Source: Aphrocallistes beatrix (lineage: Eukaryota; Porifera; Hexactinellida; Sceptrulophora; Aphrocallistidae). From it: a stretch of DNA of 64,000 nt. Position numbers and translations under genes: made by a program. How positions within the stretch are numbered: the first letter of the stretch is position 1; every line of letters begins with the position of its first letter. Below, one piece after another: positions 1 to 64,000 of this stretch. The stretch lies in contig OY725494.1 of assembly GCA_963281255.1 (NCBI GenBank), positions 1,687,934-1,751,933 on the forward strand, given 5' to 3'. Below the pieces are notes generated by a model, which saw only the letters and a list, made by a program, of their open reading frames with translations, did no database searches and was not told the origin of the DNA.

Positions 1-405
1 TAGGCACGTTCCCTCGGTGTGTATTTATAAAAAATCTGGCTTCACATTTCTTTGTCGAGATTTTGAAGTGGCATTTATCAAAAAAGTTTTTCATGGTGCA
101 GAATTGTTTTTAATCCAGGATAATGACCCGAAACAGTCGTAGATGCAAGGGTTGGATGTCCGGAAATATGCCGCAAAACAAACTAGATTGGCAGATTCAA
201 AGCCCAGATATAAACCCAATCGAGAACTTCTTCGCCTGGATGAAATATAACTCGAAATAGACCTAAAGCAATTAAAGACCTAAAAGCACGGTTGAGATAT
301 TTGGGATTCTATCACCCCAGAAATGAATGCTTGAACCTTATTATTGTTCAATGAGACGTCGTTGTTAGATGGTATTAGAAAATAACGGTTAAAAGATAGA
401 TTATT
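1..405 (+). pseudogene. Tc1-like transposase remnant, 3' part
   Basis: Disrupted C-terminal part of a Tc1-type transposase cut by the window edge. Seen in different frames: QDNDPK at 116-133 (second catalytic Asp region), PDINPIENFFAWMK at 204-245 (third catalytic residue, Glu) and a degenerate SMRRRC motif near 347-367. Stops and frameshifts separate the blocks, so it is dead. The 5' part lies outside the window. Confidence 0.8.
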
Positions 406-518
406 GATCTTGAACAACCCTATTTGACAGTAAAATAAAATAAAATACTAATCAATTTGCCGATATAAAATATGCACTCAAATATTGAGTTGCAATAATT
501 ATGAATTATACTGTATAC

Positions 519-670
519 CAGAGGCGTAGCCAGGGTGCGGCACATGGGGCCTAGGCCGCAACCCCAAGGGCTGTGCCCACTAAAATTTCATAAATTAGCA
601 TTGGGTGCCGCAACACTCCACGGAATAGACTAGAATTGCCGCACCCTAAAATTGTGCTGGCTACGCCTTG
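519..670. mobile_element. hAT-type MITE, 152 bp, 8-bp TSD
   Basis: Short non-coding element with terminal inverted repeats CAGAGGCGTAGCCAG and CTGGCTACGCCTTG. It is flanked on both sides by the exact 8-bp duplication CTGTATAC (511-518 and 671-678). The 8-bp duplication and CAG start fit the hAT superfamily. Confidence 0.9.
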
Positions 671-899
671 CTGTATACACATATACACATTAATCGAGTT
701 TCAATACCAACCGAGTCCTCAAAGTTCTTCCTTTGATGATTCGTTCATATTTACAATGATGTGATAGTTTCAGTTGGGTTTTAAGCTGCCTAACACGTTT
801 CCTTTTTTGTCAATATTTTGAAATTGATCTAGCTCTTGAATAATCATTATTTCTATTTCTTCAATCATTTAGTTCAATTCATTTTGGAGGATTTTTGAT

Positions 900-1390
900 C
901 GAGGTTTCCAATTTGCTTTCAGAATTTTACCAAATATAGAATGCATGTTTGTCCCCTGCTATCATTGGTTATTGGTACGTGGGATTCCATGGTCAAGAAG
1001 AGATCCAAATTGATCTTTCCCGTATTTTCCAGAATGCGGAAGCTAGCTCTCCCAGTGTAACTACCCCCGTGATACTGTTTTGCAGGACCAACGAGCCATT
1101 CCAATGCAACTTTTTGAAATTTTTCCTCAAGCAGTTTTCGAGCTAGTCGACCGACAAACTTTTCACGGAGGCCATGTTGAGTATGGACAACAGCTATCGG
1201 AAGGGCTAGCTTAGGATCGTCAAACTAGAAGTGGGAGAGTTTAAACTCCGGAGTTTTGGCATGTTTTGAATACGAGGCATATATTTTCTGAATTTTGTAG
1301 ACCATACTCTCAAAATGGTTTCAATTTCTCATAAAGCCTTTACCTTCGGACGTTTCGTAGTATGCAGAATATGGGCAGCTGTATGGCTTG
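900..1390 (-). pseudogene. decayed coding relic of unknown family
   Basis: On the minus strand a discontinuous reading can be followed from about 1200 down to 919, including a block around WLVGPAKQYHGGSYTG and GKINLDLF. Stops occur and there is no convincing start. I do not recognise the family; the setting beside transposon relics suggests a mobile-element gene. It could also be chance. Confidence 0.25.
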
Positions 1391-1506
1391 TCAAGTCAAT
1401 AGGAGTAACTTTATGATTCAGTTAAATTATCTTTGTTTTCGAAGCCTTCGTTAATGCAAAAATCATGCACCCCTTGAGGTTGTCTTTCTACTGTACCCCA
1501 CGGCGT

Positions 1507-1820
1507 TATCATAGCAGCGGATTCAGCAGCGGATTCGCATGTCAGACAAAACCGTTTATAAATCAAAAAATATGAGAGATATCAAGAAACTAATTATACC
1601 AACGTGTAGGGGAGGATTTGGGAGATTCATATATCATGCTCAAAAAATCAAAATATTATATGGTGACCATGGATGGGTACATTTTGTCACAGATAACAGT
1701 TAATAACTTGAAAAATATCCATCTAAAATTATTTTCTTTAAATACAGTTAATATCTACCCTTGGGAGACTCTATGTTTAAAATTTCAGATAAAAATATGC
1801 ACTTTTGAGAAAATAACAAA
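1507..1820 (+). repeat. left long inverted repeat of a composite element
   Basis: About 310 bp that is repeated in inverted orientation at 8425-8717 with over 90 percent identity by eye. Shared landmarks are GCATGTCAGACAAAACCG, a long A-rich stretch and GTGACCATGGATGGGTAC. This copy carries a 12-bp internal duplication (AGCAGCGGATTC twice). The repeats face each other outer end to outer end, as terminal inverted repeats would, with the transposase/OTU gene between them. No target-site duplication could be made out. Confidence 0.7.
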
Positions 1821-2043
1821 TGTCCAACTTTTCACTACTTTTACATAGAAAATAGGACAAAATAGTACACTGTGTATATGACTAGTATCATACTTTGTAC
1901 TGTACGTATTAGGCACACATCATAATGCAAAAATAAAGTTCAATCTAATATAAATGATTGAACACATATTTGTCCATAATGGGGTAATGAATGGCTACGC
2001 CATAAGTATTCGATTCTTTTAACACCTCGCTCTATCAAATATA

Positions 2044-2227
2044 CAGTCAGGGTCGCTTATTATGAGCCCGCTCAATATGAACATTAGTTTATTATGAACT
2101 AACCTCCTGGTCTCAATTTCACATTTTAGATAGGATTTGATTGAACCAAGTTCGCTTAATATGAAGTATCTCTATTATGAACAGATTATTTGGTCCCCTG
2201 GTGGTTCACAATAAGCGACCCTGCCTG
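2044..2227. mobile_element. Tc1/Tigger-type MITE, TA target
   Basis: Starts CAGTCAGGGTCGCTTATTAT and ends with AATAAGCGACCCTGCCTG, between TA dinucleotides. The same family occurs at 44007-45261. Non-coding. Confidence 0.85.
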
Positions 2228-2229
2228 TA

Positions 2230-2650
2230 GTTGAACCTGTCGTAGCGGCCCCCTCTATATAACGGTCACTTGGACATAGCGTCCACCTAAGAACAGTCTC
2301 GATGTCTTATTATATTGAACCGTGTATAACGAACACCTGCTCAACGCGACCACCATTTTTCGGTACCTTGTGGACACAAAAACTAACAACCGGCCACTTC
2401 ATGTTTAGAATTATGTTTACTACAATCCTTATTCCGAACGATGATCTAGTTTCTACGTAGTTTCAGTAATACTATTAGCAATAACGCACATCAGTATACA
2501 CGTCTGTGTAGATTGTTCTGTATCGCATCGTTGCATCACAAGCCTGTATATTCTGGTCAACTGGCCCCTGCCTGTCTATGACGACCACATGTATATACAT
2601 ATATTGTTTTAACCCATCTCTTGGGTGGACATTATAGGTATGTTTGATTG
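2230..2650. mobile_element. Tigger-type MITE, degenerate
   Basis: Begins GTTGAACCTG and ends with a CTTGGGTGGACATTATAG segment, sharing motifs (ATAACGGTCAC, GCTCAACGCG) with the copy at 38812. It abuts the preceding MITE at a shared TA. Confidence 0.6.
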
Positions 2651-2763
2651 TATACCATTTCATGTCATTACTGTTGTAGTTCTAGCAAATCAAATTTAAT
2701 GTCGTTGTTTCAAGCACTTTTCTGATAATTGTACTTTCCTAAGTTGTACTAGTATATACTATA

Positions 2764-2977
2764 CAGGCTTTCATTCAGGCGTACTGGGGGCGCGTATTTG
2801 AGCCCATGGATCATAGTTAGGCGTATTATTTTTTGGGGCTAGGCGCGCGGCATACGCCTACTTGGGCGCGTGGCATAAAACATATATAAAAATGCTGTAT
2901 AAAAATGAGTCTAGGCGCGTGGAAAAATGGTGACGTCCATTTAGGCATATGACTTTGGAAAGCTGGATGAAACCCTG
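2764..2977. mobile_element. hAT-type MITE (CAGGCTTTCAT family, copy 1)
   Basis: 214 bp bounded by CAGGCTTTCATTCAG and CTGGATGAAACCCTG, with an exact 8-bp duplication ATACTATA (2756-2763 and 2978-2985). The interior is rich in GGCGCG motifs and is nearly identical to 9246-9453. Confidence 0.92.
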
Positions 2978-4159
2978 ATACTATAGCAATAGGGTTGGTG
3001 GACCTAGGCCAGCCATACCCGCCCTACCATTTATTATGAGCTTCCGACGACTGTACAACTGAACTGTTTTTATTTATAATAAACTGCTTGATCTCTACAA
3101 GTTGAGAAATGAAAAAACTACCAAGGCTAAATTGTCATTCTTGGAGTTTAACACGCTTTTTGGCTATTTTGGGGTTCGATTACTAACTTTGGCCCATTGG
3201 GCTTCTACAGTCTAACAAAATACGAACACGCGTGGCTAATAATCATCGCTAAAATCAGGAAACAGGAATCAATTCATAAGTCCTTCCCATTAGTCGTCTA
3301 ACTTCGAAATATTCATCAGCATTTGTATTATCCCTGGAGCTACACTACTGCTATATAGCGATAAGATGAAGAATATAAAGTATTGAGGGTAATTAATTTG
3401 TTAAGTGAATTATAATTTCAATAATAGTCAATGCATATTTAAGTAATACGTATAAATATTTAAGCTTGTTTTTAAGAATTCCATAGGTAATGGGCTTTTT
3501 TCAAATGACTAGTCTTGACTCTTGGATCTTTTTAAGCGATGAGTATATTATAGGAGTCGAGTAATCATAATTCAAGCAGGAAGTGCATAGTAATGAGTCA
3601 TCCTTTTGAGTCACTCACCGCCCTTTGTTCTTGCATACTTTGAGATTAAATAAATGCAACTATGGAATCTACCACCCTTCTGTTTAGAAATGAACACTAT
3701 TCATTGCGCAAAATATTTTTTAACAAATTTTTGAAATATTATATACCCGGGACTCCAATAATCTGATCTCAAAAATGTCAAGTTCGAAAATAACTTTTTT
3801 CTCCTGATTAAATATATTTTTATCTTCCTATGGTCTGTTATTAATTCAAAATACTAAATAAGGATAATTTCTTTTAGTTTATAGACGGGAAATCATCAAT
3901 AAGAACAACAATTTTTAAAGTATGATCATAGAATGTACATAGCATTCGAATTGTTTTTCTTTTGATTTTTCTCTTTTTTCTAAATACACAAACATTAATG
4001 ATCCACCCAGCAAATATATTCAGAAATACAGGCAATTGGATTGCAAAATAATTAAAATAATCCTTAGAATTTTCAAGTAAAACGCAATGTCGGATGTTAG
4101 ATACACTTGTGTAAGTATAATACTTCAGCAAAATTTTCATATTTTCGGATTCCCTAATT

Positions 4160-4224
4160 ACGGTTTCAATCAACCTAATGGAGCGGAGTGAACGACGGGG
4201 CTCCATTAGGTTGATTGAAACCGT
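4160..4224. repeat. perfect 24-bp hairpin
   Basis: Arms 4160-4183 and 4201-4224 are perfectly complementary (ACGGTTTCAATCAACC and onward) around a 17-base spacer. It lies just beyond the 3' end of the transposase/OTU gene and could be part of that transposon's structure or a 3' end signal. Confidence 0.8.
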
Positions 4225-4364
4225 GAGCAATTGTGCTTGTATTGGGTAAAAAAGAAAAGAAAAATACCCATCTAGGAATATCTCATCTTATGTAGGGTGC
4301 CTTTTTTGGAGACAGCTGGTAGTAGAGTGAGATATACTATCCCTCCCAATATCTAAGTGCTAGG

Positions 4365-7300
4365 CTAGATATTCGAAAGAGAGATATCTGGTTTTGGCTG
4401 AAGTGATAATATAGGTTCATAGTGGCAACCCAAATTTCGAATATATATTCCATGAGAAGTTGGCTCCTGCAAAAACCTATCTAAATTATATCCTTTACCC
4501 GAAAACTCAACCCATCGTGTCCCCTCCTGCCCCAAAAATACCCAAATATCAGTCTCTAATGATAAGGCCGTATCAAATATCTCCAGATCCGTCGCCCAAG
4601 TACCAGCTTTATTCATTCCAGTCTTGTTGACCCAATCTTGAATATTTCGATAATTCCCTTGTTGATACAAACACTTGGAACTTACAAATTTACTACAATC
4701 TACCTTTAATACAGTTAGCATTTTATCTACGATTAATGCTCTAAGCTGTTTATGATAACATTTACTACCAGTGATTATAAATGACAAGGTTGAAAAATAA
4801 CAATTACCGTCAGCATTAATATGTTCCACTACATTTGGAAAATAATTTCTTAGATTTTCCTCTCTAATAGAAGGGTCAAACGAATATTTAACAGAAGAAT
4901 AAAATGGAATATTATTATTTTTACACGTAGCTATTTGCCAGGCTAAATCTGGAGGAGGAAATCCAGGTAAATCATAGTGCACTACATCCATTTCTACCAA
5001 CTCGCTATCAGTGATTATATTAGATTGAGCTAACCTTATAATTTTAGGTGTAGATTCTTCTCTTAAGTCAGATAATCTCTTCCGTTTTTTTACTATATAA
5101 TATGGGTCTCTTTTTAGATGGCATAGTGATAGGTTTGTCGCTACATTTAGCATCTGCAACAATTTTCTTACATAAAGAGCTAACTTTATCATTTGGCTGT
5201 AAATATCCACAATGTTTTTTAGATTTTCTAGACCATTCTTCATTACAATGCTCTTCTGAAGATTTTCTGGGTCGCTTATGCTGAGTGAACACCTTTCTGG
5301 CTCTTGGGTGAAAAGCAAAACTAAATGCCGATAACCTAGTCGTTATATTCGGGTATAATGTTTTTATAAAGTCTCCTGGTCTTATATTAGTCTTTGAATT
5401 GAAAATATATAATTTGATGATTCGCATCCAATTCTCAATCAGTGCGTTACTATAATGGGTACATGATTCACCAACCTTTGCACCGTGTGGTCCCAAAATT
5501 ATTCCACTCCACAATGGTAATAAAGGCATGTCATATGAAAGTAAATATTCAATCACTTTTGGATTATAATTTGGATTTAATTTAATATTTGAATCAACCC
5601 CACCAACTATTTCATTACATTTTTCGAGAATTTTTGCAAAATGTCTCCCAAATGGAGACTTTTCCCGATACGTTCTATTCTCATCATTTTCAAACGGGTT
5701 GTACTCACTATCATCCTCCACTATTATATCCTCGATTGTGTAACTGTCGTTAGAAATATGTGATTCTAAATTCAAAATATTATCTGTTACATTGTCGTCC
5801 AAATTTCCACTCAAAAACACTACACATAATGATCGGAAAACATTATTTATCTTATTTATATCAGTACAGCTTACAATATATCCAACCGAGAATAGCAATA
5901 GTTTCCTCACATTCTTATTTAACTTGAACTTTTTGTTAACGTGGTAACCTATGCCATTTATTAAATGTGCTGAACATAAATGTATAATTATATTATAATT
6001 TATAAATTCTCCTTCTGGATCGAACTCTATTATAGTCCAACATTTATTTAAGTATGTTTCTAGATCACATTTGAGGTATGCGTTACAAACGCTATGAATA
6101 AGAGCCCAACTATAGTCGATTTCAATTTGACCAATGTTAAGTTCACTGCCTACAATCTTTTTGGCTTCAAGTGCCCATTTATGCAAAAAATACGTTATTT
6201 CTGCACTACTGTGAGCAGAACTAATCATTTCTGCAATAGGAACAGGACTACGTAGTAGAATAATCTGGATTACCAACGGTCAATGCATAATAAAAACCCT
6301 TTTTCTGAGAAGAGTCTATTTTACGTTTAATAGATCCAGTAGCATCCAAATGAACAATGACTCTTTTATTTTTAAAAAATTTTAGAATTTTAATTTGATT
6401 TTCACTATATAAATGAACAATAAAGGGATTGTAGGATAAAGATTGTATATATCCATTAATATGTTTATCAAGTATAGTATTAGAATAGTGTTCCTGTAAT
6501 TTAATTAATTCTATCCAATTATCATTAGAGAACCTATTTAAACATGCTAAATCAAACTTAACCTTACGTAAAAAACACCATTACTTTTTATTTTATTGAA
6601 GTTGCCAAAATCCAGAGCATTATTCGTACTCGTTGGAGACGAAAATTGTTCATAAAAAATTTTGCTCACTGGTTGATCAGAGAGCTCTTTGGCCACTTCT
6701 ATTCAATTTGTATTAGACAAATGCCTAGCATGAACAGTTTTACCATCATCATGCTCAGGAGATAATGTGCCACTAACTGTACAATTAACTACTATATCAT
6801 CTACTGTAACAGTAAATGGATTGTTTCTAACTAAAAAAGAAAATTCAAAACAATTATTAAATTTACATGCTGCTTTTGCCTTGAAAAAACAACAATTACG
6901 TTTTCTACTATTCGTTTTGTTTACTTTTTTATATTTAAAACATAAAACACATTGATACTTATTTTCGATTTTAGAATTAAATAAATTTGTCCAATCTTTA
7001 GAGAAAATAATATTATCACCTTTTAAACTGGTCATTTGGCCCCATTCACTCTTACTAAGATTAAATGTAATTTCCTCATTACAAACAGTTGGATCGATTA
7101 TTACTTCATTAATAATTAAGCTACCTTCATCTATTAACAACGGATCTGTGTTATCAACATCATATAATTCCTTAGTCTCTGTAGAAACTACCGTGTCCCT
7201 CTTATTCTGTAGATTTAGAATTTTTTCACGAAAAATATCATAAAAATCACATATACTACAATCAGAATTTTCACGAAGATTTTCTAAATACGAAAGAAAC

Positions 7301-8061
7301 ATATCAAGTTGCTTAGTTTTTAACATTAGGTAAGATTTACCAAACAAATTATTTATAAAACGACAGTTAATATTTTCAGCGATCAACCATGCTTGTACGA
7401 ATTCAAATTGATCTAACATATAAGTCACAAACCTTTGACACGCCTCATTTAGCTTTTCGTTAACTAAAAGGAAACCTCCTTCAACTAGGGGACATTCTAA
7501 ACCAAATAATTTTAATGATTCCAACCAGATTGCACTATCGCAATTGTTACCGTGCCAGAAAAAACCTTCGGGCTCATCTGAGTCGGGTGGAGAAATTGAC
7601 GTGTGATACTTAGAAATTAGTTCACCACTCTCACAACCTGATGCCCAGATACTAACTAGTATATCATCGAAAAGTACACGTTCTAAATTTCCTAAACTAA
7701 GATGTTCTAAACTAATACTACTACCTAACTCTACAAGATCTAAATCACTGGCTAATTCTACACTATCTCTAACATGGCCTATCGCCCTATCAAAAGAATT
7801 ACTTAACTCACTCAATCCGGACATCATTTTTTCACTCAGTATCTCCTGAATATTTCCACTATTATGTCTCCATCTGGCGTTAAGAAAAGATCGCTTATTA
7901 TCTCGATTAACCCCGAAAATAATGGATGCTAATTTTCCCCACATCGAATCGGCTTTGCTCCTGTTTGACTTTTGTAGGACACATTTCAGGGTTAGAAAAT
8001 CGTCAAACCCAAGGGACAATCGGGCCTCTAGGAATTTGTCGTCGCTAAAATTTACAGGCAT
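4365..8061 (-). pseudogene. DDE transposase with C-terminal OTU cysteine protease, Mutator-like
   Basis: One decayed gene read right to left. The start is ATG 8061, just after a 64-nt intron (donor AAG/GTAAGT at 8127, acceptor TTTATAG at 8064). The N-terminal about 450 codons (to 6703) end in a Cys-rich block (CVLCFKYKK). After frame breaks near 6700, 6570 and 6270 comes the RNase H-like DDE core: VHLDATGS (first Asp, near 6340), EIDYSWALIH (second Asp, near 6115), CSAHLINGIG, and SNALIENWMRIIK (Glu, near 5430). A single frame slip in a 7-A run (5085-5091) then leads into an OTU domain with catalytic DGNCYFS (Asp170, Cys173 of that frame) and a terminal HYEP (His299). Mobile elements carrying OTU or Ulp1 proteases are known mainly among Mutator-like elements; exact family assignment is uncertain. 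Confidence 0.75.
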
Positions 8062-8424
8062 ACCTATAAAGAACAATTGTTTATAGCTTGAGAATAACAT
8101 TAGAAAATATGAAGTTTAATAACTTACCTTATCCAAGATCGACAGTGATAGATAGAAAATGAATTTAATGAAAGAAGTAGAGAATGAAAGTAGAATGATT
8201 GGAAGAGATGAAAATATAAATGCTGAAATAATGTAAGATAGTCGAAATGACAATCAAGATGAAATCTAGCATTATATACAAGCAAATAGGATCTGCCTAT
8301 GGCTATGATTACTTCTAGGAAGAAGCCATTGCGATGTAACATGTATTTATTTTAGTATACTAGCTGAATTGGGATGCTTAATTAACAGTATTCAAAACAA
8401 TACCACATATTTAAAAACACTCAA

Positions 8425-8717
8425 CATTCTCAAAAGTGCATATTTTTATCTGTAATTTTAAACATAGAGTCAACCCAAGGGTAGACATTAACTGTATTTA
8501 AAGAAAATAATTTTAGAGTTATTAACTGTTATCTGTGACATGGACAAAATGTACCCATCCATGGTCACCATATAATATTTTGATTTTTTGAGCATGATAT
8601 ATGAATCTCCAAACCATCCCCTACACGTTGGTATAATTAGTTTCTTGATATCTCTCATATTTTTTGATTTATAAACGGTTTTGTCTGACATGCGAATCCG
8701 CTGCTAAGATAACGCTC
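8425..8717 (-). repeat. right long inverted repeat of a composite element
   Basis: Inverted partner of 1507-1820. An open reading of about 67 codons (8691-8488, minus) containing IIPTCRGWFGDSYIMLKKSK crosses it and is partly kept in the other copy, so this arm may descend from coding sequence. I do not recognise the product. Confidence 0.65.
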
Positions 8718-8840
8718 GTCTGTAACCCATGTGTCAGCTGTAAACCACTTAGAGGGTTCCTTCCTCATGATCCAATCCCAAAGATATACTGGCGACGGTA
8801 TTGAAAGAGAATATTCAGCAAGTTTATCAAAGATTCGATA

Positions 8841-10359
8841 TGAAGGCCATGCCAAAAGTTTCAGGATTCACACCTTTATAATAAACCAATCATATCAAGT
8901 TTTATAACTTATAGTATTGATAGGAATATAATATTGACTGTCAAATTTCAATCGAATCCCACCGCTCAAAAATCTTTTACAGACTCTTTCAATACCTACA
9001 TTTCGTACTTTATTAATTTCTTTGATGGAACTAACACGAGAACATTTCAGAACTATGATTTATTATGATTTTAAAGATGGTTTAAGTCAACAAAACTGCT
9101 TTGAAAGTCTGACAATATGTTTTGGAGATCAAGCACCTTCTAGAACAACTGTATATGACTGGTATGGAAACTTCAAACGTGGTAGGCCTTCACTATAAGA
9201 TGACCCTAGGAGTGGGAGTCCATCAACGGCGACCTGTCCTGAAAACAGGCTTTCATCCAGGCGTACTGGGGGCGCGTATTTGAGCCCATGGATCATAGTT
9301 AGGCGTATTATTTTTTGGGGCTAGGCGCGCGGCATACGCCTACTTGGGCGGCATAAAACATATATAAAAATGCTGTATAAAAATGAGTCTAGGCGCGTGG
9401 AAAAATGGTGACGTCCATTTAGGCGTATGACTGGAAAGCTGGATGAAACCCTGCCTGAAAATTTTGATAAAGTACGGGAGATGGTCGAAGAAAATCCAAG
9501 GATCACAATCGAGGACATTGAGGGGTAAGTAGGGATCGGATCGGCAGCGTACAATCGATCATTCACGATTATTTGGGTCTAAGAAAAGTAGATGCCCGAT
9601 GGATCCCCCATTTTCTGACCGATTTCCAAAAAAATACTTGAGTGGATTGGTGTAAGGTTATGCTGCGAAAATTCAGCCATAGTGCTTCTAAACGTATTTG
9701 GAATATCGTTACTGGTAATGAAACCTGGATATATCACTATGATCCAGAATCTAAAGGACAATCAATGGTATGGTGTGCGCAAGATCAACCGCCTCCCACT
9801 GAAATTAGGCGGGCCACAAGTGCGGGGAAGAAAATCATTGCGGCTTTTTTCACTAAAGGTGGTATTTAAAGACAGTGCCACTTGAAGATCATAAAACAGT
9901 CAATGCACAATGGTATTATGAGTTTGCATCCCTGAAGTTCTCCTAGCTCGGTGTGAACGACGACCAAAGGGCGGAACTCGAGGATTACTGTGGCACCACG
10001 ATAATGCACCAGCTCACCATTCGAACTTTAGATTTTTTAGAGTCAGAAGGGATTCCCATACTTCCACATCCGCCATATTCTCCTGATTTGGCCCCTTATG
10101 ACTTCTTTTCGTTCCCTAAAGTCAAAGGTATACTCAAAGGAAGACATTTTTCAAGCAATGATGATGTCATAAATGCTTATTTTGAGGCGGTCTCGACCAT
10201 CGACAAGGATAAGTAGGGGGAGGTATTCAAAAAATGGTTTGAAAGGATGCAAAAGTGCATATATTGTAATGGAATATACTTTTAAAAATTATAAAAACAT
10301 AGATCAAAGTGTAGTGTTATTATTCTGCTTGAATTCGGAAACTTTTAGCATGGCCCTTG
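8841..10359 (+). mobile_element. mariner element, full length but dead
   Basis: Inverted ends TGAAGGCCATGCCAAAAG and its counterpart CTTTTAGCATGGCCCTTG lie between TA dinucleotides (8839-8840 and 10360-10361). Without the inserted MITE and its duplication it is about 1.3 kb, the normal mariner size. The transposase runs from ATG 9025 to about 10260 with several stops. Readable motifs are a helix-turn-helix region (TTVYDWYGNFKRG), TGNETWIYHYDPESKGQS (first Asp replaced by Asn), HHDNAPAH (second Asp) and YSPDLAPYDFF (third Asp), i.e. the D,D34D pattern of mariner. It is interrupted at 9246-9453 by a hAT MITE. Confidence 0.93.
9246..9453. mobile_element. hAT-type MITE (CAGGCTTTCAT family, copy 2)
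   Basis: Second copy of the 2764-2977 element, inserted in the mariner transposase. Exact 8-bp duplication CCTGAAAA at 9238-9245 and 9454-9461. Nearly identical to copy 1, so both moved fairly recently. Confidence 0.95.
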
Positions 10360-10385
10360 TATTATTGCAAATATGATGCTTCCTT

Positions 10386-10880
10386 CTAGAGATAACCACT
10401 GGATTCGTCATTGGCACTACTGGATAGCTTATGCAGTAATTTTAATTCTATTTGTAAAAATATTGGGAAAATTTCACAAGATTTCATCCAATTAAAAGAG
10501 CATAGGAAGGGATTCCTTTGATTAAGACATTTCGCTCTAGTTGTGATAAATCTTTTTAGTGTGCCTTTCAAATTCTGATATTTATCTTCAATTGCTCTTT
10601 AGCGGAATAACATCGAAGATACCTCTTCTGCGGTACCTTTTTCTACAGAAGCTCAAAAGTATTTTAATCAAGTTGAAGCGACTGCAAAAGTGATCCATCT
10701 TTTTGGGGGGTAAACATTGTTTGCTTTTTTCAACTTCTTGCTCATCAGAACTTGACCAACAAACTATTTTCATAGGTGGCGAAATATTTGTATTTGCAAT
10801 TTTACTGGGATAATCAGGAATTTGACGATTGGATGAATTATGTGGGGTTATTAGCCTACTTCTTCACTCTTATGTTTCTC
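10386..10880 (-). pseudogene. coding-like sequence of unknown origin
   Basis: Minus-strand readable blocks: 10773-10588 with CWSSSDEQEVEKSK and PPKKMDHF, then after a frame change 10571-10386 with KCLNQRNPFLCSFNWMK. A frame shift joins them. Removing the mariner at 8841-10359 places this next to the 8820-8655 minus reading that contains VYLWDWIMRKEPSKWFTADT. It looks like one broken gene, perhaps of a transposon; the family is not recognised. Confidence 0.3.
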
Positions 10881-13235
10881 AAATTGAGCAACCAATTCCT
10901 GAATGTTTACTCGTTATTTAATGGTGAAACTGATTGATTATAGTACATAACACATACCACGATTGTTGTTAAAGTTACTCGACTGAAGTTGTTTGAGTCG
11001 TTGAAAAAATAATATTTATATTGTGAATTTTGTAGATTCAAATTGACATTACATTCTTGGATTCGTTAGCTTTAAATTAAGCACATTCCATTAATCGCAA
11101 ACATACTTTACTTCCCAAGTTATGAATTCAGTATTAACCGTAGATGAATAATATGTTGTATACTATATATATTTATGTAAACATTTCATTTTCGCTTGCA
11201 AATTTATATACATTGTCTACTAATGAATGGATAGATAGTTAAAGGGGCAGGCTTTACATTTTCATAGTTGGGATACGAAAATTGTGTGTCAATAAATAGA
11301 TATTTCGGATTTTGTAAGTCAATGTTACTTGATATTATGACATGGTCCCATAATTAATAAAAAGTCAAAACAAAGAGATCCAACGCTAGAGAAAGATGCA
11401 GAAATAAATTCTAAGAAATGGAATACCCCACTAATTATTGGGTGTATGAAATAACCCCAGTTTCGTGCTTTACGAACATTGAAAGCACAAAAGGCCTTTA
11501 AATGGACGTTTAATAGTAACTTTTTGAAAAAACACTTTATTTGGAATATGTTAAAATAGACATAATAACATGTCAATTATTAAAAGTCGCAAACCGATTG
11601 GATTTGCTCACATTTAGGGAATATATATTACCCGGACAAATTATTTGTATATTTCATTATTTTACGTGTATTTAATCCTAAATAGCTCTATTCGTGAAGT
11701 TCAAAATTTCTAAACGCTAAGTAATACAACTAATCGGATTTTAATTTCGAAATCTGAGCTTTCGAATTAGTTATTGTAGAATATTCCAAATCAATTATTA
11801 ACTCCCAATGTTTTCAAATGCTCAATCACTGCCACCTTGTGCCACATATAATTCCCTGTTTACTATTATACATGGTGGTGAAGAATTACGACTTGAAAGC
11901 TGATAATTTTAATTTCACTAATGGGTTGAGATACTTTTAGAAATTTTGAACTATTACTAATTTCAATGTGTAAATAAGACTCTTGTATCTCTTAGAGTTT
12001 GAATACATTTTATTTCGTGAGAAGATAGTATTATTTGTTATGGGAAAGACTATAGTATTCACATAATTTTGTCCGATTAGTCTGTAACTAGGTAATAAAA
12101 AATATGCCTTACATTGTTCTATCTCGGGTGGGGACACACTTCCTGAGACCACCTTTGGCTGCAGAACTATAAATCAGGTCGCACATTTGACTGCCACAAA
12201 TTCGACCATCGTACTTTCTATCGCCTCCAAACCACTAGTCAATCGAAATAGTATCTTAACTTTTCTTCCGATACAATTCTCAAGATGAGTTCTAGCTCTC
12301 CCAAATTTGGCTTGATCAAAGCGTTTCATATATACACTCTTCGCTAGCCAATTTTACCCTTTCTTTTACTCTGAAGAAATATTTTCAGACCTATCGGTTG
12401 GCCATCCTGCTTGTACTATTTACTTTTTTTAACAACATATTTCAGCATCCAAAAGAAGTATGATAATAATATGTAGAGTTCCATTTAGCCACCCCCTCAG
12501 GGGTAAGTTAGCAATCTGAAAATGTTCGATCTCATTAGTTCCCCTCTAAAATCCGGGACTCCATCAAGCCCTGCAGTAGGATCCTTTCGAAATTTGATTA
12601 GGTCTTTACGTATCTGAAAAGAAGATTTAATTGAAGAGCTTCGTTCAGAGGTTCTAAAAAATAGTTGAGTGCCTCCAGACAAGTATAAATTTCAACAAAT
12701 TATCTATAGCTTTAGGAAGAGATTCATGAACTAGCTCGGGTAATAAATTAGCTGAACAAGATAATATATTACCCAAACAAAAACAAGCGTTAAATACATT
12801 ATTGGATGGGAAATATTGGGGTGTAGGAATACTTTTGTAAGGGCAGTTTATAAGAATACAAATACTAGTAGAGTATCACAATAAGTATGTATATACTTAT
12901 CCTAGGGTATGGGTATTCACTAGTTAGTAGAATCAAATTGAGTGAAACAATACATTCCATCATCACTTTACTGAACTGCAAACCGGTTGATATAATATCA
13001 CCGAATCAAAGATGTTATGTGCTTAAACAAACACAATTTTTCATAATACTAAAACAGATTCGTAGTAGATAGTTTTGACAGTTTAAATTGCAATGACCAG
13101 CTTCGACCAGTTTTACCGGATAAAACTGTTTTTTTCCAATGTATAAAATCAATTTAGGACAAGACAAAACCCAAACCTGGACAGGTGATAGCATTCAACC
13201 TCGTAATTTGTGCACAAAATCTTAATATTTTAGAC
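10881..13235. other. no gene recognised
   Basis: A+T-rich sequence with no coding motif, repeat or inverted end that I could support. Confidence 0.6.
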
Positions 13236-13604
13236 CAGTGTTTCTCAAACTAATTTAGCACACCGCCCCCTAATCAGGATTTTACTGTCGACACCGCCCC
13301 CTCCCCTTACTCATGATTCGTAAGCTATCAACAGTGTAATTATTGTATTAATTAGTCACGGGAAACCATTGACAGTGTGATTATTGTACTTTCTAGTTCT
13401 AACAACTACAGTGAATGTTGAAATTTGTTTCAAAGATTGACCATCAATATTCTGGAATACACATTTTTTCGAGGTTCAAATATCGTAGATGTATTGCTAA
13501 CAAAACACATTAGCGCCCCCCCAGCGCCCCCTTACATTATCGCGCCCCCCAACAACCTTTCAGCGCCTCCTGGGGGGCTCTACGGCCCACTTTGAGAATC
13601 ACTG
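13236..13604. mobile_element. hAT (Charlie-like) MITE, 369 bp
   Basis: Starts CAGTGTTTCTCAAACT and ends ACTTTGAGAATCACTG, the classic hAT end type, with an exact 8-bp duplication TTTTAGAC (13228-13235 and 13605-13612). C-rich runs (CACCGCCCCCT) mark both inner ends. Confidence 0.95.
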
Positions 13605-14375
13605 TTTTAGACCGAAGAATAAATATTTCAACCTAAAGGAATATAATACAAATGAAGTGATATTTCTTTTCAATTTCGCAGGAATTATATTTCCGGCACA
13701 TCTATATTCTGCATACAATCCTTAGTAACTGAATCAACTGTAGATTTAACGATTGTTGTCGAAGATATAGAAGGAGAAATTCGCCTGATTCCATGGGGAC
13801 CCGATGTCTGAGGATTTGTCTAAAAGATGGAAAAAATAGTAAAGAATATTCCCTGGAGAAATAGGATAAACTCATCGGAACTTTGGCAATCGCGATTTGC
13901 AAATGCAATTACTTTCTCCTTCCTATTTTAACTTTGGAATTTACAATGCATAATTTAGAAAAGTGCTTCGCAACCTACGTAGATGAAGCGAAGCATTTCG
14001 AAATCGCAAAATGTATAGAGAAACCCTCCTCATTTCCAATATATGATTATATATTAACATATACCATAGCATTCTATATACTAAGGCAATGGCACTGACC
14101 CAAAAATTGGTACCATGGATTGGTTAAATACTTCAATCCTAAAACCGCTAATTAAATAACTGTTATTATCAATTATATAATTATCTCATATTGTGAGTTC
14201 ATGGTTGCTTAAATATTCATTTTGAAAATATTATGTAACCACAATATTTATATTTACTTCACATACAACACTAGTGTATGACAATAATGTATTGTTTTGC
14301 TGCATATTATTTCTATTACTCATTTATAATACCTCACTTGATAACACTAATTGCATAAATCATTATTTGGACGAG

Positions 14376-14526
14376 ATGTCTTGTCTCGCGCCTGACTCGA
14401 CTTCCAATTACAGAGGAGTGGAACACTTCATGAAGTTTTTCAATTTCCCAAAGATGGTGCTCTTCGTGAAAATGGTATTGAGCCATTCCAAGACGTGTGA
14501 ATACTACCAGATCAACAAAATCCCGG
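14376..14526 (+). pseudogene. THAP-like DNA-binding exon of the P-like element
   Basis: Opens MSCLAPDSTSNYRG and continues HFMKFFNFPKM, the order of a THAP domain start (Met-x-Cys, then SNY, then a Phe-x-x-Phe-Pro segment). It ends at a good splice donor (CCCGG/GTGAGT at 14527). The second zinc-ligand cysteine is missing (Asp in its place), so it is probably inactive. A longer reading from 14274 adds a hydrophobic leader that looks like a signal peptide; the domain start and the partial copy at 18302 suggest the shorter start is the real one. Confidence 0.55.
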
Positions 14527-14760
14527 GTGAGTGATTTTAAGTAATGTAGTTAATTATTCTAGAATCATGCATATATGTACATACTCAAGTTGGGTAGAAG
14601 CAATTGACTGAATTTAAAAGACTAAGAAAAAGTGTTGCCTTCCCCAAATTTAGTAAATGCAATCCTCGTTACTACTTGTACAAAAACGTGGGCACAAGTA
14701 CCTTTTTTTAAATTCGGATAAGTGCAATTTATCTAAACGTGCTCCAAATTAACATCGGGA

Positions 14761-14822
14761 CATTTCACTTCGCCTTTCCAACCTGACAAGCCTGCCGGTT
14801 GTCAGGTTGGAAAGGTGAAATG
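14761..14822. repeat. hairpin in P-like element
   Basis: Arms 14761-14789 and 14799-14822 pair through CCTTTCCAACCTGACAA and its complement around a 9-base loop, extended by CATTTCAC. Confidence 0.8.
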
Positions 14823-14849
14823 TAATTTGGGCCCTTAAGATTTTCATTA

Positions 14850-14990
14850 GTCAACTTCAGCCGGACTGTTAGCTTATATCTTGGATAAGAACAGTATAGA
14901 CCAGAACTAAACTGTTGAGTTCTTGAAATTCGTTAATGATATTTAGAAAATGTTCAATGTGAATTGGGTAGGGAAGAATAGTCATTTAAC
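14850..14990 (+). pseudogene. P-like transposase fragment
   Basis: Translates with TVEFLKFVND and FNVNWVGKN, closely matching TVEFLNLINK and FNVNWVGKN of the P-like gene at 54478-55840; upstream SAGLLAY matches AAGLLNY there. One stop is present. This is the GTP-binding-like insertion region of P transposases. Confidence 0.75.
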
Positions 14991-15130
14991 GACGATCATA
15001 GGCGTAACTATTTTGTTTTCTTCACGGTTAGCTGGGGTGGCGAGATTTGTAAACATATATCAAACTAATGTGGCATGCCACCCCAAGTCAACATAACATT
15101 TAGGTCTGGGTGGCACGCTACCCCTGCCAC

Positions 15131-15482
15131 CAGGGTTGCCGTGGGAATTAAATTTCAATTCCCATCCCATTCCCATAGAATTCCTGTGGGAATCCCCGTG
15201 GGGATTCCCACAGGAATTCTATGGGAATCTTGTGGGAATCCCCATGAGGATTCCAATAGGACCCTATGAGAATCCCCATGGATCCCTATAGGAACGCTGT
15301 AGGAATTCCCATAGGACCCTGTGGGAATCCCCATGAGGATTCCTATAGGACTCTGTGGGAATCCCATAGGACCCTGTTGGAATCCCCATAGGAATATGTG
15401 GGGATCCCCACGGGGGAAAAATCATTCCCATTCCCATTCCCATCCAATGGGTATGGGGATTCCCATTCCCACGGCAACCCTG
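15131..15482. mobile_element. hAT-type MITE built from a minisatellite
   Basis: Ends CAGGGTTGCCGTGGGAAT and ATTCCCACGGCAACCCTG with an exact 8-bp duplication CCTGCCAC (15123-15130 and 15483-15490). Almost the whole interior is diverged repeats of a unit like GTGGGAATCCCCATAGGA. Long open readings here (GIPTGIPMG-type) are products of the repeat, not genes. Confidence 0.93.
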
Positions 15483-15494
15483 CCTGCCACCCAT

Positions 15495-15632
15495 CAGGCC
15501 CGGCGGAAGCAACTTTTTATTGGTCCGGCCATAGCGAAAGTTGGTCCGGTCAAAAGCAAATTTGCATATTAAAATAAGCCATAATGGCATAAAATTGGTC
15601 CGGCCAAAGCCGGACCAGTTCCGCCGGCCCTG
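15495..15632. mobile_element. GC-rich MITE, 138 bp
   Basis: Inverted ends CAGGCCCGGCGGAA and TTCCGCCGGCCCTG, with GGTCCGGCC motifs inside. Only a 5-bp CCCAT repeat is seen at the junctions, so the class is open. Confidence 0.7.
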
Positions 15633-15942
15633 CCCATGGAGTTACGCCTATGACGACGATGTATCTGCACCCTCAGTAGAAATTAAAAGATTTATTCTGG
15701 CTCTTCCCGTACTAATATTATTCATTTGGCATGTGCTACTATGGAACTAGAACATTGACACTAATAAAGTTAAGACCTATATATAATGCACTAGTATTGA
15801 AACTATAGAATAGTAAACTTGCTAAATTCAAGAACTAATTTAATATATTCTTTGTTTATTTAGTCGACTTCACAGACTGTAGAAGTTGTGTGAGTATATC
15901 CTATTGAAAGGCCGGGGTGTGATTGTTCCCTTATGATGCCTC

Positions 15943-16350
15943 AAGTCTCAGGTCTCAAGTCAAGTCAAATCTGTCCCTCAAGCTAAGTCAAGTCTGTTTC
16001 TCAAGCTAAGTCAAGTCTGTCCCTCAAGCTAAGTCAAGTCTCTCTCTCAAGCTAAGTCAAGTCTCTCTCTCAAGCTAAGTCAAGCTGTCCCTCAAGCTAA
16101 GTCAAGTCTCTCTCTCAAGCTAAGTCAAGCTGTCCCTCAAGCTAAGTCAAGTCTCTCTCTCAAGCTAAGTCAGCTGTCCCTCAAGCTAAGTCAAGTCTAT
16201 CTCTCAAGCTAAGTCAAGTCTGTCTCTCAAGCTAAGTCAAGTCTCTCTCTCAAGCTAAGTCAAGCTGTCCCTCAAGCTAAGTCAAGCTGTCTCTCAAGCT
16301 AAGTCAAGTCTCTCTCTCAAGCTAAGTCAAGTCTGTCCCTCAAGTCTCAA
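15943..16350. repeat. minisatellite, about 23-bp unit
   Basis: About 17 units of the type CTCAAGCTAAGTCAAGTCT, with a TCTCTC or GTCCCT variant part. It lies within the P-like element near its right end. Confidence 0.95.
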
Positions 16351-16615
16351 TATTGTGATTAACTATTCTTTTGATATTTTGTATGTATTAAGTATTAAAT
16401 AATCCGATTATGTGCATTAAAAACCAAATAATATATCTCATTTCAATTGTTCTGATATAATAGTTAGTTTGTCAGGGTGGGTGAATGCCTAAATTGATGG
16501 AAAATTGAAATATCTACAATATCAAAATTATTGGTTTTGAAGTATTTAACCAATCCATGGTACCAATTTTTGGGTCAGTGCCATTGCCTTAGTATATAGA
16601 ATGCTATGCATATAC

Positions 16616-17744
16616 ATATAATTAATGAATGTTAGTAATCATATAGCAATGTTTGTAAATTCGTTTGAATTATACAACATGGATGTGAAGGTGATACTGT
16701 TTAACAAAATACTAAAGGGGATTTTGGAATTTGGGATACCAAACCAATTTAAATTATTTTGTTCAGATTGACTTTCATACACTTTTTTCATAATTTGGTA
16801 ACAGTTAGTTATACTTGATTAATGGCCTTCAGCGATTTTAGTTCGGTAATAAAGATACAATTATCAATAGATGTAAGATCTTACATGGTGCATTGCTTTC
16901 GTCCAGGATTCTACGGAACCCTGGGATTAGTATGCTAAAGTGATTATAAGATTTTTGAAACAATGGGGTTCTTTGGGTGTTCCGTAAATCGGAAACATTC
17001 TAATTTACTGCTATCAAAGAATCTAATGTATCTTTGAGCCAAAAAGCACTAAATCTGTCCAGTTTGCAAAGAAAAACAAACAGAGCAAATTTTTGCATTG
17101 ATGTTTCGAAAAAAGTGAAATAAATACTTTCTGAACAGCATTAAAAAATTTAATTCAATTTTTCAACAATGAGAAACGATTTTACTATTTCATGCAAATA
17201 AAAATGAAAACAAAAAAATAGCCACGATCAAAACGGAATGAAAAAAGATTCAATTCGGTGCGCTCTCGTCACTCACAATCGATGCTTTGATCAATATTTA
17301 AAAGCCGGTTATGTTAGGACCATTTTTCAGGCCATCACATTATAGCGTTTTGTTTACTACATTTTGCCTTTGTAAGTGATCTTAAAAAGATTCTTTTTCG
17401 TAACCATCTAATATTTGTAAATTTAGAATATTTTGTCATTCTTAGGGCTTTGTCTACTACATTCATTGATGCTGATAATATGCATTTAGTTAATGATTTA
17501 TTGCAAGGTCTTAAAATGATTTCTCAAAATCGTTTAAACCAACAATCGAAGGTGCAATTTTCTAAGTAAAAGCCCCCTAGTATACTCTAATATAATTACT
17601 GTTTAAAAATGTCTACACTATACCTTGTTATAATGTAAACAATTTTAATATTCAAATAAATACTTTTCTCAAAAGGTTATCGAATAAATGTATATGAGTG
17701 GGAATAAATCACAGCACTAATAAATGAGATATTCGAGTTCTTAC
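16616..17744. other. RBM22 intron 3, no element resolved
   Basis: A+T-rich. A segment near 16905-16995 with ACGGAACCCTGGG and a roughly inverted GGTGTTCCGT may be an old hAT MITE, but ends and duplication are not clear. Nothing else seen; RBM22 exon 4 was not found here. Confidence 0.5.
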
Positions 17745-17934
17745 ATAATCATTTAGGGATTTAGATGAAGGGCTATCCTTGTTGGGATCAGACTTAGGTA
17801 ATTCATTAAATTTTGAGAGTAGCTTTTCGGCAACTGGGTCATCCAATCCATAGTAACGATCTTTCAGATTCTGGTTAGAAAGTGGATCATTAGGATCGCT
17901 GGGTAATTCATGACGGTATGGACATTCCTCACTC
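17745..17934 (-). CDS. RBM22: RBM22 exon 3
   Basis: Third coding exon, beginning with one base that completes the split arginine codon and then [20 protein letters not shown]. It supplies Cys180 and His184, giving C-x7-C-x5-C-x3-H across the exon 2/3 junction, followed by the very conserved [19 protein letters not shown] segment. The acceptor is TATTTCCAG and the donor is GATTAT/GTAAGA at 17744, phase 0. In the family the RNA recognition motif (a YVGGL start) follows almost at once, so exon 4 should open the RRM. I looked for it on the minus strand from 17744 to 1 and did not find it; it probably lies beyond the left edge. Predicted protein to this point is 239 residues, a little over half of the usual length of about 420. 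Confidence 0.96.
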
Positions 17935-18214
17935 CTGGAAATAGAGGTTAAACATGTAAAGATGTGTACCAAAATATTAATCATAGATAAATTCGATAAA
18001 TTTTTCGTACGCTTTCAATTTTAGGGAAAAATCCTAAATTTTATACAAAAAGGACCTATTAGTATAGAAATTTAAATGTTTACATAAATTAGTAACAAGA
18101 TGAAAATAAAATTAAATATTATCTATGTATATAATATATGCCAAAGGAGTGGCATTTTGCTAAAGTATAGTATTCGCGTTACAGCATAAATAAAACGGAG
18201 TGACCTGCAACAAA

Positions 18215-18300
18215 TGCGGGAAATTATAACATATAGGACTCAAAAGCTAGTTTCGGTAATGGTTTGGGGTGGAGTGACTCAACGGGTCGGATACCTTCAG
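18215..18300 (+). pseudogene. Tc1/mariner-type transposase scrap
   Basis: Short translation KLVSVMVWGGVTQRVGYLQP matches the VMVWGG block between the first two catalytic residues of Tc1-type transposases. Nothing else of the gene remains. Confidence 0.65.
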
Positions 18301-18301
18301 C

Positions 18302-18455
18302 CATAGCATATACGTACTAAGGCAATTGCAGTCACAAAAAAATTAGTACAATGGATTGATTAAATACTTCAATCCTAAAACCGCTAATTAATTGCATAAA
18401 TTATTATTTGGACGATGTAAAGTGTCGCGCTGACTCTACTACCAATTAATCGAGT
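18302..18455 (+). mobile_element. left end of a P-like element, truncated
   Basis: Begins CATAGCATATACGTACTAAG, the same end as 14065, and runs into the start of the THAP-like exon (KCRADSTTN) before joining an unrelated repeat. Unlike the 14-kb copy it lacks about 185 bp between end and exon. Confidence 0.7.
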
Positions 18456-18994
18456 GGTCCTACGTTCATCGCATTGTGATATGGAACAACTCTTGAAATT
18501 TTAATACTTCTATTTTGACCGAATCTGGGAACTCGAAGGCCACAACTTCCAAAATAATAATGAAAATGCTCCTATTTTTCTATACCTTTTAACGATATTT
18601 GTATTGATTGTTCATCTTAATAGCCACATTTGGACACATATTCAATGATTAGATTCACAAATTTTCTAATATATTCAAAGTTTCCATTAAATTTGTATTA
18701 CAATAAAGTCAATGATAAGTCGAGAAATATTTATTTTTGACGAAGAGATGTTTGAGGAACCTATATATTATCATATATATCTTTTCATTTAAGGTTATAA
18801 TAGATATATCTTCAATAGTTTTTAGGATATGACAACTGCCTCTTTCGGGACCATAGAGACCATAGAGAAAAAGAATATCAAATAAATAAGAAACTAATTG
18901 ATGAATGCGCCGAAAAACCTCCAATAATTTTTCAATTTTAGTAACGCTAAACTTTAGAGGGTTAACTCAAAAAAATACAAATACCGTCCAACTA

Positions 18995-20249
18995 CTGTAT
19001 TTCTCACTCGATTATCCGAGATAGTCAATCAATTATCCGAGATGGTCAATCAATTATCCGAGATAGTCAATCAATTATCCGAGATGGTCAATCAATTATC
19101 CGAGATAGTCAATCAATTATCCGAGATGGCCAATCAATTATCCGAGATAGTCAATCAATTATCCGAGATAGTCAATTGATTATCCGATAAAATTTGATCC
19201 AGTTAATTTAGTGTAGATTTTATTTTTCACAATTATATGTATTCAGATAAATATTTTAACAATGATTTATTTAAGAAGAATGGGGTTAAATAATCGAGTT
19301 TGATAGCTCTGGCTGGTTATTAAATCAAATTTAGAGGTCTTCGAGCCTAATGGCTTTGGGAGCAGTTATCGTTAGGACATGAAAAAACGAATTGAGGGTG
19401 GAGGTGGCAGTAATTCGACTGAGTGCACTAGGAGCCAGTTGCAAAAGAAATTGTCTTCTTGCTGTAGCAAGTGATTGACCATGGTTTGGAATAATTGGTC
19501 CATGTATACTGATAGCACGCTTCAAATATGCTGAGACTATTAAACGAAAATTCGATCGGATTAAGTTCACAGCTGTAAGGTGGTAAACGGATCAATTCAA
19601 AGTTTTCCGGTATGTTTTCGGCTAACCTCGCTTCAATACCTCGATGACAGGGTGCATTGTCGAATATCAAGTAGAATTTATTTACTCCTTCAATTGGATT
19701 AACCGCTTGACCGAACTCTAAGTGAAATAATTCATTGATAAATTGGTCAAAATTCTCCTGCTTCGCTCCTCCAGTTATCATCATTTTATGGATTAGTCCA
19801 GCATTAGGGCTAATAGCACATAGCATGGTAATATGCGGAGTTCTTTGATTTCATCACTGATTGCTTTACCTCCTCGTCTGACAGGAGTAGATTCAGAAAT
19901 ATTTAATGTGTTACTTGCCATATGAAATTAAGTTAACAACGATTTGATTCCAAAATAATTCTCCATTTCGCATTTTATATTTAATCAATTATGTAAATAC
20001 ATACAATACCCTTTCATTGTGTGCAGAATCAGGTGAACTGATTGGTACATAAATATTCGGATAATTGATTGACTATCTCGGATAATTGATTGGCCATCTC
20101 GGATAATTGATTGACTATCTCGGATAATTGATTGGCCATCTAGGATAATTGATTGGCAATCTCGGATAATTGATTGACTATCCCGGATAATTGATTGGCT
20201 ATCTCGGATAATTGATTGACTATCTCGGATAATCGAGTGAGAAATACAG
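18995..20249 (-). mobile_element. Tc1/mariner-like element with tandem-repeat inverted ends
   Basis: Ends CTGTATTTCTCACTCGATTA on both sides in inverted orientation. Each arm (18995-19185 and 20055-20249) continues as eight or nine tandem 21-bp units (ATCAATTATCCGAGATAGTCA). Between them is a minus-strand transposase. Unoccupied copies of the target (near 34625 and 62290) define the insertion. A TA is kept next to one end but the exact duplication is slightly blurred. Confidence 0.88.
19331..19921 (-). pseudogene. Tc1/mariner-superfamily DDE transposase, shortened
   Basis: ATG at 19921 opens MASNTLNISESTPVRRGGKA, which after a frame change passes straight into the catalytic domain: AISPNAGLIHKMMITGG, YLIFDNAPCHRGIEA (second Asp), RLPPYSCELNPIE (Glu), then after one frameshift near 19530 a C-terminal tail ending LEDL. 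The helix-turn-helix region and the first catalytic Asp are largely missing, so this is a deletion derivative, not an active gene. Confidence 0.8.
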
Positions 20250-20380
20250 GAGTACGATTAGATGGTAGACCACTCAGTAATACAATGGAATTAACAATAA
20301 AAATTTTTGCCCTTTTTTACGTCAGGAAAAAGTTTTTCGAGGGCAGTATCCTTAAAGCTCATTATCATTGAATTTAAGAT

Positions 20381-21264
20381 TAAAACCCACATTTTTTGAT
20401 GAATATATGATTTCATTTTCGTAAATATTGATGGAATAGTTCGCTATACTTTCTAAACTGCAACTTAGGTTGCTAGTTACTATATAACAACTTGAGGTTT
20501 AGTACTTTCGCCTAGCCATATATAGGCAACCCTCGCTGTTCCCGTATTTACTTTCCCTCGAATATTTCGGTTATAATGAATGTTATATAATAGCAATAAC
20601 ATCATTCGTGAGATAATTATAATAATCACATAATGCAGGTGGGTTTAAAATCCAAGAGCTTAATCCCCGTTGCTTCCACTAACTATTAGTCTCGTTGTTC
20701 GCGGTAATTGTAATCGAAAATACCTACAGTTGTCAAGGACACATTTTCTCCCCTCAGCATCAAGTATTTGGACTGCATAATTACCAAAGTTTCACTGAAG
20801 TATAGTTAGCATCGTCTGTCAACTTTGAGGCCATCATTCACGATGCAAATTTTTTAATGCAACAAATTTGTACTAGTATATATCTCGGAATGTTTCAAGC
20901 AACTTTATAGGCGTGTGTGTCTATATCATTCACATTGTGTAAGTGGGCCCAAGAAAATATCTGGGGAGGCCTGGTTGTCCCTATGCCGATAGAGCACGAA
21001 GCCACTGCTTTGCGTTTCCCAGCAGACACAATTTTACATTTAGAAAGCAATTGAACATTTGTTGTTGACGGCTCATTATATGAGATCACTTTTAAACAGA
21101 CTATAAAATAACCAGTCACCGAACGTGATAATACAAAATCAGCCAAGCTATCCACACATGATTTAAGATATAAATGGATATGTGTAGCCAGTGGAGGTTA
21201 GTTAGAAAAAGATATTACGAGAAGGTAAGGGAGACATTGTAGATAAGTCCATGATGAGTCGATA
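20381..21264. other. no gene recognised
   Basis: A 78-bp stretch near 20430 (AGTTCGCTATACTTTCTAAACTGC) recurs near 22560. A minus-strand open reading at 21155-20895 (86 codons) has no recognisable motif and is likely chance. Confidence 0.5.
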
Positions 21265-21395
21265 TTAGGTCTGAGGTCAGAACTAAGTGGAGCCATAGCC
21301 AAAATACTCCACATGCCAAAAATCAGCTTTCCGTGCCTTGCAGTATCTTCAATCAATCGTTACAGATATATATATATATATATATATATAGTATA
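21265..21395 (+). repeat. R1 repeat, 3' fragment, with (TA)n
   Basis: Last 100 bp of the R1 family (GTGGAGCCATAGCC, CACATGCCAAAAATCAGC, TTCTTCAATCAATCG) followed by a (TA)n tract at about 21366-21390. Confidence 0.85.
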
Positions 21396-21734
21396 TATAC
21401 ACACATATACACATGCACACATTAATCAATGTTTTCTGATATACATTTAGTCAGGTCAAAATAGGATGCAAATAGTCCTAAAACAAAAAATGCAAGAAAT
21501 TGTTTTATTGCATTTTCCGTAGTACGAGTATCATGTCTTAAGAGTAACATACTATAAGTTTACCGAAATCGGAATATCAGAAAGTGATTAGGCACGACCC
21601 CGTCTTTGACTAAGACAATAAAAATCGAGGGTTTTGAAAACTGAATTTAACCTTTCAAATGATTGCAAGTTTCTGTTGTCATATTCGTGTTCAGCATCAA
21701 ACTTCCGGAAATTTGATATATATAGTATACTGAC

Positions 21735-22530
21735 ACGGACATCAATATACACCGACGTGACACTCTCATATCACGGTAAAATTCTAATAGGCCTAATTCG
21801 ATCTACCATAACTTCTGTTCTAGTACTTGGAATTTCTGCATAGTCTTGGAAATCATTTTTTTAGTAGATTATGAACTTGTATATAACATGTTTCTTGGAT
21901 GCACAATTGCATATATTCACTTTCTCGGAGTTTCTAAGCATTGTAATTGTTGAATCCGAGTCGTAGGAATCCTAAAAATAATCAAATCATAGACTACTTA
22001 ATACTATGGACTGTCCAACTCGGGTCTTTAAAATCGGGTCCATTGTGTGTTATTATTGATATCTCGTAATCCACTCAAGTTAGACATGGGAAATGTATTA
22101 TTGTTAAATAGGAAGTCATATTTTTTGGAATTCATTGGGCATATTGGCTGACCTCAACTATGTGTGGAGTCTGTCGTTTTCACACCTGTTTTTCACAGAT
22201 TTCGACTCGGATTCAACAATTACAATGCTTAGAAACTCCGGAAAAGTGAATATATGCAATTGTGCATCCTATACAAGTTCATAATCTACTAAATATCGGC
22301 GAATTTTGAAAAATTTTGAGAAATCTACAAAATTAATCTAAAATGACGTTGAATGGTCTCAAACTGGAAATTGAAGAGCATAGAATAATTTTTTGAAAGA
22401 TTTTCATGCTTTTAGACAGCAAGTCTATGCAGAAATTCCAAGTAGAACAGAAGCTATGGTAGATCAAATTAGGCCTATTAGAATTTTAAAGGTGATATGA
22501 GAGTGTCACGTCCGTGTATATAGGTGTTCG
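21735..22530. repeat. large palindromic repeat (foldback element)
   Basis: Left arm from about 21735 (GACGTGACACTCTCATATCAC) to 21975 is matched in reverse complement by about 22195-22530, including CAATTGCATATATTCAC and ATTGTTGAATCCGAGTCG. Arms of 240-330 bp around about 220 bp. No coding content. Ends not sharp enough for a duplication call. Confidence 0.8.
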
Positions 22531-22640
22531 TGATATGTCATTTTCATTCAATATTAATCGGAATAGTTCGCTAGACTTTCTAAACTGCAGTATATGCTGT
22601 TCATAGTATAATCACTATATCACAACCAAAGATATAGTAC

Positions 22641-22672
22641 TTTCGCTTTCAGTTTATGAACTGAAAGCGAAA
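22641..22672. repeat. 14-bp perfect hairpin
   Basis: TTTCGCTTTCAGTT and its exact complement around TATG. Confidence 0.85.
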
Positions 22673-23776
22673 ATTTACCCAACAAAGTCAATTTACAATA
22701 GTTAATAAAAGTTCGGAAGAAAATTCATAAATAAATAAGCGGGGATCCGTTTATTCGGACCTTAGAGTGATGATACAAACTTTCGATATGATCATTTGAT
22801 TGAGGTATGTATTTATGGTTGTAGGGTGATTCCCTTGATATTACGATATGATGCACTACAGCTTATTAATTAGGATGCATGAACTAATTAAAAATATCAA
22901 CAGATAACTTTACTCTGAATGTTAAGTCGCCATACACGTTGCTAACAAAGCCACATGGCATAATTCAACATACAAGAATTAAAAAAGCTTGCAACATTTC
23001 GACATACATACCAATACAACTTTGTCGCATTAAAAAAGTTTGCTTCGCGAATGATGACCTCTAAGATTACGAGAATTAACATGAAGGGCGAAACTAATAG
23101 TAATGGAAACAAGAGGGATTTTAGTGCATGAATGCTCATAATTTAGTCACTTTTGTTTACAATAGATACATAAAGTAAACAAATCTCAAAAATATGCCAG
23201 AAACTGGCTTTCAACGGCTGACATGAGGTTTTCAGGGGTGTAGATTTCGAATATTATGTTTTCGGATCCATATGAGAAATTATTTGTCAAATTTTGTTTA
23301 CAACATTTATATTAAAGTAAAGAAACTACCAAAATAGGTTAGATTGAGTAACTTCAGACGCCCACAGGGCGATTCTGTGGACACGCAGTGTCAGTAAGCC
23401 GCTGCGCAAGCAAGCGAAGCGCGCTTTCAATAATAAACGCCACAGTACATTTTCGAAACTTAGAAGTTCATTTTGAATCGATTCTGAAAATTTTCTTTTG
23501 AGAAATGTAAAAAGATTTCCATAATTTCGGCGATTTTCTGCTTTTGGCAAGGGCAATCACATTATCCATAGGTTTTAGTTCTAAACATAGTATCAAGGTA
23601 TAGGAAACTGCTGTTCTTGCGATTTTTAGTCACCAAAGCTGAGCTCTAACAAATTTATGGTAAGTTATGGTATTTCAACGGACTGCTAAATGGGGAAATT
23701 TTATCCACACTGCGTAATTATTTGGTTATAACTTTTGAAAGAATAGTCCGATTTGGAAAATCTCCACTTCAATGTA

Positions 23777-24543
23777 CAGGGTGGCTTTTAAGTTATGTTA
23801 CAAACTTCGTTAGGTATAAAATTTCTTATACTCAAACGATCTTAGTTATTATGGTCCTTAGAGATTGTAACTCGAATATTTTCAATGATTTTAAAAGATT
23901 TTTCGATTCTATGACTTAGAAATGTGTTTTGTATGGTGAGTTTTGAGAAAAGAAAATGTGTCCTGGTACGCAAGCGAAAATCGTGAATCCCACTGCTTTT
24001 CAAGTTATCTTCCCAGAGTCTTCAAATTCTTGGAAAAATTAGCTCACACATTTTCCTCGAACACTCTAAATTTGTAGAGATATAAGATATTCAGATCAGT
24101 GCATTTTGAGGACCAATTGGATCAGATTTTTTTGTGATGTGAAAGAAATTTCCATTTTGGGAATTTTGCAAAATGTACCTAATTTGAACTGCGACTGAAT
24201 AACTTTTTCTCGTTTAAGATAACGAATTCAGTGGATTTATGAAATATTTCTTTGGCGAATGAAAGGTATCTGGTGCTAAATCGTCATGAGACATCGATTA
24301 TGAAGACATTTTTTACAGAAGCAGTAGGCCCTGATTCGCGATTTTCGCTGCGTGCCAGGACACATTTTTTTCTCAAAAACTCACCATACAAAACACATTT
24401 CTAAGTCATAGAATCGAAAAATCTTTTAAAATCATTGAAAATATTCGAATTACAATCTCTAAAGACCATAATAACTAAGATCGTTTGAGTATAAGAAATT
24501 TTATACCTAATGAAGCTTGTAACATAACTTAAAAGCCACCCTG
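23777..24543. mobile_element. foldback MITE with Tc1-like TA target
   Basis: Inverted arms of about 215 bp starting CAGGGTGGCTTTTAAGTTAT, between TA dinucleotides (23775-23776 and 24544-24545). The arms contain GTCCTGG(T/C)ACGCA and ATGACTTAGAAATGTG. No gene. Confidence 0.92.
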
Positions 24544-26376
24544 TATATATCGAGTCCTACTTGACATTTTATTAGCATAGAGTATCACTAATTAGTCAAT
24601 ATCATCAATTCTAAACAATTCCAGAGAGAATTGTATCAAGAATCGGATTTTCGGACATCGGGAGTCAAAAATTTGTCTTCCGAAACTTTCTTGGACTTTT
24701 GAAAAGTTTTCAAGGATAATGTTGACTAACTTCACTGATATTTTAGTCTTGTTCGGGTTTCTTTGGGGTTTCGTCGATTACTCCTGGACAACAACATATG
24801 TAACTGTGTAAAATGCATTCCGAAAAGGGGGAGACGACATTCGAAAAGTGCATGTATCAAGCGATACATCTAGTATAGGTCACTTAATCGGAAACAAACT
24901 CTTTACTACCAGAAATAACAGTACAAGTCAAGCTTTTGGACCCGAAAATTTAGGAAATTGTGTAAAATGAGGTTCATATTAAAATGCTATGGGAGTCAAA
25001 AAGATATTTTTCTTAATAACCTAAAGAGAACTAAGGGAAAGTCTCTAAATTTTTTATTGTACTAAGTAGACACCTAAAAGTAAAAACATGATTGACTAAA
25101 TTCATTTCCTAAATGGTCGCGTAGGGGTCTTAATTCATTTCATAAAATTGGTCGAGTATCAAGTTCAGCCCAAATTATTACTATGTAGATGTCTTCAAAA
25201 CAAGTATTTAATGGTTGAATCGTCTTCTACGGTATATTTTCTAAATATATATCTAACTTTTAAACGCATCAGATAAGTTAAACTTAAGTTAAAAAAGTTA
25301 TGACATCTTGAGTAGAAATGGGTTGTTTCTAATACAACCATGTCAAAGGATTATCTAGGAGCTCGAGACGCTCCTTTAGGCGTATGATTTTAAGCCTCAA
25401 AGTGTTTAGGAGCGTTAAAATCCAGAATAATACCCAATTTACCCTATTTTATAATGTTATTTAGCGATCTAGGCGTATGAAAATTTAGGGGTATAAAATT
25501 AGGAGTGTATCTCTGGAGGGCTGTATAATACACTGAACCATGTGACGGCGGGTTGAAGTAATATTCAAGATATAATTTATCGGCAAATACAGAATGGATT
25601 GAGCTGTAACTTGCAGAAAATCATATACTAGAAATGTACTTCCAATGTGTCAGCCAAGTATCAGCCAAATCGGGGAAGGTTAGAAACATCACTGACTGGT
25701 AATAAAACCACAAATGCTGCTACATCATGGCAATTTAGTACATTTCGAAAAGCAAAGGAGTTGGTCTACTCATAGCCTACTACATATAAGGTCTCACAGT
25801 AACTTACAGATTTTGGACTAGGGACCGGTAGAAGTTGGTGGAATTAATACATGAGATGGGGTGCGTTAGTCCTACTCCATATGTAGACGTTAGTCCTACT
25901 CTCTATGTAGGCATTAGTCCTACTCCTAAAATTGGCATTAGTCCTACTTTTTTTAGATGTAGGCGTTAGTCCTACTCGAAATTTGGCATTAGTCCTACTT
26001 TTTTCAGATGTAGGCGTTAGTCCAACTCCAAATATTGGCATTAGTCCTACTATTTTCAGATGTAGGCGTTAGTCCTACTCCTAAAATTGGCATTAGTCCT
26101 ACTTTTTTAGATGTAGGCGTTCGTCCTACTCCTAAAATGTGCAATTTATCCCTGTTATTCATTGTCACTCACTTAAAATGCCACTGAACAACCTCTTCAT
26201 TTATAAATGCCTCTTTCACAGTCTTTGGCTAATATTTTCAACTCAAAATGCACTCTTCCCTTTCTTCTTACATTAATTTCATTGAAATGGTGGACAATTG
26301 TGGAAGTAGGACTAACGCCTACATCTGAAAAAAGTAGGACTAATGCCAATTTTGGAGTAGGACTAATGCCTACAAG

Positions 26377-27755
26377 CATAGGCGTCGTAAACTTTATTTC
26401 CTACCCTTGGACTGCCCGGCCACAATAATCCAGGGCCGTTCAGTCAGTTAATCGGGACGTATCTTCAGCTGATCCAGCGTCACCGTCAGCCAAATGGGCC
26501 GTGAACCCTTGATCTACATGAGGAATTAGTAGCAGTCAATTACCAGTACATAATAGCACTGTTGCGTGGTATTCTGAGGCACCGTGGTATTTTGAGGCAC
26601 TAGTCAAATTAACCATGAATATTCAACTTGCGTGGTATTCTGAGGTACCGTGGTATTCTGAGGCAACACCAATCCTGTAATCATGATGCGATCATTTACA
26701 TAGTTCTAATTTAGACAATGACTTTCCATTTGAGTAGTGATACTTGTATGTTTTCCCTGCTCTAAATAGTGTATTGTGCTTCATGACCTGGAATGCTTAT
26801 TAAATAATATGTTTATTCGTCTCATTATTCAGGACATACAATACAAATAGAAAAAAAACTGTGAGTACTGTTGCGTGGTATTTCGAGATCGTAGTATTAA
26901 CTAACCATGGATGAATTAGTACCGTGGTGTTTTGAGATATACCGTAGTATTCTGAGTTTTTGTTTCGCTTACTCAAATGGTCCTGTGGCTCAATCGGTTT
27001 CATCGTAACCTGATACCCACCGCCACCAAATTGTGGAACATGACACAATTTGATGGCACGCGACACAATTCACTATGGTAGAACCCCATATGGACCATGG
27101 ATAAAGTATATGTTTCATTCATGGTCCATATGGGATTCTACCATAGTAAATTGTGTCGCGTGCCATCAAATTGTGTCATGTTCCACAATTTGGTGGCGGT
27201 GGGTATCAGGTTACGATGAAACCGATTGAGCCACAGGACCATTTGAGTAAGCGAAACAAAAACTCAGAATACTACGGTATATCTCAAAACACCACGGTAC
27301 TAATTCATCCATGGTTAGTTAATACTACGATCTCGAAATACCACGCAACAGTACTCACAGTTTTTTTCTATTTGTATTGTATGTCCTGAATAATGAGACG
27401 AATAAACATATTATTTAATAATCATTCCTAGTCATGAAGCACAATACACTATTTAGAGCAGGGAAAACATACAAGTATCACTACTCAAATGGAAAGTCAT
27501 TGTCTAAATTAGAACTATGTAAATGATCGCATCATGATTACAGGATTGGTGTTGCCTCAGAATACCACGCAAGTTGAATATTCATGGTTAATTTGACTAG
27601 TGCCTCAAAATACCACGCAACAGCACTAAGCTTTTTACCGGGTAGTACCCGGTCTTTTTACCGGGTAGCATCCGGCATTAGACCGGGTAGCACCCAGCAT
27701 TCACTCTGGGCCGCCCGGTCATTGCCGGGTAACCGGGTGGGTTACGACGCCTATG
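26377..27755. mobile_element. hAT-type element (nest level 3)
   Basis: Ends CATAGGCGTCGTAAAC and GTTACGACGCCTATG with an exact 8-bp duplication CCTACAAG (26369-26376 and 27756-27763). Near its right end lie short tandem ACCGGGTAGCACCCGG-like units (27640-27735). Confidence 0.92.
26561..27621. mobile_element. near-perfect 1.06-kb palindrome (nest level 4)
   Basis: Ends GTTGCGTGGTATTCTGAGG in inverted orientation; flanking repeat AGCACT (26555-26560 and 27622-27627). The arms of about 500 bp are almost identical and meet near 27105-27118. The same 70-odd residue reading (MSRAIKLCHVPQFGGGGYQV onward) appears on both strands simply because of the palindrome. Confidence 0.9.
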
Positions 27756-28556
27756 CCTACAAGTCAGAATTCGGACTAACGTCTATTTTCGGAGTAGGAC
27801 TATCGACGCCCCCCCCATGAGATGTCTAAAACCATTAAGCACGCACAATAGAGCTTAGGAATGTATTACCAGCACATATAAATATGGTGTTAAAGTACGC
27901 ATATTCGTTATATTTAAGACGAATTTAATGATTTCAGAAGTCGTTTAAGGGCACTTCTAAGTGTTTCTATTGTAAAGATTTTCGCACAGAACTGAGCAAT
28001 GAAAGGGTTTGATGCGAAAAATTGGATTTTCTGACAATTTTGCTACATTCCAGTGTTGCTATGGAAGTGTATTTCCTATTAAGGAATATAATACTTTATA
28101 TGCATAAATTCATGGTTTATGAGATATTCGACAAATTACCAGATGTGACTAATATGATAAATTGTCTAATAACTCATAGCGACACTGGAATGTAGCAACA
28201 TTCCATGAAAAAAATCCAATTTTTTTGCATCAACCCATTCATTGCACAGTTCTGTTCTAAAAACTTTATAACAAAAACACTTAGAAGTGCCCTTAAAATG
28301 CCTCTGTAAATTACCAAATATGTTTGAATTTAAAACCTATTGCACAATCATATGATGACTAATCTAAATTTTAACAACGGATATGGGTACTTTGACACCA
28401 TATTTATATATGCTGGTAATACATTCCTAAGCTATATTATGTGTGGTTAATGATTTAAGGCATCTCGTGTATTTGTTCAACCATCTTCTACCGCATCCCT
28501 CGTTCAAAATCCGCAGGTTACTGTGAAGCCTTATATATAGTAGGCTATGGTCTACT

Positions 28557-29719
28557 ATATAACGCAGTATGTCAAAATATCAAGTTATACTTCTATTTCT
28601 ACACTGATCACTTATACTGGCACGAATTTATCTATTCAATTTTTAACGGCTTGCATTATGCTGGTTCTAAACCAACGTTAATAGTCAAGCTGAATTCATT
28701 TCTTCATTCAACTTCCTAAAAGATCAAGAATTGCGTAAAATGGTACTGAGCAATCCAAGGATCCACAGCAGAATACGAGAATAACAACCAAAGTAATAAA
28801 GTAACACTAAGTAATACTAGCATACAGCCTCACACAATTCTATCCACATAGGCAACCACTCAAAATCATAGCCAACTAGTCTATATTCAAGTCTAGGAAT
28901 GAAAATCAACAAATAAGTCTATGAATCCAGAAGACAAGGGTCTTAAAATTCCCGACTTGAGAGGTTTTTAAAACAAGACTAGCAAGAATATTTGGAATTT
29001 TTCACATTAATATATCATCATTCTCAAAACATTAAGATTTGTTCCATCCGTCTGCGAATTATATGCGCCATTGCAAGTACTACTTACGCTTTGAAGAAAT
29101 ATTATAATTGGATTTCAGACATTGAAATCAAAGTGCAACATCTCGAAATTGTTAATTGTTACTCAAGGTCGGCTAACTCATGAGATTGAAGTAAACACAA
29201 AATTGTACCCTTGTGTAATAAACTTCCGGTAATTTTACATTTGAATTAAAAGGATACATATTACACACTTTTCATGCTCTATCTCAATGAATTAGCTCCT
29301 TTGTAAATGTTGGTATATATTCTGGTTAAACGGACACAATTCCACAATGTAGAAAAAAACAACTAATACAAAAAAAGATAATTTTTTTGTTTAGCAACCA
29401 GGCCGGGCGGGGTTTTTACGATCCATTATTCCACACTTGCAGTGAACAGTCAATACTACCGTGTAGAAAGGGGCAATAATTTTTGGACTCAAATTACTAA
29501 TACACACCGCAAAATAATATAAGTATACTTAACCGCAAAATAATAAAGGTATAGAAACACATTTAGTCACTCGATTAAGAAAAGTGGGGAGCCAGAAAAG
29601 TCTCTCGTCGTTAAAAAACAACAACACTTTTCCCACCCTGCCAAGTATTTTCAAAAGACTGTACGAATACCACTATTATGTGAATGACCAATAAAGATAA
29701 AGAAAACCTTGTTATTCAC
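28557..29719. other. RBM22 intron 2, no element resolved
   Basis: A+T-rich with no supported gene or repeat. Confidence 0.5.
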
Positions 29720-29961
29720 CTTGTACATTCGCCTCTAATCCAAAATGAGCAAATATGCGGTCGATTTCTTTTATAATATGGAGCCGAGCGTGATAATCTT
29801 GACAATAGCATGTGTTGGGATTTAGAAGAATTATTAATTGACTCTTCATAATTGTCAGAAAGTAATTGTTCTGTGCGTGTCTCAAGATTTTGAATAAAGT
29901 ATTCCTTGTTAATATCAGATCGAGGAACACTTGCTCCAATGCTGGTAGCGTGATCTCTAAC
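29720..29961 (-). CDS. RBM22: RBM22 exon 2
   Basis: Second coding exon, reading VRDHATSIGASVPRSDINKE and onward to PYYKRNRPHICSFW. The acceptor is TTCGCACAG just before 29961. The exon is 242 nt, in phase 0 and out after two bases of an arginine codon, and its donor is AAG/GTGAAT. It carries residues 96-175 of the predicted protein, including the first two cysteines (166 and 174) of the CCCH zinc finger. The linker between the cysteine-rich block and the zinc finger is the least conserved part, as expected. It lies about 20.5 kb from exon 1; the intervening intron is filled with transposons, including a Mutator-like and a Tc1 element. Confidence 0.96.
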
Positions 29962-31865
29962 CTGTGCGAATAATAATATATAAATGACATTCATTTAACA
30001 AGTATTCAAAAAGATAAAAAAGCCAAAATCAAGTGAAGCTAATTACTCGTAAAAGCATCATTGAAAACATCAAAAGTCCTAGAAAGTGTAACTTTTGGGA
30101 AAGAGGTTTTGTAGTACCTAACCTATTTTTGTAATTTGTTTACTTTATATATCTATTATAAACAAAAAATAATTATCGTATAGAATCTATACTATAGATT
30201 CAAAATATGATATTCGATAAATACACCCCTAAAAACTATTTATGAATAGTTTTAAGCTAGTCTCTAGCATATTTTCAAAATTCCTCAAAAGGTGCGAAAA
30301 TATAGATACATACATATGACCTTTTCATTGAAATGCACTATAATAATAACCATATAAGGTATTGATTTGAAGTATCGTAACATGAGTTTATTATAGTGCC
30401 GCACAAAGATTTCTATTGTGGGAGTGAAGCCATATATATTGTATGGAAAAGGTATGAAAAATTATATCCATTTTTTGCAGAGGTGTGATAATTTCGCAAA
30501 GATCTTAGAACTTAATCATAGACTCATCATTTGACACCTACATGCAAATTCTCATATCTCTACAACTTGCCAATCATGCAATCAATTCGGACAAACAAAA
30601 AAAAAACAATAAAAGGTAAAGAAATATGAATTTTTCAATAATAAATCGTTTAAAATCTCAAATATTGGAGAGTTTTTGCCTAAAAGCAGTTATTTATATG
30701 CAGTTTATACCTTAAATATTGCTAAGTGGTGAAGCGAAAATTCAAATAGCATTTTTAATGTTTCAAATTCGAATTTTGAGCAATTCAATGATAGTGCATG
30801 AATCAATAAATTTAGATAGATATGACCTTTATCATAAAACGATTATTTTTTTGAAATATTAATGCCTTTTTCAAAGGATAGGTTATAGTCCATTTATTCG
30901 CTGTCCATATTTCACGGTTCTCAAATTATGTTATATAACTGGTTCTAATCGACTTTGAATTGTCTCATTCTTCAAATAATCAGGAATTACGATTATTCTT
31001 TAGATTTTTCGCTAGTTCCAACCTTAGAATGCTTAGCATCAAAAGTTTATACATGGTGGTAATATATGATGTTAAACTCTATTTATCATGGTTAACAATT
31101 TGGAACATTGATGTGTAACTCCATTTTTTTGGATTCATCTCCCCAATTTTACTGTTTTATAATGGTCATTAGAGTAGAATGGATTATGATCTACAACTCG
31201 TCCTATTTTTGCACTAAAGAGTGCCATGTTATGACAAATATTCATTAACTTATGCTGTTTCCATTATAAATATCGTTACGAAATATTTTACAGTTTGTTC
31301 TCTATACTGCCACCAGTTGACAATATGCCTTGAGTGGACATTTCAGAAAATGGAGAATTTGAAGATATTCATTTTAATTTTAGTTTTGGTCGAATACTTC
31401 ACGTATATGCAAATCAACAAAATAGTAGGAAACGTCGACTCGAAACTATCCCGAAATTTAGAAATCATTCTACTTTAAAACACTATAACCAGGCCTGGGG
31501 TCAATTACTATAAAATGTACTACGTAATAGATTACAATTGTATACTGTCATTATCCTTACTATTAAAACTAGATTAATGTTTGTATGCAGTCTGTTAACT
31601 TGAAATCGGGAAAAATACACTAGCAATTGATCACTCAAAGGATTTCAAATCCTCAACGCTAATTGTGCAGTACTATATAGTCGTGAATGTGTATTTTGGT
31701 ATCTAGCCGGGATAAATAAAGATATTAATATATAGTAAGGAGATTGCCTATTATAAATATAAATTAGCTAACCATGTACTTATTTTATTCTGCCTATTTC
31801 TTTTACTCCTTTTAGAACTTATTTGATACTTTTTCAGGTCTTTCTTTCTTAACTAATACATTTAT
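29962..31865. other. RBM22 intron 1, no element resolved
   Basis: A+T-rich. The short R2 motif (TTACTATTAAAACTAGATTAATG) occurs at about 31557-31580 on the minus strand. Nothing else recognised. Confidence 0.5.
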
Positions 31866-32880
31866 GCACAAAATGAATGAACAAGAACAGAGGAGCAAAA
31901 TACAAACCTTATTTCAATCAGGCATAACTAATGATATGGAAATATAGCGCAGAACCGACGATAAGAAATACCTATCGAATAATTTCAAAATTGAGAAACG
32001 AGAAATTCTCTTTGAGGAAGATAGGCTCTGAGAAAAAGCGTCAAATAATAGACAATGATGCCAGATCATTAGTTAGTCTCGCTAACAACTATCTGAAGAT
32101 ATTTGTAAGTAAATTGACAAAAACCTCAACCGAACGAGGGGAGTTTCGTTCCCGCAAGTAACTGTTTGGCAAGAAATGAAGCGAAGAGGGTACACAGGGA
32201 AGGTTACCAAACGAATTCCGATGCTTACCCAGTCTCATAAGTCATTTCGAGTTCCTTGGGGAAAGCAAACAAGAATACTGACTGGAAAAAGGTAATATTC
32301 AGAGATGATATGTCATATGGCTTTCTCGAGGCAGGATATGCATATGTTGCAGGGGGATTCTGAGGCAGTAAATCCCAGTACAAAACACCCAAATAGCATG
32401 TTGGGGAACATTTTCAGCCCGCGGCACATTCCCTCTGAAAATTTTCAAGGAAAACCTAACAAAACAACTCTACCATATTGATATTCTAAATGAATGTTTA
32501 GTAACTCAAGTCAACATTTTCTACTCAGATGTTTGGATCTTACAAGAAGACTACAATCCCAAGCAAACTTCAAATGTTGCCAAAGAATTCAAGCGAAATA
32601 ATGGCATCAATATAATGGATTGGTCAGCATGCAGGCAAAATCTTTACCCGATAGAAAATCTGTGGTCCTGGATTAAAGGAGAGATAGATTTGAGGGCTCC
32701 ACATTTGGGCGAGCTTGAAAGGTGGCTGATTGAAGTATGGAATTCTCTCGAAAAAGATTCCTTGGTTCCATTTTGAAAGATAAGGATACAGCCCGCAAAA
32801 ATCCTTAGGTTTGGCTTACAGCATATATTAAGAAGAGAGATAGATAAGATGTTAAGCATGTGCAGGTAGTGCAATTAAAA
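31866..32880 (+). pseudogene. Tc1-like transposase, heavily decayed
   Basis: Starts near 31876 with MNEQEQRSKIQTLFQSGITN, equivalent to the start of the Tc1 gene at 41719. Many stops and frameshifts follow. The end is readable: YPIENLWSWIKGEIDLRAP (third catalytic residue block) and ELERWLIEVWNSLEKDSL at 32645-32780. Ends of the element were not resolved. Confidence 0.8.
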
Positions 32881-33142
32881 AATATTGAGGCATGCCAAAC
32901 AGTTTTTGGTTCGCATTTCATGTTTTTGAGTTACAGCGTCTAAAAATCTTTTTTTTCCGATTTTCACTAGCACATCCTAATGGTAGACTCTCATCAACTC
33001 TGTATATTTTTTGGGACATACGTTTGGATCAAATGCTTCGAAAATTTATTCATATTAGTCTATCATATTTGCTATCGCATAGAACCAAAAGAAAGTAAAA
33101 ACGGCGAAAAAAGTCCGTCAAATTTATAAGATATCGAAAATA

Positions 33143-34720
33143 GAGCGGTCCTACGTTTATCGCACAATGATATTGAACAGCTACTGTAAATTTCAGCCTT
33201 CTATCTCAAACAAATTTGATTTTTTTTATTTTTAAAGACGGTAAATTTTGAAATTTTCAAATCCTGAAATATAGGGATTTAACCTTCGGTTGGCATAGTG
33301 GTTTTTTCTATTTATAGTAAGACCCCAAATTTGTATGGCTTCCCCGCCCAACATGGCTTAAACCGGAAATGACGCAACAAAACACCTCGCCAAGCGCGGG
33401 TTAAAGTTTTGATGTTAAGAACGATGTAAAATGAGCTATTAAGGATAAATAAAAGCATTAATGGGCTTTTATACTGATGAATTAGATATATTCCAACAAA
33501 TTTTGGTGAAAATGGCGAAAGCATACTGAAAATCCACAAATTTCCTTGAGGCCCCTAACCCCCGAATATTTGAACCAATTCGGAAATATAATTCATACTG
33601 ATAGCACTACCAAATATAATCCATCGGTTTAGAAGGAATAAAGAGCTTTTAAAAGTATATTAGGAAGTTAGAGCGAGAGTCTACGACATTTAATTTTCAA
33701 ATTAGGATTTTCGAAAAATGCTACGTCATCACGTGATAAAAATTTAAAAATTTAGCATTCCATAGGACGTACAATTATTATCAAAGAATCATATATATCC
33801 TGTTATAAAAAGTATATTCGGAATTGAGAGTTAAGAATTTGGGTGTATATTTCCAGATAGGGAGGAATCTGTTTTTGGACGATAAATGGGGAGGCTTTGA
33901 CCGAATCTGGGAGTTAAAGTCCAGAACTTCCAAAATAAAAATGAAAAGTGCTCCAATTTTTCTGTACACATTGTTAGTGACAATTGTATTGATTTTTTAG
34001 TTTACTAGCTACATTTGGGCACATATTACAAGACTAGATTGGCCATTTTCTAATATAGTCGAAGTTCTCCATAGAATTTGTATTATAATAAAATAAATGA
34101 TAAGCCGAAAAATATTTATTTTTTGACAAAGAGATGTTTGAGGAACCAATATATTATCATATATATCCTTTCATTTAAATTATAATAGTATATTATATAT
34201 TTTCAATAATTTTTAAGATTTGACATCGACCTCTTTCTGGACCATAGAGGTATAATATCCGAACTTAACCTATAATATAAGATAACTAGCGAACAAATGG
34301 TTGGATCTGAACAAATTTTTTTAAAATGTTCAGATTTATATTTTAGATACAATAGCTAATATCACAGCGGCTATTCCCCGAGCATTTTAGAAATGAAGTC
34401 CCTCATAGAGCTATTTTATTGGATTATATATGCCTTTTTCTAAATTTTTGTGTTTTATAAGGGTCCAAAACAATTCTGAGGTTTATATCATTAAAAAATA
34501 TCAGATAAGTAAGAAACTAATTGATGAATGCGGGGTGCGCCGAAAAACCACTAAAAATAATTTTTCAATTTTTAGTACAACTAAACTTTAGGAGGTCAAC
34601 TCATAAAAATCAAAATAAATGCCGTCAAACAAGTAGGATTAGATGGTAGACCACTCAGTAATACCATGGAATTTTAACAATAAAAATTTTTACCGTTTAT
34701 TTTATGTAAGATAAAAATGT
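33143..34720. repeat. interspersed repeat R3, copy 2
   Basis: Shares with 18456-20380 CGGTCCTACGTTTATCGCA, GACCGAATCTGGGA, GAGATGTTTGAGGAACC and GATGGTAGACCACTCAG. About 600 bp (33290-33890) is extra, including repeat R4. It provides one unoccupied target site for the element at 18995. Confidence 0.75.
33420..33720. repeat. repeat R4, copy 1
   Basis: AAAATGAGCTATTAAGGATA and following 250 bp (TTTCCTTGAGGC, GAGCTTTTAAAAGTA, GCGAGAGTCTACGAC) recur at 53488-53800. Confidence 0.75.
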
Positions 34721-35616
34721 TAATTGATGCAGGGACTACTTGAGGAGGAAATATTTCGCGAAGAACTGGAAGGCCAATGAGGACCTTTTTCGAATAAAAT
34801 CGCTAATTCGAGATAAAAAGAGCTTGGAGAGAAAAAAGTCAGCGGACGCTTTAGAGTTCTAACTATTCGCACAAACAATCAATCATTAGAACTCTAAACT
34901 GTTACCCAAAGATGTATATACGTTCTCTTCACGTCAATCTTGCTTTCAAAAAGTTTTCAAATGCTCCCTCTACTTCCATTGTCTATCGAGCTACTCAAAG
35001 TTGCGGGGTTAACTATAAATCTCCCACCATGGAACCATTTATTAAAATTGAAACAGCTGTGGAAGGAGTTCAATGATGAAAGGTCATATCAAGGACAACT
35101 GGAAAAGCGTCTTTATCACAGATAAATGTTCCGTCCTATTAAATCGAGGTAGCGTGGGGATGTCGACGAAGGCTAAATAAAATCCCGTTTTTTGTTGAAA
35201 AGTTACACACCAAAGCTAGAGGGGATACTTTATTGAAGGTCTTTACATCTAATTTCACTCACAAGATGTACATTGATACCCTGAATGAGTGTTTAATTAA
35301 GATTGTAGATGATTACTATCCAGATGGATGGACAATGTAGGACAATTCTCTGATTCATAAATCGAAGTTCAGTAAATCAAGGAAAGAGAGTCAACATCTG
35401 AAGTTATTAGAATTGCCAGCTTACTTACCGGACTTAAACCCTATAGAAAACATCTGGTGGGGTACTCAATCAGAGACTGTCTACTCAATAATTCACTGAC
35501 TTGACAGAATTGGAAATATCCTCCACAATTGGAAGATTTTCACCCTTATTATTTTTAAAAAGTGTATATGCCCAAACGCATCAAAAAGTGCATAAAATCG
35601 AAAGGTAAGAAAATAA
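34721..35616 (+). pseudogene. Tc1-like transposase, decayed
   Basis: Readable blocks include DNWKSVFITDKCSVLLN-like sequence (first catalytic Asp, about 35090-35140), YPDGWT with an eroded second Asp (about 35320), and PDLNPIENIWW-like sequence near 35425-35462 (third residue), then YMPKRIKKCIKSKGKKIK at 35565-35615. Frameshifts separate the blocks. Confidence 0.8.
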
Positions 35617-36120
35617 AAGACCAACGCAGTGTTAGGAATTAGACCAACGCTTTTTTAGAATTAGGAACAAGACCAACGCAGAGGTAGGAATTAGACCAAC
35701 GTTATTTTAAAGTTAGGAACAAGACCAACGCAGAGGTAGGAATTAGACCAACGTTATTTTAAAGTTAGGAACAAGACCAACGCAGTGGTAGGAATTAGAC
35801 GGGACAGCGGAATAAGACCAACATTTAGGTGGCCAAATAAGAGCGAAAGCAGGCATTTTATGTCGGAAACATTATAAGAGCAAAGTGAAAGTAAGTCTTT
35901 TGAGTTAGGAGCAAAGGAGCAAATTTTGTATGGTTGTACTGTTTTCAATTCTAAATCAACATGTTTAATAACTGTTAAAAAGTGATCTAATTCCTACCTC
36001 TGCGTTGGTCTTATTCCTACCTTAAACGTTGATTTAATTCCTACCTCTGCGTTGGTCTTATTCCTACCTTAAACGTTGGTCTAATTCCTACCTCTGCGTT
36101 GGTCTAATTCCGGCGTCCCA
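35617..36120. repeat. inverted tandem arrays (foldback element)
   Basis: Left array (35617-35800) repeats GACCAACGCAGAGGTAGGAA; right array (35985-36120) carries the reverse complement CCTACCTCTGCGTTGGTCTA. A 185-bp unique core lies between. Layout matches the tandem-end elements at 18995 and 25859; no duplication could be fixed. Confidence 0.8.
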
Positions 36121-37847
36121 CACAGAGTGCCAAATGGAGACGGAAGTTATGGAGAAATACCACGTAGCCGTCCTAAGCTGAAAGATGGAACTGTACCGAC
36201 TATACTACCAAGATGTCCTTCATACTATTCAGCTCCCCAATACGCCACCAAACGTAACCGTCTCTCTCTAGAGCACTACGAAGTAAGTTATAGTTACTAC
36301 AAGTATCAGTTTATAGTGAATGGTCCACATGGTATCCCGACGAATATACATCAATTTGTATGCGTCCTAGATTCGATAATTGTAGGATTGAAGTGAATAC
36401 GTGCATATCGGTAGAATTTGACTTATCTATAAAAGCATATCATAAGGGTGAATATTTTCTAGTTCCTCATGTAACTCTGTGATATTCGCCAACTTGAATC
36501 GGTTTTAAATGATATTTCTACTCCATCATCAGTACACACCACCTCGGAGGATATTCTCACTAATTCTGATAATGCATCTCATATAACATCTGCTGAAAGT
36601 AATATCCAACATGTTATTGATAATGTGTACGATCCTAAATATGAATTGATTCCTTGCCCTGAGGTTTCTAGACTCCAATTTATTCTGCGCCAACTTCAGA
36701 ACAGTCTTACCCCCGAAAAACAGGCGACGGTATAACGTACTGACACAGATTTTATCTCTCAAAACACATCTTATTTCCTCAGCATCATACAAGTATCATT
36801 ATCTTCAGAGCATGTCTTGCTTATTATCTCTTCCTCATTCCAATACAATACAAAAGTAATATTCATATTTTGGTCTTGAAATTGAGTTCTTCACGTTCCT
36901 TTAAGCAAGCTACAAAAGGATTTATTCGGAACAAAGGCATGTAATTATGCAAATAGATGAAATTCGCGTGAAATCAGACATTGGAGGAGGAAGATTATTT
37001 ACTTCTAATCTCGAGCCCGATAATCCTACCAAGACTGTTTTCGCTAGTATGCTATCTAGTCTAGTATATAGGAAATGGTCTTGTATCATCCGTCTACTTC
37101 CATGTGCTTCTGTAACTGCTGAGAAGTTATTCAACAGGGTCAAATCTTGTATTCATGATGTGGAAGATTGTGGCTTGTTCGTTTAAATCATCTCCACAGA
37201 CAACTATCCTCTTAATGTCAAACTTTTCAAATGTTCTCTCATAATGGAAAACTCGAGACGCGAGACGCGATATTCAATGTTAATAGTCTCTACGAACATA
37301 TTCGCTTGAGTGACGACCCGACCTGGGAACTGTTTTTTAATAAATAAGGCTAAAAATGCCGAAACGCGAAAGTTAATTTTTGATTAATTCCTGCTGTATT
37401 GTATGTCTACCTACTTCTAATTTCTTCCTTGTGTGTTTATAGGCTATCATTGGAGAGTACAAGATGTCGTTATCAGCTGGTGAAAAGGATCTCGCAATTT
37501 GAAGAAGTTAAATACAGTCTATGAACGTGCTTACCTTCTGCTAAAACATTGTATTTGTAATATTCTTATGATAAGATTATGTACAAGTACTTACTTTTTG
37601 CTTATTATTAAATCATTATATATCTCAATTTAGTACAAGTATGTATATTCGATAAGAGGTATAAAAACTGAATTACATGTATCATTGAAATAGTTGTTTT
37701 AAACTATTTAGAATGATTTAAACCAACTTAGAGACTACATATATCTTAAATTTGCTCATGTCTGCAATAATTCGTTACCATCGGCTAACCCATCCCTGGT
37801 CCAAAATTCACAAGTTACTGTTAGGCCTTATGTATAGTAGGCTATGC
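36121..37847 (+). pseudogene. P-like transposase, N-terminal half, with right terminal end
   Basis: Opens in the C-terminal part of a THAP domain (RPKLKDGTVPTILPRCPSYY, about 36160-36235). A region rich in Ser/Thr follows (36500-36735, ending QLQNSLTPEKQATV). Then comes the RNase H-like core: MQIDEIRVKSDIGGGRLF (first Asp, 36947 on), TKTVFASMLSSLVYRKW, LPCASVTAEKLFNRVKS and, after one stop, ISTDNYPLNVKLFKCSL (second Asp). This order is that of P element and THAP9-type transposases. The GTP-binding-like insertion and C-terminus are missing. The right end (37800-37847) finishes with TATAGTAGGCTATG, the same as the palindromic MITEs at 25771 and 44062. Confidence 0.75.
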
Positions 37848-38029
37848 CTTATTATTATAATAAAATCAAAAGTCGTGCTTTAATGAACTCACTTTCAAAA
37901 TCCTAGTAATTTAGTGCAAATATTTTTGAAACAGACAGCAAGTAGTATACCTACTTTGAAATAGTGAGGGTATTATATAATACATCTTTACTATTAAAAC
38001 TCGATTTATACTATATATATATATATATA

Positions 38030-38214
38030 CAGTCGACTCCGCTTAATAGGGCCACATCGGTCAGAGGACATTTTGCTCCGATTAAGCGGAGGACCCTATT
38101 AACCGAAAATATTTTGTATTAGCTTCTATGTGTGAGAGCTATTCCGGTCCTGCCAAAAGTGGCCCGATTAAGCGGCTGAACCGATTAAACAGTGGCCCTA
38201 TTAAGCGGAGTCGA

Positions 38215-38217
<3 letters not shown>
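38030..38217. mobile_element. Tigger/pogo-type MITE, copy 1
   Basis: Ends CAGTCGACTCCGCTTAATAG and CTATTAAGCGGAGTCGACTG between TA dinucleotides, inside a TA tract. 188 bp, nearly identical to 43807-43994. Confidence 0.93.
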
Positions 38218-38250
<33 letters not shown>

Positions 38251-38253
<3 letters not shown>

Positions 38254-38742
38254 AGCGCGCTTCGCTTGCTTGCGCTGCGGCTGGCGGACACAAAGTGTCC
38301 GCCGGAGGCTCCCTTCGGTCGCCTAGGGTCACATTGATTAATTAAAAGGGAGATGACATCTCGAAATAGGTCTGTCATACAGTTATAATCGATATTCCTC
38401 GAAAAATCGCCAAAAATTTGTCAATTTTTAAAAATTTGATGCGTAATGACGTTATAACAGGGTGATGAATCATCATTTTTTGATGATAGTTGTGCCATAT
38501 GTGAGATGTATATACATAATCTATTAAAATTTCAGCCTTCTATCTCCTATAATGGCTGAGTTATGCTCGAATAACTGTATTGCTTAACTTTTAATAATGT
38601 GACAATCACGTCATAATTCCATGATGGGTAGACATTTTCGTCTGAGCTCAGAAAATAGTGGAGGCATAGCCAAAAGAGTTCCACATGCCAAAAATCAGCT
38701 TTCTGGGCCTGGCAGTTTCTTCAATCAATTCGTTACAGATAT
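38251..38742 (+). repeat. R1 repeat, full copy
   Basis: Starts ACAAGCGCGCTTCGCTTGCT and the GGCGGACAC/GTGTCCGCC block, has GATGCGTAATGACG, GATGAGTCATC-like and ACGTCATAATTCCATGATG motifs, and ends TTCTTCAATCAATTCGTTAC followed by TA repeats. TA tracts lie at both ends. An R2 motif (ATTAATCGAGTTTTAATAGT) follows at 38778-38806. Confidence 0.88.
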
Positions 38743-39468
38743 ATATATATATACGTATATAAATAAATAAATAAATATACATTAATCGAGTTTTAATAGT
38801 AAGGATATATACAGTCGAACCTGCTATAACGGCAAGTCTGTAGCGGTCACCTGCTCAACGCGGCCACCTATTTGTAATTCCTTACAGACCCTAAAACTGT
38901 GATAAAGGCCAGCACCTTTTTCACCCTTTTATGTGCTTATTACAGGACCAGTTACGAACGATAAATAAGTTTTATGTAGTAATTACTTCAAGAAATTGAT
39001 TTCTAAAAACTAGATATTCATTGCACTACGTTGATACCTTTAGGGAAGACAATCACCTGTATATAACGGTCACCTGTGTACAACGGTCAATTTTGTCCAG
39101 TCCCTTGGGTGGGGATTAGGGGATACCGACAGTTCGAGACGCGACATTTTGAGACGCGACAGTTTGATACCGACAATTCGAGATGCCGACATTTCGATAC
39201 GCGACATTTCGATACGCGACAGTTCGATACGACACAGTTCGATAGTCGACAGTTTGATGTGGAGAAAATCCAAAATTTGATAAAATGTGAATTCATATAA
39301 ATCAGTGACAAATAGACTTGATTTCTTTTTCAATCAATATTATTAGATTGTACTCCTTTTCACAAATGACAATTCAAAATATTTTCATGTAACACGTCGA
39401 TTATTATCAAAGAGGGTCAAACCTCTTACATACAAGGCATCAATTAAAATAGTATATATACGTATATA

Positions 39469-39835
39469 CAGTCGACTCTCGTTGATACGAACACTTCAGT
39501 GCGTTTTCAATACTAAATACATCGGTTAATACGAACACGGATAATACGAACAGGTGTGTGCCTACGAGCACTTTGAATATGGTACGTAGTATGTACGTAG
39601 ATAGATACTGGACAGATATTTCTCAATGAAAATACAGTCGAATCTCGTTAATACAACATGAATAATGAGTTCTCTATTTGACAAGTACAATTTCATACTC
39701 TCACGTAGTTATCACTATGTATATTAAGTATTTTGGACAAATGTGGCTATGTACGTACTTCGGTTAATACGTACTCCGGATAAGGAGTACAAATCTCCAC
39801 GGTCCCTTGGTGTACGTGTTAACGAGAGTCGACTG
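39469..39835. mobile_element. Tigger-type MITE inside the MULE
   Basis: Ends CAGTCGACTCTCGTTGATAC and GTTAACGAGAGTCGACTG between TA dinucleotides. A second internal left end (CAGTCGAATCTCGTTAATAC near 39636) suggests a compound or self-inserted copy. Confidence 0.88.
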
Positions 39836-39919
39836 TATATTACTTATATAATTATCACCAAATATTTCGGAAATTGCTTGCGTACGATATTTTTCTTAAA
39901 TTGATGGCTGAATAATGCT

Positions 39920-41330
39920 TCTCAGTTTCGTTTCATCAAGTCAAGCAGAGGAGGCAACAAACTCGAAGAGAACGATTTCTTTATGATAAACATAAAGTGC
40001 TAGGAGAAGTTACTTATTGGCAATGCGAGAGAAGAAATGATTGCAAAGCGAGACTACATACACAAGGGACGCAAGTAATAAAGCGCATCAATGATCATCT
40101 TCACGGGCCTGATATGCAAAAGGTTTCCTGTTTGGAAACTAAAGCAGGGATCAAAAGAAAAGCTACACAAACTCAAGACAGTACACATCATATCATTGGC
40201 GAAGGCTTGATAAATATTACTGAAGGTACTGCTGTCAAGCTACCCAAAATAAATAGCTTAAAGAGGACAATTCAATGCGAAAGAACGAAAGCGAATACAG
40301 TTCCGGTACAGCCTGTAAGTTTATTAGAACTTGATATTCCACTAGATTATCAGATAACAGCCAAAAATGAATCATTCCTTCTATACGATTCTGGTCCAGA
40401 AGAAAGGAGAATTCTAATTTTTTGAACACGAAGAAACGCAGAAATGCTGGAGCTAGCTCAGATTTGGTTAGCGGATGGTACTTTTAAAACTGCACCAATG
40501 CTATTTGAGCAAGTATATTGTCTTCATGCATTGAGAGGGGGACCCCTACCATTAGAAGATGGACATCTTTTACCTAGCTTCTTCGTACTTTTACCTAATA
40601 AGTCTCAGCCTACTTACACGAGAATGTGGCAAGCAATCAAACAACTCTGTCCACATGCTCACCCTACACATCTGTTAATTGACTTCGAAAAGGCAGTTGC
40701 AAATGCATTTTCAAATTTCTGGCCGCATACTCATATAAAAGGATGTTTCTTTCATTTGACACAGAACATATTCCGCAAAAATCAAGCGGAAGGTCTACAA
40801 AACGAATATCAGCAAAACGAGAGCTTCGCGATACAAATTAAACTATTACCCGCCCTAGCTTTTGCACCACCTTGCGATATCCTAAATCTCTTCGCTGGAG
40901 TAGTCCAGGATCTACCTCTGCCAATGGCTGAGGGTTTAGTTATCTATTTCGAGCGTACCTACGTTGGGCGTATTCTACCTGGTGGCACATTGCAACAACC
41001 ACTATTTCCTGTTGAAATGTGGAATAGTCATTTCGAGGTACTGACTGGATACCCAAGAACGACAAATTCAATCGAGGCCTGGCATCGTTCGTTTAACGCC
41101 ACCGTTGGTTGTTGTCATCCAACTATTTGGAAATTTATTCAGGCCTTAAAGTTGGAACAAGGGATAGTTGAATTTAAACAAGTAAATTTCAAGCAGGAGA
41201 AAAACCAACAAAACGGAGAAATCGCCAATAAGAAGAATCAATTCGAAATTTGGTCAGGGACTATTTCAATCGTCCACCCATGGATTTCTTGCGTGGTATA
41301 GCATCATATTGGATTGGATTTAGATTAGTA
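39920..41330 (+). pseudogene. MULE transposase with FLYWCH zinc finger
   Basis: N-terminal FLYWCH-type finger: FRFIKSSRGGNKL, then after a frameshift near 39985 YWQCERRNDCKARLHTQG and a His-rich NDHLHGPD. The catalytic domain follows: RILIF, an in-frame TGA (40423-40425) where family members have Gly, then RNAEMLELAQIWLADGTFKT (first Asp), THLLIDFEKAVANAF (second Asp), GCFFHLTQNIFRK (C/H block) and TTNSIEAWHRSFN (Glu). The body from 40444 to 41200 is open. The C-terminal FLRGIASYWIGF block near 41283 lies in another frame. With one stop and about two frameshifts it is a young corpse. Relative at 48880-49610. Confidence 0.88.
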
Positions 41331-41460
41331 ACAAAGATCTGAACTTATGTACCCAAATATAATTCTCATTTGCATTACATCCAAACTTATTACTAGATAC
41401 GTATCTTTAGAATAGCTAAAATCATTAAATTTGAGTTATCTTTTCGTCTTATTACACTTA

Positions 41461-42828
41461 CAGTGTGTTCGGAAATTATTGAGACTTTTTCGAATTGCCT
41501 TCAATTAGCAATATATTCCTAGTACAAGCACATATTATATAACCATCAGTGTTATTGAATAGCTAGACTTGGCTAGACTAGATAATTCATCACAGATTTA
41601 AGATATCCACTATCAAAAAAAAATTTCATTGACAAAACAAACAAAATCTTCTATTTTTTTTAACAAATATTTACTACCCGATTTTCATTTTCAATTTGAA
41701 TTATTCGGTACTGCATCGATGTTTTCTACACAACAACAACGCAGAAATCAAATAGAGACCTTGTATAACGCTGGAATTACCAGAGGAATGGAAATCTCTA
41801 GGCGGACGAACATTCCCAAGCCGACTGTTTTTCGTGTCTTATCCCTTATCAGAGAGAAAAAAACCCTCCAGCATAAGAAAGGAGCTGGACGCCCAACTAA
41901 AATCCAGGAAAATGACAAAAAAAGATTGCCTCCATTCTAAATTGCAATTCGAGGACTTCATTACGTTCCATTCTACCAAAGTTAGGAGTGAATGTATCCA
42001 TCAGCACCCTCCATGCCCAGGTAATGAGGCAGAACTTCCTGAACACACGTGCTGTCCGAGTCCCAGCTCTCACTGACCTCCATGTCTCCAAAAGAATCGC
42101 ATGGTGTAAGGAAATGAAAGGCTTTGACTGGAGCAAAACATTCTTTACTGACGAGTGCTCAGTTTGGCTTGATTCCGGAAGGATTAATGTGTGGACGAAG
42201 AATGGGCAGCCAATTATTCTGCCGACTTTCAAACATCCTTCTAAAGTTCATCTTTAGGGTGGGATTTCGCTTATGGGGACTACACATCCTAAAATTTTTA
42301 CCGAAAACTTTAATCAAGCTGTGTACATTTCCACTTTTAGCGAGTGTCTTATTGAGGAGGCTAAAGGGAAATACGGAGAAAGTTGGGTTTTACAGGAAGA
42401 CAACAGTCCTGTACACACTGGCAAGGCAACCAAGGGGTGGAAAGCAGAGTTTGTCCCCCTTCGAATCGATTGGTCACCAAATAGTCCAGACCTTGTCCCA
42501 ATCGAAAATATTTGGGCGGTTTTGAAGAGAAGGCTACTTGTACGACATCCTAAAACCATAGACCAACTAAAAGAGTCTATACGGGAGATTTGGGAGTCCT
42601 TTGATCCAGAATTTCTCCGGCCTTTTTGCAGTTCAATGCCAAAAAGAATTCAGCTTTGTTTGAAAAATAAGGGAAAAAAGATTAATTATTAAAGTTGTCA
42701 GGATTCAATTTTGAATTTCGTTTAAGGACATGTATATTAACTTAATTTAAGCGTAGCTAAGAGCCATACTTCACCAATGAATAGTTTAAGATAATTATAT
42801 TTAGTCTCAATAATTTCCGAACACACTG
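41461..42828 (+). mobile_element. Tc1-like element, complete ends
   Basis: Inverted ends CAGTGTGTTCGGAAATTATT and AATAATTTCCGAACACACTG between TA dinucleotides (41459-41460 and 42829-42830). 1368 bp, inserted in the MULE after its transposase gene. It encodes the transposase at 41719-42692. Confidence 0.95.
41719..42692 (+). pseudogene. Tc1-like transposase, one frameshift and one stop
   Basis: DDE transposase that cuts and pastes its element. ATG 41719 opens MFSTQQQRRNQIETLYNAG with a helix-turn-helix (ISRRTNIPKPTVFRVLSLI) and a GAGRPTK linker. One base is lost or gained in a 7-A run (41917-41923). The downstream frame carries TFFTDECSVWLDSG (first Asp), an in-frame TAG at about 42255 where Trp is expected (HL-stop-GGISL), QEDNSPVHTGKA (second Asp) and SPDLVPIENIWAVLKRR (Glu), and ends GKKINY. 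All catalytic residues are kept, so this was active recently. Length about 325 codons, normal for the family. Confidence 0.92.
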
Positions 42829-42970
42829 TACATTTCGTTTAATGTAGTATCGAACTGTCGCGTATCGAAATGTCGGCATCTCGAATTGTCGGTATCAAAC
42901 TGTCGCGTCTCAAAATGTCGCGTCTCGAACTGTCGGTATCCCCTTGGGTGGACGTTATATACAGGTTCCA

Positions 42971-42973
<3 letters not shown>

Positions 42974-43030
<57 letters not shown>
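42974..43030. repeat. (TA)n microsatellite
   Basis: About 56 bp of pure TA between the Tigger MITE end and an R1 copy. Confidence 0.97.
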
Positions 43031-43033
<3 letters not shown>

Positions 43034-43745
43034 AGCGGACTTCGCTTGCTTGCGCTGCGCAGCTGGCGGACACTTTATGTCTGCCGAATGCGCCCTTTGG
43101 CTGCATGGGCTCACATTGTTACTTATAAGCTAAGTTGACTAATTCATTGAAAGATGATGAAGAATTATGAATTATTCAAAATCTCAAACATTAGTGCAGA
43201 TTATATGCCCAAAAGTGGTTAAAAGGTTGCTCATGCATATACCTCTAACATTGCTCAGTCCCTAAGCGAAATATCAAATATTTTTTTCATTATTTTAGTT
43301 ACAAATTTAGAGCAATTCATTGATAATTCATGAATTAGTCAACTTAGCTTATAAGGAGGATAACATCTCTAAATATGTCTGTCTTCCTGTTAAAATCGAA
43401 ATCACTAGAAAAATCATCAAATTTGTCAAATTTGGATACGTAATGATGGCGTCATAACAGAGTGATGAGTAATCATTTTTCGACAATAGTTGAATCATTT
43501 GTGAGTTATATTAATATACACATTCTATTAAAATTTCTGCCTGCTATCCCCTAAAATAGCTGAGTTATAATCGAAAAACTGAAATTTATAATTATAAAAA
43601 GGTGATAATGACGTCATAATTTCAAAATGAGTTCACATTTTCGTCTGAGGTCAGAACTTAGCGGAATCATAGCCAAAAGACTTCCACATGCCAAAAATCA
43701 GCTTTCTGTGCCTTGTAGTTTTTTCAATCAATTCATTAAAGATAT
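43031..43745 (+). repeat. R1 repeat with inserted MITE
   Basis: Starts ACAAGCGGACTTCGCTTGCT and ends at TA repeats near 43745. Its body is interrupted at 43130-43347. An R2 motif follows at 43770-43800. Confidence 0.85.
43130..43347. mobile_element. hAT-type MITE in R1, 218 bp
   Basis: Ends CTAAGTTGACTAATTCAT and its inverse, 8-bp duplication CTTATAAG (43122-43129 and 43348-43355). A related copy lies at 59239-59400. Confidence 0.85.
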
Positions 43746-43806
43746 ATATATATATCTACACACAGATATACACATTAATCGAGTTTTAATAGTAAGGATA
43801 TATATA

Positions 43807-43994
43807 CAGTCGACTCCGCTTAATAGGGTCACATCGGTCAGAGGACATTTTGCCCCGATTACGCGGAGAACCCTATTAACCGAAAATATTTTGTATTAGC
43901 TTCTATGTGTAAGAGCTACTCCGGTCCTGCCAAAAGTGGCCCGATTAAGCGGTTAATCAGATTAAACAATGAATCCATTAAGCAGAGTCGACTG
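43807..43994. mobile_element. Tigger/pogo-type MITE, copy 2
   Basis: Same family as 38030-38217, with TA at both sides and a mutated right end (AAGCAGAGTCGACTG). Confidence 0.92.
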
Positions 43995-44006
43995 TATATA
44001 AATATA

Positions 44007-45261
44007 CAGTCAGGGTCGCTCATTATGAACCCGCTTAATATGAACATCATTTATTATGAACCATAACCTACTATAATAAGGCCTCAGAGTAACTTGCGAA
44101 TTTGGGACTAGGGATGCGGTAGAAGATGGTTGAACTAATACATGAAGCTGCCTTAAATCATTAACAAAGCACAATGGAGCTTAGGAATGTATTACCAGCA
44201 TATTTAAATATGGTGTCACGGTACCCATATCCGTTGTTAAAATTTAGATTAGTCACCATATGGTTGCGCAATAGGGTATATTTGTGACAAATTTGATGAT
44301 TTTCAGAGGTCGCTTAAGGGCACTTCTAAGTGTTTTATTATAAAACTTTCCGCATAGAACTGAGATGTGAATGGGTTTAGTACGAAAATTTATTTTTTTC
44401 ATGGAATGTTACTACATTCCAGTGTTGCTATGGAAACGTGTTTCGGTCAGTTGTTGGGGTCATATCTTGAGAACCGCGATAGCTAAACATTCGAAAGTAA
44501 TTCCATTTGATAGCCAATAGATTATTTTCTATTAAGTGATAATATAATTTATTTGTCTAAATTTAATTGTTTACGAGTTATTAGACAATTTATTATATTG
44601 GTCACATTCGGTCATTTATAGAATATTTCGTAAACCATTGAATTTAGACATCGAAATTATATCATCGCTTAATAGGAAATAGCCTATTAGCTATCAAATA
44701 GAATTATATTTAAATGTCTAGCTATCGCGGTTTTCAAGATTTGACCCCAACTGACCAAAACACGATTCCATAGCAAACTGGAATGTAGCAACATTCAATG
44801 AAAAAAATCCAAATTTTTCGTATTAACCCATTCACATCTCAGTTCCATGTGAAAAGTTTTATAATAAAAACACTTAGAAGTGCCCTTAAACGACCTCTGA
44901 AAATCACCAAATTTGTCACAAATATACCCTATTGCGCGCAACCATATGGTGACTAATCAAAATTTTAACAACAGATATGGGTACCTTGACACCATATTTA
45001 TATATGCTGGTAACACATCCTTAAGCTCCATTGTGCTTTGTTAATTATTTAAGGCAGCTCATGTTCAACCATCTTCTAACGCATCCTTGGTCAAGTTACT
45101 CTGAGGCCTTATATTCAGTAGGCTATGTATGAACTAATCTCCTGGTCCAATTTCATTTTTAGATAGGATTTGTATTGAACCAAGTTCGCTTAATTTGAAG
45201 TATTTCTACTATGAACATAATTTTTGGTTTCCTGGTGGTTCATAATAATCGATCCTGCCTG
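44007..45261. mobile_element. Tc1/Tigger-type MITE split by a P-type MITE
   Basis: Second copy of the 2044-2227 family (CAGTCAGGGTCGCTCATTAT to CGATCCTGCCTG, TA flanks). Interrupted after TATTATGAAC by 44062-45127; the 2044 copy shows the same site unoccupied. Confidence 0.93.
44062..45127. mobile_element. P-type palindromic MITE, copy B (intact)
   Basis: 1066 bp, ends CATAACCTACTATAATAAGG and AGTAGGCTATG, exact 7-bp duplication TATGAAC (44055-44061 and 45128-45134), target confirmed by the empty copy at 2044. Two arms of about 480 bp pair over most of their length (CACTTAGAAGTGCCCTTAA, CACCATATGGT, TGCTACATTCCAGTGTTGC). No gene. Confidence 0.93.
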
Positions 45262-45269
45262 TATATATA

Positions 45270-45741
45270 CATTGCCTAAACAAAAGTATTCGTACACCCC
45301 ATAATTCTCCAAACAAATAGTTATAATACTGATTTATTTAGCGAGTCAAGGTATTTAATTGGTAAGAGATACGCTTAATTTAACTTCAAATTCGAATTCT
45401 CCATATTCGAATTACTCACTTTTTAATCTTTCAACTTGTTTACACTCTCACAAAGTTAAAAATTTTCAAACTGTGCATACCACCAATGCCATCATATACA
45501 ATGGTGATCACTCGCGACATGTGGCATAGGAAAGCAAATGCTGAAATTACTTAATCTTGAAGAAGAGTAATTAAGTTGAAAACTTATAAAGTGAGTAATT
45601 TGAATGTGGAGAATTCGAATTTGAAGTCAAATTAAGGGTATCTCTTACCAATTAAATACCTTGACTCGCTAAATAAATCAGTGTTATAACTATTTGCATG
45701 GGGAATTATGGGGTGTACGAATACTTTTGTCCAGGCAGTGT
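45270..45741. mobile_element. foldback Tc1-type MITE
   Basis: Inverted arms of about 210 bp, CATTGCCTAAACAAAAGTAT and GAATACTTTTGTCCAGGCAG, between TA dinucleotides. 472 bp. Same end type as 61406-61886. Confidence 0.93.
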
Positions 45742-45747
45742 ATATAT

Positions 45748-46225
45748 AAGCGCGCTTCGCTGGCTTGCGCTGCGCGGCTAGCGGACACTTTGTGAGCGCC
45801 TGGGGTCACAATTATTAATCATGAGGGAGATAACATCTCGAAATACGTCTGCCGTACTGTTATAATCGATATCGCACGAAAAATCACCAAATCTGTCAAT
45901 TATTAAAATTTTGATGCGTAATGATCTGATCACGAATATACATATTCTATTAAAATTTCAGAATTCTATCACCGAAAATGGCTGAGTAATGGGAAAAAAC
46001 TGAAATTTCTATTTCTAAAAAAGGTGACAATGACGTCATAATTCCATGATTGAATGAAATTTACTTTTAGCTTCTATGTAAGAGAACCATTCCATTTCTG
46101 GAGACCTGTCCCAATTAAGCGGAGTTGGTTGTATATAACGAATAGATTGAAGAAACTCCAAGGCACAGAAACATGATTTTTGGCATCTGGGAGTCTTTTG
46201 GCTATGGTCCACTAAGTTTCCCATT
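45748..46225 (+). repeat. rearranged R1 repeats with Tigger MITE remnant
   Basis: R1 start and body in plus orientation to about 46055, then the right end of a CAGTCGACTCC-type MITE (46062-46135, AATTAAGCGGAGTTGG), then the R1 3' end in minus orientation (46136-46225). Confidence 0.75.
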
Positions 46226-47200
46226 TTCCACGTCGAAAGGAACCAGAAAACAAGATATATTGTACAAGTAGTTATGATAGGTAGAAGAACTGTAATCTAA
46301 ATTTTGCAACTATTGAAGCAAGGGGGTATTTTAAGCGAAAGATAGTAGGTATTCGAGTAAATACACTCTTACATGTTTTTTGCATTATGTATGTTACCTT
46401 ATATTTTAATTTGAAATTATACTATTTGTCTATTTAACCTCCTAGTCTGTTTTTATTTCCAATACTCTAATTTACCAAAATTATATCCTTCAAAATGTAT
46501 AAAGGAAGGTGTCACTAAAAATTTGGTGGAATGACTAATGTTTTCAAGTACATTCCAACACAAACGTATGGCTAGATATAAAATAGATCAATATCAATGG
46601 TTTAATCTTCTTCATGCTATATTTTAGTCCCTCTGAAGGGGATTAAATAAAGGGGGGCGTACCATTGAATGAACATTTGTAAAATATATCAAAATAAAAG
46701 ATATCATTTTTCTAAGATTACACTATAAGTCAGTGACAGAGAAAGGGGATTTTTACTAACGAGAACTCCTGTTTATACAACTACAAATAGTGACAATTGA
46801 GAAAAGAATTAGTAAAGCCATAGTATGATGCTGTTCTCCACTTTTGTTAACAAACTCGAGAAAAGAAATAACAATTGATTAAGCTAACAATAATAAGAGT
46901 CGACTAAATGATTTATCAGTGAATTAATAAATAAGAGTAATATTATAAAACTAAAGGTCATAAGTTTCTCAAAAAGCAAGATATTTGCTTGAAAATTGAT
47001 TGTGCTATATATAATTAACCATAACTTCGTGAATAATCACTTTTTACAATCAATAATTAACGTCTAGATTAGAGGTCATTTTAGAATACGAATTAAGAAT
47101 TGATATTCAATTTATCCGAGCTTTCGGAAATAAATTGGGAATAAAATTTCAGAACATGATTACTCTCTACAATTAAGTTGGATTTTTACAGTATTCTCAC
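46226..47200. other. no gene recognised
   Basis: A+T-rich sequence without recognisable coding or repeat signals. Confidence 0.55.
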
Positions 47201-47201
47201 T

Positions 47202-47930
47202 ACAAGCGCGCTTCGCTTGCTTGCACTGCGCGGCTGGCAGACACTTTGTGTCCGCCAGAGGTGATATATATATATATATATATACACACACATTAATCGA
47301 GTTTTAATAGTAAGGATGGTAATGCGGAAATGGTTCGACTTTTCGAAAAATAAAATAGTTCGAATTGCGGATTTAGGAAATAGTTCGACTTTTTATCATT
47401 AGGATTGGTGTTTTTTTTCGAAGAATTTCCTTTTTTGGAAAGTCGAACTATTTCCGGTTTGGTTCGATTTATTTCCACCATACCGTAAGGATATATATAT
47501 ATCTGCAACGAATTGATTGAAGAAACTGTCAGGCCCAGAAAGCTGATTTTTGGCACGTGGGAGTTTTTGGTTATGACTCCACTAAGTGAGCTCAGACGAA
47601 AATGTCAACTCATCATGGAATTATGACGTCATTGTCACCTTTTTTAGAATCAGAAATTTTAGTTTTTCAACCATAACTCGCCGTTTTAAGTGATAGAAGG
47701 CTGAAATTTTAATAGAATATGTATATTCGTGATAATTACGCATCAAAATTTTAAAAATTGACAAATTTTGTGATTTTTCGCGCGATATCGATTATAACAG
47801 TATGACAGACGTATTTAGAGATGTTATCCCCGTTATGATTAATCAATGTGACCCAGACGTCCAAATGGCGCCTCCGGCGGACACTTTGTGTCCGCCAGTC
47901 GCGCAGCGCAAGCAAGCGAAGTTCGCTTGT
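47202..47930. repeat. two R1 pieces in opposite orientation
   Basis: 47202-47262 is the GC-rich start of R1 in plus orientation, followed by TA repeats and an R2 motif (47288-47316). 47500-47930 is a nearly full R1 on the minus strand, ending at its GC-rich start. A small MITE sits between them. Confidence 0.82.
47318..47484. mobile_element. small MITE in an R2 motif, 8-bp TSD
   Basis: 167 bp with ends GGTAATGCGGAAATGG and its degenerate inverse (CCATACC end), duplication GTAAGGAT (47310-47317 and 47485-47492). GAAATAGTTCGACTTTT motifs are inverted inside. Confidence 0.8.
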
Positions 47931-48879
47931 TATAACTTAAAAATAACTGGTATAATAACTAATGCATTGGTTATTCTTGGATTGGTGGTAGTGTAAATTG
48001 GGGACATAACTTAATTTGCACCCTGTATAAATGGGGAAAATCGAGACGTCCAAATTATACCCATTTGTTACTTGAGGATTTGATCGAAGTATCAATTCAA
48101 CTGGTTAAAATAGAACCTTGATGATATAGAACTTCGTGAATAGGTATTTTTAATCAATATTCTACATTAATGCACTGGTGTAGAACTTTGTTCAATTCGG
48201 AAACATATATTTATGTTACAACAAATTGGACAATGTAGTATTACTTATCTAGTGACAAATAATTACAATCTTCCGTGTTAATGCTACTATAATTGGTTTA
48301 AGGTCTCATATTCGTAATATTATGCAAAATTGTCAAATTGAAAATTACTTGATTGAAAAATCTCCGGGTTAGAAGTCTGATAATGAAAACAAGGAATAGA
48401 AGGAGAGCAAATACTTCGTATCTACATTTTCCTCCAGTTGCCAGTATAAAATAGTTGTCTTTGGATATATTTTCTGAAAATCTGGCTAAAAGTGAGCGAA
48501 GCGAGCGACCATAAGGTGGGCAATGGGTACTCGCTTCATATAAAAACTATTCTTGGATGTCCCTGGATTTGGTTTTAAACACTTTGAGAGCCATCGAATA
48601 ATTTCAATTTGACCATTTGAAGTGCATAACATACAGGGTGCGATTTAAGTTCTGTCCCCAATTTAGACTGGGATACGGACAGTACGGTACGTGGACAATT
48701 CGGTACGGACATTTCGGTACGGGACAAATCGGTACGTGGACATTTCGGTACGTGTACTACGTTATTTAGATGTACAGTAGAAACTCGTAAATAACTGTTA
48801 CTGCTAGATTAATGATTTAATGATTTATTGAGAAATACTGAAACAAAAATGGTAAATAATGGTGAGGGTGAGCACTATG

Positions 48880-49610
48880 TCTCGTTAAGCCAATTCTATG
48901 CGCCACTCCACGTATATATTCCATGGGTAGTCTGTGAAAGTATCCGGAGATCAGACTCTTAAGGCCTTCCTCATTAGCTTTATTTTTTTGTCGTTTTGCA
49001 GGCTTTTCTCCAGCAGGACTGGGGTTGGTTAACCGATCTTATGGTTCGGTTATTTTTGTTTCCACCAGGGCGGTTAACCGGTTAACCGATACCATTATTA
49101 ATTGGTTGAAGTATTGATTTTTGGACTAAGCTTTAACCTGATATTGAAAAAATTGATAATTTTCAGTGGTCTCAAAATATACTTTGTGGTTAGAAAATAG
49201 GAATTCTATTACATTTACAAATTTTTAGAAGTAATATTCTTGAATCTCCTTCGAAAAACAAAGAAATTAGTGTGAATATTTAGAAAATAAAGCAGATCGG
49301 CTAACCGATCTAAGATTTCTTTAACCGTTAACCGAGATTGACGGCGGTTAACCGGTTAACCGAATCCAGCCTTGTCTCCAGCAATAAATTTAGCCTGTTT
49401 TACTTCGAAAAGTCCTTGCTCTCGCTTCAATGCATTGATGAAACGCCAAATGTTGGGGTGGTAACATCCGATGGTAGCATTGTATGAGCGATGCCAAGCT
49501 TCAACTGCGTTAGTAGTCCTGGGAATTCCCTGAGGAACTTCGTAGTGATGATTCCACATCTCTATTGGAAAGATGGGCTCCTGCTGGGTACCACCAGGGA
49601 GTATACAATT
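48880..49610 (-). pseudogene. MULE transposase, C-terminal fragment split by a MITE
   Basis: Reads MWNHHYEVPQGIPRTTNAV, EAWHRSYNATIGCYHPNIW (catalytic Glu) and ALKREQGLFEVKQAKF, closely matching the 39.9-41.3 kb transposase. After the MITE at 49015-49374 it resumes with GEKPAKRQKNKANEEGLKSL and MEYIRGVAHRIG. The first two catalytic residues are absent. Confidence 0.85.
49015..49374. mobile_element. hAT-type MITE in MULE gene, 360 bp
   Basis: Ends AGGACTGGGGTTGGTTAACC and GGTTAACCGAATCCAGCCTTG-type inverse, exact 8-bp duplication TCTCCAGC (49007-49014 and 49375-49382). GGTTAACCGGTTAACCG is repeated inside. Confidence 0.9.
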
Positions 49611-49811
49611 GCCTGAATGGTTTTAGATGTTAATTTGTGGTGATTCTTTTAAAATCCAACTTAATTTTTACCGAATCGTCCATATACGGAGTACACACGT
49701 ACCGAAATGTCCACGTACCGATTTGTCCCGTACCGAAATGTCCACGTACCGAAATCTCCGTACCGAAATGTCCGTACCGAATTGTCCACGTACCGTACTG
49801 TCCGTATCCCA

Positions 49812-50040
49812 AACTCAATAGATATTGCAGAGAAAACAAAGGGGCCATTTAATATGATTCCTGTCAAGTGTGGAGATCGGAATGTTGTAGTATTCCTATC
49901 ATTGCTAGGGAAATGCAATGTAAAAATGCCCAAAGGTACCGGAGTACCACCAGCCTCATTTGGACTAGATATCCTAAGTTATTACTTTCAACAAATAAAG
50001 TGGGGAGAGATGCGCGACTTTACGATTTAGCTCAAGCGAA
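49812..50040 (+). other. coding-like fragment of unknown family
   Basis: An open reading continues out of the MULE end and gives PFNMIPVKCGDRNVVVFLSL and MPKGTGVPPASFGLDILSYY. The composition looks protein-like, but I recognise no family and there is no start of its own. Confidence 0.25.
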
Positions 50041-50427
50041 CACCTTTTAATATTTTCTGTCCCGAATTTGGTAGGAAATCAAGCTTTTTTCACCATCTGA
50101 TTGAGGTAATTTTCACGAGTGTCCCACATTACATGAAATATCCCAATTATGTCGCGCTATTTTTGATTCTATGTATAATATAAGTACTTTTCTATCATGT
50201 CCCGCAGGATTCAACGCTACGTCCCGCTTTTATCATGGCTGAAGTTAGCATGTATGCCTTGCCTCTTCCAGTTAAGTGTCATGATACACAGCACATCAAA
50301 ACAACAACTTTTAATTCAAGTAACGACAACTTTAATCCTGCATTAAATTTTGCCGGATAGATAGTTCCTCAGTATAAGAAATGATTCAATAATATTTATA
50401 AAAGATAAAAATAATTGTCATTTATAC

Positions 50428-50712
50428 CTGAACTGGCAATCCAAATTCCATATCAAGAAGACAAGTTTGGCAAACATTTTTCAATTTTGAACATGTTTGG
50501 CATATTTCTGTCTTTTTGTATCTCATTTTAGGACCAGGACACCAGCGAAACACAGTAAAAGGTCGGTTGCATATTTTGCATTCTTTGCCGAATTTTTGTT
50601 TAATCATTCGAAGGTAGGGATTATCTCCTAAACAAGTAGAGCAAAGAATGGGAAAATCACTACTCTCCCAGTTGAGTCTGTTATAAGTATTGGTTGTTTT
50701 AGATATTGCCAT
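50428..50712 (-). CDS. RBM22: RBM22 pre-mRNA splicing factor, exon 1 (start codon)
   Basis: First coding exon of RBM22 (yeast Cwc2/Ecm2 relatives), a protein of the activated spliceosome that contacts U6 snRNA and pre-mRNA in the nucleus. The ATG at 50712 opens [20 protein letters not shown], matching the family N-terminus. The 95 codons hold the cysteine-rich zinc-binding block with Cys at 24, 27, 45, 48, 58, 71, 74, 81 and 84, including FTVFRWCPG and [14 protein letters not shown]. The exon is exactly 285 nt and ends in CAG followed by the donor GTATAA (phase 0), which joins cleanly to exon 2. No stop or frameshift interrupts it, in contrast to the decayed transposons around it. The promoter must lie above 50712, where a P-type MITE begins only about 220 bp upstream; I could not recognise a core promoter. 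Identity is by memory of the family and is very secure. Confidence 0.97.
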
Positions 50713-50929
50713 TCTATATATAGTATAAATTGGGGCAACTAATGTTAAGAAAAATTCAATCGATATTGGGGCAGAATAAAGATAACCTAGAACAAATTAA
50801 AATACAATTAATTAATTATTAAAATATTTCGTATACCAGAATATGGATATACACCAAAATGTTAGTGCAAGTTGCGTGGTGTTTTTGGGATACTAGTATT
50901 TTGAAATCCTAGTGTTAACCATCGCCTAC

Positions 50930-51551
50930 TAAATATAAGGCCTCAGAGTAACTTGACCAAGGATGCGTTAGAAGATGGTTGAACTAATACATGAGCTGCC
51001 TTAAACCATTAACAAAGCACAATAGAGCTTAGGAATGTATTACTAGCATATATAAATATGGTATCAAGATACCCATATCCATTGTTAAAATTTAGATTAG
51101 TCACCATATGGTTGCGCAATAGGTTATATTTGCGATAAAGTTGGTGATTTTCAGAGGCCGTTTAGGGACATTTCTAAGTGTTTTTATTATAAAGTTTTTC
51201 GCATAGAACTGAGATGTGAATGGGGTAGTACGAAAATTTTTGATTTTTTTTCATGGAATGTTGCTACATTCCAGTGTTGCTATGGAAACGTGTTTTGGTC
51301 AGTTGGGATTATATCTTGAGAACCGCGATAGCTAAACATTCGAAAGTAAGCTGTCCAACAGGCGGCCCGCGTTGCGTCCAAAATGCCTCTATCCATACCC
51401 ATCCCGAGTGCACGCCCCTGTATTGCGGCCCGCCACTAAATTGTATCAAGCAGTTGCGGCCCGAAGTAAATATAGCTGGACAGCCCTGTTCTAACGCATC
51501 CCTAGTCCCAAATTCGCAAGTTACTCTGAGGTCTTATTATAGTAGGTTATG
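50930..51551. mobile_element. P-type palindromic MITE, copy C, with inserted MITE
   Basis: Ends CATCGCCTACTAAATATAAG and AGTAGGTTATG, 7-bp duplication TGTTAAC/TATTAAC (one mismatch). The left arm is complete; most of the right arm is lost at 51351-51488, where a hAT-type MITE (CTGTCCAACAGGCGGCCC to TGGACAGCCCTG) sits. It lies about 220 bp upstream of the RBM22 start codon. Confidence 0.85.
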
Positions 51552-51639
51552 TATTAACTAAATCATGAATTAAGGTTGGTGTTTATCATAGGAAACTTGT
51601 TTTACTAAAATGTGCCCAAATTGCTTTTATATTTTTAGA

Positions 51640-52050
51640 CCCTTATAAGGGTTCTAAACATTAATTCCGATTTTTATAACTCCAGCCCCAATATTTCGCT
51701 ACTTGGAGTCACTTGTATCACCTGGTGTCGTTCTAAAAACGACACATTATAAATGCGAAATGTCCCACAGCTATAACTTCTTTTAACAGTGACAGTCATC
51801 TTTTTAATGCTGAATTCATGTCAGCACTAGATTTCCAGAAATTTGATATATATATTGACCATATTTGGAAACATTTTTGTTTGAACTTGCCTAGCAACGA
51901 CCAGGAATTTGTTCACATTCCTGGCCGTTGCTAGGAACAGGCAACCAAAATATTCTCCAAATATGGTCAATATATATACCAAATTGATGGAAATTTAGTG
52001 CTGAGCACGAATTCAGTATTAAAATAACGATCTGGCATAGTCAAATAAAG
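51640..52050. repeat. repeat R5, copy 1 (inverted to the other two)
   Basis: About 410 bp with a central palindrome: ATATTGACCATATTTGGA and CCTAGCAACG(G/A)CCAGGAAT with their complements. Also GTATCACCTGGTGTCGTT and GGTTCTAAACATTAATT. Matched by 54060-54460 and 57070-57570. Confidence 0.85.
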
Positions 52051-53091
52051 TTGCCCGCCACTGCTCTAAAGGCTAACAATATACATAAATCAATAGCAAT
52101 TTGGTGATTTTGGGAGAGTAGAAAGGAACAACAAAAATGATCAGAAAACATGAATAATATCGACACAGTCTGCATTTTTAGTTCTATATTTTTGGCTCTC
52201 ATAGACCGTAATACAAACGAAAGAAAATTCTTTGTTAACACACAAGTAAATGGAATGTAAAAATTGCGCATCGATAGATGAAATTTTATTTTGCATATAT
52301 TTAAAGATTATTGAACCATATATTTACTCAATTTTCAACTAAAAATTTTTACAATTTGTATTTCTGCTCAATTTTCAATTTGAGAAATCCTCAGTAAATA
52401 AGATCATATCTCGATCACACAATAAATACTTTACAAATAAGGTAAAAAAATGAAAGATTATCTACGCCTTCTATGCACTTGAGCAGAAGAAAGGATCATC
52501 TCAACGCTTTAGTACTTTTGAATTGATGCCTCTTCCATGATACCATTCTTGGCACAGGTTACACCATACCCAATCATCATTCTTCCATTTACGCCCAATT
52601 GGTCAACCTCTAGATGTCATTTATGCACACACGTCCTTTGAAGACTAGCTTTCTGAGCCAAAATTCCCAGACTCGTACTTACTAGAGCCTGTCTCCCGTC
52701 ATTTCCGTGAAGCTTCTGCAGCAATTGAACGCACTGTTAATGGGTGACATCGTAGTTTCCCAGACTCAATAATGGCGCGATTGTATGTAATAACTTCCTA
52801 CATTTATAAGTAGGTATGATGCTGGTAACCAATAGAGTATACCAAGGGCTAATAGGAAACCTATCAATTATGCTGTGGTGTTTATAGAAGCCTCTTAAAT
52901 GTTTTTACTCATATATGGCAGGAAGAATTTACAATTGAGCAATGGATTTCTCCTACCACAATAGAATGTATGTATTATAGGCATATACTGCACTGGTAAT
53001 GGTTTTAATTATTTTGAAAATAATTTTGTTATACTGTTAAGGATCGCATTTTGATATTTATTCAAAAAATGACTTGGGACATAGCCTACTA
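52051..53091. other. unresolved stretch with decayed coding-like blocks
   Basis: In 52490-52780 short plus-strand translations such as GQPLDVIYAHTSFED and YLLEPVSRHFREASAAIERT can be read in broken frames. I do not recognise them. The rest is A+T-rich. Confidence 0.35.
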
Positions 53092-53093
53092 TA

Positions 53094-53497
53094 CAGGGTG
53101 CAACTTAGACTACCCACTATTGAAGCATAACCAATGTATTAGTTCTTATACAAGCATATTTAAGTTATAGTAACACTTTACTGTAAATATCTAACTTAAT
53201 TACACAATATACTAAACAGATTCTGAAATTTTATCCCTGATGGAGCAAGAGAGGTGTGGAATTATTGACTTATTCAAAACCGGACGGACACATGCAGAAA
53301 TAATGAAATTGTTGAAGTTTCCTGGATCGAGGCGAAAGTTTGTATATCGTACTATTACGAGGTACAAGGAGACCGGAGGAGCTGTGGACAGGGCAAGAAG
53401 TGGTCGTCCGCGTTCAATAAGGACTCCAAAACTCAAGAAGGCTGTGAGGGAGCGGATTCGTCGAAATCCCCGGCGTTCGATGAGAAAAATGAGCTAT
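53094..53497 (+). pseudogene. Tc1/mariner-type transposase, N-terminal part only
   Basis: Begins with an element end CAGGGTGCAACTTAGACTAC after TA (53092-53093). ATG 53240 opens MEQERCGIIDLFKTGRTHAE with a helix-turn-helix, a GRPRS linker (RARSGRPRSIRTPKLKKAV) and RRNPRRSMRKM. It stops where repeat R4 begins, so the catalytic domain has been lost. Confidence 0.85.
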
Positions 53498-53800
53498 TAA
53501 GGATAAATAAAAGCATTCATAAGCATTTATTCGCATTTGTACTGAGGATTTAGACATATTCCAAACAAATTTGAGGGGAAATAGCAAAAATATGCTGCAA
53601 ATCTAGAAATTTCCTTGAGGCTAACCTCCTAACCTCGAATATTTTGAACCAATTGGAAATAATAATTGGAAATAATAATTCATAGTCCTAGCAATATAAA
53701 GTATAATTTATCAGTTTAGAATGACTAAAGAGCTTTTAAAAAGTAGTTTAGGAAGTTAGAACGAGAGTCTACGACTGTAGTTTCCAAGTTCGGATTTGGC
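53488..53800. repeat. repeat R4, copy 2
   Basis: Matches 33420-33720 from AAAATGAGCTATTAAGGATA on. Confidence 0.75.
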
Positions 53801-54059
53801 AAAAATCTAGAACTTAAGTGTTAAAAACAGGCTACAAAGCAAATTTCTTCGGAAAGGCTTGATTTCCATTTGTTTTTACTGTATTCTGATAATAAATAAC
53901 ATCGAAACATCATAAATCAACAACTTATAGTAGTACTTAACTTCAAAATATGACATATCAAATATTTTCACATCATGACACCTTCAAAAGTGTGAAAAAG
54001 TTGACAGTTATCACTTGGGGCCCAAAAGTGACCATGTCCGATAGTTTCCGCAGAAATCC

Positions 54060-54460
54060 CATACCTATAACTTTATTTGACTATGCCAGGTCGTTATTTT
54101 AATACTGAATTCGTACTCAGCACTAAATTTCCAGCAATTTGGTATATATATTGACCATTATTTTGAAAAATTTTTGGTTGCCTTTTCCTAGCAACGGTCA
54201 GGAATGTTAAAAAATTCCTGGCCGTTGCTAGGTACGGTTAAACAAAAATGTTTCCAAATATGGCCAATATATATATCAAATTGCTGGAAATCTAGTGCTG
54301 AGCATGAATTCAGCATTAAAAAGATGATCTAGCACTGTTAAAAGAAGTTATAGCTGTGGGACATTTCGCATTTAAAATGTGTCGTTTTTAGAGCGACACC
54401 AGGTGATACAAGTGGCTCAAAGTGGCGAAATATTTGGGCTGGAGTTATAAAAATCGGGAT
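54060..54460. repeat. repeat R5, copy 2
   Basis: Reverse-complement match of 51640-52050, ending AGTTATAAAAATCGGGATTA directly against the P-like gene fragment. Confidence 0.85.
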
Positions 54461-54477
54461 TATTCCTTAAGATAGCT

Positions 54478-55840
54478 CCAAAATTAACTTCCAAAGCTTG
54501 TTGGCCATCAAAGTTGGAACGTCAAAACGTAAGCTTGGCTCTTAAAGTTTTTCATGAAACGACAGCTGCAGGGCTATTAAATTACTCCAATGAGCGTAAC
54601 CTTACTCACCAGACAGTCGAATTCCTAAATTTGATAAATAAAGTTTGGAATATTTTCAATGTCAATTGGGTTGGGAAAAATATTCGATTTAATAACCAAG
54701 ATATGGCTCCACTGGTTTTAGATTATGACAGAATAACCTTTTTGGAAAACATTGTATACTGGTTAGATTGTTGGAGGCAAATACCTGTTTCGAGAGGGAA
54801 ACTGACACCACAAACCTTTACTAGTTTTAGGCATACCTGTATTGCTCTCCCCATTTTACTTCTGAGACTAACCAAAGAATGTGGTTTTGAATATTTATTA
54901 ACATCCAGAATTTAAAATGACTCTTTGGAACACCACTTTGGCCTCTATCGGCAAATGTCTGGTTCACATTACCACATATCTTTTTGTCAAATTCTAGAAA
55001 GTGAACGTCGGCTTCAGTTATCAAATATTCTCAAGTTTTTTTCCATCAAACAACAATCCCCAACGATAGATAAACCCTTATCTCTTAAAGAATACTTAAA
55101 AGGGTTCATATGGGATAGTAGTGAAGAAGAAGAAAAACATGCTCATTTTGATTTTGAATACTATCTAAATGAAATTAAGGGAATCCCAAATTGTGTTTTT
55201 AATAGTTCACAGATAGACTGTCTAAATTATGTCGCAGGGTATGCCATATTTTCTTACCTAAAACAATCAAGAGAATGTCTAGACTGTAAAAAGTTTTTAA
55301 CAAATGATATTCAGGTATACAATGACACAGGTTTTTCATTGATTGACATGCTAGATAGAGGTTCACTTAATTATCCATCCGAAATTGTCTATCAATAGCA
55401 TTATGTATGAATTATTTCTCAAAATTAAAAGTCACCCAGGGTTAAGTAAAAGTTTCTTTGAAGGGTCTTGCCGTCGAAAATTGGTTCATTTAACAATTTT
55501 AGTAATCGAAAAGAAGCACAGTGAAGTTTGGAGAGATTGGTGTACCTGTGCCGTTCCAAAATGGGAAATTCTTAAGAAACTGTGTAACACTGTAGCTAAT
55601 TGCATATTATCAAAAGCGGTTAAAAACTATAATGCCATGGTAGTAGGTCGTGATAATTCTAAGTTACAAAAGTCAGTAATAATACTTAATATCCTTCTAT
55701 TCCTTAGATCCGTTACACAGAATACGATACAAGAAAATCACAGTCACCTTTGTAACCATCCTTATGAAACTACATCGTTAAACAGTCAACAATATACATA
55801 CTACTCACCGATACAAATTCTGATACAGTCATCTATATGA
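54478..55840 (+). pseudogene. P-like transposase, C-terminal half
   Basis: Reads KLTSKACWPSKLERQNVSLA (start of the region after the second catalytic Asp), AAGLLNYSNERNLTHQTVEF and FNVNWVGKNIRF (GTP-binding-like insertion), FRHTCIALPILLLRL, then LLTSR, an in-frame TAA (54913-54915) and DSLEHHFGLYRQMSGSHYH, the signature late in P element and THAP9-type transposases. A Cys pair (ECLDCKKF) follows. A frameshift near 55390 leads to a last block (GLSKSFFEGSCRRKLVHLTI) to 55840. It lacks the THAP domain and RNase H core, the part that survives in the separate relic at 36.1-37.2 kb. The element's right end is at 56160-56223. Confidence 0.82.
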
Positions 55841-56159
55841 TATGACATACAACCAGATGGTCGCAGCCGCTTATTGCTCTCTTCTCTCCTCAAATAGTGC
55901 TTATCTACCTACTAGTCTCTTTAATTTACTTTTTTAGTACTTGTAACACTCATCTAGTTGATATTTAGTATGTATTTACTCTTTATATTACCTACTACAT
56001 TATACGTTGTCTTTTGAATTCAATATTTATTAATAAGTTATAGTTATCCTTCGAGTTGTAGTTTTAAACTATATAGTGTGGGCAAGGAGTAATCTATGTT
56101 AATTAATACGAGGATTCTGATATGTTACTGAGTATATCTATGAAAAAATACATAACTAT

Positions 56160-56223
56160 ACTAGTTTGTCCATGGTCCAATAATTTTAGAACGCACCATT
56201 GCCTTAGTGTATAGAATGCTATG
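56160..56223 (-). repeat. right terminal end of the P-like element
   Basis: CCATTGCCTTAGTGTATAGA followed by ATGCTATG, the inverse of the CATAGCATTC end at 14065; lies about 320 bp after the transposase fragment. Confidence 0.75.
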
Positions 56224-56251
56224 GGTTGGCCTTTCCTATAATAGCTAACTT

Positions 56252-56440
56252 TTGACATTTTCGACCGATTCATTTGATTTTTTCAGTGCAGATTTGAATC
56301 GCAGTTATCTGCAAAACTGCATTAATAATCAAAATGATTCAACAGATAAATTTTTTTTCAAAAAATTGGTCAAATTACAAGGAAGAAATCGGACACAATA
56401 TGCTTACAACCCTTTAGAAACTTTTCAAAATCTTTCATAA
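56252..56440 (+). other. short open reading, unknown
   Basis: 62 codons (MTFSTDSFDFFSADLNRSYL onward, Asn-rich) with a good acceptor-like TTTTTTCAG inside. It stands just outside the P-like end. No family recognised. Confidence 0.2.
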
Positions 56441-56455
56441 ATGGATGATCTATCT

Positions 56456-56612
56456 CAGCGCTGTCCAACAGGCGCCCCCCGCGTTGCCTGCTTCAATCTC
56501 TCCAAAATGCCACTATCCATACCCATCCCGAGTGCACGCCCCTGTATTGCGGCCCGCCACTAAATGGTATGAAGCAGTTGCGGCCCGAAGTATATATAGT
56601 TGGACAGCTCTG
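56456..56612. mobile_element. hAT-type MITE, 157 bp
   Basis: Ends CAGCGCTGTCCAACAGG and GTTGGACAGCTCTG with an exact 8-bp duplication ATCTATCT (56448-56455 and 56613-56620). Same family as 51351-51488; interior CCGAGTGCACGCCCCTG is shared. Confidence 0.94.
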
Positions 56613-57069
56613 ATCTATCTAATGAACAGACATAATTTTGAAAATTTGAAAATTGTTAAAAATTATTAATTAACACTAAAACACCCGAGGAATTATCTTT
56701 TAGCAATTTTGACACTATTTTTTCATAATTCTCTTTTTATTCGTAATATCAAAAATATGTCTGTTCAATTTGTTCTCCTATTCGAGATCTATCAAAAACC
56801 GTTGAGTTTTCGCCCCTATGTTTAATTTACAAAATGTTGTCACATTTATAATTGATGAAAAAAAGTCTCAGAAAATAAGATTTAGAAAATATATATATCT
56901 ATGTCCCTCAATTTCCATTAGTTTTAACTGCTTTGGAATATTAAAAACATACAAATATCCTTTTTCGACAGCTTATGGCAGTACATAACTTCAAAATATG
57001 GTAATCAAAAATTTTCACAATCAAGTGTAAAAACTGGTCATTGGTGACTGGAAAATTACCACATTCGAT

Positions 57070-57570
57070 AGTGTCTGTCGGAATCCCAGATCAATAACTT
57101 CCTTGAACCATGTCAATACATCATTTGAAAAGTGAATTCGTGTCCCGCATTGAATTTACGGCAATTTGATATATATATTGACCATATTTGGATAATTTTT
57201 TGGTTGTCCATCCCTAGCAATGGCCAGGAATTTTTCACATTCTTGACCGTTGCTAGGAACCTGCAGCCAAAATATTCTCCAAATATGTGTAATATATGCC
57301 TATATCAAATTGCTGGAAATCTAGTGCTGAGTACGAATTTAGCATTAAAATGATGATCTGACATGGTTCGAAGAAGTAATGGATATGAGACATTTCGTAT
57401 TAAAAATATATCCTTTTTAGGCAACACCAGGTGGTACAAGTGGCTCTAGGTGGCAAAATATTAGCATTGAAATTCTAAATATCGAAATTAATGTTTAGAA
57501 CCCCTTTAGGGATCTAAAAATGATTAAAAAGGTCTTTTGGCAAATTTTTGATAAAAAACAAAATGCCCAA
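57070..57570. repeat. repeat R5, copy 3
   Basis: Same orientation as copy 2; more diverged. It ends with CGAAATTAATGTTTAGAACC, the inverse of the start of copy 1. Confidence 0.82.
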
Positions 57571-57592
57571 AGGACAGGCCAACCTTACTTAA

Positions 57593-57966
57593 TTATAAGG
57601 GGGATAACATCTCTAAATACGTCTGTATGACCAATATAATCGATATCGCACGAAAAATCACCAAATTTGTCAAATTTTAAATTTTGATGCGTAATGATGA
57701 CGTAATAGCAGAGATGAGTCATCATTTTTTGATGATAGTTGCATCAAATGCGAGGTAAATTAATATACGCATTCTATTAAAATCTCAGGCATATATCATC
57801 TAAAATGGCTGAGTTATAGAGGAAAAACATATTTCTAATCATAAAAAAGGTGACAATGACGTCATAATTCCATAATGATTTGACATTTTTGCCTGAGCTA
57901 CATGCCAAAAATCAGGTTTCTGTCCTCTGCAGTTTCTTCAATCAATTCGTTACAGATATATATATA
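57593..57966 (+). repeat. R1 repeat, 5' truncated
   Basis: Body and 3' end of R1, ending in TA repeats. The GC-rich start is missing. Confidence 0.85.
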
Positions 57967-58715
57967 TGTTGCAGTGTAAATGCGAAACTGGTGGATTCGC
58001 GAATACACCGGTGCAAATGCGAAACCTTTTTATCTTAAATCTTATGGTTGATTTATATTTCTCATAGGAACAACTAGATTACAACAATACTTTTAATCAA
58101 GATCAATGAATGTAAAACCTTATTCCAAATCGTTTTCATGTAATCTTCAAGCATGATAAATTATTATTACGTTACATACATCACTACTCATGCTATGCTA
58201 TATTATTTGCTTTTTGGTATGTTTTAAGTTTTAGAAACTTTACATTTAAATTCCACAAACAAACCGCAAAATGTACTTTTGAAGTTACAATAGGCATTTA
58301 TTATGCATACATTTCTGAAGACGGATACTTTAATCATCAGCAAATTACATTTTGTCCTTTATTTGAGAGGTTAACTAATTTTTGTATCACGGAAGATCTT
58401 ATAACAAGCACCCGTAACTACCTCCTTCCAGTACCGGATGTCAGCCACCTGACGCCTTCGCGGGGAGGATTGGGACTCGTGGAATCAATGTCGCCACTTT
58501 TAGTTATGAAACAGCTGAGTATTACTAATAATAGTACAAATACTACTTATTTCCTTTGAGTTATATAATTAACCAACCATAAGATTTAAGATAAAAAGGT
58601 TTCGCATTTGCACCGGTGTTTTCGCGAATCCACCAACTATTCAGTGTATTCGCGAATCCACCAACTATATTCAGTGTATTCGCGAATCCACCAGTTTCGC
58701 ATTTACACTGCAACA
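57967..58715. mobile_element. MITE with long inverted ends in a TA tract
   Basis: 749 bp. Left arm TGTTGCAGTGTAAATGCGAA through TTATCTTAAATCTTATGGTTG (57967-58053); right arm 58574-58715 is its inverse with two extra tandem copies of CGCGAATCCACCAACTAT. Flanks are TA repeats, so the duplication cannot be read. Confidence 0.88.
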
Positions 58716-58726
58716 TATATATATAT

Positions 58727-59207
58727 ACAAGCGCGCTTCGCTTGCTTCCGCTGTGCGGCTGGCGGACACTTTGTGTCCGCCAAAGGCGCCCTGCGGGCAC
58801 CTGAGGTCACATTGATTAATTATAAGGGAGATAAAATCTCTAAATACTTCTATCCTATTGTTATATTCGATATCGCACGAAAAATCACCAAATTTGTTAA
58901 TTTTTAAAATTTTAATGCGTAATGATGACGTCATAACAGAATAATGAGTCATCATTTTTTAATGATAGTTGCATCATATGTGAGGTATAATAATATACAG
59001 ATTTTCTTTAATATTTCAGCCTTCTATTGCTTAAATGGCTGAGATATAGTAAAAAAACTTAAATTTCTAGGTATAAAAATCACGTCATAATTTCATAATG
59101 AGTCAACATTTTCGTCTGAGCTCAGAACTCCCTGGAGCCATAGCCAAAAGAATCCCACATGCAAAAAATCAACTTTCTGTGCCTAACAGTTTCTTCAATC
59201 AATTCGT

Positions 59208-59237
<30 letters not shown>
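58727..59237 (+). repeat. R1 repeat, full copy
   Basis: ACAAGCGCGCTTCGCTTGCT to TTCTTCAATCAATTCGTTAC, with TA tracts on both sides (58716-58727 and 59211-59237). Confidence 0.9.
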
Positions 59238-59238
<1 letters not shown>

Positions 59239-59241
<3 letters not shown>

Positions 59242-59400
59242 TTGACTAATTCATTTAAAAATGGTAAAGAATTATGAATTATTCGAAAAATTCATTCATA
59301 TAATTCATGACATTTTCTTGTAAAAAACTTCTCAGGCTTGATGAATTATGAATTATTCGAATCATTCGAATTATTCATTAATTCATGAATTAGTCAACTT
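59239..59400. mobile_element. AAGTTGACTAATTCA-type MITE, copy 2
   Basis: Inverted ends AAGTTGACTAATTCAT and ATGAATTAGTCAACTT; same family as 43130-43347. ATTCATGAATTAT-type palindromes fill the interior. Confidence 0.8.
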
Positions 59401-59506
59401 CTACATTCTACGTTCTACGTTCCAATAAATTATATGTCAATGTTGTGGCTATTTTCTTTCTCTACTATATGGTTCCTTTTTACTTTTACGTTGTATTTGT
59501 TCTTGA

Positions 59507-60235
59507 ATGTTAGCTCTCAACTGTTTCTATACATATAAGGATGCGCCACGCAGCAAAGGGGCAATGGGGAGGCGGGATGGACCAACAAGGAAGTATCCGG
59601 GAAGCCAATTCCCTAAGAAGGGTCGGTGCTTTATTTGCGACTCGGACAGGCACTTTATGGCCCAATACCCGGGACGGCACTGTGCGAAATGTGGCGAAAA
59701 AGGACACGAGGTCCGCTATTTCCCACATAGACGAAGTCGAAGAGGGGTATTTCAGGCCACGATGCAGCATAGTGTTGTACATGAGAAGGCGGTTGTGGTA
59801 CCAGTTGAATGGAACGGCAAACCCATCAGTGTAATGATGGACACGGGGGCGGATCCTTCGTTGGTGGACAGAGGCACCGTACAAAAGATGAATATCCCTT
59901 ACAGCACAAAGTACAGTCAAGTGTATGGGCTAGGGCGGACAGCGCTTGTGGTCTGTGGTACGGCCTGCGTGGCGATAGATGTGGGGGATGGTCGACCACT
60001 AGAACACGAAATCGAAGTACTCGATACTAACAATAGGGTGGTTCTATTGGGGCGAAGGTTCCTCGCGCGCTTCAAGAATACTACTTTCGATTGGGAAAAC
60101 ATGAGAGTTAGGCTAGGTGGTTTTTGGAAAACCTCTTTAGCTGCGGCACGCGGGGATATGCGGCGACTAGAGCAGAAATTATGCAGACTGAGATGGGAAA
60201 GGAGGGAGATAGCTTGGAGGCCAGGTTCGATATAA
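59507..60235 (+). pseudogene. Ty3/Gypsy retrotransposon, Gag end and protease
   Basis: Readable protein with one good zinc knuckle (CAKCGEKGHEVRYF, last Cys replaced by Tyr) after a degenerate one (CFICDSDRHFMAQYP), then an aspartic protease with the active site MMDTGADPSLVD and an LLGRRFL flap-side block. The gene begins in mid-Gag, so the 5' part and LTR are missing. The DNA is far more G+C-rich than its surroundings. A frame change separates it from the reverse transcriptase. Confidence 0.88.
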
Positions 60236-60275
60236 ACCCAAACTATCACCGCGAGAAGAGACAGCCATACGCAAG

Positions 60276-60895
60276 GTGCTGTCGAGATGGAAAGACGTTT
60301 TCGCGGAGAACCCGAAGAGCCCGCGCGAAATTGGAACCGCGGAACACGTTATCACTCTTCTGGATGAGCGGCCGATCAGAAGCCGGCCGTTGCGTGTTTA
60401 TCCGGAAATTGAGGCGGAGGTATCCAAGCAGATAGATGAAATGCTCGAGAATGGGATCATACGTCCCTCTTCTTCCTCTTGGGCGAGTCGAGTGATCTTA
60501 GTGAAGAAAAAGGACGGGACCCATCGATTTGCCGTAGATTACCGGGATCTCAACGATGTGACGAAGCGAGATGCCTATCCGATGCCTGATCCCCGAGATG
60601 TTTTCGATCGTATGGGAGGGGCAACTGTATTCTCTACACTGGATGGGGCATCTGCATACTGGAGCGTGCCTGTGAAGGAAAAGCATGGGGAGTTCACTGC
60701 GTTTGTTTCAACGCGCGGCCAGTTTGAATTCAACCGCATGCCTTTTGGATTGTCAAACTCACAGGCTACCTATCAGCGAGCGGTAGACCAGGCTCTACGA
60801 GGGTGTCCGAATGTACAGGCATTTGTTGATGACACATGTGTCCACTCGCCCAGTTTCGATACGCACCTGGAGCATTTGGATGAGGCTCAGTTGGC
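60276..60895 (+). pseudogene. Ty3/Gypsy reverse transcriptase, 3' truncated
   Basis: Opens WKDVFAENPKSPREIGTAEH and continues with the RT motifs: NGIIRPSSSSWASRVILVKK, HRFAVDYRDLNDVT, FSTLDGASAYWSVPV, FEFNRMPFGLSNSQATYQRA and AFVDDTCVHS (catalytic Asp pair). The fingers and palm are complete and open. It ends at DTHLEHLDE near 60893, before the thumb, RNase H and integrase. No LTR was seen on either side. Confidence 0.92.
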
Positions 60896-61097
60896 TATTC
60901 TAAAAATTGAGGATGAAGAATGTGAAGATTGGACTTTTGAGTGTACTGATTGCTGTATTGACGGACAAGATATGCTACGTTGTATTTTAATGACTTCAAG
61001 TAACTGTTTACTCAACAACAAGGCCAAGAATATTACTTCTACCACCTCTAGTCCCAAAGATACTCAAAGCAAGATACTTAAACTTACCTCTAATTAA
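60896..61097 (+). other. open reading fused in frame after the Gypsy break
   Basis: The RT frame runs on for 66 codons of unrelated, A+T-richer sequence (QLAILKIEDEECEDWTFECT, DCCIDGQDMLRC, then Ser/Thr/Lys-rich) to a TAA at 61097. It is not a Gypsy domain. It may be a piece of another gene or element; not identified. Confidence 0.35.
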
Positions 61098-61331
61098 TAT
61101 ATGTATATATATACACCTATATATTTATGTAGTATTCCTTGTCCGTCAACTAAATTATGCCAGCAGTCAGTAATATCATTATTGTGGGGTAGAGGATGTA
61201 TAATTACGCGATATTAAATATATCAAAATGATATTGTGTTGAATTTCATTGTATTAAAAACTCGACTTTATCTTATCCCTGGTCTAAAGTAGTGAAATGG
61301 CCTGTATGTAGTAGGCTATGATATATATATA

Positions 61332-61395
61332 TACAGTACACCCTCGCTAATCCGAACAGCTCCCAGAATATTGAGATATTAGCGAGGGTGTACTG
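61332..61395. mobile_element. 64-bp palindromic Tigger-type MITE
   Basis: CAGTACACCCTCGCTAAT and ATTAGCGAGGGTGTACTG almost back to back, between TA dinucleotides. Little more than the two ends remains. Confidence 0.88.
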
Positions 61396-61405
61396 TATGT
61401 ATATA

Positions 61406-61886
61406 CAGTACCCGAACAAAAGTATTCGATCACCACAGAAACTGCCATACAAATAGTGTTAAAGTGGGTCTATTCATAAAGCAATATGTTCACACAAACT
61501 GTAAGGAATACTCTATTTTTTATTTCAAATTCGTAAACTACACATTATAGTTACTCATAATTGATAGCCTCAGCTTAATTACTAACTCCCAAGTTAATAA
61601 ATATCAACATTTGATACTTGATGCTACTTGTCCCAAGTCACAGCCATTATATATGATGGCGTTTAGTGACACAAAGTGACATAGGTTGATAATTTTTAAC
61701 ATAAGAATAGGTAATTGAGTTGAAACTCTCAATTATGAGTAATTAGAATGTGTAGTTTACGAATTTGAAAAATAAAAAAAGAGTATTCCTTACAGTTTGA
61801 GAACATATTCCTTTATGAATAGACCCACTTTAACACTATTTGTATGACAGTTTCTGTGGTGGTCGAATACTTTTGTCCGGGTACTG
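61406..61886. mobile_element. foldback Tc1-type MITE
   Basis: 481 bp with inverted arms of about 200 bp (CAGTACCCGAACAAAAGTAT and GTCCGGGTACTG end) between TA dinucleotides. Related in its ends to 45270-45741. Confidence 0.94.
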
Positions 61887-61899
61887 TATACACACAAAC

Positions 61900-62400
61900 A
61901 TTAATCGAGTTTTAATAGTAAGGATAAGCAATATTTATGAACAAATGGTCGGATCCAAACAAATCTTTTTTGAAAATGATCAGAATTCTATTTCTGATAC
62001 AATTATCGCATAATATCTGATATCAATCTGACCATTTCCCGAGCGTCATACAAATGAACTCCCTTATAGAGCTTTTTTGGTTGGATTTTATTCGCCTTTA
62101 TTCTATATCTTTGTGTAGTATATAATCTCCAATGGGGCCAAAACAATTTTGAGATCCATATCATTATTAAAATCTCAAACAAGTAAGAAACTAATTGAAG
62201 AATGCGTCGAAAAACCTCCAATTATTTTCAATTTTTAGCGATGCTAAAGTTTAGGGGTTAACTCAAAAAAATCAAAATAAATACCCTCCAATTCGTACAA
62301 TTAGATGTTAGATCACTCTGTAATACAATATAATTAAAAATTTTTCACTTTTTTTACTTCAGGCAAAATTTTTCGAGAGCGGTATCCTTAAACACTATTG
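61900..62400. repeat. R2 motif and R3 repeat, 3' part
   Basis: ATTAATCGAGTTTTAATAGT at 61900-61925, then R3 sequence (GAAAAACCTCCAATTATTTT, GTTAACTCAAAAAAATCAAA, TTTTTCGAGAGCGGTATCC). It includes the second unoccupied target of the 18995 element (CCTCCAATTCGTACAATTAG). Confidence 0.75.
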
Positions 62401-62471
62401 AAGAGAGAATTCCCATTAAATTCTAATATATAGGTTCCACAAATATAAAAAAGCCCCGTAGGTCCAGTCCT

Positions 62472-62870
62472 TTGGGTGGCCGTTATATACAGGTTCCACT
62501 GTATGTATATATATATGTAACGAATTGATTGAAGAAACTGCCTGGCCCAGAAAGCTGATTTTTGGCATGTGGGAGTCTTTTGGCTATGGCTCCACTAAGT
62601 TCTGAGCTCAGACGAAAATGTCGACTCATCATGGAATTATGACGTCATTGTCACTTTTTATAATTAGAAATTTCAGTTTTTCGACCATACCTCAGCCATT
62701 TTAAGTAATAGAAGGCTGAAATTTTAGTAGAATGTGTATATCAATATACCACATATGTTAAAACTATCATCCAAAATGATGACTCATCACTCTGTTATGA
62801 TGTCACCATTACACACCAATAATTTAAAAAATTACAAATTTAATGATTTTTCAAGTGATTTCGATTTTAA
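62472..62870 (-). repeat. Tigger MITE end followed by R1 on the minus strand
   Basis: 62472-62505 is the right end of the Tigger-type MITE (TTTGGGTGGCCGTTATATAC). After a TA tract, 62515-62870 is R1 read on the minus strand, lacking its GC-rich start. Confidence 0.8.
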
Positions 62871-63480
62871 CATTAAGTCAGAAGGCAAACCATTGGAAAT
62901 AGCTTCATTTTTCATGTTGCCATGTATAGTTAAAATTGCTATATTATGTTTCCATGATAACTAAATAGCAAATAATTGTAATTACTTGACCAAATTTCTA
63001 TTGACTGTTCAGATATTTCTATTTGAATACCAGTAATCTAATATGGTTTCCTAGCAGTTGGACGAGTTTTTGGTATTATATCCAATTCCCGAGTAAAATT
63101 GAACAATGTAGAAGCAGCATATATACTGCACTTATGAACTTATTTGAATCTATTTTTTGTGCATATTGATTTGAAATAGTTGGAATAACTCGACTACCTA
63201 CAGTTTCACATACTCATACAATTTCATCAATTCTACTTCCGGTATGTTTTAGTATATTTATTTGTCCTATTTACTCTTCGGACTTCTTTGGCGTATTTAG
63301 GCGTGAAATGCGATTTACTCTTTATTATTCTAGAGAAAAGTCTCTATAAAATGTATATGGTTGCTAAGTGACTAAGCATGACTAAAAAATTATGTATTCT
63401 AATTAAAGTACCCGCCGCCGAAAATATTTGTGATTTTAGAAAAAAATTGACTGTTTGAGATACATGTAGTTGACTAAAAA

Positions 63481-63927
63481 ATGAGTCGTTCAATCCTTAT
63501 TTTCTTAAATCAAAATTTAGTATTGATTTACTTCAAAGTACTCGTGCGTTCAAGCATGAATAATCTTCAAGCCTATAACATTCTCCAAGAATGCAAAAGC
63601 AATAACTGCACCGCATCTGAGCGCATTATCAGAGAATACCAAATTCCTGAAACAGAATTAGTTACCATTCGTACGAAATTACAGGACCTTAAGGACATCA
63701 GAAGAAATTACGTTAGAAATTATGACTTACAGACTTGGCAAGAAATTCACTTTTGCGATGTGTCCATAGCTGAGATTGAAGGCGTTACAAGTAAGACAAT
63801 TGCTTCTTTGTGTCTTCAGTTGATTGCTAACGAGAGCAAATATTCTGGTACCATCGAAGTGTGCAAGGAAATTGTAGAGAGTGGAACTTGCCGAAAACAC
63901 AACACACAATTGTTGGAAAGAATGTAA
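63481..63927 (+). CDS. uncharacterised open reading frame, 148 codons
   Basis: Uninterrupted frame ending TAA at 63927. A likelier start is the internal Met at 63556 (MNNLQAYNILQECKSNNCTA), giving about 123 residues. It is rich in Glu, Lys, Ile and Cys with probable helices (IPETELVTIRTKLQDLKDIR, GTIEVCKEIVESGTC). No membrane segment, signal peptide or known motif is seen. It is longer than chance frames here and is not repeated elsewhere in the window, so it could be a host exon or an unrecognised element gene. Confidence 0.4.
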   Translation: MSRSILIFLNQNLVLIYFKVLVRSSMNNLQAYNILQECKSNNCTASERIIREYQIPETELVTIRTKLQDLKDIRRNYVRNYDLQTWQEIHFCDVSIAEIEGVTSKTIASLCLQLIANESKYSGTIEVCKEIVESGTCRKHNTQLLERM

Positions 63928-64000
63928 TATTTCTTACTAGACTTTCTCTCTATTGGAAAATTAAAGTACCGGAAACTGCGACGTTTTTAAAAGAAGAACA

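Follow-up and report, generated by a model that had tools for sequence, protein, structure and literature searches.

A transposase-OTU fusion in a DNA transposon family of the hexactinellid sponge Aphrocallistes beatrix

Is a decayed gene of Aphrocallistes beatrix, in which a transposase appears to run into an OTU protease, the remains of a genuine single protein carried by a DNA transposon, and what would such a protein do with its OTU domain? The question is raised by a stretch of 64,000 nucleotides (contig OY725494.1, positions 1,687,934 to 1,751,933; hereafter the window), in which an element of ~7.2 kb with long inverted ends surrounds this gene. From comparison with its relatives in the genome, we regard the window copy as probably a dead member of a MULE-like DDE transposon family that would use the OTU domain in cis as a deubiquitinase.

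The first-pass annotation described inverted repeats of ~0.3 kb facing each other across a minus-strand gene, and these were recovered as complementary arms of 97, 71, 54, 44, 34 and 22 nt (91–99% complementary) over most of 1503–1811 versus 8427–8715. Chance repeats are ruled out because the left repeat has 41 matches among those listed for the genome, two of which are the window's own arms. Most of the 30 repeat ends printed have an outer end like ACGAGCGTTATC, which sets the element boundaries at 1500–8719 (Table 1); the element reported earlier at 1507–8717 is thus confirmed, but its true limits are a few bases wider. The outer end of the left repeat differs from the common end by one missing base. 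The 9-mers flanking the window element, read by hand at a damaged left end, form a probable target duplication with 8/9 matching. Perfect 9-bp duplications flank three of six repeat pairs in the genome, in the better-preserved copies, and no duplication was found at two of the six.

Within the element, the hairpin 3′ of the gene falls in a block common to the chromosome-6 (C6) copy, while the 214-bp insert is not at the same place in the C6 and C1 copies. A second copy of this short repeat lies at 9246–9453. An intron is possible in the 5′ leader, judging by eye from GT and AG-like ends.

Table 1. Features of the window element, with positions in the window
Feature	Position	Strand	Basis or remark
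Left target-site duplication (probable)	1491..1499		CTGTACCCC; 8/9 identical to 8720-8728
Terminal inverted repeat, 3′ side of gene	1500..1811	+	Arm search, copy comparison, shared ends
3′ region without recognised gene	1812..4364		Largely common to C6 and C1 copies
214-bp short repeat inserted in element	2764..2977		ATACTATA on both sides
Hairpin 3′ of gene	4160..4224		25-nt perfect arms, 15-nt loop
Transposase-OTU gene, broken	4365..8061	-	Open frames and comparison with C6 copy
Linker end and OTU domain	4365..5087	-	Asp 4809-4811, Cys 4800-4802, His 4422-4424
Transposase core	5068..6279	-	Second Asp 6115-6117, CSAH 5965-5976, Glu 5434-5436
Frame piece with first catalytic-type Asp	6248..6580	-	Asp 6344-6346; open frame and alignment
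N-terminal part	6703..8061	-	Open frame and copy alignment
5′ leader of gene	8062..8426	-	Possible intron, by eye
Terminal inverted repeat, 5′ side of gene	8427..8719	-	Arm search, copy comparison, shared ends
Right target-site duplication (probable)	8720..8728		CTGTAACCC

Both sets of residues ascribed to this gene at first reading are present in the window copy. The DDE motifs, together with a CxxH, are invariant in an alignment of eight copies, and the order D..D..CxxH..E is kept in 8/8 rows; the OTU domain retains Asp, Cys and His, which we take to be its catalytic residues. Nearer the N-terminus, Cys, Cys, Cys and His are common to all seven alignment rows that span the region and, as read by eye, may bind zinc. 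Against PF02338 the window OTU falls just below the cut-off (E = 1.4e-4; 22.8 bits versus 23.3), and five of the six other copies scanned exceed the curated cut-off. The join between the two domains had been attributed to a single slip in a 7-A run. The slip is real, being a frame-changing indel near 5091 relative to the C6 copy, but it is not the sole lesion: two other frame-changing indels lie near 6575 and 6254, and the window copy also carries an in-frame stop and lacks 30 nt without a change of frame. With a stop and three indels that shift the frame, the window copy is dead.

The search for less decayed relatives settled the matter of the fusion. The 108 listed core matches in the genome merge into 85 loci, 71 of which are closely followed, on the same strand, by an OTU match. 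The C6 copy carries a single frame of 1239 aa spanning transposase and OTU, and subfamilies only 32–59% identical also have long fused frames, several of them with an open frame of ~1040–1270 aa between stops. Along the protein, the DDE-like core is followed by a linker of low conservation and, at the C-terminus, by the OTU with its triad. Because of the single C6 frame and the fused frames of diverged subfamilies, the transposase-OTU fusion is real, as far as the reading frames can tell, and not an artefact of the window copy. The proposal that both parts share one frame therefore stands for C6 and these subfamilies; it does not extend to L055 and L058, where core and OTU occupy separate frames. 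Two loci on different contigs, L059 and L060, do not differ at any compared coding site, and L039, L041 and L042 differ from each other at most at a few coding sites; this near-identity gives signs of recent movement.

The OTU domain is not found at every locus. Since 14/85 core loci have no listed OTU match and L036 shows none by tblastn in 1.5 kb downstream, the OTU can apparently be absent, at any rate from copies which are possibly dead. Inverted repeats without the gene, named at the outset as a finding that would speak against the element, exist in a short pair on C16 that contains no gene pieces, whereas copies on C12 and C20 still hold pieces. Deletion copies that keep the ends and lose the gene are ordinary for transposons. 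In the reverse direction, a listed core match is missing from the neighbourhood of 66/137 merged OTU loci. Some, such as C3:3874873 and C17:1673194, have a listed inverted-repeat match within 5 kb and resemble remnants of the transposase-OTU family; of two sequences inspected among the 66, one (L063) belongs to a Ginger1-like element. The idea that the OTU frame might occur alone as a host gene is borne out only in that two host-like OTU genes exist; they are distantly similar to the element OTU, reaching 35 bits against it.

The OTU of the Ginger1-like element aligns with the family OTU at 56–82 bits, and the two are related by this comparison. In a tree of 16 rows from 20 loci tried (the extraction motif did not pick up L049, L064, L084 and L085), a branch with support 89/100 separates the family's OTUs from the rest; the tree was drawn without host OTUs and without the L049 subfamily, and L090 is a very long branch in it. 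The sequences are consistent with a single OTU acquisition that predates the divergence of the sampled subfamilies. When a profile built from 12 transposon OTU rows was run against the PDB, it found OTUD1 (E = 5e-9), OTUD3, OTUD5 and OTU domains of viruses, the best stretches covering ~40–110 of its 214 positions. The single-sequence AlphaFold model of the window OTU has a pLDDT of 33, which makes it unusable as a structure. At least 149 matches to the OTU family model occur in the genome. Marker families speak for an animal genome only indirectly: the collagen model has 128 matches in it but also gives matches in three bacterial controls, and the wnt, Chitin_bind_4 and fungal Zn_clus models have none here and none in the controls, so that their absence says little.

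The Asp, Cys and His of the OTU do not vary across 12/12 aligned rows. In seven between-subfamily comparisons, where synonymous change is saturated or high, pN is 0.18–0.46 for the OTU, 0.22–0.41 for the core and 0.36–0.56 for the linker. By these measures constraint on the OTU is much like that on the core, and the domain was kept while the family diversified. On the other side, near-identical copy pairs have few changes, and dN/dS is 0.5–1 for L049/L050. In the mechanism we favour, the N-terminal Cys/His region would bind the inverted ends and the DDE core would move the element by cut and paste, making staggered cuts 9 bp apart. The transposase-borne OTU would strip ubiquitin in cis, either from the transposase itself or from local repair and chromatin proteins, so that the transposase might escape degradation or repair might favour the element.

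Two other roles of the OTU were weighed against this one. Its role could be to process the fusion, cutting it like a polyprotein into transposase and accessory pieces, which would fit its C-terminal place after a linker that is more variable than the parts around it. We consider this highly improbable, as no conserved cleavage-like motif is apparent by eye in the aligned linker and, to our knowledge, the substrates of known OTU enzymes are ubiquitin or proteins like it and not the enzymes' own linkers. Transposons also capture gene pieces, and the OTU could be a passenger of this kind without a role in transposition, to which the 14 loci without a listed OTU match lend some support. A mere passenger is highly improbable given the one frame with the transposase, the invariant triad and the constraint resembling that of the core, and an OTU is present on the Ginger1-like element of the same genome too. 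Action in cis as a deubiquitinase remains our preferred reading.

To which class the transposase belongs is less clear. The D..D..CxxH..E order is known from MULEs and is common to other superfamilies too. Two Mutator traits are present, a target duplication of ~9 bp at the three perfect pairs and TIRs of ~0.3 kb, long TIRs being found in many MULEs; table rows of a MULE survey give duplications of 8–11 bp (PMC6446971). That the element truly belongs to the Mutator superfamily, within or close to the MuDR-6_HM group, would be compatible with our main reading and has in our view an even chance. It is favoured by the duplications, the long inverted ends, the motif order and the OTU listed for this one-ORF MULE group of Cnidaria (PMC6446971); against it, the group is listed there without TIRs, and the Pfam MULE model and local Phantom MULE profiles are unmatched. 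Pfam transposase models gave no match in 12/12 cores at E ≤ 10, nor did PF10551 match the family core, and the 150 MULE-model places listed for the genome are all more than 3 kb away from every one of the 108 listed core matches. The core profile (14 of 17 family loci passed the extraction motif, L036, L040 and L045 failing) was compared with Phantom MULEs (nine loci, one without a frame and one of only 26 aa), one P-element-like, two DDE_3 and one rve piece, without a significant result; the probabilities of 0.2% for Phantom and 0.6% for the P-element-like control, the highest obtained, are both meaningless, the profiles being shallow. Core or whole protein searched against Pfam, PDB, NCBIfam and PHROGs gave no credible transposase match, and none of 76 pattern matches in viral contigs or 45 in bacterial and archaeal genomes proved a relative by tblastn.

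Some identities were rejected. Ginger1 is dismissed as none of the 12 cores has an rve match, whereas L063 has one. Helitrons and Helentrons are not known to have TIRs or target duplications; this family has both, and no Rep or helicase match was found in the six copies scanned. A retroelement was likewise rejected. A bolder proposal, which we put forward tentatively and think rather doubtful, is that the transposase founds or joins a DDE superfamily outside the family libraries searched, and that the OTU with 40–50 upstream residues (WQ..C motif) is a transposon-specific module passed between unrelated transposons, namely this family and Ginger1-like elements. If true, removing ubiquitin would be a means that animal DNA transposons have in common.

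The family bears on why several kinds of DNA transposon carry deubiquitinase-type domains. It combines intact single-protein fusions with signs of recent movement, the same genome holds OTUs beside two unrelated transposases, and one active-site change could disable the OTU with the transposase left untouched.

The first-pass annotation considered a deubiquitinase-like protease on an animal DNA transposon unusual; as such it is not new, since OTUs are in print for Ginger1 (PMC2836005) and for the Hydra-type MULE group MuDR-6_HM, group 14 of the survey (PMC6446971), and OTU or VTD domains for Helentrons/Helitrons (PMC6431247, PMC9741609), so this kind of element is known. Here the OTU is fused to a transposase that matches no transposase family searched. 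MuDR-6_HM resembles our family, in the survey's description, as an animal DNA transposon group with one ORF and an Ovarian Tumour domain, and differs in its listing without TIRs. Ginger1 likewise has a C-terminal OTU on an animal DNA transposase and TIRs tabulated at 44–270 bp, but its integrase is of Gypsy type. Helentrons/Helitrons share a deubiquitinase-type domain on a mobile element, but their reports describe a rolling-circle RepHel protein, which is unmatched in our TIR-bearing family. The OTU domains of known structure that the profile matches best, those of OTUD1, OTUD3 and OTUD5, belong to cellular enzymes, yet they have the Asp-Cys motif in common with the transposon-borne domain.

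The join between transposase and OTU protease, which the first-pass annotation had seen only across a slip in a run of seven A's, is uninterrupted in a better-kept relative elsewhere in the genome (the C6 copy), where an ATG opens a single 1239-aa frame that takes in both the transposase and the OTU domain before its only stop. It is likewise uninterrupted in the long frames of other subfamilies. Counted stop to stop, the frames covering both domains measure 1102 aa in loci L039, L041 and L042, 1272 aa in L049 and L050, 1037 and 1044 aa in L056 and L057, and 1041 aa in L059 and L060; the longest of them are contained only in part within their loci. The coding part of the window copy is 98% identical to the C6 copy. 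More than the single slip breaks its frame, as comparison with the C6 copy revealed one in-frame stop, three frame-changing indels in all and one 30-nt deletion. The expectation that both domains always share one frame holds for the C6 copy and several subfamilies and fails at some loci, e.g., L055 and L058, where decay or splicing has left core and OTU in separate frames.

The A. beatrix genome (100.5 Mb, 28 contigs) contains at least 41 matches to the left inverted repeat, the window's two arms among them, at least 108 to the transposase core, the window included, and at least 151 to the OTU part, 150 of them tabulated. The core matches listed merge into 85 loci, 71 of which have a downstream OTU match on the same strand, while 66 of the 137 merged OTU loci have no core match among the matches listed. 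Blocks longer than 500 bp are 95-99% identical between the window copy and the C6 and C1 copies; the window copy has gained the first 214-bp repeat of the table, absent from both, and lacks about 430 bp at 4136 present in both. Short copies were also found, a pair on C16 without gene pieces and others on C12 and C20 with them. In the short copy L021/L028 (C16:2035027-2036504) the outer flanks are near-identical and inverted, suggestive of nesting inside a foldback repeat. The family has several subfamilies, some of them recently active.

The majority of the 30 printed repeat ends have an outer end like ACGAGCGTTATC, and the element is therefore bounded at 1500 and 8719. In the window copy, the 9-mers adjoining the two ends, a pair read by hand, are identical at eight of nine positions. 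Perfect 9-bp duplications were observed in three of the six repeat pairs examined (C6 2.90 Mb, C1 2.58 Mb, C2 6.05 Mb) and none in two others, both decayed. Alignment of eight cores revealed invariant D, D, CxxH and E. The ends, duplications and motif order suggest membership of the MULE superfamily, but the core does not match the Pfam MULE model, since none of 12 cores searched gave any Pfam transposase match and the 150 MULE-model places listed are all more than 3 kb from any of the 108 listed core matches. Three of 149 OTU-model matches lie within 5 kb of a listed MULE-model place.

The Pfam OTU cut-off was exceeded in five of the six copies scanned. Asp, Cys and His are invariant across 12 aligned OTU rows (ten of the family including the window copy, the Ginger1-like L063 and the unassigned L064), whose profile, run against the PDB, matches OTUD1, OTUD3 and OTUD5 as well as OTU domains of viruses. 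Nei-Gojobori counts were made for 13 locus pairs, of which the six near-identical ones say little on selection: dN/dS was 0.5-1 for L049/L050 and, for L056/L057, 0.09 for the OTU (6 synonymous and 2 other changes) against 0.22 for the core. Synonymous change was saturated or high in the seven pairs between subfamilies, where pN was 0.18-0.46 for the OTU, 0.22-0.41 for the core and 0.36-0.56 for the linker between them. Because these values are similar for OTU and core, the OTU is under about as much constraint as the core, evidence against its being a passenger.

The order of domains in L063, integrase then OTU, is that published for Ginger1 (PMC2836005), and the element is called Ginger1-like from these domains. 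Its OTU aligned with eight family OTUs at 56-82 bits over 139-205 residues, as a rule taking in 40-50 residues ahead of the Asp-Cys motif. L084 and L085, taken by eye for host OTU genes of OTUD5 and A20-like type, stayed at or below 35.4 bits when aligned with family rows; L084 gave 43 bits with two other OTUs of repeat type, and the OTU of L090 gave 45 bits. A tree of 16 rows has all the family OTUs on one side of a branch supported at 89/100 and the Ginger1-like OTUs elsewhere. These results fit an OTU module shared among transposons without showing a transfer, the host-like genes compared being of OTUD5 and A20-like type and the closest by profile those of OTUD1 or OTUD3 type.

The load of OTU domains in this genome is unusual, with at least 149 OTU-model matches, of which 41 have a listed core match no more than 4.5 kb away. 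Many of the remaining matches lie in repeated frames of 220-244 aa. At L090 (C2:4502300-4503200), perhaps a Helentron, the listed OTU match lies inside a 1970-aa open frame.

Other elements are collected in the table. The FLYWCH-MULE pairing we take to be a Phantom-type MULE; its core has at least 138 genome matches, window included. The first 214-bp repeat is flanked on either side by ATACTATA and has CAGG..CCTG termini, resembling a hAT-type MITE, and its second copy sits among the mariner remains, whose later frames resemble a mariner transposase by eye, with no Pfam match. The P-element-like frames gave one weak PF21788 match (E=0.003, below cut-off), two frames being without a match. Across the genome, 128 matches to the collagen model, which also matches three bacterial controls, include clusters at C19:369356-401260, C8:134953-156500 and C16:3724260-3727429. 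The wnt, Chitin_bind_4 and Zn_clus models had no genome matches, blanks that do not show absence; according to PMC10280926, myxozoans were the only reported case of Wnt pathway loss until that paper's own glass sponge.

Features of the window and the Ginger1-like element
Feature	Position	Strand
Inverted arms, together ~0.3 kb	1503-1811 vs 8427-8715	
Short repeat of 214 bp, in two copies with 96% identity	2764-2977 and 9246-9453	
Mariner-type remains, Mos1-type HTH (PF17906)	8938-10216	+
DDE_3 (Tc1-like) transposase pieces	19428-19850; 42258-42692	-; +
FLYWCH zinc finger (PF04500), then MULE transposase domain (PF10551)	39916-41301	+
P-element/THAP9-type transposase-like frames (by eye)	54451-55840	+
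Gypsy-like pieces: aspartyl protease, reverse transcriptase	59507-61097	+
Ginger1-like element L063: rve integrase piece, then OTU frame 1.9 kb on	C10:455300-460400	same strand for both

Animal DNA transposons already published with OTU domains are Ginger1 (PMC2836005) and Helentrons (PMC6431247, PMC9741609), and an OTU domain has also been described for one MULE group (PMC6446971). The literature search found no transposon that combines a fused OTU and a core falling outside the families searched with long inverted ends and 9-bp duplications; here, such a combination is present in several subfamilies, alongside a Ginger1-like OTU element.
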